This document shows, one piece after another, positions 1 to 64,000 of a stretch of DNA of 64,000 bases (position 1 is the first letter of the stretch; each line of letters begins with the position of its first letter). The translations under genes were made by a program, and so were the position numbers. A model generated the notes under the pieces. It saw only the letters and a list, made by a program, of their open reading frames with translations. It made no database searches and was not told the DNA's origin. This DNA comes from a bacterium. Lineage in GTDB: Bacteria > JAMCPX01. Location of the stretch: NCBI GenBank assembly GCA_021792615.1, contig JAJYUJ010000010.1:1-64000 (forward strand), given 5' to 3'.

Positions 1-29
1 AGGAAACCATACCGGGTAATAGCATATAA

Positions 30-124
30 ACCCCGTTAGAAATGTCGGAATAATACAGATGTTTTTATAATAAAATTCAATCTATTATCGTACAAATTAT
101 CATCTGCTGAGTTTCTAACGGGGT
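30..124. mobile_element. 95-bp MITE-like inverted-repeat element
   Basis: The left end reads ACCCCGTTAGAAAT (30-43) and the right end GTTTCTAACGGGGT (111-124), which are inverted copies with one mismatch. An inner pair CAGATG/CATCTG extends the dyad. The same ends bound the GIY-YIG element at 54885-55164, and the segment GTACAAATTAT next to the right end (90-100) is also present at the matching place there, where it covers the start codon of the GIY-YIG gene. I infer a non-autonomous deletion derivative of that element. It lies beyond the end of aroE and could also fold as a hairpin in that transcript. No target-site duplication is obvious. Confidence 0.65.
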
Positions 125-229
125 GAACATACAGAGGACTAAAAGCTCGTTCCTATAAGGAAACTTATAGATATCAGGTGGATCGCGGGATTGAGCGAAT
201 AAGTAAACTTCCTTATTGCATTTTTCAGG

Positions 230-1078
230 TTAATGATGTTCCTGCAATGCCCTGAGGACGGCCTGTCTCATCACGTCAACCGGGGGCTGGACGCCTGTCC
301 ATAGCTTAAAGCTCTCTGCCCCCTGATAAACAAGCATACCTGCACCGTCGTGCGTTTTCAGCCCCGCATGTTTCGCCCTCTTTAAAAAAGGTGTTTCCAA
401 AGGATTGTAAACGATGTCGGACACAACAGTATCGCTGCCAAAACCGGTCAAATCCATGTCAATATCTCCGGCACCTTTCATACCGATGGATGTCGTGTTG
501 ATAACGAGGTTTATTTTTTTATGGTCAAGAGCATTCATATCCTGAAGGCGGATACTCTGAGAGGAATCTGCGGGGAAATAGACGCACAGGTGCCTGTGAA
601 GGGCTTCAGCCCTTCCCGGTGTCCTGTTCGCGATGATGATTTTGTCCGCTCCAGCCTCAAGCAAGGAAAAAGCAACTGCTTTGGCAGCCCCGCCTGCACC
701 TATCATGAGGACCTGCTTGCCGCGGGGATCGAACCCTGCCTGTTCACCCAGCGACTTGATATAACCGATCCCGTCCGTGTTGTAGCCTTTTAACCTGCCG
801 TTCTCATTGTTGACCGTATTCACAGCCCCGATTCTGTTTGCGTACCCGTCGACGCTGTCAAGATACGGCACGATGTCCTCTTTATACGGTATGGTTACGT
901 TGAATCCTTTTATGCGTTCTTTCCTGAACTGCGCTACAGCGTGTGATAAATTTTCGGGCAGGATATCAAAGCTCATGTAAACATAATCAATGCCGAGGGT
1001 GAAGATAGCCGACATGTGCATGGGTACGGAGAGGCTGTGATCAAGCGGGTGTCCCACGATACCGAGGACAAGGGTCAT
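230..1078 (-). CDS. aroE: shikimate dehydrogenase
   Basis: NADPH-dependent reduction of 3-dehydroshikimate to shikimate in the cytoplasmic chorismate pathway. The 282-residue length is normal. The substrate motif SLSVPMH is at 15-21, the catalytic pair Lys66 (NVTIPYKED) and Asp102 (YNTDG) is present, the glycine-rich nucleotide loop GAGGAAKA is at 127-134 with NRT at 151-153, and the C-terminal GMLVYQGAESFKLW motif is intact. The ATG overlaps the ribF stop by 4 nt, so it is translationally coupled as the last gene of deoB-ribF-aroE. It supplies chorismate, the substrate of MqnA encoded elsewhere in this window. Confidence 0.95.
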   Translation of the reverse strand: MTLVLGIVGHPLDHSLSVPMHMSAIFTLGIDYVYMSFDILPENLSHAVAQFRKERIKGFNVTIPYKEDIVPYLDSVDGYANRIGAVNTVNNENGRLKGYNTDGIGYIKSLGEQAGFDPRGKQVLMIGAGGAAKAVAFSLLEAGADKIIIANRTPGRAEALHRHLCVYFPADSSQSIRLQDMNALDHKKINLVINTTSIGMKGAGDIDMDLTGFGSDTVVSDIVYNPLETPFLKRAKHAGLKTHDGAGMLVYQGAESFKLWTGVQPPVDVMRQAVLRALQEHH

Positions 1079-2037
1079 ACGATAACCCTTCTGTGCGTTG
1101 CATCGGTACTGAGAGAGAATGTCTTTTTCGCAACCTCGATGTCTTCGAAGATCTTTTGTTTTAATTCATCGGACGTGGAGAATCTCACCTCGTCTCTTAT
1201 TTTCTGGACGAATTCGACGGTCATGTCCTCGCCGACGACATTCTTGTCGAAGTTGAGTATGTGCACTTCTATTTTCAGCTCATGCCCGCCGAATGTCGGG
1301 TTGATCCCTATATTTGCCACACCATAGAGATGACTGTCTTTATAGACGATTTTTACGGCGTACACACCACGCTGCGGCAGGAGTTCCCATGCGGTTTCGA
1401 TGTTTGCGGTCGGTATCCCGAGTACATTGGTTCCACGGTGCGTTCCGGTAACGACCTTACCCCTCAAATAAGGGTTATAGCCCAAAAACCGTGCAGCCTC
1501 CTGTATCTGGCCGTACCGTATGTGCTGGCGGATCCTGGAGCTGGAGACCACTTTCCCGTCTATAACGAACGGATCCACGATAATGACGTTGTAGCCGTAT
1601 TCCTTGCCGAACCCTTTCAGCAAGGATACATCGCCGCTCGCCATCCTGCCGAAGGTGAAGTTATGACCGACGACGACGGTTGAGGGATTTATCAGTTCCT
1701 TGAGAATCCTGCGTGCATATTCATGAGGGGACATCCGTGCGAAATCCATGGTGAATTCGGTTACGATGATCGTCTCGATGCCGGTCTTTTTTATACGCGC
1801 ATATTTTTCTTCAAACGGGAGCAGGAGATAGTTTTTTTCGTTCGGGTTGAAAAATTTATACGGGTGGGGCTCGAAGGTCATGACCACGGGAATGGTGCCG
1901 AGGAGCTTTGCCCTCGAGATGGTCTGCTCCAGGATATAGGTGTGACCGAGGTGTACGCCATCGAAATTGCCTATGGTAATTACACAGCCGTCAAGTTTTT
2001 TCGCGGTTATTTTTTTTGTAGTGTCCTGGGGGATCAT
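1075..2037 (-). CDS. ribF: bifunctional riboflavin kinase / FAD synthetase
   Basis: Converts riboflavin to FMN and then FAD. The N-terminal adenylyltransferase half has the nucleotidyl-transferase signature IGNFDGVHLGH near residues 22-32 and the ISSTxxR-like element VVSSSRIRQHI. The C-terminal flavokinase half has GIPTANI and RGVYAVKI, followed by NIGINPTFGG and the conserved acidic stretch of the kinase domain. At 320 residues it is full length. The ATG overlaps the deoB stop by 4 nt and its own stop overlaps the aroE start, so the three genes form one translationally coupled unit. Confidence 0.95.
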   Translation of the reverse strand: MIPQDTTKKITAKKLDGCVITIGNFDGVHLGHTYILEQTISRAKLLGTIPVVMTFEPHPYKFFNPNEKNYLLLPFEEKYARIKKTGIETIIVTEFTMDFARMSPHEYARRILKELINPSTVVVGHNFTFGRMASGDVSLLKGFGKEYGYNVIIVDPFVIDGKVVSSSRIRQHIRYGQIQEAARFLGYNPYLRGKVVTGTHRGTNVLGIPTANIETAWELLPQRGVYAVKIVYKDSHLYGVANIGINPTFGGHELKIEVHILNFDKNVVGEDMTVEFVQKIRDEVRFSTSDELKQKIFEDIEVAKKTFSLSTDATHRRVIV

Positions 2038-3218
2038 AGTTTATTTGTAAATATAAAATCGATAAAGTCAACACCATTCGTATCCTCATCGAGGGAAAAC
2101 GCCTTTAAGATCGTCTTTCCGGTATCACAAAAACCATGGCGTATACCGAGGCTTTTACCCGTCAGTCCATGCCTGTATACGAGCAAAGGCACATATTCCC
2201 TTGAATGGTCGGTGCTTGCCGTCGTCGGATCGCACCCATGGTCCGCAGTTATGAGGAGCAGGGTCTTATCGTCCATAACATCCATAATGTCTTTTAACCG
2301 TGTGTCAAAGTATTCGAATGCATTTTTAAAACCAACCGGATCATTGCGATGTCCGTACAGGGTATCAAAATCGTTAAGGTTTGTAAAAACAATACCCGAT
2401 TTAATCTGATTATACGCATTTATTGTTTCTTTTATTCCCTGTTCATTCGAACCGCTATGAATTGCATGCGTTATCCCTCTGCCCGAAAAGATATCGTTTA
2501 TTTTACCGATTGCAGCAACATCCATCCCGCGGGCTTTCAGGATATCCAAAACCGTGGTGCCGGGCGGCGGAACGGAAAAATCCTTCCTCCGCTCTGTCCT
2601 CTTGAAATGTCCCGGCCCGCCGGTAAACGGCCTTGCTATGACCCTTTCCACATGGTAGGGGTCCACTATCGTGCGTGCTATTTCACACCACCGGTAAAGC
2701 TCCTGTACCGGGACTATATCTTCGTGTGCTGCTATCTGGAATACACTGTCCGCGGATGTATAGACAATGGGCATTCCGGTTTCCGTGTGGCGCTGTCCAA
2801 GCTCGTCCAGAATCACCGTGCCCGAGGCAGGCTTGTTGCCGAGCACTTTTCTGCCTATGCCCGATTCAAAGGCGGATATGATCGCTTCGGGAAAGCCGCG
2901 GGGGAATACGGGGAAGGGCTTGTCCGTGATCAAGCCCATGATCTCCCAGTGGCCTGTCGTTGTGTCCTTGCCTTTGGAAAGCTCCATTGCCTTACCGTAG
3001 CATCCGGCAGGACTGTCTACCGGTTCCTGGAATGGAAAGGCAGCTATATTGGCGAGCCCTAACCTGTACATATTCGGCACATGGAGCCCGCCCGCAGCCT
3101 TTGCCGTATTGACAAGGGTGTTGCTGCCGGCATCGCCGTAATCAGGGGCATCCGGCGCTTCGCCGATACCAACACCGTCAAGTACGATTAAAATTATTTT
3201 TTTAATTTGTGCATCCAT
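2034..3218 (-). CDS. deoB: phosphopentomutase
   Basis: Interconverts (deoxy)ribose-1-phosphate and ribose-5-phosphate, linking nucleoside salvage to the pentose phosphate pool. It belongs to the alkaline-phosphatase superfamily. The N-terminal metal-binding motif LDGVGIGEAPDA, the phospho-acceptor region KGKDTTTGHWE and the C-terminal metal motif TADHGCDPT are all present. I place the start at ATG 3218 (MDAQIKKIILIVLDG, 394 residues), because GGAAAGG lies at a workable distance upstream. In-frame ATGs at 3227 and a TTG/ATG further out would add non-conserved residues. It heads the operon with ribF and aroE. Confidence 0.93.
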   Translation of the reverse strand: MDAQIKKIILIVLDGVGIGEAPDAPDYGDAGSNTLVNTAKAAGGLHVPNMYRLGLANIAAFPFQEPVDSPAGCYGKAMELSKGKDTTTGHWEIMGLITDKPFPVFPRGFPEAIISAFESGIGRKVLGNKPASGTVILDELGQRHTETGMPIVYTSADSVFQIAAHEDIVPVQELYRWCEIARTIVDPYHVERVIARPFTGGPGHFKRTERRKDFSVPPPGTTVLDILKARGMDVAAIGKINDIFSGRGITHAIHSGSNEQGIKETINAYNQIKSGIVFTNLNDFDTLYGHRNDPVGFKNAFEYFDTRLKDIMDVMDDKTLLLITADHGCDPTTASTDHSREYVPLLVYRHGLTGKSLGIRHGFCDTGKTILKAFSLDEDTNGVDFIDFIFTNKL

Positions 3219-3303
3219 AGTTTGCATCCTTTCCCTCTCTATAGTATACAACAATACAAAATTTTGCTATATAAAAAATAAAAAAGGAAACGATGGTATC
3301 GTG
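3219..3303. promoter_or_regulatory. short divergent promoter region deoB / gatC
   Basis: This is the only space between the divergent deoB and gatC genes, so it must hold both start regions. It is very A/T-rich. TATACT (bottom strand, 3243-3248) is a -10-like hexamer facing deoB, and TATATAA near 3270 is a possible -10 facing gatC. AAGGAAA at 3284-3290 is the likely gatC ribosome binding site. I could not define convincing -35 boxes. Confidence 0.35.
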
Positions 3304-3612
3304 ATGAAAGAAAAGATAAACATAGATGTTAAGAAGGTGGCCGAGCTGGCAAGGCTCGAGTTTTCGGATGACGAATTAAAAGTCTTCAGCACACAGTTCC
3401 AGGCAATACTTGAATACATAAGCCAGATCGATGAGCTTGAACTCGATGATGTGGAACCCATGGCAAGCCCTTTGCCCGGTCCGCAAAGGCTTCGTCCCGA
3501 TTCGCAGGAAAAAAATACTGCAGATACGCCTGAGGCAACGCAAAAGATGGCGGTTGCCAACGCCCCCGGCTCAATGGAGGGATATTTTGTGGTGCCAAAG
3601 GTCATAGAATGA
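3304..3612 (+). CDS. gatC: Asp-tRNA(Asn)/Glu-tRNA(Gln) amidotransferase subunit C
   Basis: Small stabilising subunit of the GatCAB amidotransferase, which converts misacylated Glu-tRNA(Gln)/Asp-tRNA(Asn) to the amidated forms. About 102 residues with the family signature VAELARLEFSDDEL, then ILEYISQIDELELDDVEPM, then the proline-rich belt that wraps around GatA. A GTG at 3301 directly precedes the ATG at 3304, and either could start. The stop overlaps the gatA ATG by 4 nt. No gatB is in this window, so it must lie elsewhere. Confidence 0.93.
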   Translation: MKEKINIDVKKVAELARLEFSDDELKVFSTQFQAILEYISQIDELELDDVEPMASPLPGPQRLRPDSQEKNTADTPEATQKMAVANAPGSMEGYFVVPKVIE

Positions 3613-5072
3613 TGAAACTGTTCGGATCAAGTATAAAAGATATTGCAGAGCTCTATAGAAAGGGTGAAACAACTCCGCGGCAGGTCGTCGATGAGCTTTT
3701 ACAAAGGATAGAGCATGTGAATCCTGCGTTAAACGCCTTCATACGTCTTGATAAGGAGCACATAGACGAACAAGTCAGCAATGCAGAAAAAATGCTTGGA
3801 AGTAAGCAGTCCTCGCAGTTGTGCGGTATACCGATAGCCGTGAAAGATATATTTACCACAAAGGGAATCAACACGACCTGTGCATCAAAGATACTGGAAA
3901 ATTTTATTCCGCCGTATGATGCAACGGTAATTGCAAAACTAAAGGCAGCAGGGGCAATAATCATCGGTAAAACAAACATGGATGAGTTTGCAATGGGATC
4001 TTCAACCGAGACATCGTATTTTGGCCCGACACGCAATCCCTGGGCACCCGATACCGTACCCGGCGGTTCCAGCGGAGGCTCTGCAAGTGCGGTCGCAGCG
4101 GACATGGCCTTCGGCGCACTCGGGACAGATACCGGCGGTTCTATACGCCAGCCGGCTGCTTTATGCGGTATTGTAGGACTGAAACCGACCTACGGCAGGG
4201 TAAGCAGGTACGGTATGATTGCGTTTGCATCATCATTGGATCAGGGCGGTACCATGACAAAAACGGTTTATGATTCCGCACTTTTGCTGGAGGCGATTGC
4301 CGGGTTCGATCCGAAGGATTCGACATCAGCGGACAGACCCGTGGAACCGTTCACCACTCTTTTGTCTCCAGGGTTGAAAAATAGTACCATAGGGGTACCG
4401 GCCGAATATTTTATAGAAGGTATGGACAGGGATGTGCAAAAAGCCGTGAACAGCGCGATAGAAACCATGAAAAGGCTCGGTGCGAAAATAGTCGACATCA
4501 GCCTTCCCTATACCAAATACGCTGTTGCCGTGTACTACATACTCGCTTCCTCCGAGGCAAGCTCCAATCTTGCGCGGTATGACGGCGTACGGTACGGTTA
4601 TCGATCCGGACAGTCCGCGAACCTTATGGAAATGTACAAACATACCCGTGCGCAGGGCTTCGGCAGGGAGGTAAAACGGAGGATCATGCTCGGCACGTTT
4701 GCCCTTTCGGCAGGCTATTATTCCGCCTTTTACGGAAAGGCGCAGAAAGCACGGAGACTTATAGCGGATGACTTTGCCGGCGCTTTTAAAAAGTGCGACC
4801 TTATCCTCGCACCCACAAGCCCTACACCGGCATTTAAGCTCGGATCAAAGCTCGATGACCCGCTTAAAATGTATCTTTCCGATATATTTACCATACCCCT
4901 GAACCTCGCAGGCCTGCCGGGTATTTCCATCCCCTGCGGCTTTACGGATAACAACCTTCCTGTCGGTATGCAGTTGATCGGCAAACAGTTTGATGAAAAA
5001 ACCATACTGAATGCAGCCCACGCGTATGAGCAGGAAACACAGTGGTATAAAAAGAAACCCGATATTCATTGA
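3609..5072 (+). CDS. gatA: Asp-tRNA(Asn)/Glu-tRNA(Gln) amidotransferase subunit A
   Basis: Amidase-signature glutaminase that supplies ammonia to GatB. The Ser-cisSer-Lys triad is intact: Lys79 (AVKDIFTTKG), Ser154 (PGGSSGGSAS) and Ser178 (TDTGGSIRQ), followed by the KPTYGRVSRYG segment that is standard in GatA. At 487 residues it is full length. It starts with two consecutive ATGs (3609, 3612) overlapping the gatC stop. The following gene starts 19 nt downstream. Confidence 0.96.
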   Translation: MMKLFGSSIKDIAELYRKGETTPRQVVDELLQRIEHVNPALNAFIRLDKEHIDEQVSNAEKMLGSKQSSQLCGIPIAVKDIFTTKGINTTCASKILENFIPPYDATVIAKLKAAGAIIIGKTNMDEFAMGSSTETSYFGPTRNPWAPDTVPGGSSGGSASAVAADMAFGALGTDTGGSIRQPAALCGIVGLKPTYGRVSRYGMIAFASSLDQGGTMTKTVYDSALLLEAIAGFDPKDSTSADRPVEPFTTLLSPGLKNSTIGVPAEYFIEGMDRDVQKAVNSAIETMKRLGAKIVDISLPYTKYAVAVYYILASSEASSNLARYDGVRYGYRSGQSANLMEMYKHTRAQGFGREVKRRIMLGTFALSAGYYSAFYGKAQKARRLIADDFAGAFKKCDLILAPTSPTPAFKLGSKLDDPLKMYLSDIFTIPLNLAGLPGISIPCGFTDNNLPVGMQLIGKQFDEKTILNAAHAYEQETQWYKKKPDIH

Positions 5073-5091
5073 ACAAGACAGGAGGAGCCGT

Positions 5092-7281
5092 ATGAAGAAA
5101 GAGACAAGAACCAATGCGATTGTTTTCGGAGTGATGATAGTCCTTGCACTTGCTGTAACCTACCCGGGAATCGTGGATTTTAACTCAAGGCTTCTCGGTA
5201 TCAAAGACTCTTATTTCTATGCATGGGACCTGTGGTGGTTCAAACATGCATTGTTCTCGCTGCACCAGTCTCCCTTGAAATTACAGACCATTTTTTATCC
5301 AATCAGCGGTGCACCGTACGTGTGGTCGTCCCCGCTCAACGAGATTGCGGGGATCCTCCTGCTGCCGGTCCTGCCGTTAACGGTCGTGTTCAACCTGCTG
5401 GCACTCCTGCCGGTTGTACTGGGTGCGTACTTTACCTATAAACTCGTCTATCATCTGACCAAAGAAAGAATGGCAGGGATTGCCGGCGGTGTTGTATACG
5501 GGTTTTCACCGTTTATCATCTCCACCATGATGGGGAATCTCCAGTACTCCTCGATAGAGTTTATCCCGCTCGTTGTCTTCATGATGTTCCGGATGAAAGA
5601 GGACCAGTCCCTGAGAAACGGCCTCCTGTTTATCGTCTCTTCGATACTTCTGGCACTGAGCAGTCCGAGCTATATCTTCTATGCATACCTGCCCATTGTA
5701 CTGTACCTCCCTTTTTCCTGGCTGATAACGGATGGATGGAAGACGTACAATAAGACCTTTGTACTGTATATGCTTCTGTCCATGGGTTTTGTTGCACTCT
5801 CAGCCCTGATATTTTATGCACCGCAGATCTACGCACTGCATCATTCGGGGTATGTTAAGGCAGAAGGCATTTATCAACTTCTCGTGAACAATCAGAACTT
5901 CATCGACTATTTTCTACCGAACAAGTCGAATTTCTTTTTCAAGCACATACTCTATTTCTACTCAAAGGACGTTACCTATTTCTCGGGCATCGGTATGGTG
6001 ACGCTCTTTTTGATCGTACTGGTGGCAGCGTTCAAATATGAACCAAGGGAGTCCATCAGATGGGGTATACTTGCCATAGTGCTGTATGTGTTTTCTCTGG
6101 GTCCGTATCTCAAGCTCAACGGATTCGTTCTGTTTCCGTACTACGGGTCACTCCACATGATCCCGCTCCCTTATCTTGCCCTGACCAAACTGAAAATACT
6201 CTCGGACCTCACCCAGCCTGCCCTGTTAATCCCGCTGCTTTTGCTCAGTACCGCGGTAATAGCGGGGTTTGGTGCCAAGCTCATTATCGAGCGTACGGAC
6301 ATACGCTCCCTTAGCTTTGTGACGATCCTCTCGTTGATAGCCCTGGCGCTTGCCGAGTATTATCCCGGCTACCCTTTCCCCTCTGTTCAGTCAACCACAC
6401 CACTGTACTATGCGCCGATCAGAAAGGATACCACTACAAAGGCCATTGTGGAGCTGCCTGCAAGTGCCTCTGTGTTTGACAACAGGCAAAACATCCCGTT
6501 TATATACAGATCCATGTATTATCAGATGTTCACGGAAAAAGCGCTGGTAGGCGGGTATTACGATTATCAATGGGACAGGGAATCGTCTTTTATAAAAACA
6601 ACGCCTTTTCTATCGGAACTGAACGATCCCCTTATACTCAGGTACGGCGACATCATACCGGTTAATAAGCATGCAATCGCGAATTACGGTATACGGCAGC
6701 TCATGGATCTCGGCGTCGGATATATCATCGTCAACAGGCTCGCCTACGATCAGGATGATTATGGCGCACTTCATAAGTTGTTGCAGGCATACTGCGGAGA
6801 GCCGATTTATAATGACGGCTATGTGTCCATCTTTTTACTGACCAGGGCTTATTTGTCCGTCCATCGCGGCGAGCTTACGGAGCTTGGCTCCGGATGGTAT
6901 GCTCCGGCCCTGAACGTAAAAGAGGGGATGGTTTTCAGAATGATGTCTCAGGACGGGACAATAAAAGTTCTCGGCGTGGATAAACCGAGGATGGTTAAAC
7001 TCCTGATGGGTATCATCAATCCGTTCAAGTCCATTCACTGGCTCACGGTCGATGTCAATGGAAAGATGATCAATCGTATCGACCTTGCAACACAGCAGCC
7101 CGTATTGGGCTGGATGAGCGAGCCGTTCATGCTCGAGAAAGGCGACAACACCATTGTTATCCATTCAATCGACAGCCCGGTAAATCCCTATACGGCGATC
7201 GGCCCTCTTATTCAGGATTCAAGACCCATGACCATCGGAGTCTTCGGGGTAAAGATATCCGATACGACGGTAAAAAAATAA
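5092..7281 (+). CDS. polytopic membrane protein, GT-C glycosyltransferase-like
   Basis: A 729-residue protein with one N-terminal hydrophobic helix, about ten further membrane segments up to roughly residue 430, and a C-terminal soluble domain of about 300 residues. The first loop has DSYFYAWDLWWFKHAL, a layout seen in GT-C type lipid-sugar-dependent glycosyltransferases, where an acidic residue in the first periplasmic loop is catalytic. The assignment is fold-level only and no acceptor can be named. I place the start at ATG 5092 because GGAGGAG precedes it directly; the frame is open further upstream inside gatA but those residues are not conserved-looking. mqnE follows after one base. Confidence 0.6.
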   Translation: MKKETRTNAIVFGVMIVLALAVTYPGIVDFNSRLLGIKDSYFYAWDLWWFKHALFSLHQSPLKLQTIFYPISGAPYVWSSPLNEIAGILLLPVLPLTVVFNLLALLPVVLGAYFTYKLVYHLTKERMAGIAGGVVYGFSPFIISTMMGNLQYSSIEFIPLVVFMMFRMKEDQSLRNGLLFIVSSILLALSSPSYIFYAYLPIVLYLPFSWLITDGWKTYNKTFVLYMLLSMGFVALSALIFYAPQIYALHHSGYVKAEGIYQLLVNNQNFIDYFLPNKSNFFFKHILYFYSKDVTYFSGIGMVTLFLIVLVAAFKYEPRESIRWGILAIVLYVFSLGPYLKLNGFVLFPYYGSLHMIPLPYLALTKLKILSDLTQPALLIPLLLLSTAVIAGFGAKLIIERTDIRSLSFVTILSLIALALAEYYPGYPFPSVQSTTPLYYAPIRKDTTTKAIVELPASASVFDNRQNIPFIYRSMYYQMFTEKALVGGYYDYQWDRESSFIKTTPFLSELNDPLILRYGDIIPVNKHAIANYGIRQLMDLGVGYIIVNRLAYDQDDYGALHKLLQAYCGEPIYNDGYVSIFLLTRAYLSVHRGELTELGSGWYAPALNVKEGMVFRMMSQDGTIKVLGVDKPRMVKLLMGIINPFKSIHWLTVDVNGKMINRIDLATQQPVLGWMSEPFMLEKGDNTIVIHSIDSPVNPYTAIGPLIQDSRPMTIGVFGVKISDTTVKK

Positions 7282-7282
7282 T

Positions 7283-8404
7283 ATGACAAACAAAACACAG
7301 AAAAGATTCAGCGCGAGTGCTGCAGATGCATCCCTGAACACCGTTGCGGAAAAGATTAAAAAAGGTGTAAGGCTCGAAAGAGAAGATGCACACACCCTGC
7401 TCAACTCCAATGATATCCACTTCATCGGTGCCATGGCGGATTATAAGAAACAGCAGCTCAATGGCAGGCTCGTATATTTTACCGTAAACAAACAGATAAA
7501 CTACACCAATATATGCAGTGTTCACTGCCAGGTGTGCGCTTATGCCAGGGGCAAGCATGCAAAAGATGCCTATACCATGACTACCGGGGAGATTATTTCT
7601 GAACTGACGGCCTCAGGCAAAGAACTGGACGAGGTGCATATCGTCGGCGGGCTCAATCCGGATTTACCGTTCGATTATTACGTATCGATGATACAGGAGA
7701 TACGCGCCCATTTTCCGTCAATAACGGTTAAGGCGTTCACCGCAACGGAAATAGGTTATTTCGCAAAGTTGTACAAGATGGATGTCCGGGATGTCCTGTC
7801 CGGATTTAAAGATGCGGGACTCAACACCCTGCCCGGAGGGGGCGCAGAACTGCTTTCCGACAGCATACGGGCAAAGTTGTTCAAGGGCAAAGAGTCAAAA
7901 GATGCATGGCTCGGGACGCATAGGGTGGCGCACTCGCTCGGTATCAAAACGAATGCAACTATGCTGTACGGACACATCGAAACGGATGACGATCTTATTT
8001 CACACCTTGAGCAACTACGGACTTTACAGGACGAGACAGCCGGGTTTTTGACGTTTGTCCCTCTTACGTTCCATCCGGCAAATACCCCGCTGGAGAACAA
8101 GGTAACTACCCCGACCGGTATACGGAAGCTCAAGATTATAGCTCTCTCAAGGTTATACCTCGACAATTTCCCGCATATCAAGGCGTACTGGGTCATGCTC
8201 TCGGAAGGCATTACGCAGATAGCCCTGCATTTCGGTGCGGATGATATCGACGGGACCATCGGTCAGGAAAAGGTGACCCACGCAGCGGGCGCAAGAACGC
8301 CTGCAGGGTTGACAAACAGCAAGATGATTTCCATGATTAAAGATACGGGTTATATACCCGCACAGAGAAACGGAGAATACAAGGTAATAAAAATTTACCG
8401 GTAA
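7283..8404 (+). CDS. mqnE: aminofutalosine synthase (radical SAM)
   Basis: Radical-SAM enzyme of the futalosine route to menaquinone. It joins the MqnA product 3-(1-carboxyvinyloxy)benzoate with adenosine from SAM to give 6-amino-6-deoxyfutalosine. The cluster cysteines are Cys78, Cys82 and Cys85 (NICSVHCQVC). HIVGGLNPDLPFDYY and TVKAFTATEI are typical of MqnE rather than the related MqnC. The 373-residue length is normal. The TAA overlaps the mqnA ATG by one base, so the two consecutive steps are co-translated. This indicates respiration with menaquinone. Confidence 0.93.
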   Translation: MTNKTQKRFSASAADASLNTVAEKIKKGVRLEREDAHTLLNSNDIHFIGAMADYKKQQLNGRLVYFTVNKQINYTNICSVHCQVCAYARGKHAKDAYTMTTGEIISELTASGKELDEVHIVGGLNPDLPFDYYVSMIQEIRAHFPSITVKAFTATEIGYFAKLYKMDVRDVLSGFKDAGLNTLPGGGAELLSDSIRAKLFKGKESKDAWLGTHRVAHSLGIKTNATMLYGHIETDDDLISHLEQLRTLQDETAGFLTFVPLTFHPANTPLENKVTTPTGIRKLKIIALSRLYLDNFPHIKAYWVMLSEGITQIALHFGADDIDGTIGQEKVTHAAGARTPAGLTNSKMISMIKDTGYIPAQRNGEYKVIKIYR

Positions 8405-9213
8405 TGGATATGCAGTTAAAACTCGCCAGGATGCCGTACATAAATGTCGACCCGTTTTACTATGCACTTGAGTATACGGGCAAGAGACCGGACATTGAAC
8501 TCGTGTCCGGCTATCCGCGCCAGATCGGCAGGCTTGCCGGTACAAAAGATACCATAGATGCCGCTCCGATATCCGTTATGGACTTTCTGAACCTGCAGGA
8601 GAGCTATGAACCTCTGGGCAGGATGTGTGTTGCCGTTAAGGAAAAAGCCGGAAGCGTCAACCTCTTTACAAAAATACCTGCAGAAGAGCTCGGCAACCGT
8701 AAGATCGGCATAACATCCCAGACATCTACCTCGAGGGTGCTGATGCATCTTATCCTCGAACAGCGATACGGGGTCAAATCCGCCGAATACCTCGACCAGC
8801 CGGAGCAGGACGATGTCGATGCGTACCTCTTGATCGGCAACAACGCGCTTGTGCATGCACACCACGGATTGAAAGGTTTTCGCTATAAGTACGATCTCGG
8901 GGAAGAATGGTATAAATGGACCGGTCTCCCGTTTGTCTTTGCGCTGTGGGCCGTACGAAAGGCGCTTCCTCAACAAGACAAAGATTACCTCACCGGAGAG
9001 CTCAGCGGATCGATCGATACATTCTGGCAGCATGAAGAGGAAATGGCACAAACGAGGGCTGATGAGCTACTGCTTCCTCCCGGCTCTATCCGGGATTACT
9101 GGCACCTTTTCATCTACCATCAGACGGCAGCGGTCGACAAGAGCCTTGAGATGTTTGTGAACGCAATTCAAGATATAAAGGGGGTGTTTGCTCATGGACA
9201 AGAAAAAATATGA
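8404..9213 (+). CDS. mqnA: chorismate dehydratase (menaquinone biosynthesis)
   Basis: Catalyses the first step of the futalosine pathway, dehydrating chorismate to 3-(1-carboxyvinyloxy)benzoate. The fold is that of periplasmic-binding-protein type II, acting in the cytoplasm. It has the N-terminal RMPYINVDPFYYAL segment, DAAPISVMDFLN, the TSQTSTSRVLMHLIL motif and WYKWTGLPFVFALWAVRK, all typical of MqnA. At 269 residues it is full length. It is coupled to mqnE upstream and overlaps the start of the small acidic gene downstream. Confidence 0.92.
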   Translation: MDMQLKLARMPYINVDPFYYALEYTGKRPDIELVSGYPRQIGRLAGTKDTIDAAPISVMDFLNLQESYEPLGRMCVAVKEKAGSVNLFTKIPAEELGNRKIGITSQTSTSRVLMHLILEQRYGVKSAEYLDQPEQDDVDAYLLIGNNALVHAHHGLKGFRYKYDLGEEWYKWTGLPFVFALWAVRKALPQQDKDYLTGELSGSIDTFWQHEEEMAQTRADELLLPPGSIRDYWHLFIYHQTAAVDKSLEMFVNAIQDIKGVFAHGQEKI

Positions 9214-9541
9214 CGATGACGAGAACGGGGACGATTTCGAACTCTATGACGATGATAACGGAGAGGAGCTTGACGAATATGCGGATGATTTCGGCATCGA
9301 TGACAGCGAACTCCAGCACATCCATTTTACCGTGCAGTGTATAAAAAACCCTTTTCCCCACGAGAGTGACGAATGGGTTATCGTCGAGGCTTTACAGAAG
9401 GAACGGCCCGAAGGGTTCGAAGAGTTGAAGGATGTTTTGATGTCGTTGTTTGATTTCGACAGTTTTGATATGACACCCGATGAATACGCAAAAGAGATCT
9501 TCTATTTTATGATCGAGAATAGGGTAATCAAGCTGGATTAA
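9194..9541 (+). CDS. small acidic protein of unknown function
   Basis: 115 residues, starting at ATG 9194 behind AAGGGGG (about 9178). The first 40 residues are almost entirely Asp/Glu with a few Lys, Tyr and Asn and are probably disordered. Residues 45-115 look folded (IHFTVQCIKNPFPHESDEW, then an alpha-helical stretch ending NRVIKLD). It overlaps the end of mqnA, so it is co-transcribed with the menaquinone genes, but nothing in the sequence gives a function. Its stop codon overlaps the converging stop of the glycosyltransferase gene by 3 nt. Confidence 0.7.
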   Translation: MDKKKYDDDENGDDFELYDDDNGEELDEYADDFGIDDSELQHIHFTVQCIKNPFPHESDEWVIVEALQKERPEGFEELKDVLMSLFDFDSFDMTPDEYAKEIFYFMIENRVIKLD

Positions 9542-10653
9542 TCCGGGACCGCTTCTTTGATGATCCGTTCTATCGAATGGATATTGCTTTGTATACCGAA
9601 CTGTTTTTCTGCCTTTATCCGTGCCTTTTTCCCCATCGATTCCCTTAATGCGGGATCACCCGCGGCCTTTTGCAATGCCCGGACCAGGGCATCCCGGTTG
9701 CCCGCGCGGTAGAGAATTCCGTCTGTGCCGTCTTCGATAAGCTCGACAGGTCCGCCTTTGTCCGGAGCGATAACTACCTTACCTGCAGCCATACCCTCCA
9801 TAACGGCCTGTCCGAGTCCCTCGGTTATGACGGTGCTGACAACAATGATGTCACTGCCGGTCATAAAATCGTCCACATCATTTCTGAAGCCCGTAAAAGT
9901 CAGCAACTCCTGCATACCGTACGCAGCTGCCCTGTCCTGCAAACCCTGCAAAAATTGTTCGTTCCCTTTGAAGATGCTGCCGATGATAAGGAATCTCAAA
10001 TTACCGTCAGATTTTATACACTCATGCGCGGCATCGATGAAAAGCTCCTGGCCCTTAATCGGGCTTACCCTCCCGATATTTGAAACAATGGTCCGTCTCT
10101 GTTGCTTCCATTCCGACATTCCGGCGGGGGTTTTCCCTGTCGAGCCGGCGAACCTTTCGAGCGCAATACCGTCGTAGACGACCGCTGTCTTACCGGAACA
10201 ACTTTTCTGTACGAACGCAGCGACAGCATTGCTGATGACAATGATTTTCCGTGAAAACAGACAGAGGAATGATCTGTAGAAAGGAGCGAGTCCCGGATAA
10301 CTGTCGTAAAGCTCCCGCATGTGGCAGATGTGCGGCTTGCGCGTGAGGAATGCAGCCAGAGGCGCGCCTACGATGACGCTGGTGTTTGAATAGACAACCG
10401 TGATGCCTTCTTTCCGTATGATACGGGCAAGCCTGAAAATAACCGCAGGCAGCATGAGCAGGTAGGGCAGAAGCTTTAAGCTGCGGAAGATACCTTTTCT
10501 CAATACCCAGGGATCTGTTATGTATACGGTGATGCCGAGAGCCCTTAATTTCTCAGGCAGTTCGCCCTCAAAAGGAAGTACGGTAACCGGTGTAAACCGG
10601 GTCTTGTCGATCCTTTTGAGCAGTTCATAGAGACACCGGTCGGAGCCGTACAT
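9538..10653 (-). CDS. glycosyltransferase family 4
   Basis: GT-B fold retaining glycosyltransferase, probably acting on a surface or exopolysaccharide. The C-terminal donor-binding half has NIGRVSPIKGQELFIDA, LLTFTGFRNDV and the nucleotide-sugar motif EGLGQAVMEGMAAGKVVIAPDKGGPVE (quoted in part; the ExxGxxxxE pattern is present). 371 residues from ATG 10653. That ATG lies inside a conserved N-terminal motif. The frame continues upstream with IKVLFVHSSSE, and the codon where this family normally starts is ATA (10686-10684), so the true start is uncertain. It is last in the operon with the DUF721 gene. Confidence 0.85.
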   Translation of the reverse strand: MYGSDRCLYELLKRIDKTRFTPVTVLPFEGELPEKLRALGITVYITDPWVLRKGIFRSLKLLPYLLMLPAVIFRLARIIRKEGITVVYSNTSVIVGAPLAAFLTRKPHICHMRELYDSYPGLAPFYRSFLCLFSRKIIVISNAVAAFVQKSCSGKTAVVYDGIALERFAGSTGKTPAGMSEWKQQRRTIVSNIGRVSPIKGQELFIDAAHECIKSDGNLRFLIIGSIFKGNEQFLQGLQDRAAAYGMQELLTFTGFRNDVDDFMTGSDIIVVSTVITEGLGQAVMEGMAAGKVVIAPDKGGPVELIEDGTDGILYRAGNRDALVRALQKAAGDPALRESMGKKARIKAEKQFGIQSNIHSIERIIKEAVPD

Positions 10654-10711
10654 CTCCGACGATGAATGGACGAACAGGACCTTTATGGGGTTGTGTGCAA
10701 GGGTACGGATG

Positions 10712-11005
10712 TTACGGCTCCTGTTGCGCCCGAATCGTGCATTTTATGTCTTTGACAAAGGGCAGCTCTTTTTTCGTGTTTATGTTCTTCAAGAGGGTTG
10801 ACTTGTTATAGAGTATCTCCTGCAGTGCCATGCTGTTTTTGACAAAAACAAACAGTACGTCGTTGCGTATATACGCAGGCTCGGACAGGGCGGACAGGCG
10901 TTTCCCTGCCAGGGCTTCCCATTGTTCGAGAAGTTTCACCCCTTCCATACCGTGCTTGAGCTTTGTCCCGGTCAACTCCGATAGTATATCTTTGATATCT
11001 TCCAT
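10712..11005 (-). CDS. DUF721 (DciA-like) protein
   Basis: A 97-residue protein with the DUF721 pattern: an N-terminal helix, then LLEQWEALAGKRLSALSEPAYIRNDVLFVFVKNSMALQEI in two parts (Trp-x2-(A/V)-hG-x4-x2-P and a beta-alpha-beta KH-like core). Family members related to DciA load the replicative helicase, but many small DUF721 proteins are untested. I prefer ATG 11005; a GTG at 11014 directly abuts the preceding stop and would add three residues. It sits between the helical-repeat gene and the glycosyltransferase gene. Confidence 0.75.
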   Translation of the reverse strand: MEDIKDILSELTGTKLKHGMEGVKLLEQWEALAGKRLSALSEPAYIRNDVLFVFVKNSMALQEILYNKSTLLKNINTKKELPFVKDIKCTIRAQQEP

Positions 11006-11014
11006 AGGGTGCAC

Positions 11015-11770
11015 CTACAGGACGACGTCCTGTTTGAGGATGATGCGCGCCTGCAAGCGTACGATATCGGAAAGCCTGCTGTCATTGATTATCCTCGACA
11101 GGTCGGTGCTGAAGAGCTCCGGGAGTATTCCAAGTGTTATATCCGCCGGAGTATAAGGGTTCATGGCGAGGGAGCATTGTACCCGGTATCTGTATTTCCA
11201 CCGCTGGCTGCTGTAAACGGTCCTTAAAATCTCTTCCGTGTTCGGCCGCCGAGAAACTATCTTGATGATGTCTGTTTCCGTTATTCTCGGGTTACTCAGC
11301 AAAACATTGATGACAGAGGGTTCCTGATCGTAGAGCAGCTTTTCTATGGTATCCCTGTTGTGCGATTTCGACATTGTCTTTCTGAGACCGATCGGCAGAC
11401 CGTCTATTTTCGGATCCTGCAGGGGCTCGTCTACCTCTTTCTTTGCCGACATAGACCTGTTTTCCAGCATGAAAACCGAAAACTCTTTGTATCCCTTTGC
11501 CGCCGCGACCCTCATGAGCTCATACATACCATTTTGTCCGAGGGCTTGCTTGAGCAGTGCCTTGCTGGTGAACATACTGTTCAATTCAAGATATTTTTTC
11601 TCTTTTTTATATGCCCTGCTTATAACGTACATGATCACATCGGCAAGGGTGTCTGCCGGGATAATTTTTATGTTTCGGAGAAAGACCTTTTCCCGTATCG
11701 CCGGTTCCCTGTACACGATGAGCTTGTCGATGAATTGCGAAGCGACCTGCCTGATGTTTTCTTCTGCCAT
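11015..11770 (-). CDS. alpha-helical repeat protein, unknown function
   Basis: 251 residues, no signal peptide and no membrane segment. The second half shows repeated helical units with NP/R motifs: VINVLLSNPRITETDIIKI, then RRPNTEEILRTV, then LAMNPYTPADITLGILP. This resembles HEAT or leucine-rich-variant type repeats, and similar uncharacterised proteins occur in Desulfobacterota. It follows the zinc-ribbon membrane gene with 3 nt between stop and start, so the two are likely co-translated. No enzyme motif is visible; an adaptor role would be a guess. Confidence 0.7.
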   Translation of the reverse strand: MAEENIRQVASQFIDKLIVYREPAIREKVFLRNIKIIPADTLADVIMYVISRAYKKEKKYLELNSMFTSKALLKQALGQNGMYELMRVAAAKGYKEFSVFMLENRSMSAKKEVDEPLQDPKIDGLPIGLRKTMSKSHNRDTIEKLLYDQEPSVINVLLSNPRITETDIIKIVSRRPNTEEILRTVYSSQRWKYRYRVQCSLAMNPYTPADITLGILPELFSTDLSRIINDSRLSDIVRLQARIILKQDVVL

Positions 11771-11773
11771 AGA

Positions 11774-12880
11774 TTATTGGACACCCAAATGCATGCTTTT
11801 GGGTAGTACGGTAAAAGAAGAAAGGTTATCGGGTACGTCGAAAAACACAACCATGAAGGGGATGGCGGCCTTTGGCGGAATGTTGAAGTTCTTCAACGAT
11901 TGTCCCATCTCGTTGTTCAGCGCAGAATTTATTTGATCGCTTGTGAATGTTCTCAATTGGTCATCCGTTAAAATGTTTCCCGCAAAGAATATTTTTGAAG
12001 CTATAAGAGCATTGTTGTTGTCCGCTATTTGTGCCGTGAGCTTTATAAAGCTTACGGGATGCTCTGTTGCATTCATGACATTCCCCTCTATAACAAAGAG
12101 TTGCTGTCCCCGTATGTTTTTCAGGAAATATCCTCTTGATTCACTTATGGAAACACCGAGGTTGAGCTGTTTGTTGGGTGCCAGGTACTTTTCAACGGTC
12201 GCGTAAAGATTATTCCCTGCCACCAAAAGCTGTGCCCTGTAGAGATAGGCGAAATATCCCCCGGCACTCAGGATGGCAACGAGAAATAATGCAATGAGCG
12301 ATTTTTTTACAAGGGGAACTACCGTGCTGGAAACATAACCGGTCCTGCCTTGTTTTATGGACTCTTTTAGTATGTGTTCTGCCGTTGGACTTGTGATTTT
12401 AGGTTCATTGTGCTCCGGCACTGCTCCCGGTTGCGGACTCGCGGGGCGGTCAGGCTCTTTGGGTATTCCCCCGGTCTCTTTTGTCTGCACTTTATTGATT
12501 TCCAGTGTTTCTTCCTGTTCCGGGTTCCATTCGAACGCCGGAGGGGAAGGCTCTTCTACCGCCGGTTGTTCCTGCTTGGTTTCATTGAGGGCAGACCAGT
12601 CAAACTCCATACCGGCATCGGCAGTTCTCGGCTGGTTTGCGGTAATGTCGTTTATGGTTTCATTGATCACTTTATCTAAATCGCTGTGGAGGTTTACCTG
12701 CGGTTCCGGATTATCCGTACTCTGTTGCTGCTGTCCTATCTTTTGAATGTCCTCGGGTTTTGGTTTTTTTACGATAAAGGTGTTGCCGCACTTCGCACAC
12801 CTTACCTTGACACCATCCTCGGTAATTGTGGTATCATCCAGCTTATACTTTGTATTGCATTTATCGCATATAACAATCAT
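11774..12880 (-). CDS. MJ0042 zinc-ribbon / DUF3426 membrane protein
   Basis: The N-terminus MIVICDKCNTKYKLDD then VRCAKCGNTFIV is the CxxC-x(n)-CxxC MJ0042 zinc ribbon. A Pro/Glu-rich linker follows, then one transmembrane helix (about residues 200-220, LIALFLVAILSAGGYFAYLY), then a C-terminal beta-rich DUF3426 domain with FVIEGNVMNATEHPV. So the zinc ribbon is cytoplasmic and the beta domain periplasmic. I start it at ATG 12880, giving 368 residues; 23 further in-frame residues upstream are not conserved. It heads a four-gene minus-strand operon. Confidence 0.85.
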   Translation of the reverse strand: MIVICDKCNTKYKLDDTTITEDGVKVRCAKCGNTFIVKKPKPEDIQKIGQQQQSTDNPEPQVNLHSDLDKVINETINDITANQPRTADAGMEFDWSALNETKQEQPAVEEPSPPAFEWNPEQEETLEINKVQTKETGGIPKEPDRPASPQPGAVPEHNEPKITSPTAEHILKESIKQGRTGYVSSTVVPLVKKSLIALFLVAILSAGGYFAYLYRAQLLVAGNNLYATVEKYLAPNKQLNLGVSISESRGYFLKNIRGQQLFVIEGNVMNATEHPVSFIKLTAQIADNNNALIASKIFFAGNILTDDQLRTFTSDQINSALNNEMGQSLKNFNIPPKAAIPFMVVFFDVPDNLSSFTVLPKSMHLGVQ

Positions 12881-12888
12881 ACCTTGAA

Positions 12889-12917
12889 AATATAACAGTT
12901 CCTTACGAAATTGGCAA
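12889..12917 (-). promoter_or_regulatory. candidate sigma-70 promoter for the DUF3426 operon
   Basis: On the bottom strand TTGCCA (12917-12912) and TATATT (12894-12889) are separated by exactly 17 bp, close to the sigma-70 consensus. Transcription would begin about 2 nt before ATG 12880. This fits the absence of a normally spaced Shine-Dalgarno site there and suggests a leaderless or near-leaderless message. Confidence 0.4.
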
Positions 12918-12998
12918 TAGTGTCGTTTTGCGGATAAATACAGCAGCAAAGCCTTTGTTTGCTTTTTTTAAACTTTGCAATTATTGAAAATTATTACT

Positions 12999-13874
12999 AT
13001 GGACGAGGCCAACAAAATAACAAAAAATGTGTCCTTGCTGGGCAATATCATCATACCGGTGTATCTCATCACCGGCACAAGACTCTGTGTTTTAATAGAT
13101 ACCGGCATGACGATGATGGGACCTGTTTATACGGCAGAGATTTTGTCTTGTTTAAAGGAGAACAATGTTCCCCTGTATGTCTTCCTTACGCATAGTCATT
13201 ACGATCACCTTGGTTCCGTATCTTATTTGAAACGGCACCTCCCTGCATTTAAAATAGGAGGCTACTCTACGATCGATGATATCTTGAAGAGCAACCATGC
13301 GGTAGAACTGATAACGTCCCTTAATCTCGATGGTGAGAAGATGATGAATATAGATGATCCCGGGATCCGTTTCAGGCCGTTTCAGCTCGATATGCCGCTG
13401 AGGGGAGGGGAGCGCTTCGATCTGGGGGATGATGAGCTTGAGGTAATCTACACCCCGGGGCATACAAGGGATTCTTTATGCTATTATCTTAAAAACCGGA
13501 AGATAATGTTTACCGGTGAGGCTGCAGGTATACGATTACCAACCGGAGATATTCTCCCGGAATTTCTTGCTAGTTATAAATCTTACATGAGCAGCCTTGA
13601 AACATTGACGCATTACCCCGTTGATTACGTTGCTACGGGACACGGTCCTGTTGTTGAGGGCAATGAAGCGAACAATTTTTTCATAAACTCCCTGCAAGCT
13701 ACCCGGTTGTTTATCGAACAGATCAGGCAGTATTACCGGGAAAACGGAAACGTACAGGGCGTTGTTGAGCGCATAAAGAAGGAAGAATACGCAAAATCCG
13801 GCAGCGGTCAGCCGGAAAGGGCATATACCATTAATTTGCAGGCAAAGGTGAGAGCTGTTGTCGAAGATAAGTAA
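12999..13874 (+). CDS. metallo-beta-lactamase fold hydrolase
   Basis: 291 residues from ATG 12999 (an upstream TTG at 12975 would add eight). The metal-binding motif THSHYDHLG (His65, His67, Asp69, His70) is intact, followed by TPGHTRDSLCYYL and ATGHGPVVEG supplying the remaining ligands, so a dinuclear metal site is expected. These motifs fit glyoxalase II-like or lactonase-like hydrolases; the substrate cannot be read from sequence. A MerR-type regulator gene follows after 15 nt, and I infer that it may regulate this pair. Confidence 0.85.
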   Translation: MDEANKITKNVSLLGNIIIPVYLITGTRLCVLIDTGMTMMGPVYTAEILSCLKENNVPLYVFLTHSHYDHLGSVSYLKRHLPAFKIGGYSTIDDILKSNHAVELITSLNLDGEKMMNIDDPGIRFRPFQLDMPLRGGERFDLGDDELEVIYTPGHTRDSLCYYLKNRKIMFTGEAAGIRLPTGDILPEFLASYKSYMSSLETLTHYPVDYVATGHGPVVEGNEANNFFINSLQATRLFIEQIRQYYRENGNVQGVVERIKKEEYAKSGSGQPERAYTINLQAKVRAVVEDK

Positions 13875-13889
13875 AAAACGGGTTATTAT

Positions 13890-14363
13890 ATGAAAAAAGC
13901 AAAGAACAAACATGACACCAATTCGGTTGTAGAAAAGCTGTATTCCATAGGCCAGGCATCCAGGAAATTACACCTATCATCGCCGACACTGCGCATGTAC
14001 GAGCATCACGGGGTATTGATACCGTACAAGACAAAGTCCGGCAGGCGATACTATTCCGATGCCGATATCGAACGCGTACAATGTATGCGGCACATGATCA
14101 AGGATGTGGGGCTCAACCTTGAAGGAATCCGCAGGTTGTTTGCATTGCTGCCATGCTGGGAGATAAAGCAATGCAGTAAAAAAGAACGGGAGCACTGTCC
14201 TGTTTATCTGGACAGCAGCAAGCCGTGCTGGACATTCAAACGCGTAACATGCAGGAAGGATTCGATGGACTGCAAAACGTGTGAAATCTACCTCATGTCG
14301 AGTACCTGTACGGACCGTCTCAAGACTATTTTACGGGGCATCGGATACTTGCAGGCAGAGTAG
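13890..14363 (+). CDS. MerR-family regulator with cysteine-rich two-CW-like tail
   Basis: 157 residues. The N-terminal winged helix (about 10-80) has YSIGQASRKLHLSSPTLRMYE and SGRRYYSDADIERVQ, typical of MerR DNA-binding domains. Instead of a long coiled coil and effector domain, the C-terminus has a compact cysteine-rich region: CWEIKQC, then CPVYL, then KPCW, then C..DC..C. This resembles the two-CW domain of Desulfobacterota proteins, which may bind metal or a cluster. It is co-oriented with the upstream hydrolase gene. Confidence 0.82.
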   Translation: MKKAKNKHDTNSVVEKLYSIGQASRKLHLSSPTLRMYEHHGVLIPYKTKSGRRYYSDADIERVQCMRHMIKDVGLNLEGIRRLFALLPCWEIKQCSKKEREHCPVYLDSSKPCWTFKRVTCRKDSMDCKTCEIYLMSSTCTDRLKTILRGIGYLQAE

Positions 14364-14468
14364 GGTTAACCCGGAAAATTACGATTGCAAAGACGTTCCG
14401 CATCGTCTTAAACTTTTTCCCTGCGGTGAACAATTGAACGGCTTATCCGGTGTATTCCTCTTTTTCAT

Positions 14469-15062
14469 TCAGGATAGTTTTGTATGCTTGACGATGAGTA
14501 TTGCATTGCGCTGGCCGAATCCGTCCTGGGTATAGAGCCGGGCATGCGGGTCGGAAAGTATTTCATTGTTATCGACCTTATAGACATATTGGTATATGCC
14601 GGGTTTCAGTTTCAGGGTTAGCGTAAAAAGGCCGTTGCCGGCGTTTCTCAATTGCTCCGGCACATCGCCCCATTGATTGAAACTACCGAGCACATATACG
14701 GTTTTGGCGTTTGGAACAGAGACACGGAATGTTATGTTTACCAGGTTGTTTTCCCTGTGCACATACGTAAAAACCCCGGCACCTGTTGCTATCACGATTG
14801 CTATTGCAGCGGCTATCCGTAGAAACCGGAGCAGGGAATAAGGATGCTCCTGCGGCCGTTCTATGGTTCCCATGATCCTGTCCGTGATGTTCTGCGGTGC
14901 CTGTGCATGTCCGTTGTGTGTTCCGGCAAGCTTCAAAAGACCGGACATTTTTTCATAGTCTTCGCGCAACTGTTTGTTTTCCGATAGCTCTTTTTCGAAC
15001 GCCTGTTTGCCGGAAGGGCTCAGCTCGTTATCTATAAAAAGGTGTATGCGTTTATCCATCAT
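14469..15062 (-). CDS. membrane anti-sigma-like protein with CBM48-like domain
   Basis: About 197 residues. The N-terminal part (KRIHLFIDNELSPSGKQAF) resembles the helical sigma-binding domain of anti-sigma factors but lacks the HxxxCxxC zinc motif. One transmembrane helix follows (about 88-108, RIAAAIAIVIATGAGVFTYV). The extracytoplasmic C-terminus is an E-set/AMPK glycogen-binding-like domain: VYVLGSFNQWG, then PGIYQYVYKVD and DPHARL. It overlaps the end of the ECF sigma gene, the usual arrangement for an anti-sigma partner. Starts at 15074, 15062 or 15059 are all possible. Confidence 0.75.
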   Translation of the reverse strand: MMDKRIHLFIDNELSPSGKQAFEKELSENKQLREDYEKMSGLLKLAGTHNGHAQAPQNITDRIMGTIERPQEHPYSLLRFLRIAAAIAIVIATGAGVFTYVHRENNLVNITFRVSVPNAKTVYVLGSFNQWGDVPEQLRNAGNGLFTLTLKLKPGIYQYVYKVDNNEILSDPHARLYTQDGFGQRNAILIVKHTKLS

Positions 15063-15645
15063 GGTCTTCTTCATAAAATTGTTTTTTCAGAATTTCCCTT
15101 GCTCTGAAAACCCTCATCTTTACTGCCTCGATGCTGATCTTGCTTATACCGCTTATTTCTTCATAAGACAATAATTCTACATGCCGTAACACAAAGGCCT
15201 CTTTGTAAAGGGCCGGTAGTGCATCTATAAGCCTCTGCAGCTTTAAGCCAAGCTCATCGTTCATAAGGGTTTCTTCGGGTCCTTCTATTGTATGAGACTG
15301 GAAAAACGACGTTTCGTTACCGGTATCCAGATCCCCGGTGTTTACGGACCGGTGCTTGTCCTTGATCATGTCTTTTGCCTTGTTCACAGCTATAGATATA
15401 AGCCATGTAGAAAATTTTGAACGGCCTTCGAATCTGTTGAGATATTTCCATGCCTTTACAAAGGTTTCCTGGGTTACTTCTTCTGCTGTGGAGGGATCGC
15501 GGGTAAATCTCAATGCAGTGGAATATATGGTGTCTTTATACCGGTCGATCAGTAACCTGTAGGCGTGTTTGTCTCCGTTTCTGCATTGGGTTATGATTTC
15601 GCCATCAAGCCGTTCTTCTGTGTATTGTTTATAGGGTTTTGCCAT
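15052..15645 (-). CDS. ECF RNA polymerase sigma factor
   Basis: 197 residues, sigma-70 group IV. Region 2 is at about 20-90 (RFTRDPSTAEEVTQETFVKAW and FEGRSKFSTWLISIAVNKAKD) and region 4 at about 130-190 (LPALYKEAFVLRHVELLSYEEISGI, helix-turn-helix). The adjacent overlapping gene encodes its likely membrane anti-sigma partner. It starts 12 nt after the end of the PHP phosphatase gene, so it is likely expressed with the polysaccharide cluster. I infer a control role there. Confidence 0.9.
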   Translation of the reverse strand: MAKPYKQYTEERLDGEIITQCRNGDKHAYRLLIDRYKDTIYSTALRFTRDPSTAEEVTQETFVKAWKYLNRFEGRSKFSTWLISIAVNKAKDMIKDKHRSVNTGDLDTGNETSFFQSHTIEGPEETLMNDELGLKLQRLIDALPALYKEAFVLRHVELLSYEEISGISKISIEAVKMRVFRAREILKKQFYEEDHDG

Positions 15646-15657
15646 AGAGCGTTCATA

Positions 15658-16416
15658 TCAGCGATTCTTACTATGAGACTTGTCTTCTGGTTTTTCATAA
15701 CCGGTATGAAGGAGCGCAGCGTGGTTCTCTTTCAGCAACTGCAGGATTTTTTCCGGATGAACGAGGGTTTCAAGCCTTTTGAGGCCTTTTTTTAAAATTA
15801 TGTCTGCATGGTGAATATCGTGAATGTCCGTTGCGAGTACGTCGATGAGGTCTTTTTTCAAAAGATAATTTGCGGTTTTCATAATTTCGAAGCCGTAAAC
15901 CCCGATGAGACTGCCAACATTGGTCTGCACCATAAAACCGGCCTGTTTCATAACGGTTACCTTATCCGGGTTCTGGACTATATCCAGGTACCTTTCGGCA
16001 TGGGCAATGATACACCGCCGCCCGGTTTTATGCAGTGCATCGATATGATGGGAGCTCTCTCCGATAAACGGGATTTCAACAAGGAAGGTATCCGAGTCCC
16101 CGAGCGGAATAAAATAATCCGGATCTTGTATGTTCAGGGATGCGTCAAAATAGTTTTCAGCACCTGTGTTTAAGGTATAGTCCATGCCTTTTTTTTCAAG
16201 AATTTCAGAAATCTTTTGTAGCTTGTCTTTACTCTTTGTCAGCAGGAGAGATGTATCATTGCCGGGTATATTGTGCGGTGTAGCATACGATGTCGAAAAG
16301 CCGGCGTCGATGAGGGCCTGGAGTATTTTGACGGTTTCTTCGATACTCCCGGAACCATCGTCTGTTTCATAGAGAAGATGTGCGTGTATGTCTACATACC
16401 CTTTATTCATAACCAC
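15658..16416 (-). CDS. PHP-family protein tyrosine phosphatase (CpsB/YwqE type)
   Basis: 252 residues. The N-terminal metal motif DIHAHLLYETDDGS, then ATPHNIPG, then CIIAHAERY and TDIHD supply the His/Asp ligands of the trinuclear PHP site. CpsB/YwqE enzymes dephosphorylate tyrosine autokinases of the Wzc family, and the gene lies 70 nt downstream of such a kinase, so the pairing is clear. Cytoplasmic. Confidence 0.9.
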   Translation of the reverse strand: MVMNKGYVDIHAHLLYETDDGSGSIEETVKILQALIDAGFSTSYATPHNIPGNDTSLLLTKSKDKLQKISEILEKKGMDYTLNTGAENYFDASLNIQDPDYFIPLGDSDTFLVEIPFIGESSHHIDALHKTGRRCIIAHAERYLDIVQNPDKVTVMKQAGFMVQTNVGSLIGVYGFEIMKTANYLLKKDLIDVLATDIHDIHHADIILKKGLKRLETLVHPEKILQLLKENHAALLHTGYEKPEDKSHSKNR

Positions 16417-16486
16417 CTGTCAGATGTCGCAGCAGGGGCGAATCAAGCATTACCCCCACTGCAGCAGTATGTTTATACATTTTTGG

Positions 16487-18823
16487 TTAACCAATCAAGA
16501 ACCTGTAAAATTTCTGCAGTGATTGTTTAATCTTTTCTAAATTGGATTTCTTTTTGTTCTCGTGATAATACTTGTCATAGTGGTAGTAATAATAATAATG
16601 TCCGTACCTTCCGACCGTCATGCTTATCTTATTCAGGATTACGCCGTATACATTCGTTTTGGTATTGGTAAGCAGCGACTGTGACCTTGAAACCGCCTCG
16701 ATCGTTGTTTTGCCAAGTTCGACCACTATGAACGCCCCGTCAACCTTCGATCCGAGTATAGCAGGGTCCGTCACCGGTAAAATAGGCGCTGTGTCAAAGA
16801 TAATATAGTTGTAATGCTTCTTGAGCTCTTTTATCAGAGCATCGACCTTAGATTTGTTCAGCAGTTCCGAAGGGTTCGGCGGGATGATTCCGACCGGTAT
16901 AACATCGAGGTTCTTCGTACTGGTGTGTTTTATTACATCGGTTATGGGTATGTCGGATACAAGGTAGTTGGTGATGCCGGGCTCCTGCCCGATGTTAAAA
17001 AGGGTATGTATGACAGGCTTTCTGAAATCGGCGTCTATCAGTATGGTCGGCATTTCCGCGTATGCGAGTGTTATAGCGATATTTGCGGCTGTCGTCGATT
17101 TACCTTCGCCGGGGCCGGACGATGTTATCAAAAAGCATTTGTTTTTGTTTTCCAGATCCGCAAACTGTATATTCGTTCTGAGTGACCGGTATGCTTCCGT
17201 TACCGTGGACTTGAGGTCTTCAACAGTAATAAGTTCCCTCTTTTCCTTCCCATTCGCTTCGCTGTGCGGGAGCTGCGGTATAATGCCGAATATGGGCAGG
17301 GTAAGCCTTCTGCGGGCGTCCTCCACCGTTTTCAACGAGGTGTCAGTATACTCTGTGTAGAAAGCAAAGACAAGGGACAGGATGAATCCGAGAAGGAAGC
17401 TGACCAGCGCATTTTTCGCTTTCTTGGGCTCTATGGGCTCTTTCGAGGGAATGGCCTTGTCTATGATCCGGATGTTCGCGACGGTTGCTGCTTTCGAGAT
17501 CCTTGCCTCTTCATGCTTTTTCAGCAGGAAGTCATACAATTCCTCATTGACGACCAAATCCCTCTCGAGATGGGCATATTCCCTTATGGTCTTGGGCAGA
17601 TTGGACAGGCTCTTGTGATAAGCTTTCTCGGTCAGCGTGACGTTTTTCTTCTGGATTTTTAACTGGTTCACCATGCTGCCTATTATTTCTCTGATCTTTT
17701 GTTTCGACGCGGCTATCCGGGTGTTTAAATCAATGACACCCGGATATTTTTCCGTATATTCTTCAAGCATCGACTTTTTCTGAATCTCGAGCTTTGCAAG
17801 GTCCTGTACCATCGATCCAAGCACGGGGTCCGAACCGCTGATAAGATAGTCTTGTAGGTTCGCGCCGGGCTTTAAGAGCATGTCCTTTAACGAGTTTGCA
17901 TCCTTTATCTTCAGGGCTATATCAAGCTTGGTCCTCTCGAGGTCGGAGATCCTTTGTATTGCTGACTCGGTCTCTACCGAAAAAGATAAGACGCCGTGTT
18001 TCCTTTTGAACTCGTCCATTACTTTTTCCGAATGGTCAAGGTTGTTGTTGGTGATCTTGAGCTGGGCCGATATGAAATCCAGCGCCTGCGAAGCTTCCTG
18101 GCTCATTCTCTGCACGCTGAGCTCGATATATGCCTTTATGAGCTCGTTCGTTATAAGACTTGCGAGATAGGGGTCCCTGTTTTTACAGCTTACCCTGAGG
18201 ATGTTCGTCATCTCGCCCATTTCTTCAATATGTGTATTGTTCCTGATGCTGTTGACGGCATTCTCGAAACTTCCCCTTTGAACCGTTACCGAGTCACCGC
18301 TGGATATGTTGTTCGCATTCCTCAGGTAAAAAGACAGTACCGAAGAGGTAAACGATACCCCGACGATTCCGGATCCTATGTCCTGTTCGCCGACATAAAC
18401 ATCGTAGGATTTGCTGCCGGTAAATTTTATGGTAAAGCGTTCGATCTTATCCCTGTCGAAAGGCCTGATCTTATAGATATGAACACTGGACGTCGTCGGT
18501 TCGGATTCGATGTGATAGTCGAGCCCTATCTTTTCTGCTGCAAGCGCTGCGACGGATCTGCTCTGTGCTATCAATTTCTCCGAGGATGTCCGGTTCCACC
18601 ATTGCATGACGATAATATCGCTCAGGAGGTTGCTTCTCGACAAAGGCTCTTCTATATAAATGGTGGAAGACGACTGATAGACCGGCGTTTTCAGATATGT
18701 ATAGATCATGCCGGTTATGAAGAACACGGCGGTGATCAGCGCAATCAGCTTCCATTTTCTCCGGAGTAAGAGGATATACTCTACAAGTTCCGGCGATGTC
18801 GTTAAAGAGGTGTTTTCAGCCAT
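16487..18823 (-). CDS. polysaccharide chain-length/export tyrosine autokinase (Wzc family)
   Basis: 778 residues. An N-terminal Wzz domain with a membrane helix at about 28-45 precedes a long periplasmic coiled-coil region and the second membrane helix near residue 475. The cytoplasmic BY-kinase domain has Walker A SSGPGEGKSTTAANIAI, Walker A' TILIDADFRKP and Walker B YIIFDTAPIL. The C-terminus carries a dense tyrosine cluster (GRYGHYYYYYHYDKYYHENK), the autophosphorylation target. Its ATG overlaps the stop of the wza-like gene. Confidence 0.92.
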   Translation of the reverse strand: MAENTSLTTSPELVEYILLLRRKWKLIALITAVFFITGMIYTYLKTPVYQSSSTIYIEEPLSRSNLLSDIIVMQWWNRTSSEKLIAQSRSVAALAAEKIGLDYHIESEPTTSSVHIYKIRPFDRDKIERFTIKFTGSKSYDVYVGEQDIGSGIVGVSFTSSVLSFYLRNANNISSGDSVTVQRGSFENAVNSIRNNTHIEEMGEMTNILRVSCKNRDPYLASLITNELIKAYIELSVQRMSQEASQALDFISAQLKITNNNLDHSEKVMDEFKRKHGVLSFSVETESAIQRISDLERTKLDIALKIKDANSLKDMLLKPGANLQDYLISGSDPVLGSMVQDLAKLEIQKKSMLEEYTEKYPGVIDLNTRIAASKQKIREIIGSMVNQLKIQKKNVTLTEKAYHKSLSNLPKTIREYAHLERDLVVNEELYDFLLKKHEEARISKAATVANIRIIDKAIPSKEPIEPKKAKNALVSFLLGFILSLVFAFYTEYTDTSLKTVEDARRRLTLPIFGIIPQLPHSEANGKEKRELITVEDLKSTVTEAYRSLRTNIQFADLENKNKCFLITSSGPGEGKSTTAANIAITLAYAEMPTILIDADFRKPVIHTLFNIGQEPGITNYLVSDIPITDVIKHTSTKNLDVIPVGIIPPNPSELLNKSKVDALIKELKKHYNYIIFDTAPILPVTDPAILGSKVDGAFIVVELGKTTIEAVSRSQSLLTNTKTNVYGVILNKISMTVGRYGHYYYYYHYDKYYHENKKKSNLEKIKQSLQKFYRFLIG

Positions 18824-19908
18824 TATGGGTTCCTCAGGAGCTGTCTGAGCAGCAGGTAATTCGTAGCTATGGATAACGGCTGCGCAAGCAGGATGTTCAG
18901 ACTCGGCTGTATCTGATCCAGGATATCATTCCATGTCGCAAGGGCACTCTTTGGTACAAAAACGATGTCGCCGGCATACAACTCGACGCCTTCCCGGGAG
19001 GTCGGCTGTTTACCGTGGAGCATGCCGTCCACATTAACCGTGTAAATATCGGGATGTATCAAACCGCCCCGTATCACCTTTACATCGTCCCTGAGGGCAC
19101 CGAGCTTGAAACCGCCCGCAAGTGCTATTGCATTTACTATCGAAATAGGAGGTCCGGAAACCGGTATGACGACCGGCTTGTCAACCCGTCCCAGGACGAT
19201 GATGTTTTGCTCATCGGCACTCGGGACGTAGATGACATCTTTATTCTCGAGTACCGGATCGTTGTACCGGTTTCCATTGCGGAGGTAATCGTACACATTA
19301 ACGATCGTAGACCGCCCCTTCCGTATAAGATAAACGTTCGAAAGGTTCGATTGGTTGTTTTGGGCCAGCTGTCCTCCTGCGAGGGCTATTGCCGTTACAA
19401 GGTCGGTACCGCCCTTGATAGGGTAAATCCCCGGTTTCATAACACTGCCGAGCAATAAAACGAGCCTGCTTGCGTACTCCTGTACGCCGACCTCTATAAA
19501 CGGATGCCGTATGTATGCACTATAGGCCGTTGTCAGTTTATCCTTGAGCTGCTCGATCGTTAACCCCCGGGCCTCGATCCCCCCGACGAGCGGCAGATAG
19601 ATTTTGCCGTCTTTCTCGATACGGGCGACGCCGCTCATGTCCGGATGCCCCCATGCGGTTATGCTTATGGAATCGCCTACTCCCAAACTGTCCTTTACCT
19701 GCGTATTTTTGTTGCCCTGTTTCAGCATTTGATTGACTGCAAGATTGGTTTCCTGAGTTATAGGTATAGCCACCGTAGTAGCTGTTTGCTGGAGCCCTGC
19801 GGGCCGGGTGGCACCCGGTTCTTTTGCCGCGGGCATTGCCGCATTGTTTGAAGCGGCACATGATGCCAGGGTAAGGATCAGCATCACGACGACATACTTG
19901 ATTTTCAT
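18823..19908 (-). CDS. polysaccharide export outer-membrane lipoprotein (Wza-like)
   Basis: 361 residues. A signal peptide ends in a lipobox (LASC, Cys17), so it is a lipoprotein. A Poly_export domain (LGVGDSISITAWGHPDMSG, then GKIYLPLVGGIEARG) is followed by two SLBB repeats (VLLLGSVMKPGIYPI and IIVLGRVDKPVVIPVSGP). It should form the periplasm-to-outer-membrane exit channel that works with the autokinase encoded next. The ATG overlaps the purD stop by 4 nt, an unusual coupling of a housekeeping purine gene with capsule export. Confidence 0.92.
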   Translation of the reverse strand: MKIKYVVVMLILTLASCAASNNAAMPAAKEPGATRPAGLQQTATTVAIPITQETNLAVNQMLKQGNKNTQVKDSLGVGDSISITAWGHPDMSGVARIEKDGKIYLPLVGGIEARGLTIEQLKDKLTTAYSAYIRHPFIEVGVQEYASRLVLLLGSVMKPGIYPIKGGTDLVTAIALAGGQLAQNNQSNLSNVYLIRKGRSTIVNVYDYLRNGNRYNDPVLENKDVIYVPSADEQNIIVLGRVDKPVVIPVSGPPISIVNAIALAGGFKLGALRDDVKVIRGGLIHPDIYTVNVDGMLHGKQPTSREGVELYAGDIVFVPKSALATWNDILDQIQPSLNILLAQPLSIATNYLLLRQLLRNP

Positions 19909-21155
19909 AAACCTATATCCCTCCTGTACTGTGAGCCTTCGAATATGATTTTGTTCACTGCCTTATAAGCCTTTTCCCTCGCTTCTTTGATGTTTTCTCC
20001 AAGGGCTGTTATGCCCAGGACACGGCCTCCCGCTGTTTTTATAATACCTTTTACGTTTTTTGTACCAGCATGGAATATAAAGGTGTCTTTTCCTCCGGCA
20101 GCTTTCAATCCTTCGATTGTTATGCCTGTCCGCGGGTTGACCGGATAGTCCTTGGAAGCCATGACAACGCATACGCCGACGTCGTCTTTCATCGTTATCG
20201 GCTCGGCAAACATTTTTCCTTTCGCGCTGTCCATGAAGACACCGACGAGGTCGCTTTCTATGCGCGGCAAAATTGCCTGCGCTTCGGGGTCTCCGAACCT
20301 CGCATTAAATTCCAGCACGTACGGATCGTTGTTGGAAATCATCACACCCACATAGAGTACCCCTTTATAAACGATACCTTCCTTTTTGAGCGCTTCCATC
20401 AGCGGCGATACGATCCTGCGGTTGATCTTTTCCTCGAGTTCCGGTGTCATTTTGTCCGACGGTGAAATCGACCCCATACCCCCGGTATTCGGACCGCGGT
20501 CGTTATCGTGCAGCCTCTTGTAGTCCCTGGCACTTGCAACGTTAATACAGGTGGCGCCGTTTGATATGACAAAGTAGCTCGATTCTACGCCCTGTATAAA
20601 TTCTTCGACAAGCAGTACTTTCCCTGCATCTCCGAATACGCGGTTGTCCATAATGTCCTTAATGGCGCTTATTGCTTCAGACAATTCACCCGCGATGATG
20701 ACCCCTTTGCCCGAGGCAAGACCGTCCGCCTTTATAACGAGCGGAAACGGCCGGGTTTTTACGTAATCGATTGCATCGGCAGAGGTATCGAAGACCTCGA
20801 ATGCCGGCGTGGGGATAGCGTAAGTCTTTAAAAGTTTTTTTGCGAAGACTTTCGATGTTTCCAGCATCGCGGCTTGTTTCGTCGGGCCGAAGATAACGAG
20901 ACCGTTTGCCGTGAAGATGTCGACTATACCGGCCTGCAACGGCAATTCCGGACCGACGACGGTCAGCGATATTCTCTTCTCCTTTGCAAATTGAAGAAGC
21001 CCGCTCACGTCGTCAGCTTTTATCGGCACGCACTGCGCCAGTTCCTCGATGCCCGCATTGCCCGGTGCGCAGAAAATATTTTTAATGCCATCCTGCTTTA
21101 TTTTGTGAACGAGAGCGTGTTCCCGCCCGCCTGAACCTATAACAAGAATATTCAT
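19905..21155 (-). CDS. purD: phosphoribosylamine-glycine ligase (GARS)
   Basis: Second step of de novo purine synthesis: ATP-dependent ligation of glycine to phosphoribosylamine. 416 residues, ATP-grasp. It has the N-terminal GSGGREHAL loop, PLVIKADGLASGKGV, the DYKRLHDNDRGPNTGGMG signature and LEFNARFGDPEAQ. It starts 21 nt after the purH stop and its stop overlaps the wza-like start. Confidence 0.96.
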   Translation of the reverse strand: MNILVIGSGGREHALVHKIKQDGIKNIFCAPGNAGIEELAQCVPIKADDVSGLLQFAKEKRISLTVVGPELPLQAGIVDIFTANGLVIFGPTKQAAMLETSKVFAKKLLKTYAIPTPAFEVFDTSADAIDYVKTRPFPLVIKADGLASGKGVIIAGELSEAISAIKDIMDNRVFGDAGKVLLVEEFIQGVESSYFVISNGATCINVASARDYKRLHDNDRGPNTGGMGSISPSDKMTPELEEKINRRIVSPLMEALKKEGIVYKGVLYVGVMISNNDPYVLEFNARFGDPEAQAILPRIESDLVGVFMDSAKGKMFAEPITMKDDVGVCVVMASKDYPVNPRTGITIEGLKAAGGKDTFIFHAGTKNVKGIIKTAGGRVLGITALGENIKEAREKAYKAVNKIIFEGSQYRRDIGL

Positions 21156-21176
21156 GTCTATGCCTTCCCGATCCCC

Positions 21177-22712
21177 TTAGTGTTTGAAGTGCCTGATCCC
21201 GGTGAACACCATTGCAATACCTGCTTCATCGGCTGCCTTGATGACCTCTTCGTCCCTGATCGAACCGCCGGGCTGTACAACGGATGTTATGCCTGCATCA
21301 ATCAGCACCTTCAGTCCGTCTGCAAACGGGAAGAACGCATCCGAAGCGCCGACGGCACCTTTTGTGCTGAGATTCGATTTCATGATCGCTATCTTTGCGG
21401 AATCGACCCTGCTCATCTGTCCCGCGCCTACCCCGATAAGCTGGCGCGATTTTGCAACGATAATAGTGTTGCTCTTCGTGTGCTTGCATACCTTCATCGC
21501 GAAATCCATGTCTTTCATCTGATCGGGGTCAGGGGCTTTTTTTGTGACAACACGGCTGTTCTTCATCTCATCCGACAGGATGTCCCTGGTCTGCACGAGT
21601 ATGCCGAATGACGTATCATGGATCTCGAACTGGGTTGCTTCGGGGGCAGCGGTAATTACCTTGATAAGTCTGAGATTTTTCTTTTTTGAGAAGATATCGA
21701 GGGCAGGGGTTGAGAATGAAGGCGCTATGATGACCTCGTAGAATGTTTCTGCTATGAGCTTTGCGGTCTTTTCATCGACCTCGCCGTTAAAAGCGCAGAT
21801 GCCTCCGTAGCTTGATGCGGGGTCCGTTTTGAACGCCAGGCCATAAGCATCCGGAATTGAGTCCGCAATGGCTGCGCCGCACGGATTCGTATGCTTTATT
21901 ATGGCACACGCCGGTTGCTGAAACTCCGCTGCCAGTTCATAAGCGCTGCTCATGTCGACGATATTATTATAGGATAGTTCCTTGCCTCCGAGCTGCTCGA
22001 ACCTCAGGTCTTCATGGCTGTCAAGGTCAGACGTCCTGTACAGGGCAGCCTGCTGGTGCGGGTTTTCACCGTAACGCATCGGCTGCAGTCTGTTCAGCGT
22101 GAGGTGGATTTCCCCGGGTAAATTCATCTCGAGCTTCCGGTTGAGCCAGTTGGAGATAACGCTGTCGTACGATGCCGTATGATTGAAAGCCTTTGCGGCA
22201 AAGCTTAATTTGTCTTTTTCGGTTATATCATCCTTGCGGATGTGCTCTATGAGCCACGGGTAATCCGAGGGATCCACGATGACGATGACGTCCTTGTAGT
22301 TCTTCGAGCCCGCCCGCAGCATCGATGGCCCGCCGATATCTATCATTTCTATAACTTCGTCAAACGACACACCCTTTTTTTTCGCGGTCTGTCTGAAAGG
22401 ATACAGGTTGACGATGATGAGATCGATCAAACCTATGGAGTGCTCTTTCAGCGATTTCAAGTGCTCGCTGTTGCTCCGTATGGCGAGGATGCCGCCGTGG
22501 ATTTTCGGATGCAGGGTCTTGACCCTGCCGTCGAGCATCTCGGGAAACCCCGTGTAATCCGCAACATCCGTTACCGGGATCGCCTTTTCTTTCAAAAAGC
22601 GTGCCGTCCCCCCGGTGGAAAGGATCTCTATGTTTAACTCTGTCAGAGCCCTGCCCAGCTCCTCCAGTCCCGTTTTATCCGATACACTTAAAAGTGCTCT
22701 TTTTGAAGTCAT
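21177..22712 (-). CDS. purH: bifunctional AICAR transformylase / IMP cyclohydrolase
   Basis: Last two steps of de novo IMP synthesis. The N-terminal MGS-like cyclohydrolase domain (ALLSVSDKTGLEELG, STGGTARFL, GGPSMLRAGSKNY) occupies about 1-190. The C-terminal transformylase domain has RYGENPHQQAALY, KHTNPCGAA, CKHTKSNTI and DAFFPFADG. I start it at ATG 22712, giving 511 residues, because AAGGAGCAGGTC gives a clear ribosome site directly before it; the in-frame ATG 48 nt upstream has none. First gene of the purH-purD-wza-wzc run. Confidence 0.96.
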   Translation of the reverse strand: MTSKRALLSVSDKTGLEELGRALTELNIEILSTGGTARFLKEKAIPVTDVADYTGFPEMLDGRVKTLHPKIHGGILAIRSNSEHLKSLKEHSIGLIDLIIVNLYPFRQTAKKKGVSFDEVIEMIDIGGPSMLRAGSKNYKDVIVIVDPSDYPWLIEHIRKDDITEKDKLSFAAKAFNHTASYDSVISNWLNRKLEMNLPGEIHLTLNRLQPMRYGENPHQQAALYRTSDLDSHEDLRFEQLGGKELSYNNIVDMSSAYELAAEFQQPACAIIKHTNPCGAAIADSIPDAYGLAFKTDPASSYGGICAFNGEVDEKTAKLIAETFYEVIIAPSFSTPALDIFSKKKNLRLIKVITAAPEATQFEIHDTSFGILVQTRDILSDEMKNSRVVTKKAPDPDQMKDMDFAMKVCKHTKSNTIIVAKSRQLIGVGAGQMSRVDSAKIAIMKSNLSTKGAVGASDAFFPFADGLKVLIDAGITSVVQPGGSIRDEEVIKAADEAGIAMVFTGIRHFKH

Positions 22713-22838
22713 GACCTGCTCCTTTATAAATAGTGATTTTATTACCTTATCCTTAAACATAAAATAAAATCAAGTGCTATTGAAAGTAAGGGCTCCGGAT
22801 CGTTGCTCCGGGAACCGGTATGCCGCTTCTCTTCCGTA

Positions 22839-22883
22839 AAAATAAAAATTTACCCCCGTTAGAACGTCCCGCCATCGGGGACG
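22839..22883 (-). terminator. hairpin plus T-rich tract downstream of comM
   Basis: Reading the bottom strand after the comM stop, arms CGTCCC/GGGACG (22865-22870 and 22878-22883) form a short GC-rich hairpin. About 12 nt later comes a T-rich run (bottom strand of 22839-22852). The spacing is looser than a classic intrinsic terminator. Nothing else is visible in the 242-bp space between comM and purH apart from a single CCCCCGTTAGA motif at 22853-22863. Confidence 0.35.
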
Positions 22884-22954
22884 GGGATAATAGATAAATT
22901 TATATATCCTTAGAGAAAGGGCGTTGTTCAAAGCCACGTACTTTCGAACCGGGT

Positions 22955-24502
22955 TTACAACCCCAGCGGGGTCCTGTCAAGGCTGCGGTACTGGATGGCC
23001 TCGGCAATATGGTGGGACTTGATATCGGCTGCGCCGTCAAGGTCTGCAATGGTCCTGGACACCTTGATGAGTTTTGTGTATGCCCGGGCAGAAAGTCCAA
23101 GCCTTTCGATAGCGGAGGAGAGCAGGCCGACAGACGGTTCGTCGAGCTTACAGAATTTTTTTATGTGTCTTGATGACATCTGGGTATTCGAAAATATCTT
23201 GAATCCCCTGAACCGCTCCTGCTGAACCGTGCGCGCCTTCTCGACCCTCAGGAGTATATCGTGCGAGGATTCCTGGTTCCCGTCCCTGATGATGTCCGAG
23301 AATCTGACCGCAGGCACGTCTATCTGGATATCGAACCTGTCCATGAGCGGACCCGATATCCTTGAACGGTATTTCATGATGGCAGAAACGGAACAGGTGC
23401 ATTGATGGAGCGGGTCCCCGTAGTAACCGCACGGACAGGGGTTCATTGCGGCTATCAGCATAAACCTCGAAGGAAAGGTGAGGGTCTGCTGTGCCCTTGT
23501 GATGGTTACGTAGCCGTCTTCCAAAGGCTGGCGGAGCGCTTCCAGCGCATTCTTTTTGAATTCCGGCAGTTCATCGAGAAACAGTACCCCGTGGTGGGAG
23601 AGGCTCACCTCCCCGGGTTTCGGCTGCTGTGTTCCTCCGACGAGTCCAACATCTGAAATCGTATGGTGGGGCGAACGGAACGGCCTTTTGGTTACAAGGG
23701 CGTTTTCAGCGGCCAGTACGCCCGCAACGCTGTGTATCTTCGTCGTTTCAATCGCCTCTTTGAATGTCATGCGCGGCAGGATTGTCGGCAGCCTCATGGA
23801 GAGCATCGTTTTACCGGAGCCGGGCGGTCCGATCATCAGGACATTATGTCCGCCTGCTGCGGCAATTTCCAGCGCGCGCTTCGCGTGTTCCTGTCCCTTG
23901 ACCTCGTTGAAATCCATGTCGTAGGCGGAGAGCTGCGCGTACAGGCTTTTGTAGTCCGTTTTTATGCTCTTGAGCGGCAGTTCTCCCCGCAGGAGGCTGA
24001 CCACCTCGGAAAGGTGTCCTGACTCATAAACCCTCAGGCCTTCGACGATACCAGCCTCCGGACCGTTCCCTTTGGGGACGATGATGCTGTTGAACCGCAT
24101 GTCGGATGTCATGATTGCCGCAGGGAGTACGCCTTTAACGGGTTTTACGACCCCATCCAGCGAAAGCTCTCCGAGAATGATGACACCGTCCGTACTTCCG
24201 GGATCGATGACGCCGAGGGCGGACAATATGCCGATGCAGATCGGCAGGTCGTAAGCAGAGCCCTCTTTTTTTATGTGTGCAGGCGCCAGGTTTATGGTGA
24301 TCCGCTTCGGCGGCATCACATAGCCGGTATTGTGGATCGCACTGCGTATGCGTTCCTTGCTTTCTTTTATCGCACCGTCGGGCAGGCCCACGATGGTAAA
24401 AGACGGCAGGCCGTTTGCAATGTCCGTTTCCACCTCGACGAGCTGAGCGTCGACACCGTAGAGTGCGGAACTGAGAACCTTTGAATAATTGACAAAGCCC
24501 AT
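22955..24502 (-). CDS. comM: ComM/YifB-family Mg-chelatase-like AAA+ ATPase
   Basis: 515 residues from ATG 24502. The N-terminal Lon-protease-like domain (VETDIANGLPSFTIVGLPDGAIKES in two parts, then INLAPAHIKKEGSAYDLPI) leads into an AAA+ domain with Walker A MIGPPGSGKTMLS and Walker B VLFLDELPEF. A zinc-binding segment NPCPCGYYGDPLHQCTC precedes the arginine finger RISGPLMDRFD and the C-terminal Mg-chelatase helical domain. ComM is a branch-migration helicase used in natural transformation. In-frame residues upstream of 24502 overlap radC on the other strand and are not conserved. Confidence 0.92.
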   Translation of the reverse strand: MGFVNYSKVLSSALYGVDAQLVEVETDIANGLPSFTIVGLPDGAIKESKERIRSAIHNTGYVMPPKRITINLAPAHIKKEGSAYDLPICIGILSALGVIDPGSTDGVIILGELSLDGVVKPVKGVLPAAIMTSDMRFNSIIVPKGNGPEAGIVEGLRVYESGHLSEVVSLLRGELPLKSIKTDYKSLYAQLSAYDMDFNEVKGQEHAKRALEIAAAGGHNVLMIGPPGSGKTMLSMRLPTILPRMTFKEAIETTKIHSVAGVLAAENALVTKRPFRSPHHTISDVGLVGGTQQPKPGEVSLSHHGVLFLDELPEFKKNALEALRQPLEDGYVTITRAQQTLTFPSRFMLIAAMNPCPCGYYGDPLHQCTCSVSAIMKYRSRISGPLMDRFDIQIDVPAVRFSDIIRDGNQESSHDILLRVEKARTVQQERFRGFKIFSNTQMSSRHIKKFCKLDEPSVGLLSSAIERLGLSARAYTKLIKVSRTIADLDGAADIKSHHIAEAIQYRSLDRTPLGL

Positions 24503-24545
24503 AATAACTGTATTAGTATATAAAAAATTAAAACGCAAACAATTT

Positions 24546-25268
24546 ATGAACGATTTCAAAAACAGACCGGACAGCGAAATGCCAAGGGAAAGGCTTTTGT
24601 CCTCGGGTGCCCGCAGCCTGAGTGATGCCGAGCTGCTCGCCGTGATTTTGCAGACAGGCACGAAAGGCAAAGATGTCATGGCCCTTGCTCTTGAAACCCT
24701 GAATGTCTGCGGGGGATTTCCCGGTATAGAGAATACCGGGGTTGACGAGCTTTTGCACATTTCAGGACTGAGCAGCGCCAAGATAACCAAGCTCAAGGCC
24801 GCAGTTGAGATAGGCAGGAGGACAATTTATTCGAGCAGGGCCGCCGTGCGGAAGATTACAAATTCTCAAGGTGCTTTCCTGATCCTCGAACCGCTGCTGC
24901 GAAACCTTGCAAAGGAGAATTTTACGATCGTATTGTTAAACAACCAGAACGAGATCATCGCGGTAAAACGCATAGGAGAGGGCACGGTCAATGCAGCGAC
25001 CGTTTATCCGAGGGAATTGATGGAGATCGGGATCCGGGCGTCCGCTGCCGGCATTATCCTGTCACACAATCATCCCTCCGGAAGCATAGTCCCGAGCATT
25101 GAAGACAAGCGGCTGACCATGAACATGGTCGTGCTGGGAGAATTGTCCGGCATGGTCCTTCACGATCACATCATTATAGGCGGGGACGGCTACTACAGCT
25201 TTGCGGACGACGGTCTGCTCGCCACCATGAAACAGCAGTTTCTTCGCGCATTGCAATCCACGTTTTAA
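24546..25268 (+). CDS. radC: RadC-family JAB-domain protein
   Basis: 240 residues from ATG 24546 (MNDFKNRPDSEMPRERLL). The N-terminal helix-hairpin-helix region is SDAELLAVILQTGTKGKDV then GLSSAKITKLKAA. The C-terminal JAB/MPN domain has SHNHPSGSIVPSIEDK, which is the HxHPSGxxxPSxxD metal motif. The name RadC is historical; the enzyme activity is not established. It is divergent from comM across about 43 bp. Its end nearly meets the end of the converging outer-membrane gene. Confidence 0.93.
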   Translation: MNDFKNRPDSEMPRERLLSSGARSLSDAELLAVILQTGTKGKDVMALALETLNVCGGFPGIENTGVDELLHISGLSSAKITKLKAAVEIGRRTIYSSRAAVRKITNSQGAFLILEPLLRNLAKENFTIVLLNNQNEIIAVKRIGEGTVNAATVYPRELMEIGIRASAAGIILSHNHPSGSIVPSIEDKRLTMNMVVLGELSGMVLHDHIIIGGDGYYSFADDGLLATMKQQFLRALQSTF

Positions 25269-25276
25269 ATCACTCT

Positions 25277-25831
25277 TCAGAACAGCAGGCCCAGGGTCAA
25301 CTGCAGCGTTATGAGGCCTACGTAGGTTTTCTGGAGGATTACGCCTTCGTATTCGATCACGGGACCGAAAAAAAAGGTGGATGTTGCCATGATATCCACA
25401 CCGAGTCCTGCACGAAACCCAATTCCTGCATCGTCGGCCGGGCGTGATATGCCGGACGTCTGCGCCGGGGTACCGGAGAAATTCGCGTAGTCGAAATTCA
25501 GTCCGCCGGTCAGATAGCCTTTTGATATGCCGTTGTTCAGGTATTGCTTCAGGGCAATGCCCGCATAAGCGAGGTTCATCGAGAGCTTATCATCAAGGGC
25601 ATTGGTAAACCGGTTATATCCGAGGACAAAGCTTACGTTCGAATCATCCGACGTATCGTAGCCTATGCCGACATCTATTTTAGGCCCGTTGTTGAAATTA
25701 TAGGTCGAGTTCTTCGTATAGAGACTAAACCCGGGATTCAGGGTAAAAGATACTTGTCCTTGATCGGCCAGGGCAATCGCCGGCAGAAAAAAACCCACGC
25801 TTATCACAAGCAGCATCATGCGGTACTTCAT
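25277..25831 (-). CDS. small outer-membrane beta-barrel-like protein
   Basis: 184 residues. A signal peptide (MKYRMMLLVISVGFFLPAIALA) is followed by alternating amphipathic beta strands rich in Gly, Tyr and Asn (KIDVGIGYDTSDDS, NLAYAGIALKQYLNN, GYLTGGLNFDYANF, GIGFRAGLGVDIMA). It ends in Phe (TLQLTLGLLF), the terminal residue used for barrel assembly. I expect an 8-strand barrel; no specific family or function can be named. Confidence 0.7.
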   Translation of the reverse strand: MKYRMMLLVISVGFFLPAIALADQGQVSFTLNPGFSLYTKNSTYNFNNGPKIDVGIGYDTSDDSNVSFVLGYNRFTNALDDKLSMNLAYAGIALKQYLNNGISKGYLTGGLNFDYANFSGTPAQTSGISRPADDAGIGFRAGLGVDIMATSTFFFGPVIEYEGVILQKTYVGLITLQLTLGLLF

Positions 25832-25912
25832 CTGACCTCCTTGTACCTCGCCTTTTAAAGAAGTTTACAATATAGATAAACTCATGATAGAGGCATAGTC
25901 AAGGGTGATTAT

Positions 25913-26431
25913 ATGAAACTGACTTACAATGGGAAAGTACCGGAGATCCATGAAAGCGCTTATGTGGCCGGCAACGCGATTGTACTCGGCGATGTCGTTA
26001 TAGGAGCGGGCAGTTCCGTGTGGTTCAATGCAGTCGTACGGGGAGACGAGAATTATATAAGGATAGGCTCGAGAACGAACGTGCAGGATAACTGTGTTCT
26101 GCATGTTACGCATAAAACACACCCCCTGTTCCTCGGCGATGATATCACGATAGGCCACGGTGCCGTCGTCCACGGATGCAGAATCAAAAATGTATGTTTG
26201 ATAGGCATAGGCGCGATTATACTGGACGGGGCGGTTGTCGGAGAGGAGTCCATCGTAGCGGCCGGCAGTGTCGTGAAGGAAGGCATGATTGTTCCTCCCC
26301 GCACGCTTGTTGCAGGGGTCCCGGCGGTTGTTAAGAGGGAACTGACCCGGGAGGACATCGATTACATCATGAGCCTGACCAACAACTATATCGAGATTAC
26401 AAAAGTATATTCGAGACAACCGGGCCAATAA
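25913..26431 (+). CDS. gamma-carbonic anhydrase family protein
   Basis: 172 residues of left-handed parallel beta-helix (hexapeptide repeats), the trimeric fold of gamma-class carbonic anhydrases. The zinc ligands are present at His64 (NCVLHVT), His82 (TIGHGAVVHG) and His87. RGDENYIRIGSRTNVQDN matches the typical YrdA/PaaY subgroup, which often lacks strong anhydrase activity. It opens the plus-strand run that leads to guaB and is separated from the divergent outer-membrane gene by 81 bp. Confidence 0.9.
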   Translation: MKLTYNGKVPEIHESAYVAGNAIVLGDVVIGAGSSVWFNAVVRGDENYIRIGSRTNVQDNCVLHVTHKTHPLFLGDDITIGHGAVVHGCRIKNVCLIGIGAIILDGAVVGEESIVAAGSVVKEGMIVPPRTLVAGVPAVVKRELTREDIDYIMSLTNNYIEITKVYSRQPGQ

Positions 26432-26467
26432 CTTGATAATTTTTAATACTGGAGTATTTATAGAGGT

Positions 26468-26914
26468 ATGAATACGGTAAAGGTTTTAAAAGAAACCGTT
26501 CTTTTCAAAGGTATAGACGAAAGGATCATAAACATCCTCGCCAATATATCGGAAACGGCAAGCGTACCGGCGGAAACGATCATATTTGCGGAAGGCACGC
26601 AGTCGGACGCAATGTTTATCATTGCATCCGGTACGGTGAATGTCATAAAAGATACCCGGGATAAGAATGAATCCGTGATAGGGGAGCTTTCGGCCGGCGA
26701 TGTTATGGGGATATTGTCGCTGTTCCGGAACGGGGACAGATCCGTTACGGTAAGGGCCATCGGACCTGTGGATCTCGTAACGATTACAAAAGAAAGTTTT
26801 GAAAAACTGGTAAAAAACAATATACACGCGGCTTATCAGATATTATTCAGTATAACTCAGTATGTTGCCAATCTGCTCAATGCGCCAGAAGGGTTAAAGG
26901 AGATAATACCATGA
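26468..26914 (+). CDS. cyclic-nucleotide-binding domain protein
   Basis: 148 residues forming a single cNMP-binding (CAP_ED) beta-roll with no DNA-binding domain. Visible motifs are LFKGIDERIINILANI, IIFAEGTQSDAMFIIASGTVNV, and SAGDVMGILSLFRNGDRSVTVRA. The phosphate-binding cassette differs from the classic GE(L/I)ALL-x-RAA form, so ligand binding is unsure. The stop overlaps the ATG of the LysM gene by 4 nt, implying a joint task with that exported protein. Confidence 0.85.
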   Translation: MNTVKVLKETVLFKGIDERIINILANISETASVPAETIIFAEGTQSDAMFIIASGTVNVIKDTRDKNESVIGELSAGDVMGILSLFRNGDRSVTVRAIGPVDLVTITKESFEKLVKNNIHAAYQILFSITQYVANLLNAPEGLKEIIP

Positions 26915-27888
26915 AAGGAAAAAGGATTTTTGTCATACTGTTCGTTGTTTTTGTTCTGCCATGCATCGTTTTATCCTCTGCATTTGCACAGGGGTCCGAT
27001 ACCGGTGGTGGAGTCATCGCACCACCGTCCGGAGGAGCTGAATCGATAGCGATCCCTCAACCGGAAAGTGTTGAGGCCGTGCCGCTGCCGCCGCAAAACG
27101 CAGGCACGCTTCAGACAGCCACGGGCATTGAGCAGCAGCAGCCATCATCAGCCCAGCCCCTGTTGACCGGGAGTACTCCGACGATGGAAGAACAACCGCT
27201 GGCGCCGGTGCCGGAAGAATCGCTCCCCGGCATACCTCCGGTGAATGGTACGGGTGAATCACCGGTAGCGGCGGCACCGCAGCCATTGTCACCTCCCCTG
27301 CCGCCTCTGGAGCAGCAGCCTCCGCCCGAACTGCCGCTAGCAGGTCAGCAGCCATCTGCCGAGTTGCCTGCCGTGCCGCTGGCACCGGTGACAACCGTGA
27401 CCACGGCACCGCCTGCGGAAGCCGCACCTCCGGAGATGACTGCCCAGCCGTTTACCGGCGGGCAAACTCCCCCTGTTCAACAGGAAACACTCCCTCTGGC
27501 TGCTCCGGAAACAGTGCAGCCCGGGACGGAACAGATGCAGGCACTACCGCCGGCCGCACCGCCTGCACCCCAGGAAACACCATCGGTCACGTCGATGCCG
27601 GAGCAGAATGTTCCGGCACCCGCAGCACAGGCCCCGGCGGCAGCTGAAACCGAACGTGTGTCAAAACCCCCCCATATCGTTCCCGGCGAAGTGTTGAGAG
27701 GTATGCCGGAATATGTAAACGTGAGAACAACCCATGTTGTAAGACCGGGCGAGGACCTCCATTGGCTGGCCGCTGTTTATTACGGTGATGCGAGGTTATG
27801 GGATAAGATCTATGAAGCAAATAAAAAAGTGATAAAAGATCCGAACCATTTAGTGGTTGGAACAAGGCTTGTTATTCCGCCAAAATAG
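26911..27888 (+). CDS. exported LysM protein with long Pro/Ala-rich linker
   Basis: 325 residues. A signal peptide ([20 protein letters not shown]) is followed by about 220 residues dominated by Pro, Ala, Gln, Glu and Thr, and then a C-terminal LysM domain ([19 protein letters not shown], then [20 protein letters not shown]). LysM binds peptidoglycan, and the linker could span the periplasm. Pro-rich low-complexity DNA also produces long spurious open frames on the other strand. guaB begins 22 nt after the stop. Confidence 0.85.
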
Positions 27889-27910
27889 TTTCAAAGAAAG
27901 GAAACATATC

Positions 27911-29392
27911 ATGTCGATACATGCTGAAGGAAATCCTTCTATAACGGAAGGCTATACATTTGACGACCTCTTGCTTTTACCTTCGGAATCCAGGATCCTG
28001 CCGAGAGATGTTGTCATGGAGACCCGCTTTTCGAGGCATATACTGCTCCGCATTCCTCTGGTCAGCGCCGCCATGGACACGGTTACCGAGTCTGCGACGG
28101 CAATCACCATGGCTCAGCAGGGAGGCATTGGGGTCATCCATAAAAATATGACCATTAAAAAACAGTCCGAAGAGGTAGCAAAGGTAAAGAAATACGAAAG
28201 CTATATCATAACGGACCCTGTGACCATGTCACCCGAGAGCAAACTGAGAGAGGGAGTTGCGTTTATGCGCAAAAACAATATATCGGGCCTGCCCATCGTC
28301 AAGAAAGGCAAGCTGGTCGGTATATTGACAAACAGGGACATGCGGTTCGAAGACAATCTGGACAAGCCTATCAGCCAGGTCATGACAAAGGGCAGGCTCA
28401 TTACGGCACATGAAGATGTGACCCTTGAACAGGCGAAGAAGCTTTTGCACCAGCACAGGATAGAGAAGCTGCTCGTCGTAAACAGCCGCGGGGAGCTCAA
28501 GGGGCTGATCACGGTGAAGGACATAGAAAAAACCATTAAGTTTCCTCTTGCCACCAAGGACAAGCTCGGGAGGTTAATGGTCGGTGCGGGCCTCGGTATA
28601 TCGGGCGATCGCGAGGAAAGGGCTTCGGCACTGGTAAAATGCGGCGCCGACTGCCTTGTGGTCGATACTGCACACGGTCATTCGAAAGGCGTGATCAGTT
28701 TTGTGAAAGAGCTGAGGCAGGAGTATCCGGATGTGGATATCATAGCAGGCAACGTTGCGACCGAAGAGGGTACCGCGGCATTGATAGAAGCAGGGGTGGA
28801 CGCGGTTAAAATCGGGGTCGGTCCCGGTTCTATATGTACCACGAGGATCGTCGCGGGCATCGGTGTGCCGCAGTTGACCGCAATCATGAACGCATACCGG
28901 GCATCGAGGATAAACGATGTACCCATTATTGCTGACGGCGGAATCAAGTTTTCGGGAGATATTACCAAGGCACTCGCAGCAGGCGCAGATACCGTCATGA
29001 TCGGCAACCTTTTTGCCGGTACGGACGAAAGTCCGGGAGAGTTTGTTTTCCTCGGAGGCAGGACGTACAAAGTTTACCGGGGCATGGGTTCGATAGAGGC
29101 CATGAAGGCAGGGTCCAAGGACCGGTATGCGCAGGAGTATCTCGAGGATGAAACGAAATTCGTACCCGAGGGTATCGAGGGCAGGGTGCCGTACAAAGGG
29201 TCCCTGTCATCCGTCATATACCAATTGCTGGGCGGGTTGAAGGCAGGCATGGGATATGTCGGCGCCAGAGACATAAGCGAATTGAAGCAAAAGGCGAAGT
29301 TTGTAAAGATTACCTCTGCAGGGCTGCGGGAAAGCCACGTGCACGATGTTTCCATATCGAAGGAAGCACCCAACTACAGATTGGAGTTTTGA
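27911..29392 (+). CDS. guaB: IMP dehydrogenase
   Basis: Oxidises IMP to XMP, the committed step to GMP. 493 residues from ATG 27911, which has GAAAGGAAAC upstream; in-frame residues before it overlap the LysM gene and are not conserved. The N-terminal [13 protein letters not shown] motif, paired CBS domains (about 95-210) and the catalytic loop [14 protein letters not shown] are present, as are the flap ([11 protein letters not shown]) and the mobile C-terminal segment. guaA follows after 12 nt. Confidence 0.97.
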
Positions 29393-29404
29393 GTCAGAAC
29401 AGTT

Positions 29405-30937
29405 ATGTTTGAATCTATCGTAATTCTGGACTTCGGGTCTCAGTACACGCAGCTTATATCGAGAAGGATACGGGAACTTGGTGTCTATTCCCAGATCATA
29501 CCGTTTTCTACGACGGCTGAGAAAATAAAGGAGCTCAACGCAAAAGGCATAATACTGTCGGGGAGTCCTTACAGCGTCTATCAGAAAGGCGCACCGAAAC
29601 CGGACAAGGGAATATTCCAGCTCGGCATACCGGTCCTCGGCATCTGTTACGGCATGCAGTATATTACCAATGCCATGGGCGGTGTTGTCCAGCGCTCGAA
29701 ACAAAGGGAGTACGGAAGGGCCGAGGTTGAAATATCCTGTCAGTCCCCTCTGTTCAAAGGCATGTGCGGGGGTGCCCGGCATACGGTGTGGATGAGTCAT
29801 TCCGACCGCATCGAAAAAATTCCCGCGGACTTCCAAGTTACGGCGTCATCGGCAAATTCGCCGGTTGCCGCTTTCCAGCACGCCACAGAACCGGTCTTCG
29901 GCCTGCAATTCCATCCCGAGGTCTCGCATACGGTGGACGGCATGCACATACTCGGCAATTTCATAGATTCCTGCGGTATAACCCAAAAATGGAACCTCGG
30001 CGAGTTCATAGACAGCGCGGTCCGCGACATCAGGGAAACGGTCGGCGGAGACCGGGTCATCGGCGCGATCAGCGGCGGTGTGGATTCCACCGTTGCTTCG
30101 GTGATGACCCAGCGTGCCGTCGGTGATCGCCTGAAGCTCTTGTTCATCAACAACGGCCTCCTGCGGGAGCATGAATCGGAAGAGGTCATGGCTGCGTTCA
30201 AAGCCATGAAACTGAACGTTCGTTACATAGATGCATCGAGGATTTTTTTACAAAGGCTCCACGGTGTCACGGACCCCGAGAAGAAGCGCAAAATCATCGG
30301 GAAAACGTTCATCGACGTATTCGAAAAGCACGCATCGGGCAAGGCCTTTAAGTGGCTGCTGCAGGGGACCCTGTATCCCGATGTTATCGAGAGCACCTCT
30401 CATGTCGGTCCTTCACAGACCATCAAGAGTCACCACAATGTCGGCGGGCTGCCGTCGAGAATGCGGCTCAAGGTCCTTGAGCCCTTGCGCCTGCTCTTCA
30501 AAGACGAGGTGAGAAGCATAGGAGGGATACTCGGCATTCCGGAAAAAATACTGGCCAGACAGCCCTTCCCGGGACCGGGCCTGAGCATAAGGATACTGGG
30601 GGAAATAAACAAACAGCACATCGATATTCTGACGAAGGCGGACGCGATCGTGAGAAGCGAGATAGAGAAATCACCGGTCGCCGCAACGCTGTGGCAGTAC
30701 TTTGCGGTACTCCTGCCGGTAAAGACGGTCGGCATCATGGGCGATGAAAGGACCTACGAATATGTCATCGCCATCCGGGCGGTGAACAGCACCGATGCCA
30801 TGACCGCAGACTGGGCAAGGCTGCCGTACGAGCTCATGGACAGGCTTTCCTCGAGGATCATCAGCGAGGTTGTCGGTGTCAACCGGGTGGTGTATGACAT
30901 CAGCTCGAAGCCCCCGAGCACGATAGAATGGGAGTGA
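29405..30937 (+). CDS. guaA: GMP synthase (glutamine-hydrolysing)
   Basis: Aminates XMP to GMP. The N-terminal class I glutamine amidotransferase domain has the nucleophile in VLGICYGMQY and the His/Glu pair in LQFHPEVSHT. The ATP-pyrophosphatase domain has the P-loop AISGGVDSTVASV, and the C-terminal dimerisation domain ends with the family signature SSKPPSTIEWE. At 510 residues it is full length. Directly between guaB and dnaE, with one base before the dnaE ATG. Confidence 0.97.
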   Translation: MFESIVILDFGSQYTQLISRRIRELGVYSQIIPFSTTAEKIKELNAKGIILSGSPYSVYQKGAPKPDKGIFQLGIPVLGICYGMQYITNAMGGVVQRSKQREYGRAEVEISCQSPLFKGMCGGARHTVWMSHSDRIEKIPADFQVTASSANSPVAAFQHATEPVFGLQFHPEVSHTVDGMHILGNFIDSCGITQKWNLGEFIDSAVRDIRETVGGDRVIGAISGGVDSTVASVMTQRAVGDRLKLLFINNGLLREHESEEVMAAFKAMKLNVRYIDASRIFLQRLHGVTDPEKKRKIIGKTFIDVFEKHASGKAFKWLLQGTLYPDVIESTSHVGPSQTIKSHHNVGGLPSRMRLKVLEPLRLLFKDEVRSIGGILGIPEKILARQPFPGPGLSIRILGEINKQHIDILTKADAIVRSEIEKSPVAATLWQYFAVLLPVKTVGIMGDERTYEYVIAIRAVNSTDAMTADWARLPYELMDRLSSRIISEVVGVNRVVYDISSKPPSTIEWE

Positions 30938-30938
30938 T

Positions 30939-33900
30939 ATGACGGGCTCTTACCATTTCGCACATCTCCATCTCCATACCCAGTACAGTCTTCTTGACGG
31001 CGCTGTCCACATCAAGAAGCTTGCGGAAAGGCTGAAGTCGTACGGTATGACATCCGTTGCAATGACGGACCACGGGAACTTGTTCGGCGCTGTGGACTTT
31101 TATACGAAGATGCGGGAAAAGGGTATAAAACCCATTATCGGGGTGGAGACCTATATCACCAATGACAGCATCAGGGAAAAGAAACCGAACTCGGACTTAT
31201 ATCACCTCGTCCTGCTCGCAAAAGACCTCACAGGGTACAAAAACCTGCTCAAGCTGACCAGTATAGCCCATACGGACGGGTTTTACGGCAAGCCCCGCAT
31301 AGACAAGGAACTGCTTGCGCAGTACCATGAAGGTTTGATCGCCTTGTCTGCCTGCCTGCACGGCGAAATATCCTCGAAGCTTTTGTCCGGCAATGCCGCG
31401 GATGCGGTCAAAGCAGCGGAGCAGTACCACGAACTCTTCAAAGACGACTTCTTTCTCGAGGTCCAGTCGAACGGCATACAGGAGCAATATACGGTCAACA
31501 ACCTGATGTACGATATGTCGAGGAATTTTCATATACCTCTTGTCGCAACAAACGATGTCCATTATCTCGACAAATCGGACGCCAGGGCGCACGATGTGCT
31601 CTTATGTATTCAAACGAAGAAAAAACTGGCGGACACGGACAGAATGAGGTTCTCGACCCAGGAGCTTTACCTCAAGACACAGGAGGAGATGGCAAAGGCG
31701 TTCTCGTCCCATCCTGAGGCGCTCGAGTCTACCTGGGAGATCGCGGGCAGGTGTAATCTCGACATCGAGCTGGGCACGTTCCATTTCCCGGACATAACGA
31801 TCGAGGGCAGCAAGGACTACGATACCATACTGGCGTCGTTTGCGGCAGCCGGGCTGAACGGGCTGATAGAGAAGGACCCCGCCGTCAAGGCACGGGAGCG
31901 GGAATACCGGGACAGACTGGCGCTGGAACTTGAGACGATAAAACAGACAAGGTTCTCGAGCTATTTCCTGATCGTCAAAGATATCATCAATTATGCGGTG
32001 ACGCACGATATACCCCGGGGACCCGGCAGGGGCTCGGCCGCCGGAAGCCTCGTAGCCTACGCCATAGGCATCGTCGGCATAGACCCGATAAAGTACGGTC
32101 TGTACTTCGAGAGGTTCCTCAATAAGAATCGTATCAGTATGCCGGATATCGATATGGACTTTTGCGCCGACAAGATAGACCGCGTCATAGAGTACCTGAA
32201 AGAGAAGTACGGTTCGCAGAAGGTCGCGCGGATAACATCGTTCCATCCCCTCCAATCGAGGGTCGTGGTAAAGGACGTCGGCAGGGTCCTGGACATCCCG
32301 TACAGCACGGTTGACGGCATAACGAAGCTGATCCCCCAGAAGCTGCCCCTCGAGGACGCGATAAAACTGCTGCCGCAGCTCGGGGAGATGAGCAGGAACG
32401 ACCCGAAGATAAAAGACATGCTCGACACTGCCTTGAAGCTCGAAGGCCTCCTGCGGGACAAGTCGCTCCATGCGAGCGGCATCGTCATTTCCGACAAACC
32501 GCTGGACGACTACCTGCCCCTGTACCGGGACAAATCCGGCAACATCGTTACCGGTTACGAGTGGAAGTACGTCGAGAAGATAGGGTTGATAAAATTCGAT
32601 CTGCTGGCCCTTGCGACGCTCACGGTCATAGACCATACCAGGGCGCTGGTGAAGCGCTACCGGAACGAGGACATCGATCTGACAACCATAGACCTCGAAG
32701 ACCCGAAGCTCTACGAGGCCATGCAGCGGGGTGACAGCGCGGGCATTTTCCAGTTCGAGAGCTCGGGTATGCAGAACACCCTGAAAAAGATCAAGCCCTC
32801 GAGGTTCGAAGACATCATTGCTACCAATGCGATATACAGACCCGGCCCCATGTCATGGATAGACGATTTCGTCAGAAACAAGGAAAAGGGCGTTGCAACG
32901 CACAAGTTTTCTGCGCTCAACGACATACTGAGAGAGACCTACGGCGTCATCCTGTATCAGGAGCAGGTCATGAAGATAGCCAGCGAGATCGCGGGCTTTA
33001 CGCTCCTTGAGGCAGACTACGTGAGGAAGGTCATCGCCAAAAAGGAGGAGGAAAACCTCCCGGTACTGCAAAAAAAGTTCGTCGGAGGAGCGGTCAATAA
33101 GGGCATGAAAAAGGCCGATGCAGAGGAGCTTTTCTCGCAGCTGCGCAGCTTTGCAGAGTACGCGTTCAACAAGTCCCACAGCACCGCGTACGCCCTGGCC
33201 GCGATGTGGACGTCCTACCTCAAGACGTACTATACCATAGAGTTTATGACTGCCACACTTTCGAATGTAGCGACAAAGCAGAGCCAGAAGGCGGTCAAAT
33301 TGCCCCATTACATTAACTACTGCAAAGGTATCGGCATCAGCATCCTCGGACCCGATATCAATAAATCGCACAGGGATTTCTCGATAGAGAACGGCTGCAT
33401 CCGTTTCGGGTTCCTCGCCGTAAAAAATATAGGCGGGTCCGCGATAGATGCCATTATCAGCGCGAGAAGCGACCGCGCGTTCGAATCCCTGTGGGACTTT
33501 CTTGTCAGGGTCGACCAGGCAAAGGTCAACCGGAAGGTCGTGGAAAGTCTCATAAAGGCGGGTGCCTTTGATTTCAGCGGGCGTACGAGGGCCGGTATGT
33601 TCAACAGCCTGGACAAGGCATACGCACAGGCTGCAAAGATAAGCAGTTCTGCGAACCAGAACCAGCTGTTCAAAATGGATTCCCTGCCCTCCGCCGACAG
33701 CGGGGACACCGCGGAGGAATGGGGCGACCTGGACAAGCTTGCCTATGAAAAAGAGCTCCTCGACGTATACGTTTCCGGTACGCCGCTCCGTAACTACGAA
33801 AAGGAGATGAAGCTGCTCACCACTGCGGATATCGGACAGCTTTTGGAAAAGGACGGCGAATCCGTTACCGTTGCCGGCATGCTGGCCGCGGTGAAAGAGA

Positions 33901-34391
33901 ACAAAACCAAGAAGGGCGAGAAGATGGCCTTCGCGGTCCTTTCGGACGACGACAACAGTATCGAGGTCGTCATATTCCCGGGCATTTACGGCAGGGTCAT
34001 CGATGTTATCAAAAGTAACAAGCCGGTATTTGTCAAGGGCAGCGTGAAGGTGGAAGAGCAGGAAAACGAGAACGAGAGCGAAGAAGGCAGCATCGTAAAG
34101 ATTATCGCTGAAGACATTTTTTCCATGGATCAGGCGGTCTCCAACCTGATAGACGAGATCCATATCGAGGCCAACTTCGGTACCATGTCCGGGGACAATA
34201 TGACCATGATCAGGGATTGTATTGCCCGGAACAAGGGCGGGACGCGCGTGTTCCTCGATTATTTGAAAGAGGGCAAAAAAGAATACATCATAGAACTACC
34301 CGATTATCTCAAGATCAAGCCCGATGGAAGGTTTTTTGCAGAGATAAAAAATATAATCCCGGACGTAAAGATATATTCGCATAAGCAATAA
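30939..34391 (+). CDS. dnaE: DNA polymerase III alpha subunit
   Basis: Replicative polymerase, 1150 residues. The N-terminal PHP domain starts FAHLHLHTQYSLLDGAV with MTDHGN following. The C-family palm carries RGPGRGSAAGSLVAYAIGI, the catalytic acids in MPDIDMDF, and GLIKFDLLALATLTVID. The fingers follow (YRPGPMSWIDDF, YQEQVMKIA, FNKSHSTAYAL). After the helix-hairpin-helix region an OB-fold (ESVTVAGMLAAVKE, then MAFAVLSDDD) is seen near 980-1060. It follows guaA directly and hfq starts 10 nt later. Confidence 0.97.
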   Translation: MTGSYHFAHLHLHTQYSLLDGAVHIKKLAERLKSYGMTSVAMTDHGNLFGAVDFYTKMREKGIKPIIGVETYITNDSIREKKPNSDLYHLVLLAKDLTGYKNLLKLTSIAHTDGFYGKPRIDKELLAQYHEGLIALSACLHGEISSKLLSGNAADAVKAAEQYHELFKDDFFLEVQSNGIQEQYTVNNLMYDMSRNFHIPLVATNDVHYLDKSDARAHDVLLCIQTKKKLADTDRMRFSTQELYLKTQEEMAKAFSSHPEALESTWEIAGRCNLDIELGTFHFPDITIEGSKDYDTILASFAAAGLNGLIEKDPAVKAREREYRDRLALELETIKQTRFSSYFLIVKDIINYAVTHDIPRGPGRGSAAGSLVAYAIGIVGIDPIKYGLYFERFLNKNRISMPDIDMDFCADKIDRVIEYLKEKYGSQKVARITSFHPLQSRVVVKDVGRVLDIPYSTVDGITKLIPQKLPLEDAIKLLPQLGEMSRNDPKIKDMLDTALKLEGLLRDKSLHASGIVISDKPLDDYLPLYRDKSGNIVTGYEWKYVEKIGLIKFDLLALATLTVIDHTRALVKRYRNEDIDLTTIDLEDPKLYEAMQRGDSAGIFQFESSGMQNTLKKIKPSRFEDIIATNAIYRPGPMSWIDDFVRNKEKGVATHKFSALNDILRETYGVILYQEQVMKIASEIAGFTLLEADYVRKVIAKKEEENLPVLQKKFVGGAVNKGMKKADAEELFSQLRSFAEYAFNKSHSTAYALAAMWTSYLKTYYTIEFMTATLSNVATKQSQKAVKLPHYINYCKGIGISILGPDINKSHRDFSIENGCIRFGFLAVKNIGGSAIDAIISARSDRAFESLWDFLVRVDQAKVNRKVVESLIKAGAFDFSGRTRAGMFNSLDKAYAQAAKISSSANQNQLFKMDSLPSADSGDTAEEWGDLDKLAYEKELLDVYVSGTPLRNYEKEMKLLTTADIGQLLEKDGESVTVAGMLAAVKENKTKKGEKMAFAVLSDDDNSIEVVIFPGIYGRVIDVIKSNKPVFVKGSVKVEEQENENESEEGSIVKIIAEDIFSMDQAVSNLIDEIHIEANFGTMSGDNMTMIRDCIARNKGGTRVFLDYLKEGKKEYIIELPDYLKIKPDGRFFAEIKNIIPDVKIYSHKQ

Positions 34392-34401
34392 TGGAGGGTT
34401 T

Positions 34402-34683
34402 ATGACCAAATTAGGAGAGTTTCAAAAGAACAACAGGATGAGCGAAAGCAATAAAATGCCGGTAGAAAATAATCCGCACAGAAATCAGGCCATCAATATT
34501 CAGGACCAGCTCCTCAACCAGCTCAGGCGGGACAAGACTCCGGTATCCATCGAACTGCTGTCCGGGAATGTTGTGCAGGGCGTCATATCGGGGTTCGATA
34601 GCTATTCCATTATTCTTGAGAACGGTGAGCGCCAGCTCATCTACAAACACGGGATCATCCTGCTCAAGTGGAGCGTTGTTTGA
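34402..34683 (+). CDS. hfq: RNA chaperone Hfq
   Basis: 93 residues, starting behind ATGGAGGGTTT. After a 30-residue N-terminal extension comes the Sm core: NIQDQLLNQLRRDKTPVSIE (Sm1 start), GNVVQGVISGFDSYSIIL, and LIYKHGIILLKW, the Sm2 YKH-(A/G)-I signature. No long acidic C-terminal tail is present. The 30-residue extension is longer than usual, and ATGs at 34438 and 34456 could be alternative starts. hflX follows with overlap, the classic hfq-hflX order. Confidence 0.9.
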   Translation: MTKLGEFQKNNRMSESNKMPVENNPHRNQAINIQDQLLNQLRRDKTPVSIELLSGNVVQGVISGFDSYSIILENGERQLIYKHGIILLKWSVV

Positions 34684-35822
34684 CCAGCAGGCAGGACAGA
34701 GTACTTGCAGTGCATGTTCTTATGGAGCGTGAGCCTGCAGGCCATTCCGCACGGCATATGGCCGAACTCACCTCGCTCATTCAGGCAGACGGCGGCACGG
34801 TCGTTGAAACGCTGACATTGAAGGTCAGGACACCGAATAGCTCCACGCTGCTCGGGAGCGGCCAGATAAGCAGACTCGGGGAAGCTGCGGAGAAGTGCAA
34901 TGCGGACGTCGTTGTCGTGAACAGGGAATTGAATCCACAGCAGCAGCGCAACATAGAAACCGTGATCGATCAGCGGCGGATCATTGACAGGACAAGACTG
35001 ATCATCGATATATTTGCACGGCATGCCAGCTCCAGGGAAGGAAAACTGGAGGTGGAAGATGCATTGCTCAGATATATGCTGCCGAGGTTGACCGGAAAGG
35101 GTATCGTGATGTCCCAGACCGGAGGCGGCGTCGGAACGAGGGGACCAGGGGAAACCAAGCTCGAGATGGACAAACGGAGGATCAAGGAGAGACTGGGGAG
35201 GAACAAACAACTCATCGAAACCATGAAGAAACAAAGACTGGTGCAGCACGGCAGGAGGAACAGGACCGGGATCCCTCTTGTTTCGCTGGTCGGTTACACG
35301 AGTGCAGGGAAATCCACCCTGCTGAACACCTTTACGGGAGCCGGTGTCCGGTCAAGCGAAAACCTGTTTACGACGCTTGACCCGATATCGAGAAAATTGC
35401 ATCTGGAGAACGGAAATTATGCGATCATTACCGACACCGTCGGTTTTATAGACGACCTCCCGATACAGCTTATCAAGGCCTTCAGAACGACCCTCGAGGA
35501 TGTTGCGAAGTCCGATCTCCTCCTGCTGGTCGTTGATGTGTCGAAACCGGATTACGAGGACGACATACGGGTTGTCCGGAATGTGCTCGGTGAGATAGAT
35601 GCCGATAAGATTGCAACCATCTATGTCTTTAACAAGGCGGATAAAATAGATAACAGCATATCATTAAAAAGCTTAACAAATATGTATGGAAGAAGTATAC
35701 TGGTGTCTGCACTGCAGGGGACCGGCATAGAGGAGCTGAAAAACATGATACTTATGGAACTGATGCTTAAAAAGCACGGTTCTGATATACGGGACAATAA
35801 TGAACTATACGGAACTGTTTAA
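34680..35822 (+). CDS. hflX: ribosome-associated GTPase HflX
   Basis: 380 residues from TTG 34680, overlapping the hfq stop as TTGA; GTG 34668 is an alternative. The N-terminal HflX domain carries SSTLLGSGQISRLGE and QTGGGVGTRGPGETKLE. The G domain has P-loop GYTSAGKSTLLN, G2/G3 FTTLDPISR and DTVGFIDDLP, and G4 NKAD. HflX splits or rescues stalled 70S ribosomes under stress. The 3' end overlaps the gspC start by 23 nt. Confidence 0.94.
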   Translation: MTSRQDRVLAVHVLMEREPAGHSARHMAELTSLIQADGGTVVETLTLKVRTPNSSTLLGSGQISRLGEAAEKCNADVVVVNRELNPQQQRNIETVIDQRRIIDRTRLIIDIFARHASSREGKLEVEDALLRYMLPRLTGKGIVMSQTGGGVGTRGPGETKLEMDKRRIKERLGRNKQLIETMKKQRLVQHGRRNRTGIPLVSLVGYTSAGKSTLLNTFTGAGVRSSENLFTTLDPISRKLHLENGNYAIITDTVGFIDDLPIQLIKAFRTTLEDVAKSDLLLLVVDVSKPDYEDDIRVVRNVLGEIDADKIATIYVFNKADKIDNSISLKSLTNMYGRSILVSALQGTGIEELKNMILMELMLKKHGSDIRDNNELYGTV

Positions 35823-36666
35823 AAAATATTCGTGGTTGATAAACCTTGTGCTGTTGATTTTACTTGCGTATGGTATGGCGTCTTTTACATCGGCATACAT
35901 ACGACAGCGGTTGTTTACCGTTCCGTCCCAAAACGGTGCGTCTGCGGCCCTTGAGCAAACCATAACGGCGCCTCCCATAAAAAAGGATGAAAAATACTAT
36001 ACAATTATTGCGGACAGGAACATCTTCAATTCTTCGGCACACGGGCTTGAAGACCTTGCAAAAGGGAATACGGGTCCGGTATATAAGAGTAATCTGGACG
36101 CCAAGCTGCTCGGTACGGTTGCGGGTTCGACGGAATACGCTTATGCGGTCATACAACTGAACAAGGAAATTAATGTGTACCGGGTAAAAGATACCATAGG
36201 CAATGCCATTGTCCTGGCCATAGAAAGAAAAAAAGTGATATTATTACACAATGGTGCTAAAGAGGAACTCAGTATGTTTGAGGAAGGGAATCAGGGCGCG
36301 GGAGGCCCGCCGCCCATGGGTGTAAATAACATCCAGCAGGTCGGACAGGGTAATTATGTTATACCTGAAAGTCAGTTCAAATCTGCCACTCAGAACATGG
36401 GAGAGCTGCTGACGCAGGCAAGGGTTGTTCCCAACATAGCGGGCAACAGGATTAACGGCTACCGGATATTTGCCATAACACCGGGCAGCCTCTATGCCAA
36501 CATCGGGCTGCAGGACGGGGACGTGATCCACAGCGTCAACGGTATCCAGATAACGACCCCGGAAAGCGCATTGCAGCTTTTCCAGCAGCTCCAGAACGAA
36601 AAGCGTTTTACCGTCAACATTGACAGGAATGGACAATCAATGACGTTAAACTATACAGTACAGTGA
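35800..36666 (+). CDS. gspC: type II secretion inner-membrane protein GspC
   Basis: 288 residues. One N-terminal membrane helix (about 13-33, SWLINLVLLILLAYGMASF) is followed by the HR domain that contacts the secretin (YYTIIADRNIFNSSAHGL, then LLGTVAGSTEYAYAVIQ). A C-terminal PDZ-like domain (GYRIFAITPGSLYANIGLQD, then GDVIHSVNGIQI) completes it. First gene of the secretion operon, overlapping hflX. Confidence 0.92.
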   Translation: MNYTELFKKYSWLINLVLLILLAYGMASFTSAYIRQRLFTVPSQNGASAALEQTITAPPIKKDEKYYTIIADRNIFNSSAHGLEDLAKGNTGPVYKSNLDAKLLGTVAGSTEYAYAVIQLNKEINVYRVKDTIGNAIVLAIERKKVILLHNGAKEELSMFEEGNQGAGGPPPMGVNNIQQVGQGNYVIPESQFKSATQNMGELLTQARVVPNIAGNRINGYRIFAITPGSLYANIGLQDGDVIHSVNGIQITTPESALQLFQQLQNEKRFTVNIDRNGQSMTLNYTVQ

Positions 36667-36676
36667 AGGTGAAGAA

Positions 36677-39049
36677 ATGAGCAAAAAACTGATAATATTT
36701 ATTTCATGCATAATCATGGTGATGCTTCTCCATACGCCCGTGCAAGCGCAGGAGGCAGGGCTTACCATTACTTCCGTTACCGTGCATAAGCCTGCCAAGG
36801 AACGGAAACCCGCGGGCGTTCCCAAGGTAACGATGGATTTTAACAATGTGGATATAAAGGACTTTATCAAAGTAATAAGCAAGATCACGGGTAAAGATTT
36901 TATACTCGGCCAGAATGTCACCGGCAAGGTTACGATTGTTTCTCCGACGCCGGTTACCATAGATGAGGCATGGAGGATATTCGAGTCCGTTCTCCAGGTC
37001 AACCAGCTTACCACGGTCGGGACCGGAAACGTCATCAAGATCCTTTCCCTGAGAGACGCCAAGGGTGCGGATATAAGCACGTATCTCGGGAGGAGACCGG
37101 AACAAACAAGCGATGTATACATTACCCAGGTTATACCGCTTCATTATATTACGGCAAACGATATGGCAAATGTCCTGCGTCCGTTTCTGTCCTCATTCGG
37201 CAATATTCAGCCGTACGATCCCGCGAACACCCTGATTGTAACGGAATCCGCTTCCAACATAGAAAGACTCCTCAAAATTATACGGGAACTTGATACGGAC
37301 ATAAACCGGCAGACCATCCAGGTAATAAAGCTACGGTATGCTACGGCACAGAGTATAGCCAATATCATCAATAACCTGTATACCGGACAAACGAAACCTA
37401 CCTTCGGCTTCGTACGGCCGAACCAGGCCGTTCAGGCGCAGCAGCCGATCAAGGTCCTGTACGACGACAGAACGAATTCTTTGATCATTGTTGCAAGTGC
37501 CGATGAGATAGCGTCCATAGAAACACTGATCGCAAAGCTCGACGTGCCGGTTGTCGGGGAAGGGCAGATCCATGTTTATTATCTCAAAAATGCAAATGCA
37601 GAGAAACTTGCATCGACGCTTGCCACCCTCGCCGGAAGTTCAACACCTGCGGCACCCGGGCAGGCACCACAGCGTGCCGCCGTGGCCCAGCTTGCGGGAG
37701 GGGTCAAGATATCAGCGGACCCTGCGACGAACTCGCTCATCATCATCGCTACACCCCAGGACTACCAGATCATCAAGGGTGTTATCCAGGAGCTTGATAT
37801 ACGGAGGAGACAGGTTTATGTCCAGGCCGTCATAGCTGAGCTTTCGCTCAGCGGGACGAAACAACTCGGTGTCGATCTGAATGCCATTCCCAACCTGTAC
37901 GCGGGCGGGACGCACTTCGGCGGCGTGAGCAACATGGGTGCGGGGAGCCAGGTCCTTCCGACGACAACAAGCCCGCTCGGTCCTTTCAGTCAGTCGGGCC
38001 TGTCCATGGGCATCATGAACGGAACTATTTCCCTGAACGGGGTAAACTATCCCAATATTATATCTTTTATCAATGCACTTGAAACAAACAGTCAGGCAAA
38101 CGTCCTGTCGACGCCGAACATACTCGCAACGGACAATGAGCCTGCGGAGATCATGGTCGGACAGAACGTCCCTATACCCACGGGGCAGGCCATAGGGCAG
38201 ATCAGCGGGTATACCCAGACATTCGTTCAAAGACAGGACGTCGGTTTGAAACTGAAGATCACCCCGCAGATCAATGCAGGCGATTATGTACGGTTAAAGC
38301 TTGATTTCGAGCTTACCGCTATCATTCCTTCCCCGCAGGGGCTGAACGCAAATACCGTTGGAATAACGACATCGAAACGGTCCGCCCAGACGGTCGTTAC
38401 CGTTAAAGACAGAAGTACCATCGTTATCGGCGGACTGATCCAGAACAACTCGAGTGTGAGCGAGAGCAAGATCCCGTTCCTCGGCGATCTGCCGCTCATC
38501 GGTTGGCTGTTCAGGTATTCGAACAAATCGAAGGACAAAACAGACCTCATGATCTTCCTCACCCCGTACATCGTGAAGGGGCAGTCCGATATAGCAAGGA
38601 TAAACAAGATGAAGGAAGAGCAGACGAAAAAATTCGAAAAAGAGACCTTTGGTTACGAACTCAAGAACAGCCCTTTCAAGGCCACATTTAAGCAGATGAA
38701 TAAAACCGGGGAAGAGCGTGTAAAACAGCCTGCCCCGCTCCTGTTTACCGGGGAAACCTATATTACGCCTGAAGGAGAATTCCCCGTTCAGATGCAGCAT
38801 GGTATGCCGACAACAGGCACGACTCTGACGCAGAGTGCCGTAGCACCGGTTACCGGCACTGCCGCCGGAGGTATGACTGCCGGCACATCCATAACCGGAA
38901 CGCAGGGTGAAGGTGTAACGGCTCCGGTGCCTGTCCCCGGCAGTCCGGGTCCTGCACGTCCTGCGGGCACGGAATACGCTGTTCCGCTGACCGGAAGCAC
39001 CTTTAGCGCAGAGGCCGCCGGACAGACGGAGACAACAGGGAAACCATGA
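36677..39049 (+). CDS. gspD: type II secretion secretin GspD
   Basis: 790 residues. A signal peptide ends near AQA (about residue 25). The N0 domain (VTMDFNNVDIKDFIKVISKI) is followed by N1-N3 ring domains (HYITANDMANVLRPFLS; LRYATAQSIANIINNLYTG; YYLKNANAEKLASTLATL). The secretin barrel region carries VQAVIAELSLSGTKQLG, VLSTPNILATDNEPAEI, GQNVPIPTG and VVTVKDRSTIVIGGLI. Beyond about residue 690 is an unusual Thr/Pro/Gly-rich low-complexity tail. The stop overlaps the gspE ATG. Confidence 0.95.
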   Translation: MSKKLIIFISCIIMVMLLHTPVQAQEAGLTITSVTVHKPAKERKPAGVPKVTMDFNNVDIKDFIKVISKITGKDFILGQNVTGKVTIVSPTPVTIDEAWRIFESVLQVNQLTTVGTGNVIKILSLRDAKGADISTYLGRRPEQTSDVYITQVIPLHYITANDMANVLRPFLSSFGNIQPYDPANTLIVTESASNIERLLKIIRELDTDINRQTIQVIKLRYATAQSIANIINNLYTGQTKPTFGFVRPNQAVQAQQPIKVLYDDRTNSLIIVASADEIASIETLIAKLDVPVVGEGQIHVYYLKNANAEKLASTLATLAGSSTPAAPGQAPQRAAVAQLAGGVKISADPATNSLIIIATPQDYQIIKGVIQELDIRRRQVYVQAVIAELSLSGTKQLGVDLNAIPNLYAGGTHFGGVSNMGAGSQVLPTTTSPLGPFSQSGLSMGIMNGTISLNGVNYPNIISFINALETNSQANVLSTPNILATDNEPAEIMVGQNVPIPTGQAIGQISGYTQTFVQRQDVGLKLKITPQINAGDYVRLKLDFELTAIIPSPQGLNANTVGITTSKRSAQTVVTVKDRSTIVIGGLIQNNSSVSESKIPFLGDLPLIGWLFRYSNKSKDKTDLMIFLTPYIVKGQSDIARINKMKEEQTKKFEKETFGYELKNSPFKATFKQMNKTGEERVKQPAPLLFTGETYITPEGEFPVQMQHGMPTTGTTLTQSAVAPVTGTAAGGMTAGTSITGTQGEGVTAPVPVPGSPGPARPAGTEYAVPLTGSTFSAEAAGQTETTGKP

Positions 39050-40758
39050 AAAAAAAGGCTTTGATAGGGGAATTGCTGCTCGGCGTAATAACGGCAGAAC
39101 AGCTCGAAGAGGCCCTGACGTATCAAAAAGAGAAGGGCGGCAGGCTCGGTGAATTGCTGCTGACGAAATTCAAGGTCATAACCGAAGCCGATCTTATCAA
39201 AGCACTGGGAGAACAGTTCGGCATAGAATATATAACCAACCTCACGGGCATGAAACTCGATATGGATCTGATTCAGAAATTCCCCAAGGCCATTTCGCGG
39301 CGTTTCGGCATCATCCCCATAGAAAAGGTAAACGGACTTGTACGGCTCGGCATTATGGACCCCACGAACCTCGAGGCCATCAATGATGCGGAACGCTTTC
39401 TCGATATGCCTGTCGTCCCGGTCCTTGTTACCCAGCGGGACGTTGTCAACGCCGCGAACATTTACTATGACAGGATCGATGTCAGTACCGAGGACATGGT
39501 CGATGAGCTCGAGGACACGAACCTCGATCACGTTGCCCAGGAATTGAACGAACCGCAGGACCTTCTCGATGCAACGGATGAAGCGCCTATCATACGGCTC
39601 ATCAATTCCCTGATGTTCGAGGCCGTGAAGAAGCGCGCAAGCGATATCCATATAGAGCCTTTCGAGAAGGAATTGTCTGTCCGCTACCGCATCGACGGCA
39701 TACTGTACGAAATCATAAAACCTCCGAAGCGGTTCCAATCGAGTATCATCTCGAGGGTCAAGGTCATGGCGGGCATGAATATAGCTGAAAAGAGATTGCC
39801 GCAGGACGGAAGAATACGGATAAAGATAGCAGGCAAGGACGTCGACATAAGGACGTCTATAATCCCGACTTCATTCGGAGAGCGGGTGGTCATGAGGCTG
39901 CTCGACCGGTCGAGTGTCCTTATCGGCCTCGACAATATCGGCCTTACCGGCGAAAAGCTGAAGCTCATCAACCAGCTTATCAAGAGGAGCAACGGTATCG
40001 TACTGGTTACCGGCCCCACGGGCAGCGGCAAGACAACGACGCTTTACTCCGTACTGTCGGTACTCAACTCTCCGGAAGTGAACATATTGACTATAGAAGA
40101 TCCGGTGGAATACCAGATAAAGGGCATAGGACAGATCCAGGTGAACTCGAAGATCGATCTGACCTTTGCCAACGGACTCCGGTCCATCTTGAGGCAGGAC
40201 CCGGACATCGTGCTGGTCGGTGAAATAAGGGACAAGGAAACCGCAGAGATAGCCGTCCAGGCGTCCCTGACCGGTCATCTTGTCTTTTCCACCCTGCACA
40301 CGAACGATTCTGCCGGCGGTATAACCAGGTTGATCGACATGGGCATCGAACCGTTCCTCGTCTCCTCGTCAGTCGTTGCGATCATTGCTCAGCGGCTTGT
40401 CAGGACGATATGCCCCGTTTGCAAAATCGCGTACAGGCCGAATGATGAAGAATTGATGGAAATAGGCATTACCAGGGATCTCCTGCATGACGATGCGGTA
40501 TACAAGGGGAAGGGCTGCGTAAACTGCGTCAACACCGGGTTTAAGGGCAGGACCGGCATATATGAAATAATGATTATAGACGATGAAATACGCTCCATGA
40601 TCACCAAAGGAGTGGATTCTTCGATGATAAAACATGCTGCGATCAATAAGGGCATGACCACGCTGAAGGAGGACGGCATCAAAAAGATCGTCAGCGGGGT
40701 CACGACCATCAAGGAAATTCTGAGGGTTACTCAGGACGAGGTAACCGAAGTGGTTTAA
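39046..40758 (+). CDS. gspE: type II secretion ATPase GspE
   Basis: 570 residues. The N-terminal MshEN/GspE-N domain (LGELLLTKFKVITEADLIKA) is followed by N2 and the AAA-like domain. That domain has Walker A GPTGSGKTTTLYSVL, the Asp box TIEDPVEYQI, Walker B RQDPDIVLVGEIRD and the His box GHLVFSTLHTNDS. The zinc tetracysteine motif is present as CPVC ... CVNC, confirming GspE/PilB type. It powers pseudopilus assembly. Confidence 0.95.
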   Translation: MKKKALIGELLLGVITAEQLEEALTYQKEKGGRLGELLLTKFKVITEADLIKALGEQFGIEYITNLTGMKLDMDLIQKFPKAISRRFGIIPIEKVNGLVRLGIMDPTNLEAINDAERFLDMPVVPVLVTQRDVVNAANIYYDRIDVSTEDMVDELEDTNLDHVAQELNEPQDLLDATDEAPIIRLINSLMFEAVKKRASDIHIEPFEKELSVRYRIDGILYEIIKPPKRFQSSIISRVKVMAGMNIAEKRLPQDGRIRIKIAGKDVDIRTSIIPTSFGERVVMRLLDRSSVLIGLDNIGLTGEKLKLINQLIKRSNGIVLVTGPTGSGKTTTLYSVLSVLNSPEVNILTIEDPVEYQIKGIGQIQVNSKIDLTFANGLRSILRQDPDIVLVGEIRDKETAEIAVQASLTGHLVFSTLHTNDSAGGITRLIDMGIEPFLVSSSVVAIIAQRLVRTICPVCKIAYRPNDEELMEIGITRDLLHDDAVYKGKGCVNCVNTGFKGRTGIYEIMIIDDEIRSMITKGVDSSMIKHAAINKGMTTLKEDGIKKIVSGVTTIKEILRVTQDEVTEVV

Positions 40759-40766
40759 ACCAGCTT

Positions 40767-41990
40767 ATGCCGATCTTCGAATACAAAGGGTTTACGGTTC
40801 AGGGAAAATCAACGCGGGGCGTCATAGAAGCGGACAACCAGCATGCGGCACGCATAAAACTGAAGGACACCGGTATCTACGCAACGGATTTCAGGCAGGA
40901 AGCAGAAGAACGCGCCGAAAACATCGCGAAGATGAGCGTGTCCGACCTCCTGACGAGCGTGAAACAGCAGGACGTTGCGATCGTTACCCGTCAGTTGTCC
41001 AGTCTTATCGGCGCAGGACTTACCCTGGTCGAGGCACTCGACGCTATCGTAGAGCAGATCGACAAGATTAAATTAAAGAAGATCATCAGCAACATCAAAA
41101 CGAGGATCAATGAGGGAAGTTCGTTTGCGGATGCCCTCAAAATAGCTCCGAAGGTATTCCCGGATTTCTATGTGAATATGGTCGCTGCGGGTGAATCCAG
41201 CGGAGCACTGGACGTCGTGCTTCAGCGGCTCGCGGATTATATCGAGAACCAGGTAAAACTGAAATACCGGGTCATAGCCACGCTCATTTATCCTGCGATT
41301 ATGTCGCTGCTCGCCATGTTCGTTGTCATAGCACTTATGACCTTTGTTATCCCCAAGGTCACCCAGTTGTTCAAGGACGTAAACCAGACCTTGCCGATCT
41401 TCACCAGACTGCTTATCTTCGTGAGCAATATCATGAGCGCGTACTGGTACCTGTTTATCGTCGCTGCGATCGGAGCGTATTATGTATTCAGATGGTACAT
41501 TAAGACGGCCAGGGGGCGCGTCAGGTATGAACGTTTCTTACTCAGGATACCGGTTTTCGGCAGACTCATACAGCTCGTGATCATAGCCCGGTTTGCGCGT
41601 ACGCTTGCGACCCTGTTGAAAAGCGGCGTGCCTGTGGTAAGGGCCATGGACATCGTCAAGACCATCGTGAACAACAGCATCATCGGGCAGGCGATAGAGA
41701 AGGCAAAGGTGTCCATTGTCGAAGGGTCATCGATATCTGCACCGCTGCGGGCAAGCGGTGTTTTCCCGCCCATGGTGACCAGGATGATAGCGGTCGGCGA
41801 GCAGAGCGGGGAGCTCGAGAATATGCTGGAGAAGATTGCGGTAACGTATGAGGACAATGTTACGACGGCCATCAGCGCACTGACGGCGCTGCTGGAACCT
41901 GTCATTATCCTGATCATGGCAGGGATTGTGCTGTTCATCATCTTGTCTGTACTGCTGCCGATCTTCCAGATGAATCAATTAGTCCATTAG
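40767..41990 (+). CDS. gspF: type II secretion inner-membrane platform protein GspF
   Basis: 407 residues with two repeated T2SSF domains. The first is RQLSSLIGAGLTLVEALDAI and the second FARTLATLLKSGVPVVRAMD. Three membrane segments lie near 170-190, 215-240 and 375-400. AAGESSGALDVVL and AVGEQSGELENML are the paired GExSG motifs. It anchors the GspE ATPase and feeds pseudopilins. gspG follows after 10 nt. Confidence 0.95.
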   Translation: MPIFEYKGFTVQGKSTRGVIEADNQHAARIKLKDTGIYATDFRQEAEERAENIAKMSVSDLLTSVKQQDVAIVTRQLSSLIGAGLTLVEALDAIVEQIDKIKLKKIISNIKTRINEGSSFADALKIAPKVFPDFYVNMVAAGESSGALDVVLQRLADYIENQVKLKYRVIATLIYPAIMSLLAMFVVIALMTFVIPKVTQLFKDVNQTLPIFTRLLIFVSNIMSAYWYLFIVAAIGAYYVFRWYIKTARGRVRYERFLLRIPVFGRLIQLVIIARFARTLATLLKSGVPVVRAMDIVKTIVNNSIIGQAIEKAKVSIVEGSSISAPLRASGVFPPMVTRMIAVGEQSGELENMLEKIAVTYEDNVTTAISALTALLEPVIILIMAGIVLFIILSVLLPIFQMNQLVH

Positions 41991-42000
41991 GAGGTAAAAG

Positions 42001-42546
42001 ATGCGAAGAGAGAAAAAATTTACGCCGGTAGAGAGCAGCAAAGCTTTCCCGGGAGATAAAATGCCGTTAAAATTTATGGTGAACGTAAAAACGGCGCCCG
42101 GCCGCAGGTCTCCGGCGGGGTTTACCCTTATAGAGATTATGGTCGTGGTGCTTATCATCGGCCTGCTGGCGACGCTCGTTGCAGTCAATGTTATACCGAG
42201 AAAAGAGGAAGCGAACCGGGTCAAGGCGTGCGCCGATATCAAGTCCCTCGAAACCGCACTGAAGCTGTATTATCTCGACAATCATACATACCCGACGACG
42301 GAGCAGGGTCTGAAGGCACTGGTCGCACAGCCGACGGTCGGCAAAATACCGTGCTGCTGGAAAGAGGGCGGATACGTAGAGGGCGGACATATTCCCAAAG
42401 ACCCGTGGGACAATGCGTATGTTTACATAAGCCCTGCACCCAACGGTTCCGATTATGAGATAATTTCTTATGGTGCAGACGGCAAGCCCGGCGGCGAGGG
42501 CAAAGATAAGGACATAACAAGCCTTGATACGGGTTCGTGCCAATAG
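42001..42546 (+). CDS. gspG: type II secretion major pseudopilin GspG
   Basis: 181 residues. The prepilin-peptidase site is SPAG/FTLIEIMVVVLIIGLLA with Glu at +5 of the mature protein. The C-terminal GspG fold has YYLDNHTYPTTEQGLKALV and the calcium-site region PKDPWDNAYVYISP, then SYGADGKPGGEG. Cleavage after Gly40 implies a very long leader from ATG 42001, which has AGGAGGT upstream. ATG 42061 (after GGGAGATAA) would give a 20-residue leader. Confidence 0.94.
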   Translation: MRREKKFTPVESSKAFPGDKMPLKFMVNVKTAPGRRSPAGFTLIEIMVVVLIIGLLATLVAVNVIPRKEEANRVKACADIKSLETALKLYYLDNHTYPTTEQGLKALVAQPTVGKIPCCWKEGGYVEGGHIPKDPWDNAYVYISPAPNGSDYEIISYGADGKPGGEGKDKDITSLDTGSCQ

Positions 42547-42580
42547 AGAAGGGGGACCCGTCCGCTTGGAAGGTCCCCGG

Positions 42581-43153
42581 ATGAAAACGCGCGTCCCCGT
42601 TCAGGGGGCGTACGGCATTTCTTCCTTGACCCGGAGGAGAGGGTTTACCCTTATCGAGCTCATGGTGGTGCTGTTTATCATCGTCGTGGTGCTGGGGATT
42701 GCCACACCGAGGCTGATGGACCTTACGGGTGTGGAACTCCGGACGTCCGCACAGCGCTTGTCTTCGACCATCCGGTATGTATACGCAAAGGCCGTGTTTT
42801 CGAAGACGGACTATTACCGCTTGAAGTTCGATCTGAAAAAAAACGAGTATTGGGTCGAGACCTGTGTGCCATCCCTTGAAACGAACAGCTGTGAATGGCA
42901 CGCGGACAAGGACATGCTCGGCAAACGAGAAAAACTTCCCCACGGCATCAAATTCGAGGATATCATCGTGAACACGACCATGGTCAGTAAAAACGCCACC
43001 GATGTTTCCATTCAATTTTACCCGCAGGGATATATGCCGTATACCATTATCCATATCGAAGACGATAAAAAGGACGTATATTCGCTTGAGGTAAACCCGT
43101 TTACCGGGCAGGTGGCGATATACGACAAATATTATGAACCGGAAAAATCCTGA
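42581..43153 (+). CDS. gspH: type II secretion minor pseudopilin GspH
   Basis: 190 residues from ATG 42581. The leader ends in RRRG/FTLIELMVVLFIIVVVLGI, a type IV pilin-like methylation site, followed by the GspH globular domain (SAQRLSSTIRYVYAKAVFSK). The open frame extends upstream to TTG 42524 inside gspG, but the leader from ATG 42581 has a more usual length. The 3' end overlaps the gspI start by 20 nt. Confidence 0.88.
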   Translation: MKTRVPVQGAYGISSLTRRRGFTLIELMVVLFIIVVVLGIATPRLMDLTGVELRTSAQRLSSTIRYVYAKAVFSKTDYYRLKFDLKKNEYWVETCVPSLETNSCEWHADKDMLGKREKLPHGIKFEDIIVNTTMVSKNATDVSIQFYPQGYMPYTIIHIEDDKKDVYSLEVNPFTGQVAIYDKYYEPEKS

Positions 43154-43559
43154 ACAAGGCTTTTCGTTGCTCGAGCTGCTCGTTGCGGTGGCAATACTCG
43201 CCGTGGGTCTGATCTCCGTACAATCGCTCGAGAACCAGAATATCGATGCCTCGAATTATATCAATGATACGAGTATCGCGATGATGCTCGCGGATTACCG
43301 GCTCGGGAAAGAAGAGATAAAAACGAATTTCGGGGACTTTAACCCGCCGCTGAAATCTTTTTCGGCCCAATTCCCTTCCTTCAAGGTGGAATCGACGAAC
43401 GAAAATGGCCTGACGCTCCCGATCGACATTCCCATAAATCTGCCTCCGGTACTTTCGGTAACCGTAACATGGAAGTTCCATAACAGTACCGAGAATCTTA
43501 TGCTCATCGATTACCTGCCGGCAGCGCAGGGTATGACCGTTCCGACAACCATACCATAG
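43134..43559 (+). CDS. gspI: type II secretion minor pseudopilin GspI
   Basis: 141 residues. The short leader MNRKNPEQG is followed by FSLLELLVAVAILAVGLISV, the pilin-like helix with the conserved Glu5. A brief globular domain follows. GspI is one of the tip pseudopilins (GspI-J-K). After its stop the secretion genes break off; a gspJ-type gene is seen only about 19.7 kb further on at 63296. Confidence 0.88.
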   Translation: MNRKNPEQGFSLLELLVAVAILAVGLISVQSLENQNIDASNYINDTSIAMMLADYRLGKEEIKTNFGDFNPPLKSFSAQFPSFKVESTNENGLTLPIDIPINLPPVLSVTVTWKFHNSTENLMLIDYLPAAQGMTVPTTIP

Positions 43560-43623
43560 GCTTCCGGCCGGTCACTGTTTCCCTGCATCCGGACAATAAA
43601 GAAATCCGCGTGCCTGGTGCATG

Positions 43624-44190
43624 TTATTTCGTACGGGGTCTGAACTTAAAATGCAGCTCTGTAACCGGGTCCCCGGTGCACTGGCACTTTTCGATCCCGG
43701 ATGTTACATCTTCATAGTTAGACATCTTGAGAAGCTGCTCAATCCATCCCTGGGTACTTTTTACGTGCGCCATGTCGATTTCCGGGAAATCTTCTATGAC
43801 CATGGAAATTTCATTTTCTGCGAAGAGCTTCATCTCTGCTTTCCCGACATCGTAATAACTGCTCCATATCGTCATGGCTTTTCTAATCAATAATTGCGGG
43901 TCGTTACTGCTCAGCACACTGCTGAATATCGTAGATAGATCTCGCTGTGCGGAAAGTCTCCCCTGTTCTATGCAAAACGCGAGATCCCCGTTCCCCATGA
44001 CCTTGTCCACCACACGTAAGAGCTCCGGCAGTACCGGATATGGGTACCAGCCTGCGGGGCTGATATGCTCTTCCATATATTTTTTGGTATCCACGGATAA
44101 CATAGGCATGATTTTGGGCAAAGATTCTTTCAAGCCTTTTTTTACGAACTTTATCAAACCCAGTATTAAAACACCTTTTACCTGCGCCAT
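43624..44190 (-). CDS. conserved hypothetical protein
   Basis: 188 residues from ATG 44190 (MAQVKGVLILGLIKFVKKG), chosen because AAAAAGGAG precedes it. A cytoplasmic alpha-rich protein with ISPAGWYPYPVLPELLRVVD and a cysteine pair KCQCTGD near the end. The layout recalls the TIGR02265/DUF2378-type proteins of myxobacteria and relatives, a resemblance I hold at low confidence. It is the first gene after the break in the gsp operon and points back toward it. Confidence 0.65.
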   Translation of the reverse strand: MAQVKGVLILGLIKFVKKGLKESLPKIMPMLSVDTKKYMEEHISPAGWYPYPVLPELLRVVDKVMGNGDLAFCIEQGRLSAQRDLSTIFSSVLSSNDPQLLIRKAMTIWSSYYDVGKAEMKLFAENEISMVIEDFPEIDMAHVKSTQGWIEQLLKMSNYEDVTSGIEKCQCTGDPVTELHFKFRPRTK

Positions 44191-44390
44191 TGCATACTCC
44201 TTTTTGTTTTCCATTTTCCGGTACAGTGGTTTCATAGTATCATACAAAAGTCAAAAGATGTCCTTGAAACTTGTTTTTTCTCCCGGATAGAAAGGGCGAT
44301 GATCGAAATCACGTCACTTCCAACGGGGTTTACAACGAATGGTGTGTGCTTATATTTTTATCGTATACGATTGTTAGGAAAGGATGCTGA

Positions 44391-45185
44391 ATGATGAAAA
44401 GGGAAATTGCGATTGTAACCGGTGCAAACAAGGGGCTTGGATTTGAGACCTGCCGCCAGTTGAAAGACTCGGGCATGCACGTCATACTCACGGGCCGGGA
44501 TGAGGCAAAGGTAAGAAAAGCGGCGGACGGGCTGACGGCCGGAGGTGCTGAAGTTTCATGGGCTGTTCTGGACGTTCAGGACACAGAAAGCATATCCAGG
44601 TTCGCCGATGAGGTGCGCGATACGTGGAACGGGGTAGATGTACTCGTAAATAATGCGGGTGTATCCGATTTCGGAAGATTCGACGGGCCGGCCGCAGAAC
44701 TTACCGTGAAGACAAATTTTTTCGGTCCGATGCAGGTAACCGGCGCGCTCCTGCCGTTTATGCACGAAGGCTCGCGCATTGTCATGGTATCGAGCGCCAT
44801 GGGCCAGCTCTCCTGCCTGTCCGGGGATCTGAGACGCAGATTTGAATCACCCGGACTTACCAGGGATGAACTTGTGGAACTCATGCGCAGTTTCCTGCGA
44901 TCGGTGAGTGACGGTACATCTGCGCACAAAGGCTGGCCCTCCTCCGCATACTCTGTATCAAAAGCAGGGCTCAACATGCTGACGCGCATCCTTGCTGCGG
45001 AACTCTCTCCGAAAGGTATTATCGTGAATTCGGTACACCCCGGATGGGTGCGTACGGACATGGGCGGCCTGTCGGCCCCGCTCGATGTCAAGGCAGGCGC
45101 GAAGAGTATTGTGTGGGCTGCACTGCTCAAGGACGGAAGCCAGAACGGGGGTTTCTTCCACAACGGAAAACCTCTGCCGTGGTAA
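44391..45185 (+). CDS. SDR-family oxidoreductase
   Basis: 264 residues, Rossmann fold. The cofactor loop VTGANKGLGFETC, the NNAG motif and the catalytic YSVSK (Tyr/Lys) are present, and PGWVRTDMGG follows. This is like plant and bacterial carbonyl-reductase/(+)-neomenthol-dehydrogenase-type classical SDRs, NADPH dependent. Substrate unknown. Two ATGs in tandem (44391 and 44394) follow AGGAAAGGATG. Confidence 0.88.
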   Translation: MMKREIAIVTGANKGLGFETCRQLKDSGMHVILTGRDEAKVRKAADGLTAGGAEVSWAVLDVQDTESISRFADEVRDTWNGVDVLVNNAGVSDFGRFDGPAAELTVKTNFFGPMQVTGALLPFMHEGSRIVMVSSAMGQLSCLSGDLRRRFESPGLTRDELVELMRSFLRSVSDGTSAHKGWPSSAYSVSKAGLNMLTRILAAELSPKGIIVNSVHPGWVRTDMGGLSAPLDVKAGAKSIVWAALLKDGSQNGGFFHNGKPLPW

Positions 45186-45259
45186 CCTTTGCCCGTCGCT
45201 CAAGATAGCTGCCAAGTGCACAGACTTCCCTTGTTTACCATTTTACTTTGCGAAAATGT

Positions 45260-45607
45260 TCATGAGCGGATCATTATCAGGAGCATCTTGAACCTCTCCG
45301 TTGCACTCAAGGCGTGGGGCTGGTTTGCAGGCATTATTATCATGTCCCCTGCCTTTGCAGTGACGGGCTTTCCGGAGATCGAGATATCGGCTTTTCCTTC
45401 AAGCATACACACCAGGGCATCGAAGGGAGCGGTATGCTCGCTGAGTTTCTGGCCTTTGTCGAAAGCGAAAAAGGTGACAGTACCGGACTTTTTGTCAATT
45501 ATGGTCCTGCTTACAACCGAGCCTTCCTGGTAGTTTGCAAGCCCCGAAAGCGCGATCGCCTTAGCTGCAAGACTTTCCGAAACAACATCCTTTTTTTCTT
45601 GTTCCAT
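45260..45607 (-). CDS. cupin-domain protein
   Basis: 115 residues from ATG 45607 (MEQEKKDVVSES), which has ATCGGAGGTAATC upstream. A single cupin barrel: motif 1 is FAFDKGQKLSEHTAPFDALV with one His and motif 2 is AGDMIIMPANQPHAL. Of the usual metal ligands His and Glu are partly replaced, so it may not be catalytic. The longer frame to 45724 adds residues without a ribosome site. Confidence 0.82.
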   Translation of the reverse strand: MEQEKKDVVSESLAAKAIALSGLANYQEGSVVSRTIIDKKSGTVTFFAFDKGQKLSEHTAPFDALVCMLEGKADISISGKPVTAKAGDMIIMPANQPHALSATERFKMLLIMIRS

Positions 45608-45981
45608 GATTACCTCCGATAGTGATAAAGTATTTACTGAACCTGGGCTTTTAAAGCAGGGATGACCATACATACCCCTTTTTGAACGGGGACTCGCCGC
45701 AATAAACGAGGAGTCTTCTGTCAAATGTCAGAATCAGGCTCCTTTCCGGCTCAGCCCCCCAGTTCCGCTTTTCAATTGTTTATTTCCCGCCCTTGACGGG
45801 AGGGAGTCAGGGAGGGTGAAGCCTTGTTTCCGCGACATCTTATTTATCTCAACCAAACTTGTCCTGTCCCGCCAGATTTGATATACGGAATTCATGGATA
45901 TCCAACTTCCCGCACATGCCCGTACTTCCGCGTCATCCCTCTTATATAAGAGGGAAAAGAGGGCGTTACTGAGGTAATTTT
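45608..45981. other. 374-bp intergenic region with repeats upstream of rsgA
   Basis: No gene seen. Two pieces (about 45720-45751 and 45853-45900) are imperfect direct copies of pieces at about 48915-48946 and 49272-49320. A perfect 20-bp palindrome TCCCTCTTATATAAGAGGGA lies at 45936-45955, 26 nt before the rsgA ATG. It could act as an operator or transcript hairpin, or be one of the many C/G-run palindromes of this island. Confidence 0.6.
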
Positions 45982-47055
45982 ATGACTGATGAAATAGCAA
46001 AAATTAAACTTGAGGACCTCGGCTATGACGAGTTCTTCGACTTAAAATGGAAATCTTTGGAACTCAATAATTTATTGGCTGCCCGCGTTACTGCCGAACA
46101 CAAAGAAGCATATAAAGTAATAAATGCTCACGGCGAATTCCTGGCCAGGATCACGGGGAAACAAATGTTCAATGCAGCGAAAAGAGCGGACTACCCGGCT
46201 GTCGGCGATTGGGTTGCAATAGCCGTATTGGATAAAGAGAGAGCGATTATCCATCATGTATTGCCGAGGAAAACAATACTCAGGAAAAAATACAACGATA
46301 AGCAGGACACACAGATTATCGCCACAAACATCGATGTCGCTTTTACCGTTGAATCGTTGGACAGAGATTATAACCTTAACCGCCTGGAAAGATATTTAGT
46401 TTTAGCAAACGATGGGGGCATCAAATCCGCCATAGTGTTGAACAAAACCGATTTAGTATCGGAAGCCGAGTTGCACCGGAGAATCGGCGGGATAAAAAAT
46501 AGATTTGGCCGCATCGATTGCATTTCAACCAGCACGATTACAGAACGCGGACTTGATGACTTGATACATTACATAGGAACAGGGAAAACATATTGTTTCC
46601 TCGGTTCGTCGGGAGTGGGCAAGTCTTCCTTGATTAACAAGTTACTAAAGAGAGGCGATATCAAAACGAGGGAGATAAGCGATTTTACCGGCAGGGGCAA
46701 GCATACGACGACATCGAGGGAAATGTATTTTTTAGAAAACGGCGGGATTGTGATTGATAACCCGGGTACCAGGGAAGTCGGGATAGCGGACGCAGGTGTC
46801 GGTATTGCAAATGTGTTCAATGAAATAACCGCATTATCAAAAGAATGTAAATACGCTGATTGTACGCACATACACGAGCCGAGCTGCGCCGTATTAAAAG
46901 CCATCGAAGAGGGAAGGTTAGACCGTGCGCACTATCAAAATTACATCAAACTGAAAAAAGAAAATGAATTTTATGAAATGACCGATATTGAAAAAAGAGC
47001 AAAGGATCGAAAGTTCGGAAAATTCATAAAAAAAGCAAAAGAGCAGATGAGATAA
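45982..47055 (+). CDS. rsgA: ribosome small-subunit-dependent GTPase A
   Basis: 357 residues, circularly permuted GTPase for 30S maturation. An N-terminal OB-fold (ARITGKQMFNAAKRADYPAVGDWV in two parts) precedes the G4 motif NKTD, then the P-loop GSSGVGKSSLINKLL, G3-like DNPGTRE, and the C-terminal zinc domain CKYADCTHIHEPSCAV. Longer by about 60 residues than E. coli-sized relatives at the C-terminus (basic tail KKAKEQMR). It lies in the A/T-richer island, so it may be a second, acquired copy. Confidence 0.93.
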   Translation: MTDEIAKIKLEDLGYDEFFDLKWKSLELNNLLAARVTAEHKEAYKVINAHGEFLARITGKQMFNAAKRADYPAVGDWVAIAVLDKERAIIHHVLPRKTILRKKYNDKQDTQIIATNIDVAFTVESLDRDYNLNRLERYLVLANDGGIKSAIVLNKTDLVSEAELHRRIGGIKNRFGRIDCISTSTITERGLDDLIHYIGTGKTYCFLGSSGVGKSSLINKLLKRGDIKTREISDFTGRGKHTTTSREMYFLENGGIVIDNPGTREVGIADAGVGIANVFNEITALSKECKYADCTHIHEPSCAVLKAIEEGRLDRAHYQNYIKLKKENEFYEMTDIEKRAKDRKFGKFIKKAKEQMR

Positions 47056-47368
47056 ATTAAGCCGCAGCTTTCAGCCATATCCCACCTTGAGGCCCCCTTT
47101 AGGGGAGATCCATGAGATTTTAAGGCAAAGGCTTCTCTTCCGGAGGCTTTCTTCGTGCATAACCGGCGAAGAATCCACGCTGTTTACATCGGGTTCTTCA
47201 AGAAACATGCGGGGCAGGGGTGTGTAAAATCCCGGGCATTTTATTGTATCAGTACGTGAAGTCATATCTTTATTGACTTAAACGAATAATATCAATATAC
47301 TTCTGAAGTTTTATCTCCATACTTAATCAGATAAGAATAGACTCGGAAGAGTCTGAAAGGGCCGGAAT
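47056..47368. other. 313-bp intergenic region
   Basis: No gene seen. Contains a C/G palindrome (GGCCCCCTTTAGGGGAGATCC, approximately 47090-47110), a copy of the GAAGAATCC hairpin repeat (47168-47199), and a small stem AGACTC/GAGTCT at about 47340-47353 just before the DUF1016 gene. Confidence 0.6.
47168..47199 (-). repeat. copy of the GAAGAATCC hairpin repeat
   Basis: GAAGAATCCACGCTGTTTAC followed by ATCGGGTTCTTC is the reverse-orientation copy of the 33-bp imperfect palindrome also found at 56983-57015 and 59761-59793. Confidence 0.6.
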
Positions 47369-48529
47369 ATGGACAATAAACACGGACAATTATTACTGCC
47401 GATAAAGCGTACAGCGATACGAGAGCCCTCTCAAAAGTCCGGCGAACGATTGCCTTCAGGCTACGGTACATTCTTGAAAGACTTAAAGGTACGTATTCGC
47501 ACTGTCCGGTTAAAAGCAGCTCTTTCTGTCAACAGCGAATTGATCTCCTTATACTGGCATATTGGTAAATCCATTTCCGATCGCCAGAATAGCGAAGGCT
47601 GGGGCAAGTCGATAGTGGATCGGCTGGCAGCAGACCTTCAACAAGAATTCCAAGGTATTGAGGGCTTTTCACCATCTAACATCTGGCGCATGCGGGCGTT
47701 TTTTCTGGCATGGACCAAAAAAGTTCTCGCACAGCCTGTGCGAGAATCAGGTGACAGTGGAAAGCTCGCACCGCTTGTACGAGAAATCGACAACACTAAG
47801 ATACCAAAACTTGTTACGGAAATTCCCTGGGGACATAATGTAATTATTATCGAAAAGCTCAAAAACCCCGTTTTACGTCTCTGGTATGCACAAAAAACAA
47901 TCGAGCATGGATGGAGCCGGGCTGTACTTATCCACCAGATCGAGAGTGGCTTACATAAGCGCCAGGGGAAGGCCGTCACTAATTTCAAACAGACCCTTCC
48001 TCCCTCGCAATCAGAGCTTGCACAACAGGCACTCAAAGACCCCTATATTTTTGATTTTTTGTCGCTTTCCGAAGATGCAGCCGAGCGGGATTTGGAAAAA
48101 GGACTGATAGAGCATATCCGGAAGTTTCTGCTGGAACTTGGTGTGGGTTTTGCTTTTGTTGGCAGCCAATATCACCTTGAAGTTGAGGAAGAAGATTTTT
48201 ACATCGACCTTCTATTCTATCATTTACGCCTCAAATGCTTCATAGTCATTGACCTGAAGATGGAACCGTTCAAGCCGGAGTTTGCCGGGAAGATGAACTT
48301 CTATTTGTCAGTTGTGGACGAACAACTCAGGCAAGATGTGGATAACCCGAGCATCGGCATAATACTATGCAAGACACGGAAGAAGCTTATCGCCGAGTAC
48401 ACACTCCGCAATACAAATACACCCATTGGCGTGAGTGAATATAAGCTTACCCGCATCATACCCCCTGATCTTCAAAAGAATCTCCCCAGTATCAGAGAGC
48501 TGGAAAAGGAGCTGGGACGTGGCGGATGA
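47369..48529 (+). CDS. DUF1016 / YhcG-type PD-(D/E)XK nuclease-domain protein (copy 1)
   Basis: 386 residues. The N-terminal DUF1016 domain has LISLYWHIGKSISDRQNSEG then WGKSIVDRLAADLQQEF and FSPSNIWRMRAFF. The C-terminal nuclease fold carries FYIDLLFYHLRLKCFIVIDL-K-M, i.e. the Asp and (D/E)xK catalytic elements, and DEQLRQDVDNPSIGIILC. YhcG-like proteins sit in defence and mobile islands but their role is unproven. Between the two domains the motif L-A-x2-VRE appears three times (VLAQPVRES, KLAPLVREI, KLVTEIPWGHN), and its DNA forms palindromes. Confidence 0.9.
   Translation: MDNKHGQLLLPIKRTAIREPSQKSGERLPSGYGTFLKDLKVRIRTVRLKAALSVNSELISLYWHIGKSISDRQNSEGWGKSIVDRLAADLQQEFQGIEGFSPSNIWRMRAFFLAWTKKVLAQPVRESGDSGKLAPLVREIDNTKIPKLVTEIPWGHNVIIIEKLKNPVLRLWYAQKTIEHGWSRAVLIHQIESGLHKRQGKAVTNFKQTLPPSQSELAQQALKDPYIFDFLSLSEDAAERDLEKGLIEHIRKFLLELGVGFAFVGSQYHLEVEEEDFYIDLLFYHLRLKCFIVIDLKMEPFKPEFAGKMNFYLSVVDEQLRQDVDNPSIGIILCKTRKKLIAEYTLRNTNTPIGVSEYKLTRIIPPDLQKNLPSIRELEKELGRGG
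47724..47783. repeat. palindromes embedded in DUF1016 copy 1
   Basis: TTCTCGCACA (47724-47733) and TGTGCGAGAA (47737-47746) are perfect 10-bp inverted arms with a 3-bp spacer. A second, weaker dyad follows at 47765-47783 (CTCGCAC/GTACGAG, 6 of 7). Both lie in coding sequence between the two protein domains. Confidence 0.75.
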
Positions 48530-48634
48530 ATTTCAATAGCACTCCGTTCGCCCCTTATTTGTTGTCATTCTGAGCGGCGCTACGAAGGATCTATTCTGAC
48601 GCTTTTAAGCAGGGACATTGCTTGCCCTTCTGGT

Positions 48635-48840
48635 CATCCCCCTTAAGGTAAGGGGGTGGGGTACCCATCCGGGGCATGGGTCGGGGAGTTATGAAAAGAT
48701 GTAACATCCCCTCTAACAAGAGGGGCAGGGGGTGTGTTTTTTCATCCCCCTGACAAGGGGGACAAAGGGGGTTTTAAAATATCCCTCTTTCGGAGGGGCG
48801 CAGAGGGTGTGTAAAATCCCTTCCCCTTTTAGGGGAAGGT
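48635..48840. repeat. cluster of C-run/G-run palindromes
   Basis: In about 205 bp between two gene regions there are six different short inverted repeats of the form (A)TCCCC..N..GGGG: near 48635-48659, 48664-48680, 48705-48732, 48743-48772, 48780-48806 and 48818-48840. Arms are 5-8 bp, loops 4-8. They are related in style but not identical and are not spaced regularly. The 380 bp from 48530 to 48908 contains no other feature. Confidence 0.65.
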
Positions 48841-48908
48841 TAGGATGAGGTCTCACTCTTGATTTATATAAAAATCGATCTCATCGATCGGTTTATAAGA
48901 AACGCGGA

Positions 48909-49178
48909 TTGCTTGTCACATGTCAGGATCAAGTACCTTTCCATTCTAGACGCTCCTCCAGACTTCCCGAAACGAAAACGGTCGATGTCCCTATTTTCCT
49001 AAGGGACTGCATAATCCATTCAGGGCTTGCGAAAAGCACGGTAAACCTCATGCTGAAAAACATGGGCGACTCCGGCCTCATCGTGCGCGAGGGCGGCAGC
49101 AAATATGTAACATACTCGATAAACAAAAGGGCTGTCGATGCCATAAAAGGCAATCCCCATGAAGAAAAAGAACAATAA
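48909..49178 (+). pseudogene. fragment with winged-helix-like C-terminus
   Basis: Open frame of 89 codons. The last 55 residues (LAKSTVNLMLKNMGDSGLIV, then GGSKYVTYSINKRAVDAIKG) look like a helix-turn-helix followed by a wing and have codon use like the host genes, while the first 30 residues coincide with a repeated intergenic segment also seen at 45720. I read it as the 3' remnant of a regulator, or of a Fic/AlbA-type protein with a winged-helix tail, left inside a repeat. Confidence 0.4.
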
Positions 49179-49484
49179 TAAACACTCCCCGGCATTTAAC
49201 CCCGAAAGAGAATTCCTCTCCTATTAGGAGAGGAAAAAGGTGAGGTCTCATACTTCATCTATAAAGATTAAGCAGACTTGTCCTTTCGCCCAGAGTTTGA
49301 TATATGAATTTTATGGATGATCAACCTGACAAAGAAGTGTCCAAACTTATAGTACGGTTTAAAAAGAACCATGTTCCATCTATACAGTGTATAAATTTAA
49401 CTTCTGTTCTTTTCACATGCTGTTTCCAGAAAGATATAAATAGTACAACTATTAAAACAATAATGAGGTAAGGGAATACCTAAT
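49179..49484. other. 306-bp region upstream of the AAA-protease operon
   Basis: No gene seen. It contains a palindrome CCTCTCCTATTAGGAGAGG near 49216-49234, then a stretch (about 49272-49320) that matches one at 45853-45900 before rsgA, then an A/T-rich segment (49380-49484) that probably holds the promoter and the AGGTAAGGG ribosome site for the AAA gene. Confidence 0.5.
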
Positions 49485-50456
49485 ATGGCTACAGCAGAAC
49501 AAATAAAATCTTTGATCAGGTCATATGTCAGTAGTGACCAAGAGCAATTTTTTACAATTGCACTTCAAGTAGCAGCACATGAGGCGATGCAAGGCCATGG
49601 GGCACTAGCCCATGATATACGGGGAATGGTCGATAAGGTCCGCAGAGAGAAAGGTGCTTTAGTTATCAAGTTCCCGCAGGATATGCGAGGGCTGGTGTTA
49701 TCTGAGGAACCCAATATCCCAAAGTCGGCCTTAATTATTCCACCTATCATTAAGAATCGGATCGAGAGAATCATTCACGAATATCGCCAGCAACAAAAAT
49801 TAAAAACATACGGTTTGTCTAATCGACGGAAAATTATGCTCATTGGACCACCGGGAACCGGCAAGACTATGACCTCCAAAGTGTTAGCTCATGAATTACG
49901 TTTACCTTTATATACTATCCAAGTGGATCGGTTGGTTACCAAATTCATGGGGGAAACCAGTGCTAAGTTACGTCAGATATTCGATCTGATCCAAAAAGAG
50001 ATGGGAGTATATCTATTTGATGAATTTGATGCGATCGGTGGAGAACGATCATTAGATAACGATGTAGGTGAAATGCGCCGTGTGCTAAATTCGTTTTTAC
50101 AATTCATTGAGCAGGATATATCCGATAGCATAATTATAGCAGCTACGAATAGTCCGAAACTTTTGGATCGTGCGTTGTATAGACGTTTTGACGATGTATT
50201 GTATTATAAACAACCTTCATTCGAGGAGCGCAAATGCTTAATACAGAATGTACTTGGCACATTTTTGGAGTCTCAGTTTAGTTGGAAGACTGTGCTAACT
50301 GAAAGTAACGGTTTAAGCCATTCAGAAATCGATCATGCATGTCGGGACGCCATCAAGTATACAATTCTACATGATGATCAAAAGGTGAATTCACCTTTAT
50401 TGAGACAAATGTTAAACGAACGACAAAATGCTCACATTAATCCAAGAGTGCGGTAA
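49485..50456 (+). CDS. AAA+ ATPase of a candidate defence operon
   Basis: 323 residues. A helical N-terminal part (about 1-80) precedes one AAA domain: Walker A GPPGTGKT (121-128), the pore-loop-like VTKFMGE, Walker B YLFDEFDAIGG (Asp179, Glu180), sensor 1 IIAATN and arginine finger region LDRALYRRFDDV. It looks like a classical ring-forming AAA close to the FtsH/spastin/p97 type but with no fused protease. The stop is 3 nt before the ATG of a subtilisin-like protease gene, so ATPase and protease are made together. Confidence 0.9.
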   Translation: MATAEQIKSLIRSYVSSDQEQFFTIALQVAAHEAMQGHGALAHDIRGMVDKVRREKGALVIKFPQDMRGLVLSEEPNIPKSALIIPPIIKNRIERIIHEYRQQQKLKTYGLSNRRKIMLIGPPGTGKTMTSKVLAHELRLPLYTIQVDRLVTKFMGETSAKLRQIFDLIQKEMGVYLFDEFDAIGGERSLDNDVGEMRRVLNSFLQFIEQDISDSIIIAATNSPKLLDRALYRRFDDVLYYKQPSFEERKCLIQNVLGTFLESQFSWKTVLTESNGLSHSEIDHACRDAIKYTILHDDQKVNSPLLRQMLNERQNAHINPRVR

Positions 50457-50459
50457 ATT

Positions 50460-52970
50460 ATGCCTGAAGAGCGATACAGACACATTTTCCTAAGTGGGCC
50501 AAATCAGACACAAAGATTTACAAATCCACGACGAGGTGGTTCGCTGTTTCCGATTAAAGATCGTAACCGCGGGGAACACAGTTACTATCTACAACAGCGT
50601 ATTGAAGAGGCATGGCGTGCAGCGAATGAGCGTCGATCTGTTTCTCTCGTTGAGAAATATGGAACATATATTGAGTTCATTAGCGAGCCAGGCTTTGATT
50701 TGATCGTTCAAAGTCTGGAGGCAAGGCATTCTGGAATTCGTCTTCTTAATGTCCGAAAAGAGGGTAATGAAGGGAACGTGAGCACACATGCTACAGTCTA
50801 TGTGCCACACGATAAACGTGGATATTTTTTAAGAAAGATTCAGGCATATGCGACTGAAAATGATAGGAGAAGTGAGCAACCTAAAAACATTAAATTAATT
50901 AACAACCTTAAGGATATTCGACTTGCAGTTTTGGAATCTTTTTGGAGATCGGAAGACCTTCTATTAATTCCAAGAGAGAACCCAGAGTGGAGTGAGGTAT
51001 GGATAAGTAGTAATGAAGACAGCGTTGTTTCTCGTTTTGAGGCATCATTAAGAATTCTACGTATAGAATCGAAAACGGGGCTGCTTAAATTTCCTGAAAG
51101 ATCAGTAAAGCTCATCTTTGCGAATCGAAATCAATTGGAACAGTTAATTGAAACTTCAGACGATGTTGCGGAGTTACGGGCAGCTAAAGAAATAGCTACG
51201 TTCTTTATTGCGATGAGTAACCAAGAACAAATAGTGCAGCTTCAGGATCTTATTAGACGCACCAACTTTAATCGTAATACAGATGTGGCAATTTGCATAC
51301 TTGATACTGGTGTGAATAATGGACACCCGCTCATTCGGCCGATTTTAGATAATACAGATCGTCATACGATCAATCAAGCATGGGGTGTAAACGATGAGAC
51401 CGTAGGCCCTAACAGCGGTCATGGTACTTTGATGGCCGGTATGGCTGCTTATGGCGATCTACTATCTGCTCTTAATGGCAATGACTCTGTACGAATTGAT
51501 CATCGCATTGAGTCCGCGAAAATCTTACCACCTCATCCAGTGCAGAATCAAAAAGATTTGTGGGGCTATATAACTGCTCAAGGTATAAGCCGGGCGGAGA
51601 TTCAGGCTTCTCATCGTAAGCGAATCATTTGCATGGCGATTACTTCACCCGACAGTCGCGATCGGGGCAAACCCTCCTCATGGTCTGCCAATATAGATGC
51701 ATTATCTTCTGGATTTGAAGACGCTACCCATCGGCTCATAGTACTTAGTGCCGGAAACATTGATGACCCCAATAGTTGGTGCAACTATCCCAATGACAAT
51801 CTAACAAATGAAATACACGACCCTGCTCAAGCATGGAACGCATTAACTGTTGGCGCCTTTACAGAAAAGACCAGAATTATCGATCCAACACTAAGTACTT
51901 ATACCCCTATTGCTCCGTCTGGAGGGCTTTCACCTTTCAGTACGACTTCTGTAACTTGGCCCGATCGAAAATGGCCTATTAAACCTGAAGTTCTTTTCGA
52001 AGGTGGTAATGCTGCACGTGCTCCTAACAATTCTGCGTTGAATATTGATGATCTGCAATTACTTTCGACGAATCATGATATTTTAACTGCCCAATTTGCA
52101 ATATTTAGTGGAACAAGTGCTGCTTGTGCTCAAGCTGCACAGATGGCTGCACAGATTCAAGCTCAATACACTGATGCTTGGCCAGAGACAGTCCGCGGAT
52201 TAATTGTTCATACAGCAGAATGGACTGATGCCATGAGGAGGCAATTTTTGCAGACACAATCTCCAACAAGAGGCGAGTTTGCTAAATTGCTTCGAATTTG
52301 TGGATATGGTGTACCAAATCTCAATCGCGCCCTTTACTGCACATCAAATTCTTTGACCTTAATTTCACAAGCACAATTACATCCTTTCGATTACGACGAA
52401 CAAAAACACCGCTATGTAACGCGTGATATGCATCTATATAATCTTCCATGGCCGAGAGATGTATTATCAGATCTTGGTGGAAGAGAAGTAAACATGCGAG
52501 TCACACTTTCCTACTTCATAGAGCCAGCACCGGGAGAAGTAGGTTGGGACGCCCGATACCGATACGCCTCTCATGCACTCAGATTTGAAGTTAATGGGCC
52601 AACAGAGTCTGAAATGCAGTTTGTCCAACGCATCAACAATCAGGCTCGTGATGACGGAGAACATCCTGGGACACAAGGACCTAGAGATAAATGGCTTATT
52701 GGCAATGCGAGAAATGTAGGCTCTATTCACTCCGATATCTGGCAAGGAACAGCGGCCGATCTTGCAGAATCTCATTTGATTGCAGTATATCCAACTGTCG
52801 GTTGGTGGCGTGAAAGGCATCATCTGGAACAGTGGAACCGCCAGGCTCGCTATGCATTAATTGTATCGATTTACACCAAGGAACAGAATATCGATATTTA
52901 TACGCCAGTAGCGGCCCAAATTAGAACGTCAGTTCCTATTGAGATTCCCGTCAATCGAAGGGCACATTAA
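50460..52970 (+). CDS. large S8 (subtilisin-like) serine protease
   Basis: 836 residues with no signal peptide, so probably cytoplasmic. About 270 N-terminal residues of unknown fold precede the peptidase domain. The catalytic triad is intact: Asp282 (ICILDTGVNNGHP), His321 (NSGHGTLMAGMAA) and Ser553 (IFSGTSAACAQAA); SAGNIDDPNSW carries the oxyanion Asn region. About 200 C-terminal residues resemble a beta-rich domain. A cytoplasmic subtilase paired with an AAA ATPase suggests regulated intracellular proteolysis. AbiV-like gene follows after 14 nt. Confidence 0.92.
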   Translation: MPEERYRHIFLSGPNQTQRFTNPRRGGSLFPIKDRNRGEHSYYLQQRIEEAWRAANERRSVSLVEKYGTYIEFISEPGFDLIVQSLEARHSGIRLLNVRKEGNEGNVSTHATVYVPHDKRGYFLRKIQAYATENDRRSEQPKNIKLINNLKDIRLAVLESFWRSEDLLLIPRENPEWSEVWISSNEDSVVSRFEASLRILRIESKTGLLKFPERSVKLIFANRNQLEQLIETSDDVAELRAAKEIATFFIAMSNQEQIVQLQDLIRRTNFNRNTDVAICILDTGVNNGHPLIRPILDNTDRHTINQAWGVNDETVGPNSGHGTLMAGMAAYGDLLSALNGNDSVRIDHRIESAKILPPHPVQNQKDLWGYITAQGISRAEIQASHRKRIICMAITSPDSRDRGKPSSWSANIDALSSGFEDATHRLIVLSAGNIDDPNSWCNYPNDNLTNEIHDPAQAWNALTVGAFTEKTRIIDPTLSTYTPIAPSGGLSPFSTTSVTWPDRKWPIKPEVLFEGGNAARAPNNSALNIDDLQLLSTNHDILTAQFAIFSGTSAACAQAAQMAAQIQAQYTDAWPETVRGLIVHTAEWTDAMRRQFLQTQSPTRGEFAKLLRICGYGVPNLNRALYCTSNSLTLISQAQLHPFDYDEQKHRYVTRDMHLYNLPWPRDVLSDLGGREVNMRVTLSYFIEPAPGEVGWDARYRYASHALRFEVNGPTESEMQFVQRINNQARDDGEHPGTQGPRDKWLIGNARNVGSIHSDIWQGTAADLAESHLIAVYPTVGWWRERHHLEQWNRQARYALIVSIYTKEQNIDIYTPVAAQIRTSVPIEIPVNRRAH

Positions 52971-52984
52971 TAAAAAAGAAATCA

Positions 52985-53686
52985 ATGGTCAAAAAACAAA
53001 AGGAGAGAGTCAAAGAATTTCACGAATATTCACAGAGTGTCCGTGATAAAGGTGCAAAGCTTGCTTATCAAAACGCGCTTCGACATATAAGAGCAGCCCA
53101 TATACTCGCCGAAAATAGCGACTATGGAAATGGAATTTCTCATTTAGTTCTCGGTATAGAAGAAGCTATGAAAGCGCTTATACTTTTCAGTTATCGTTTT
53201 AACGAGCGGGTATCAATCCCGGAATCACCCAAGATACTTAAGGAAATATTTCATAAACACGAGCCAAAACAACATACTTTCTTGCCCATGGTATTGATGA
53301 TAGAGGTTTACAGAAAAGTAGACCCCTGGTCCAGCAAAGACAGGAACAGTGTTGTCAGAAACTTGACGACATGGTTAGATACTCAGATCAAATCGAAAAA
53401 TTCTGTAATGGATAGAGTTCTGAGAGAACTTAAGAGAATGAATGACTCCAAAAAAGATGGGTTCTATGTCGATTTTCGAAACGATGTTTGGGTGGATCCG
53501 ATAAAGAAAAAAAAGACAGATTACACGAGATTGGAAAAGATCGTTACTCCTTATATCGAGGTATTTAGAAACATTTTTTCCCTAAGCAACAAAGAGTTGG
53601 AAAAAAACATGAAGTTGGTGGAGAAAATATTGTCAGGGAAAAAAGGGATCACCTTTTTACAAAGTAGGAGCAACGATCGTTTATAG
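52985..53686 (+). CDS. AbiV-like (HEPN) protein
   Basis: 233 residues, all alpha. It matches the AbiV layout: NALRHIRAAHILAE, then GISHLVLGIEEAMKALILF, then IFHKHEPKQHTFLPMV. AbiV is an abortive-infection factor of lactococci and belongs to the HEPN group. An R-x5-H pattern (RHIRAAH) is present but its position is not the standard one, so RNase activity is uncertain. It shares strand and tight spacing with the AAA and protease genes and is probably the third component or effector. Confidence 0.72.
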   Translation: MVKKQKERVKEFHEYSQSVRDKGAKLAYQNALRHIRAAHILAENSDYGNGISHLVLGIEEAMKALILFSYRFNERVSIPESPKILKEIFHKHEPKQHTFLPMVLMIEVYRKVDPWSSKDRNSVVRNLTTWLDTQIKSKNSVMDRVLRELKRMNDSKKDGFYVDFRNDVWVDPIKKKKTDYTRLEKIVTPYIEVFRNIFSLSNKELEKNMKLVEKILSGKKGITFLQSRSNDRL

Positions 53687-53739
53687 GGAAACGGGATGCA
53701 GGACGAGCTTCCGTAAAAACTGTCAGCCCCTCTGCCAAC

Positions 53740-54681
53740 TTACCGCTCATATATTTCTTTATTATGCCATTCTAAATATTCTTTAGAGGGTAAATCCAGG
53801 GGATCTGAAGGTAAGCTTAGAAGCTTTTTGCCGTGCAATGCGTAATAGTCCCGTCCATTTTCATATTCTTCTTTTATAAATTTACTGACTTCTACATGGT
53901 GGTCTGTAGTTATCGTCATATAACCTGCATCAAATAGCTTGTGTAGGTCCGAACGAAGCAGGATGCCATTATTTACGCTGTGAGGGCCGGACGATGAATA
54001 AGGTTTTATATGGGCTGATTCCAAGGCTGGAAGGGTACGTTCTCCTGTAATGGCGCATTTTTTATTATATGCTTCGATGATAACGACCCTGAAACCACCC
54101 TGACCTAAACGCTGATGTGCCAGATATTCGCCGCCGTACCTTGGTTCGACTACCTCATGATTGTAAATACCGCTCTCTTGAATAGGGTTGATCCCTTTAA
54201 TTCGCTCATCGACTTTTTCCCACAATGAGCTGCCTACGGGATCTTCGGTATAATACGTTTTACCTCTGACTATATTCGAGCTCCAATTTACAGGCACAGG
54301 GATCCAGTCTTTTTCATTAAAAAAGAACGGATTCGTCAGGACAATACAGCCAATGAATGGATCGGGGATGAAGTGTCTGTTGTTGTTTTGTTGGTAATGC
54401 TGGATCCTTTCCCTGAAACTCTGGAAATTTCCGGCACCGTTTTTCTCTTGAAATGTATCCCAGGCTATAGAAAGGGGCAGTTGTGAGTATTTAACAAAGA
54501 AACCACCGCCGCTGATAAAATTAAGAGGGCTGTGTAGCTTGAAAAGGAAAGGTGACCAAGGTTGGATTGCCCCGAACCTCGTAACCCCGCTTGGCTGCCA
54601 GAAGTTGACCTCGTCTATGGAAGGCCTTGAAGCCAAAAAATCAAACCAGGATTTATCGGTAACTCCGACCCAAAACTTCAT
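53740..54681 (-). CDS. HNH endonuclease with EVE/PUA-like N-terminus
   Basis: 313 residues from ATG 54681 (AAGGGG upstream). The C-terminal HNH_2-type domain is KKCAITGERTLPALESAHIK, then NNGILLRSDLHKLFDAGYMTI, giving His-Asn-His. The N-terminus MKFWVGVTDKSWFDFL and the following beta-rich region recall EVE/PUA-type modified-base readers. That combination is known in modification-dependent (type IV-like) restriction enzymes, so I infer cleavage of modified phage DNA. It is convergent with the AAA-protease-AbiV operon. Confidence 0.75.
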   Translation of the reverse strand: MKFWVGVTDKSWFDFLASRPSIDEVNFWQPSGVTRFGAIQPWSPFLFKLHSPLNFISGGGFFVKYSQLPLSIAWDTFQEKNGAGNFQSFRERIQHYQQNNNRHFIPDPFIGCIVLTNPFFFNEKDWIPVPVNWSSNIVRGKTYYTEDPVGSSLWEKVDERIKGINPIQESGIYNHEVVEPRYGGEYLAHQRLGQGGFRVVIIEAYNKKCAITGERTLPALESAHIKPYSSSGPHSVNNGILLRSDLHKLFDAGYMTITTDHHVEVSKFIKEEYENGRDYYALHGKKLLSLPSDPLDLPSKEYLEWHNKEIYER

Positions 54682-54882
54682 TCATTCCCCTTAAATAAAT
54701 AAATTATTTGTATCTTGTTACGCTGAGATTATATTTATTACAGTTTTCTTTAAAGAGCAAGGGTAGATAATTAGTGGAATGCTTTAAACGCACGCAACTT
54801 GTCTTTAGGTGTGCTTATTTCAATTCAAGGAATAGATCTGCTGGTTTTTTGGAACCATTGCCTAAGTAAAAATTCAACCTAT

Positions 54883-55143
54883 TTACCCCGTTAGAGATAG
54901 GAAACGCTTGAGCCTGTTTTTTAGATATCGCTTTCCCATCCCCGTTTTTAAATATTTTTCTCTACTTCTTGCATCTTGCTCGTTCAAGCAAGCCTCGTAA
55001 TAAATGAGTTCAAACGGACATCTATACTTTGTAGAAAATACTTTTCCAGAATTATGTTCCATCAAGCGTTTCCGTAGATCGTTGGTAGAGCCGGTATAAA
55101 GATGTTTGTCTTTCAAACTAATAAGCACATAGGTGTAGTACAA
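54883..55143 (-). CDS. small GIY-YIG nuclease
   Basis: 86 residues starting at TTG 55143. It has the YYTYVLISLKDKHLYTGST motif (the GIY-YIG equivalent, with Y-V-L and Y-T-G), the catalytic Arg in NDLRKRLMEHNSG, and FELIYYEACLNEQDARSREK with the catalytic Glu, ending KRYLKNRLKRF. This is the stand-alone UvrC-like GIY-YIG family (UPF0213 type). The gene fills its inverted-repeat element almost completely, so I infer a homing- or transposition-like role. Confidence 0.88.
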   Translation of the reverse strand: MYYTYVLISLKDKHLYTGSTNDLRKRLMEHNSGKVFSTKYRCPFELIYYEACLNEQDARSREKYLKTGMGKRYLKNRLKRFLSLTG

Positions 55144-55164
55144 ATTATAAATCTCTAACGGGGT
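54885..55164 (-). mobile_element. 280-bp GIY-YIG element with 14-bp terminal inverted repeats
   Basis: ACCCCGTTAGAGAT (54885-54898) and ATCTCTAACGGGGT (55151-55164) are perfect inverted repeats. They enclose one gene, a GIY-YIG nuclease whose last codons (Leu-Thr-Gly-stop) are read from the repeat itself. The element sits inside another gene. Two short elements with the same ends occur at 30-124 and 56259-56356. Confidence 0.8.
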
Positions 55165-55585
55165 GAACGAATCTTATCTCATTTGTGATAGTTACAGGTG
55201 GCATGGTATTTTCGTCACTAAAATCGTCACCATCCGAAGTTTCCGTCAGGATATGATACTTCGGGTTTTTTGCGCAGAAATCTTTGAGTTCTTGGAGCCG
55301 ATGTATATCAAATGTACCGTTCTCGTTGTCCGGGTGGATGCCCACGGTGTCCCAGTCCGTACCTTCTATCAACATCCCCGTGAATTTCAAAAACTTGCCA
55401 AAATCCTTAAAATTGCGGACCTTTATAAATCTTTTTTTGTTATTCAAAACGGGCTGGCACCCAATGCCAAGCAAGTCTTCCAGTGTCTTACCGATGCCTG
55501 TGCCCCCAGCACGGCGGGTCTTAACAAATCCCATGTCCCTTATGGCCTCAAGCCTCTTTTTTAATTCCTTAATTGAATCCGGCAT
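55145..55585 (-). pseudogene. MvaI/BcnI-like restriction gene remnant, interrupted by the GIY-YIG element
   Basis: Starts at ATG 55585 behind GAGGAGGG. Residues 5-38 (LKKRLEAIRDMGFVKTRRAG, then GTGIGKTLEDLLGI) match the N-terminus of MvaI/BcnI-type restriction enzymes. The rest does not resemble that family, so an internal deletion or fusion is likely. The frame ends HPVRDL-stop, where HPVRD is encoded by the inverted repeat of the inserted element. Beyond the element the bottom strand at about 54874-54815 reads NRLNFYLGNGSKKPADLFLELK (first 20 residues fit as a continuation) before a stop. Confidence 0.6.
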
Positions 55586-55696
55586 ATTTCCCTCCTCAAA
55601 AAAAAGCCCTATCACATATAGACGTTATGTAGCAGGAAAAAGAATCATAACTCCCCTTGCTCCTCTTCATAGAGGGGACGAAGCAATTAAACAATT

Positions 55697-56212
55697 TCAT
55701 AAGAATCCTATCCTGTTCTTTGGTTTTTCAGGTGTAGATATGAGCTGGTGAATTGCTTCCATAATTGATTCAATCTCTTCATCATGCCCATCGACTCTCA
55801 TCTCAAGCAGTTTAAGCTTCTGCACAAGTTCTTTATGGGTGCCGAGAATCTCCCGCAGACGGACAAATGTTTTAACTATGAGTATACTCATACGTATTGC
55901 CTGCTTGCTGTTCAATACAGCGGCCAGCATAGCAACTCCATGCTCGGTAAAGGCATAAGGTGAAGAATATGAATGTTTTAAAAGAGCAAACCGGTGCCAA
56001 TTTGTCACCAGTTCATCTTTTTCATACTTTGTCAGCTTAAACATAAACTCTTTTGGAAATCTTTCTATATTCCTTTTAACTTGCCTATTCAGGTATTTTG
56101 TTTCTACACCATAGAGTACCGCCAGATCCCTATCCAGCATTACCTTCTGTCCCCGGATGAGCAGGATTTTCTGCTCTATCGTTTCAATCGGAACAAGTAC
56201 CTTTGACTCCAT
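55697..56212 (-). CDS. ORF6N-domain protein (intact copy)
   Basis: 171 residues from ATG 56212 ([20 protein letters not shown]). The ORF6N DNA-binding-type domain is complete: GQKVMLDRDLAVLYGVETKY, KRNIERFPKEFMFKLT, YAFTEHGVAMLAAVLNS. A C-terminal coiled coil (about 115-160) follows. ORF6N proteins come from phages and islands; function is not established. Codons near residue 75 contain the palindrome CCGGTGCCAA-T-TTGTCACCAG (55991-56011). Confidence 0.88.
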   Translation of the reverse strand: MESKVLVPIETIEQKILLIRGQKVMLDRDLAVLYGVETKYLNRQVKRNIERFPKEFMFKLTKYEKDELVTNWHRFALLKHSYSSPYAFTEHGVAMLAAVLNSKQAIRMSILIVKTFVRLREILGTHKELVQKLKLLEMRVDGHDEEIESIMEAIHQLISTPEKPKNRIGFL

Positions 56213-56258
56213 GATACCTCCTAATACGCAGTATACGCTATAAAATCGTAATATGTCA

Positions 56259-56356
56259 ACCCCGTTAGAAGATTGGAGCACACAACAATATAGAGATTAA
56301 ACAGCTTGCACTGGCAAGATTATCTGTATGAAATGACAGGAATATATTAACGGGGT
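56259..56356. mobile_element. 98-bp MITE-like inverted-repeat element
   Basis: Ends ACCCCGTTA (56259-56267) and TAACGGGGT (56348-56356) are perfect 9-bp inverted repeats and match the tips of the GIY-YIG element and of the element at 30-124. The interior is A/T-rich and non-coding. It lies just upstream of the intact ORF6N gene. Confidence 0.6.
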
Positions 56357-56377
56357 AAAGTGAATTTAAAGGACTGG

Positions 56378-56398
56378 ATTCCGCATCGAGTGCGGAAT
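56378..56398. repeat. REP-like palindrome
   Basis: ATTCCGCA/TGCGGAAT, perfect 8-bp arms with a 5-bp loop, followed by GACGG. The same style of repeat (TGGATTCC..GGAATGAC) occurs at 59714-59738. Confidence 0.6.
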
Positions 56399-56482
56399 GA
56401 CGGAGGGCAAATAAAGAATCATAACGCCCCTTGCCCCTCTTATCTTAAGAGGGGGACAATGCAGAAGCAGACAATATGACTC

Positions 56483-56794
56483 TCACAGAAGTTTGTTTAC
56501 GAGTTGTTTTAAGTTGGTGATTCTCTGCCAGCCGAGGTCTTTGACCACAACCTCACCGTCAAAGTAATAATAAACGTCATTTTTTACTTCTGAGACATTG
56601 CCGTCGCCATAATATGCAAGAAGGTATTTATGGATATTTTGCTCCAGACTTTTTTCATTTTTTGCATAGAAGGCTTTTACAAACGGTTGTCCATACTGAC
56701 CACTGGTCAGCTCAAAGGTGGCAAGGTAAAGATTTTTACCATTCGAGGTTGTTACCGAATCGCTTTTAGCCGGTATAGCCTGATACGTTTTCAT
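56483..56794 (-). CDS. small hypothetical protein
   Basis: 103 residues behind a strong GGAGGAGT site at ATG 56794. Beta-rich N-terminal half (LYLATFELTSGQYGQPFVKA, then FYAKNEKSLEQNI) and Tyr-rich middle (DVYYYFDG). No family recognised. It lies between ORF6N copies and may be another mobile-island gene. Confidence 0.6.
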   Translation of the reverse strand: MKTYQAIPAKSDSVTTSNGKNLYLATFELTSGQYGQPFVKAFYAKNEKSLEQNIHKYLLAYYGDGNVSEVKNDVYYYFDGEVVVKDLGWQRITNLKQLVNKLL

Positions 56795-56820
56795 TACTCC
56801 TCCTTTCTTTGTTTATAAAT

Positions 56821-57315
56821 TTACAGCTTGTTTAAACAAAGGCTATCACAATTTGTGATACCACAAGGATCTCTTCCCGGGATAATTTGGGTCTTGCTAA
56901 AACATTGAAATGCTTTTGTAAAGGATGCCCTGTCCTGCCTGTGGCGTGACCACCCTTTTGCAAAAAAGGAATTGAAATATGTGAAGAACCGCGCTGTAAA
57001 CAGCGAGGATTCTTCGTCTGAAAGCATCGCTACCCCTTGTTCTGTAAAAGCATAAGGAAGATATCGGCGGCCTCCTCTGCTGGATTTCTTTGACATTCCA
57101 ATTTGGAATTTCAAAGAATAAGTTCCTTCCTTTGTAAGCTGAAACATAAAATCCTTTGGGAACCGATCGCTGTTTCGTTTAACAGCTTTGTTTAAATTGA
57201 AAGTTTCTACTTCATAAAGTTCCGCGAGATCCATAGCAAGCATTACCTTCTGTCCCCGGATGAGCAGGATTTTCTGCTCTATCGTTTCAATCGGAACGAG
57301 TGCCTTTGACTCCAT
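56821..57315 (-). pseudogene. ORF6N gene (copy 2), 3' part replaced by repeat sequence
   Basis: The first about 98 codons from ATG 57315 are a good ORF6N domain ([20 protein letters not shown] to [15 protein letters not shown]). From there the frame runs through the GAAGAATCC hairpin repeat (56964-57018) and non-homologous sequence, so the normal ORF6N C-terminus is lost. Its start region is nearly identical in DNA to copy 3. Codons for LKFQIGMS hold the 27-bp palindrome TTTGACATTCCAA-T-TTGGAATTTCAAA (57089-57115, 12 of 13 pairs). Confidence 0.75.
56964..57018 (+). repeat. hairpin repeat, copy inside ORF6N copy 2
   Basis: A segment of about 54 bp that differs from 59743-59796 at only two or three positions. 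Its core (56983-57015) is an imperfect palindrome GAAGAACC..GCTGTAAACAGC..GGATTCTTC. Confidence 0.75.
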
Positions 57316-57476
57316 GATTCCTCCTTTCCAGGTCAGACAGTATATGGAATTTATTTATATATATGAAAGGAAGCCAAGAATGTCAACGATAATTCGTAAT
57401 ATATTGACAATAACGAATAGTAACAATAGATTGTGTGCATACTGCGGAATGCAAGAGTTGTGAGAAAGGAATAGCG

Positions 57477-58499
57477 TTGAAAAATAAAATGCAAATTAAT
57501 GAATACGCCGATTTGCTACTGGAAGTTAAACAGCGAATCCGCTCTGCCCAGTATGAAGCCCTAAAAGCCGTCAACAAAAAACTGATACAACTCTATTGGG
57601 ACATTGGGAAGATGATTGTGAAACAACAAAATCTTCACGGCTGGGGTAAATCCATAGTAAAAAACCTTGCTCAAGATTTACAGATTGAATTCCCTGGTGT
57701 ACAGGGCTATTCAAAAGATAATCTCTGGCGTATGCGAAAGTTCTATTTGCAGTACAATGAGGATTCAAAACTTGCACCAGTGGTGCAAGAAATAGGATGG
57801 GCTCATAATATAGTTATTATGGAAACCTGTACGGATGATTTAGAACGTGAATTCTATATCCGAATGACCAGTCGCATGGGGTGGAGCAAGAATGTGCTTA
57901 TTCATCAGATAGAAAACAGAACCTACGAGAAAACGTTGCTGAATCAGACAAATTTCAGCAGAGCTTTACCCGAAAAAATAAAAAATCAGGCAAAAATGGC
58001 AGTTAAAGATGAATATACCTTTGATTTTCTTGAGCTGAATGAAGAATATAGTGAAATGGAACTCGAAAGGGCATTGATATCCAAAGTCAACCGGTTCCTT
58101 GTAGGAATGGGCGGTGCATTTGCATTTATGGGCAATCAGTTCCGTCTGGAAATAGATGGTGAGGAATTCTCTATCGATATTTTACTCTATCACCGCCGGT
58201 TAAAATGCCTTGTTGCAATTGAACTGAAAGTCGGCAAGTTTCTGCCGGAGTATGTAGGGAAGATGCAGTTTTATCTTGCGGTTCTAGATAAAATAGTACG
58301 GCAAAATGGTGAAAATCCTTCGATCGGCATTATCTTGTGCAAAGACAAAAAACGGACAATTGTTGAATATGCATTAAAAGAAAGCAATAAGCCGATTGCA
58401 GTAGCACAATATCGCATGACACAGACCTTACCAAAGAATCTCCAGAAAGAGTTCCCGGCACCAGAACAAATACAAAAGCTTTTCGACGAGGCGATATAA
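57477..58499 (+). CDS. DUF1016 / YhcG-type PD-(D/E)XK nuclease-domain protein (copy 2)
   Basis: 340 residues from TTG 57477, chosen because GAAAGGA lies 6 nt before it; ATG 57489 is an alternative. The same two-domain layout as copy 1: LIQLYWDIGKMIVKQQNLHG, YSKDNLWRMRKFYLQY, then FSIDILLYHRRLKCLVAIEL-K-VG and NGENPSIGIILCKDKK. Only one KLAPVVQEI motif is present where copy 1 has three. The DNA for it is a perfect palindrome CTTGCACCA-G-TGGTGCAAG (57771-57789). Confidence 0.9.
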   Translation: MKNKMQINEYADLLLEVKQRIRSAQYEALKAVNKKLIQLYWDIGKMIVKQQNLHGWGKSIVKNLAQDLQIEFPGVQGYSKDNLWRMRKFYLQYNEDSKLAPVVQEIGWAHNIVIMETCTDDLEREFYIRMTSRMGWSKNVLIHQIENRTYEKTLLNQTNFSRALPEKIKNQAKMAVKDEYTFDFLELNEEYSEMELERALISKVNRFLVGMGGAFAFMGNQFRLEIDGEEFSIDILLYHRRLKCLVAIELKVGKFLPEYVGKMQFYLAVLDKIVRQNGENPSIGIILCKDKKRTIVEYALKESNKPIAVAQYRMTQTLPKNLQKEFPAPEQIQKLFDEAI

Positions 58500-58516
58500 A
58501 CGGTGAGGGAGACGTT

Positions 58517-58859
58517 TCAGATGAATCCTATTTTACGGTGTTTGGGTTCGGGAGGTGTCATAAGTTCACGAATGGCATCGAAAACAATTCTGAACTGATT
58601 GTCATACTTTTTTTCAAGTTCATCTACTTGTTATTGAGGTCACAAATTGTGACCTTAAAGCTGCAACCTCTTGATAATTAAGCTGCAACATAAAATCCTT
58701 TGGGAACCGATCGCTGTTTCGTTTAACAGCTTTGTTTAAATTAAAAGTTTCTACTTCATAAAGTTCCGCGAGATCCATAGCAAGCATTACCTTCTGTCCC
58801 CGGATGAGCAGGATTTTCTGCTCTATCGTTTCAATCGGAACAAGTACCTTTGACTCCAT
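58517..58859 (-). pseudogene. ORF6N gene (copy 3) with internal deletion
   Basis: From ATG 58859 the first about 75 codons are ORF6N ([42 protein letters not shown]), ending at a stop at 58620. A second frame on the same strand from about 58630 to the TGA at 58517 encodes a typical ORF6N C-terminus ([20 protein letters not shown], then [16 protein letters not shown]). The middle, including the AFTEQG block, is missing and the two parts are out of frame. The palindrome TTGAGGTCACAA-A-TTGTGACCTTAA is at 58634-58658. Confidence 0.8.
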
Positions 58860-58998
58860 GATTCCATGTCATGCTCTTAGACAATATACAGTTATTGTGC
58901 GTATTGTGCAAATGTGGTTTCTTTGCCTAGATGCAGTTGGGAAGCAGTTGACAGTTGTAGCTATAAAGAATAAATTTAATTACGAGATAGAGGCTAAA

Positions 58999-59181
58999 AT
59001 GAGTAAATTAACAGCGGTAAACACTATAGCGATTCCAAAAGAAGAGTATCGGTTCTTAAAAGAATTATACAAAACCGTAAAGCGTCAGCAGTTCTTATTC
59101 AGGCTTGATGAGGCTGAAAAAAATTTGAAAGCCGGCAAAGTAAAAAAAAGCGCTGTGGATAAATTTATTGCAAATATCTGA
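58999..59181 (+). CDS. antitoxin-like protein
   Basis: 60 residues from ATG 58999 (MSKLTAVNTIAIPKEEYRFL), followed by a helical KELYKTVKRQQFLFRLDEAE segment and basic tail. The size and position, 5 nt before a RelE-type toxin reading frame, mark it as the antitoxin of a type II pair. A longer frame upstream runs through intergenic DNA and is not likely used. Confidence 0.7.
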   Translation: MSKLTAVNTIAIPKEEYRFLKELYKTVKRQQFLFRLDEAEKNLKAGKVKKSAVDKFIANI

Positions 59182-59186
59182 CTTCA

Positions 59187-59464
59187 ATGAAGCCGGGATA
59201 TATTCAGTATGACGCCGCATGTGAAAGGAAATTCGACAAATATAAAAACCAGCTGACCCATTCTGAAAAACAGAGATAAAAAAAAGATTAGAGATATTTA
59301 AAGAAGACATCTTTGACAAGAGGTTAAAAACTCATAAACTTAAAGGCGAGCTTGGTGGTTATTATGCATTTTCAGTCAGCTATTCAGATAGAATCGTTTT
59401 TAAGATACTCGACGATGAAGGAATATATTTTATTGAGATAGGCAGCCATGATGTTTGCTATTGA
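59187..59464 (+). pseudogene. RelE/StbE-type toxin, frameshifted
   Basis: ATG 59187 opens MKPGYIQYDAACERKFDKYK and runs to a TAA at 59277. A frame displaced by one base, from about 59276 to TGA 59464, continues as IKKRLEIFKEDIFDKRLKTH, then KLKGELGGYYAFSVSYSDRI, VFKILDDEGIYF and IEIGSHDVCY. The pieces together match a mRNA-interferase toxin of about 90 residues, including the KTHKLKGEL and HDV elements. The shift is next to a run of eight A (59278-59285), so a replication slip or sequencing error is likely. Confidence 0.75.
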
Positions 59465-59618
59465 GTATAACAGGAACCGCGTCCCATTTCTTAAATAGGA
59501 CATAAAAATATAAACCAGAAACACCGGCCCCGAACTCCTCAACACGAGGCTAGTGCCCGAAGCCCATACGCATTGCGAGGAGATAAGTCCTTTGCCTTAG
59601 CTTGGTTATCCCGCCCAC

Positions 59619-59645
59619 CTTGAGGTTTCAAATTGAGACCTCAAG
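59619..59645. repeat. palindrome in ORF6N debris
   Basis: CTTGAGGTTTCAA-A-TTGAGACCTCAAG, 12 of 13 pairs. The bottom strand reads LRSQFETSRWAG then stop, the ORF6N segment that carries such a palindrome in the other copies. Confidence 0.65.
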
Positions 59646-59742
59646 ATCATACAATGGAAAGGGAATTATAGAGTTGAGCAGGGGTTTGATTTAAGTATTG
59701 AGGTGCTTAACTCTGGATTCCCGCTTCCGCGGGAATGACAGA

Positions 59743-59796
59743 AAAGGAATTGAAATATGTGAAGAACCGTGCTGTAAACAGCGTGGATTCTTCGTC
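59743..59796 (+). repeat. hairpin repeat
   Basis: Nearly identical to 56964-57018. Core GAAGAACC..GGATTCTTC at 59761-59793. Confidence 0.75.
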
Positions 59797-59999
59797 GGTA
59801 TGGAATATATTAATCGTATAGTTCGCCTTGCCCCTCCCGCCATAGGGGAGGGATTGCGACGAGCACCCGTTCAAATCCTACTTCCTGCCTGAGTGGGCAT
59901 CAATTCTAAAAATGGCTTTATGATATGTATGAAAGGTGTTAAGTCTTAACAAGATGGAGCAGGAAATGCCGTATTATGAAAGATGGAGGCAATCAATTA

Positions 60000-61211
60000 A
60001 TGAAAATATTGTTCTGTGAAGGGTCCTCGTTGTCAGCGAGAGAAGCTCTTTCAGCCTTAGGCCCGCAAAACCATGAAATAGTAATCTGTGACCCGAACCC
60101 TCTTTGTATTTGCAGATTCACGAAGTTCAAAACAAAGTATTACAAGTGTCCCTCAATCAACGGCGACCTTGAGGCATATTACAATTTTATAGTCCGCGTC
60201 ATTCAAAAGGAGCGAATTGACATCCTCTTACCGGTCCACGAACAAGCGCTTCTGTTCTCAAAGCGGATCCATGAGCTGTCGAAATTGGTGAAACTTGAAT
60301 TACCCGCGTTCGAAAGTTATGTACAACTCTTCAGCAAGATAAAATTTACAAAATTGCTGGACAATCTGGAAATACCTCATCCTAGGACAATATTCTGTAA
60401 AGATCGGAACGAAGTACGGAAAAATATATTTTACCCGTGCTTTCTGAAATTGGATTACGGCACGGCCAGCCAGGGGGTTTGGAAAATTGACAATGAGGAC
60501 GATCTGGACCGGGCATTAGAAACTGTTTCAGAAACCGGGAACGAGTACTTGATCCAGGAGAATGCACAGGGCGTATTTGAAATCGCTTACGCATTGTACA
60601 ATAAAGGGAGCCTAATTGCGTTTCACTGCTGTCAGAGACTCAGGGAAGGTGCCGGAGGCAGTTCTTGCAGCAAGATCGGAATCGACAGACCTGTAGTCCG
60701 GCAACATTTTGAAAAAATAGGGAAAGAACTCGCCTGGCATGGTCCATTGGCCATCGATTATTTCTACGACGAAAACCATAACGTACCTTATTACATCGAT
60801 GCAAGTCCCCGTTTAGTCGAACCAATGAACGCCGCTATAAACGGTGTCAACATCCCGGAATATCTTGTTCAGCTTTCGAACAACAACACATCGATAATCC
60901 CTGTAAGCAGGACCGCAGGAAAGAAGAGCCATATGCTCATGCTGGCATTGTTTTATTTAGCAGATAAAAATGGCTCCAAAAAGGCGCTCGTGCATGAATT
61001 TTTTTCCGCTCTGAGAGCCGAAGGCATTTATGCGGACAGCGTCGAAGAGCTGACAAATGCCAAAAATGATGTTCTTAGTCTCGTTCCTCTGATGTTCGTG
61101 CTCTCAAAACTCATTTTCTCAAAAGCAAGCTCTGGGGCCATTTCAGGCTCCACAGTAATGAACTATGCTTTGTCCTATCAAACCATTTCAAAAATATTGG
61201 AAATGAAATAG
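60000..61211 (+). CDS. ATP-grasp domain protein
   Basis: 403 residues from ATG 60000 (GGAGG about 11 nt upstream; ATG 59976 would add eight). N-terminal Rossmann-like pre-ATP-grasp domain (MKILFCEGSSLSAREALSAL), then LPVHEQALLFSKRI, ATP-grasp PCFLKLDYGTASQGVWKI, LIQENAQGVFEIAYALY, and the metal site DASPRLVEPMNAA. Such stand-alone ATP-grasp enzymes ligate carboxylates to amines or thiols; substrate unknown. Low-G/C codon use like the island core. Confidence 0.8.
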   Translation: MKILFCEGSSLSAREALSALGPQNHEIVICDPNPLCICRFTKFKTKYYKCPSINGDLEAYYNFIVRVIQKERIDILLPVHEQALLFSKRIHELSKLVKLELPAFESYVQLFSKIKFTKLLDNLEIPHPRTIFCKDRNEVRKNIFYPCFLKLDYGTASQGVWKIDNEDDLDRALETVSETGNEYLIQENAQGVFEIAYALYNKGSLIAFHCCQRLREGAGGSSCSKIGIDRPVVRQHFEKIGKELAWHGPLAIDYFYDENHNVPYYIDASPRLVEPMNAAINGVNIPEYLVQLSNNNTSIIPVSRTAGKKSHMLMLALFYLADKNGSKKALVHEFFSALRAEGIYADSVEELTNAKNDVLSLVPLMFVLSKLIFSKASSGAISGSTVMNYALSYQTISKILEMK

Positions 61212-61264
61212 ATGGAACCAATAAACAGAGCACCGGCTGACAAAGCCTGCGGGACAAAAAGTAT

Positions 61265-62092
61265 ATGATAATCGATTCGCACGTGCACCTTTTCCCGGAC
61301 AAGCTGTTCGACGCTATCTGGAAATGGTTCGACACATTCGCATGGGACGTTAAATACAAGCTCTACACCGCAGCGTGCATCGAGCGGCTTAAAAATTCCG
61401 GGATAGACAGGGCTGTTATCTACAACTATGCGCACAAACCCGGTTTATCGGAATACCTGAATACCTGGAACTACGATTTGAAACAGTCGCACGATAATTT
61501 AATTGTATTCGGGACAGCGCATCCGGACGATAAGGACCTGAAGCACGTGCTGCAGACGGCGCTCAAAACATACAATCTCTCCGGTATAAAACTGCACAGC
61601 CACGTCCTCGGGAGATCGCCCGACCACGAAAGCTATTTCCCTATCTACGAACAGGTCTGCGAACACAACAAGGTAGTGACGATCCACGCGGGAACGGGTC
61701 CGGGCCTTGCAGGATACACCGTCTCGACAAAAGAGATAAGCGGTGTGGATAAAATATACGGGTTTATGAAGCGTTTCCCGGAAATGACCTGCATCGTGCC
61801 GCATTTCGGCGCCGATGAATTCGACGAATTCTTCGATCTCATGGGTGAATTCAAGAACCTGTGGACGGACAACACCATGGCACTGTCCGGATATTTCGCA
61901 AAGGCCCCGCGTACCAGTTCCATCGTAAAATTCCAGGACAGGATATTGTACGGCACTGATTTCCCCAATATACCGTACGATATGATGACCGAGATCCGTG
62001 CGATCAAGGCGCTCAACCTCGGCAAAGAGATCGAAGACAAATTGTTCTATAAAAATGCGCAACGGCTGTTCCCTGACCTTGCAAAAGAATGA
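61265..62092 (+). CDS. amidohydrolase (amidohydrolase_2 type)
   Basis: 275 residues. The metal motif DSHVHLFPD (His6, His8), then VTIHAGTGPG, VPHFGADEFDEF and YGTDFPN are the ligands of a TIM-barrel amidohydrolase of the ACMS-decarboxylase/uronate-like group. It probably acts as hydrolase or decarboxylase on a small carboxylated substrate. Codon use is that of the host-like flank rather than of the island core. Confidence 0.85.
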   Translation: MIIDSHVHLFPDKLFDAIWKWFDTFAWDVKYKLYTAACIERLKNSGIDRAVIYNYAHKPGLSEYLNTWNYDLKQSHDNLIVFGTAHPDDKDLKHVLQTALKTYNLSGIKLHSHVLGRSPDHESYFPIYEQVCEHNKVVTIHAGTGPGLAGYTVSTKEISGVDKIYGFMKRFPEMTCIVPHFGADEFDEFFDLMGEFKNLWTDNTMALSGYFAKAPRTSSIVKFQDRILYGTDFPNIPYDMMTEIRAIKALNLGKEIEDKLFYKNAQRLFPDLAKE

Positions 62093-62247
62093 TATCCCGC
62101 GTCTGCGGATAGCAGTTGCCGCCCTCTATTTACAGCGGGGCCAAGCAGAGCTATAGAATAAACAAATCCCTTGCCGGCGATGAACCCCCGGCGGTTAAGC
62201 GGGGCACTTCAACGGGCAAGGGCATGAAAGAAAAGAGGAGGAGGAAC

Positions 62248-63075
62248 ATGGCGAATAAAAACATGAAAAAAGTGGTGCTCATTACAGGAGCATCTTCGGG
62301 CATCGGAAAAGAAACGGCAAAACTTCTGTCCCAAAGCGGTCTTGTCGTGTATGGCGCTGCACGAAGACTGGAGAAGATGCAGGACCTGAAGGATGCAGGG
62401 GTACATATCCTGCCGATGGACGTAACCGATGAAAAGAGCATGGTCAAAGGCGTGCAGGATATTTTAAAGGCGGAAAAACGCATCGATGTTCTGGTAAACA
62501 ATGCAGGTTACGGCTCCTACGGCTCTCTGGAAGACGTACCTTTGTCCGAGGCGAAATACCAGTTCGAGGTAAACGTTTTCGGCATGGCAAGGCTGACGCA
62601 GCTTGTGATCCCGCAGATGAGATCGCAGAAAAGCGGCAAAATAATAAACATATCTTCCATCGGCGGAAAACTGGGCGAACCGCACGGCGCGTGGTATCAC
62701 GCCACGAAGTTTGCCGTGGAGGGATTGAGCGACAGCATCAGGATGGAATTGAAACAATTCGGTATTCAGGTGATCGTCATAGAACCCGGAGCAATCATAA
62801 CCGAATGGAACAGGATATCGAGAGAGAACCTTATCAAAAGGTCGGGCAATACCGCTTATAAAACCATGGCCGTAAAACAGGTGCACATGATGGAGAAGGC
62901 CGATAAGTGGGGGTCTCGACCCGTGGTCATTGCCAGGGTAATCAAAAAAGCCGTCGATTCCCCTCATCCCAGAACAAGGTATGCGGCAGGCGGCGGGGCA
63001 AAACCTCTTTTGTTCCTGAGAAGCATCGTTCCGGACAAACTGTTCGACAGATTGTATTTAAGCCAGTTGAAGTAA
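62248..63075 (+). CDS. SDR-family oxidoreductase
   Basis: 275 residues from ATG 62248, which follows AGAGGAGGAGG. TGASSGIGKETAKLL cofactor loop, VLVNNAGYGSYG, NISSIGGKLGEPHGAWYHAT-K with the catalytic Tyr/Lys, and IEPGAIITEW. Closest in style to the 17-beta-HSD/retinol-dehydrogenase-like short-chain oxidoreductases. The longer frame from 62116 is not supported by a ribosome site. Last gene before the gspJ-type gene. Confidence 0.9.
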   Translation: MANKNMKKVVLITGASSGIGKETAKLLSQSGLVVYGAARRLEKMQDLKDAGVHILPMDVTDEKSMVKGVQDILKAEKRIDVLVNNAGYGSYGSLEDVPLSEAKYQFEVNVFGMARLTQLVIPQMRSQKSGKIINISSIGGKLGEPHGAWYHATKFAVEGLSDSIRMELKQFGIQVIVIEPGAIITEWNRISRENLIKRSGNTAYKTMAVKQVHMMEKADKWGSRPVVIARVIKKAVDSPHPRTRYAAGGGAKPLLFLRSIVPDKLFDRLYLSQLK

Positions 63076-63198
63076 GTCCTCTGCGGCGGGCAATCCGTGC
63101 CGCAAGGAGGGCGGGTTGTCCGCGGTCTGTTACGCAAGGTTGCTTTCTGCATAAAGATTCATTAAATTGAAGCATAAAGGCTGCAGGAGGACAGGTAT

Positions 63199-63303
63199 AT
63201 GCGCCAGCGAGAAAAAATTACCCAAAGTAAAGAGAAAAAAGATCGTGCATACGGTGTACGCTCTGCAGTCCGGATAAGCCGTTCCGAGGTATCTGTTGGG
63301 TAA
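63199..63303 (+). CDS. 34-codon leader-like ORF ahead of gspJ
   Basis: ATG 63199 follows AGGAGGACAGGT, a strong ribosome site. It encodes MRQREKITQSKEKKDRAYGV and 14 more residues, then stops at 63303. The start resembles the gspG leader (MRREKKFT). It overlaps the candidate gspJ start (TTG 63296) in another frame. It is either a coupled leader or the true N-terminus of gspJ separated by a one-base shift. Confidence 0.4.
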   Translation: MRQREKITQSKEKKDRAYGVRSAVRISRSEVSVG

Positions 63304-64000
63304 ACTCAGTCGTTTATCCGGTGCAGAACCATGCCGGGTTTTGCCAGATCATGCATACAAGAAGGTTCGGCAAAAAGTCAGCTCTGATGTTCTGCGGCAG
63401 ACAACGGATGCTGCAACCCCGGGAAGGGACACCATAACCGGGTTTACCTTGCTCGAAACCCTTATCGCGATGTCCATACTCGCGATCATCATGACATTTG
63501 TATACCTCTCGTTCTTTACGGCGTTTAAAGCGAAATCCTACGTGGAGCACCGGAATGAGGTGTACCAGATCGGCAACCAGATCATGTTCCATTTAAAAAG
63601 GGAGCTGAGCTCTGCATTCCTCGATGTGACGCCTGCCGGGACCATAGCGCCGTATACCTATTTTGTAGGCATAAAAGACAAGTGGAACGACAATCCTATG
63701 GACAAGCTCTTTTTTACAACCCTGTCCCATGTCGATATACCCATGGGGAGCGGTGTGGCCGGCTCGGATTATGCTGCAATAGGGTACGATACGCAGATGA
63801 ACCGGGATAAGAATGTCGTTTACCTTGTTCACCGGGAAACGCCATTCTTTACATCGGAGCCGTTGATCCAGGGAACGGGATTTGTGCTGACGCGGTCTGT
63901 TGTGAGCTTCGCCCTGTACTATTTCGATCCCAACTCCAAACAGTGGGTCAATGAATGGGATACGAGGCTGCAGGGTATGAACTATTTACCGTACGCGGTG
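63296..64000 (+). CDS. gspJ: type II secretion pseudopilin GspJ, partial (runs off the end)
   Basis: Open to the last base of the window. The pilin-like motif is G/FTLLETLIAMSILAIIMTF at 63440 onward, followed by the GspJ-type domain: NQIMFHLKRELSSAFLD, then DKLFFTTLSHVDIP, DKNVVYLVHRE and VVSFALYYFDPNSKQW. The nearest upstream in-frame start is TTG 63296, which would give a 48-residue leader; the frame is closed by TAA at 63275. The start is therefore uncertain. It is the next expected gene after gspI in gspC-to-N order. Confidence 0.85.
   Translation, partial: MGKLSRLSGAEPCRVLPDHAYKKVRQKVSSDVLRQTTDAATPGRDTITGFTLLETLIAMSILAIIMTFVYLSFFTAFKAKSYVEHRNEVYQIGNQIMFHLKRELSSAFLDVTPAGTIAPYTYFVGIKDKWNDNPMDKLFFTTLSHVDIPMGSGVAGSDYAAIGYDTQMNRDKNVVYLVHRETPFFTSEPLIQGTGFVLTRSVVSFALYYFDPNSKQWVNEWDTRLQGMNYLPYAV

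Follow-up and report, generated by a model that had tools for sequence, protein, structure and literature searches.

A 278-bp element with a single GIY-YIG nuclease gene, probably an autonomous member of a minimal DNA transposon family with gene-less derivatives

The element of interest lies on the minus strand of a 64,000-nucleotide stretch of bacterial DNA (contig JAJYUJ010000010.1; "the window" refers to this entire stretch). It consists of one small nuclease gene between two inverted repeats, and it interrupts a host gene. The window also contains three gene-less copies, referred to below as MITEs. The features are as follows.

54886–55163, minus strand: GIY-YIG mini-transposon of 278 bp, running from CCCC to GGGG; 98.9% identical copy in G001, empty allele in G003
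54885–54898, plus strand: terminal inverted repeat ACCCCGTTAGAGAT, 14 bp, at the 3' end of the gene
55151–55164, minus strand: terminal inverted repeat, second copy of ACCCCGTTAGAGAT (plus strand ATCTCTAACGGGGT), at the 5' end, with the start codon downstream
54883–55143, minus strand: stand-alone GIY-YIG nuclease gene, 86 aa, TTG start; the single ORF of the element, which it fills
54882–54885, plus strand: flanking tetranucleotide TTTA (TAAA in gene orientation), read from the window
55164–55167, plus strand: flanking tetranucleotide TGAA (TTCA in gene orientation); G003 empty allele TTCATGAA
55164–55615, minus strand: 5' part of the interrupted host gene, an MvaI/BcnI-like restriction endonuclease (PF15515, E=1.3e-5)
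54815–54886, minus strand: 3' tail of the host gene, VNRLNFYLGNGSKKPADLFLELK followed by a stop; frame conserved in G001, G008 and the uninterrupted G003 allele
30–124, plus strand: MITE of 94 bp, with ends as in the GIY-YIG element; lies within a ~324-bp repeat of a different type
56259–56356, plus strand: MITE of 96 bp, sharing the ends, one of which is decayed (ATATTAACGGGG)
22854–22953, plus strand: gene-less copy of 100 bp, one end decayed; intact in G004 (C347)

The two 14-bp repeats, ACCCCGTTAGAGAT (54885–54898) and ATCTCTAACGGGGT (55151–55164), are perfectly complementary and enclose a single ORF, just as a sequence-only reading of the window had described. That reading had also observed that the final codons of the gene are the inverted repeat; indeed, CTA ACG GGG (L-T-G) is both, and the stop codon, TAA, is supplied by the flank. 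The start codon is TTG in the window gene and ATG in the near-identical G001 copy. The encoded protein has one Pfam domain only (GIY-YIG, PF01541, E=2.7e-16), and its catalytic residues (Y3/Y5, Y16, G18, R26, H30 and E50) are conserved in an alignment of 78 relatives. At 86 aa, the protein lacks the DNA-binding domain that follows the nuclease domain in homing-type enzymes. No known transposase is encoded, only a GIY-YIG domain. Among NCBIfam models the nearest is that for a group I intron endonuclease (below its cut-off), and the closest solved relatives by sequence are UPF0213 (1zg2, 1ywl) and the SLX1 structure-specific nucleases. UPF0213 and SLX1 are host proteins, without bounding inverted repeats.

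The element splits the 3' part of the MvaI/BcnI-like gene, and the tail, VNRLNFYLGNGSKKPADLFLELK, resumes beyond it. In G003, a genome of the same genus, the site is empty and reads TTCATGAAC. The insertion shows no target duplication because both flanking words are already present in the empty G003 allele. A 3' remnant of the element is kept at this site by G008. Comparison of G000 and G001—different genera with the element at the same site—reveals 98.9% identity within the element and 79–89% in the flanks, with right-flank identity dropping from ~0.95 to 0.72 across 280 bp; this looks like a recent, perhaps homing-like, allelic transfer of the element. The neighbourhood at 50460–54681 is defence-like, with a subtilase gene, an AbiV-like HEPN gene, and an HNH gene that resembles phosphorothioated-DNA restriction enzymes (below cut-off). 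Adjoining the element, at 55697–58859, are three repeated ORF6N-domain genes (D1 repeat family) and a DUF1016/YhcG nuclease gene.

A search for the repeats at other sites, suggested by the sequence-only reading, found them at dozens. In the 2.54-Mb genome, CCCCGTTAGA occurs 75 times (34+41), compared with three (2+1) for a reversed control, and ACCCCGTTAGA with at most one mismatch occurs seven times in the window, where 0.97 are expected. Exact end pairs with a 70–100-bp gap number 18 in this genome and zero in the control; four of eight related genomes contain 3–18 such pairs each, again with none in the controls. The ends of 30–124 and 56259–56356 are, as had been claimed, those of the GIY-YIG element, and 22854–22953 is a further, decayed copy. 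The first two and their relatives have the properties of MITEs: they are short and gene-less, and they have ends and duplications in common with the gene-bearing element. The proposal that 30–124 is a deletion derivative of the window gene was rejected on two grounds: its inner end is AAA rather than GAT, and it lies inside a ~324-bp dispersed repeat; the 11-mer that it shares with the start region of the window gene is weak evidence of descent. This ~324-bp repeat, with ends TTAACCCGAAAAATGC..GCATTTTTCGGGTTAA, is seen at window positions 1–234, at L029:1381–1704, and in about 14 further genome copies. One 94-bp MITE had inserted into the repeat before the repeat spread. At C62:4004–4112 lies a copy derived by internal deletion from a different GIY-YIG gene, reading MFYTYIIRSVKDRKWHT-VLINDLLSLTG followed by a stop. 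Across Omnitrophota (e.g., G224, G303 and G040), MITE lengths appear clustered at about 53, 65, 80, 94 and 102 bp, and many interiors appear to have two hairpins inside the terminal stem; this cloverleaf-like fold could matter to a structure-specific nuclease.

The distribution of the element was investigated by a GTDB-wide genome scan for CCCCGTTAGA..TCTAACGGGG ends placed 231–291 bp apart. At least 112 stretches were recovered, and 80 of the 114 end-defined elements among the matches listed encode the same small GIY-YIG protein; we estimate that chance pairs account for a few tens at most. Among these matches the hosts fall into dozens of phylum-level groups, including Omnitrophota, many Patescibacteria groups, Bacteroidota, Thermodesulfobacteriota, Nitrospirota, Planctomycetota, Cloacimonadota, Elusimicrobiota and others. 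Terminal inverted repeats are thus common to copies at unrelated sites, as in transposons. A tree of 77 proteins (87 columns, poorly resolved) requires 38 label changes for 31 phylum-level groups, with a minimum of 30 and a shuffled value of 41.9; movement between phyla seems hard to avoid. Searches of PLSDB, INPHARED and IMG/VR gave no match that would indicate phage, plasmid or viral carriage. The median dN/dS of the nuclease is 0.13, and all 313 comparisons lie below 0.5; the nuclease has therefore been kept functional by purifying selection.

In the reverse test, GIY-YIG genes were picked by protein similarity alone from 384 Omnitrophota genomes and the best 30 were taken. Exact CCCCGTTAGA ends lie on both sides of 18 of these 30 genes, and ends with up to two mismatches on both sides of 23 (shuffles, 0/600). 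Three diverged GIY-YIG genes have variant ends that nevertheless match each other, TCCTGTTAGACC in two cases and CCCTGTTAAATAA in one. Seven loci (L218, L223, L226, L227, L229, L230 and L231) carry close GIY-YIG genes without recognisable inverted ends, which may be domesticated, immobile or differently ended copies.

The two ends of the element co-vary. Among the 80 gene-bearing elements, end position 11 is complementary in every one (35% expected), position 12 in 94%, and position 13 in 80%. Position 11 uses all four letters, with at least 11 changes on the protein tree, and MITE ends co-vary likewise at the positions beside the core. Given that the repeat is coding at one end but untranslated leader at the other, the co-variation reflects a constraint on DNA; it is as would be expected if one protein bound both ends. 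In G009 the GIY-YIG element has CCTC beside the core, and the genome contains 39 MITEs, nearly all of which, among those listed, have CCT. The inner end sequence of the MITEs does not match that of the resident GIY-YIG element in several other genomes, such as G010, G040, G041 and G043.

Insertion sites were then compared for direct repeats. A 4-bp target duplication flanks 26 of 49 MITEs, where 2.8 would be expected and 5000 shuffles never gave more than 10, and 22 of 80 gene-bearing copies, where the expectation is 4.2 and the maximum over 2000 shuffles was 11. The excess peaks at 4 bp and is absent at 5 bp or more, meaning that the duplication has the fixed length typical of a transposon, though it is not seen at the window's own site. 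The empty sites and the comparison of copies with and without the gene that the sequence-only reading had called for were both obtained: empty sites are available for the window element (G003), for MITEs and for a gspG copy, and the two kinds of copy share ends and target duplications. Specifically, at three places where this genome carries a MITE, relatives have an empty site with a single copy of the duplicated word (CAAA, TCAA or TAAA). In L125, a full-length GIY-YIG element lies inside gspG with a TTTA duplication (..gagagagga-ttta-[281 bp]-ttta-cgcttatag..); in 47 relatives the homologue is uninterrupted (..aaaggt-tttacgctgatag..).

Many gene-bearing copies show a second kind of flank. 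The pair TTCA..TAAA, in either orientation and without duplication, borders 25 of the 80 (the window's included), compared with only 3 of 49 MITEs. Among elements without a direct repeat, no outer target duplication was found beyond TTCA..TAAA. Perfectly complementary flanks are depleted in the 80 gene-bearing elements (2 versus 10.9 expected). At four loci (L154, L160, L174 and L095), insertion occurred between the A and the TG of a start codon (TTTA|TGAAA), with no duplication; the resulting GGGG|TG provides the gene that follows with a new GTG start.

A further class of insertions lies in pilin-like genes, of which the following are examples.

L092:1400–3460, L071:1532–2643, L125:5276–5974, L209:1171–1812: type IV pilin/pseudopilin genes into which the elements have inserted in frame, exactly at the prepilin cleavage site, including GIY-YIG::pilin fusion ORFs

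In L092, four consecutive pseudopilin genes have element ends at the prepilin cleavage site, and in L125, L209 and L071 the complete GIY-YIG protein stands between leader and pilin as an in-frame fusion. A search with the junction pattern found 66 sites in 31 of 384 Omnitrophota genomes (none with the control). We read 41 distinct junctions, in which the end lies exactly at the prepilin cleavage site of a pseudopilin gene. A left end could be found in 37, of which 33 show an exact TTYA duplication, preceded by Gly in 19 of the 33 and by Ala in many others. Of these 33 insertions, 27 are in frame, and 26 of the 27 are open. The in-frame outcome follows from what the ends encode: TTY-ACC-CCG-TTA-GAR reads F-T-P-L-E and CTA-ACG-GGG-TTY-ACN reads L-T-G-F-T, giving G|FTPLE on the left and LTG|FT on the right, and so both junctions resemble the prepilin site G|FTxxE. 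The ends of a mobile element can, it appears, double as a protein-processing site.

Could something other than the nuclease move these copies? Around 112 loci (808 kb), the 198 end pairs have lengths of 20–220 and 240–310 bp. No larger element with the same ends is among them; five pairings of 330–4000 bp look incidental, and a larger insertion sequence sharing the ends was therefore rejected. Only one of the five, L092:1869–2843, has exact ends and matching flanks, and it resolves into a decayed MITE plus a GIY-YIG element, which lie in neighbouring genes. Integron cassettes with attC sites were also rejected: the core order is reversed in all elements (GTTAGA..TCTAAC, not RYYYAAC..GTTRRRY), and there is no integrase. 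Co-occurrence was measured in 384 Omnitrophota genomes, since the window's own phylum, with nine genomes, offers too few. MITEs are commoner among genomes with a close GIY-YIG gene at E≤1e-28 (32 of 62) than among those without (41 of 322; odds ratio 7.3, p=1e-10), an association that may partly reflect relatedness.

These data bear on the possibility that the GIY-YIG gene is a passenger, that all copies are moved by a conventional transposase which is specific for CCCCGTTAGA and whose gene lies elsewhere, and that the nuclease brings some other benefit, such as defence or the cutting of competitors. Some MITE-rich genomes, possibly incomplete drafts, do lack a close GIY-YIG match (G258 with 12 MITEs, G303 with 10, G366 with 8, and G005, of the window's family, with 13), and the inner ends of MITEs are often unlike those of the resident element. 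However, the 198 pairs include no element large enough for a transposase, such an enzyme would need to retain its specificity across dozens of phyla, and the diverged GIY-YIG genes come with matching variant ends of their own. We consider this explanation unlikely.

Less probable still is that the gene is a free-standing homing endonuclease gene that cuts the empty allele and is copied in, with the repeats incidental or serving as a terminator or stop. The window site invites this explanation, with its near-identical element in two genera, a right-flank decay like that of co-conversion, an empty G003 site without duplication, and the intron endonuclease as nearest NCBIfam model. Homing, however, would place insertions only at the gene's own site in homologous alleles, whereas flanks differ across the 80 loci and copies at unrelated sites have 4-bp duplications; in addition, there are many gene-less copies, which are mobile too, and the same ends recur from phylum to phylum. 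That the repeats are REP-like palindromes maintained by the host for a function of their own (e.g., termination or prepilin processing), with the nuclease a domesticated partner, would fit the structured interiors and the in-frame use in prepilin genes, but is very improbable given the patchy occurrence among close species, the target duplications and empty sites, and the spread across phyla.

The window element is, we think, probably an autonomous member of a minimal DNA transposon family (about 255–310 bp) whose elements are mobilised by their GIY-YIG protein and whose MITEs are moved in trans. Comparison of copies establishes their mobility over evolutionary time, together with the ends, the target duplications and empty sites, the purifying selection that acts on the nuclease, the cross-phylum spread, and the fact that the elements carry no second gene. 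Since the repeats occur at dozens of sites, empty sites exist, and ends and duplications are shared, the original proposal of a minimal selfish element with MITE-like derivatives is well supported, and its spread is far wider than the window could reveal. The companion claim, that the nuclease serves mobility, is upheld as far as the lack of another gene, the selection, and the co-varying ends carry it; these make the GIY-YIG protein most likely the mobilising enzyme, although nuclease-driven movement itself is something that we infer.

In the mechanism that we propose, (i) the nuclease would recognise the 12–14-bp terminal inverted repeats (core CCCCGTTAGA), (ii) it would nick or cut the element ends and a short target, usually TNNA or CNNG, and (iii) host repair would finish the insertion, usually with a 4-bp target duplication. 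GIY-YIG enzymes are hydrolytic nickases or nucleases, and cut-and-repair is therefore likelier than direct strand transfer; the ends are presumably joined by host repair. The same protein would serve the MITEs in trans, via their retained ends. Surviving insertions would be those at low-harm sites, namely intergenic positions, start codons and in-frame positions within prepilin-like genes; in the last of these, the ends would re-create the processing site.

The family resembles DDE insertion sequences with MITE derivatives in its short terminal inverted repeats, fixed-length target duplication, and internal-deletion or gene-less derivatives. It differs in having no DDE, HUH, serine or tyrosine transposase, only an 86-aa domain, and a length of about 310 bp or less. 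Chunjie of Geobacter uraniireducens and other bacterial MITEs are alike in short size, inverted ends and duplications (a likeness by description, not by end sequence), and have other hosts. The same holds for the Rickettsia palindromic elements, which also insert in frame (PMC10969869), as do the prepilin copies here; that review names no GIY-YIG gene. With GIY-YIG homing endonucleases (I-TevI and the free-standing SegA), the element shares the nuclease fold and a selfish gene, and the window copy splits a host gene whose counterpart in a relative has an empty site there; unlike them, it has no intron or extra DNA-binding domain, and has matched inverted ends, target duplications, unrelated sites and MITEs. 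Homing endonucleases, in contrast to transposases, do not recognise their own mobile DNA (PMC1564403). Penelope-like elements also use a GIY-YIG nuclease for genome insertion, but are eukaryotic retroelements with a reverse transcriptase, which is absent here. A 2006 survey of the GIY-YIG superfamily asks whether more of its proteins are molecular parasites, and does not report inverted repeats (PMC1564403).

Searches of the open-access literature found no description of the end sequence, or of a prokaryotic GIY-YIG DNA transposon; as far as that literature goes, the family and its MITEs were previously unrecognised. We know of no GIY-YIG protein that has been shown to transpose DNA. The bacterial DNA transposons that are well known all rely, to our knowledge, on DDE, HUH, serine, tyrosine or Cas1-type enzymes, and their smallest autonomous representatives measure about 700 bp. 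A bolder reading is that the stand-alone GIY-YIG domain acts as a bona fide transposase of DNA (with new chemistry), that these are, at about 260–310 bp, the smallest autonomous transposons known, and that their ends evolved to encode the prepilin motif, making pilin and pseudopilin insertion silent; taken as a whole, we regard this as evenly balanced between right and wrong. A 278-bp element whose sole gene encodes an 86-aa GIY-YIG protein would add a class of mobilising enzyme, would help to explain why candidate phyla have so many stand-alone GIY-YIG genes, and would explain a large, cross-phylum family of MITEs.
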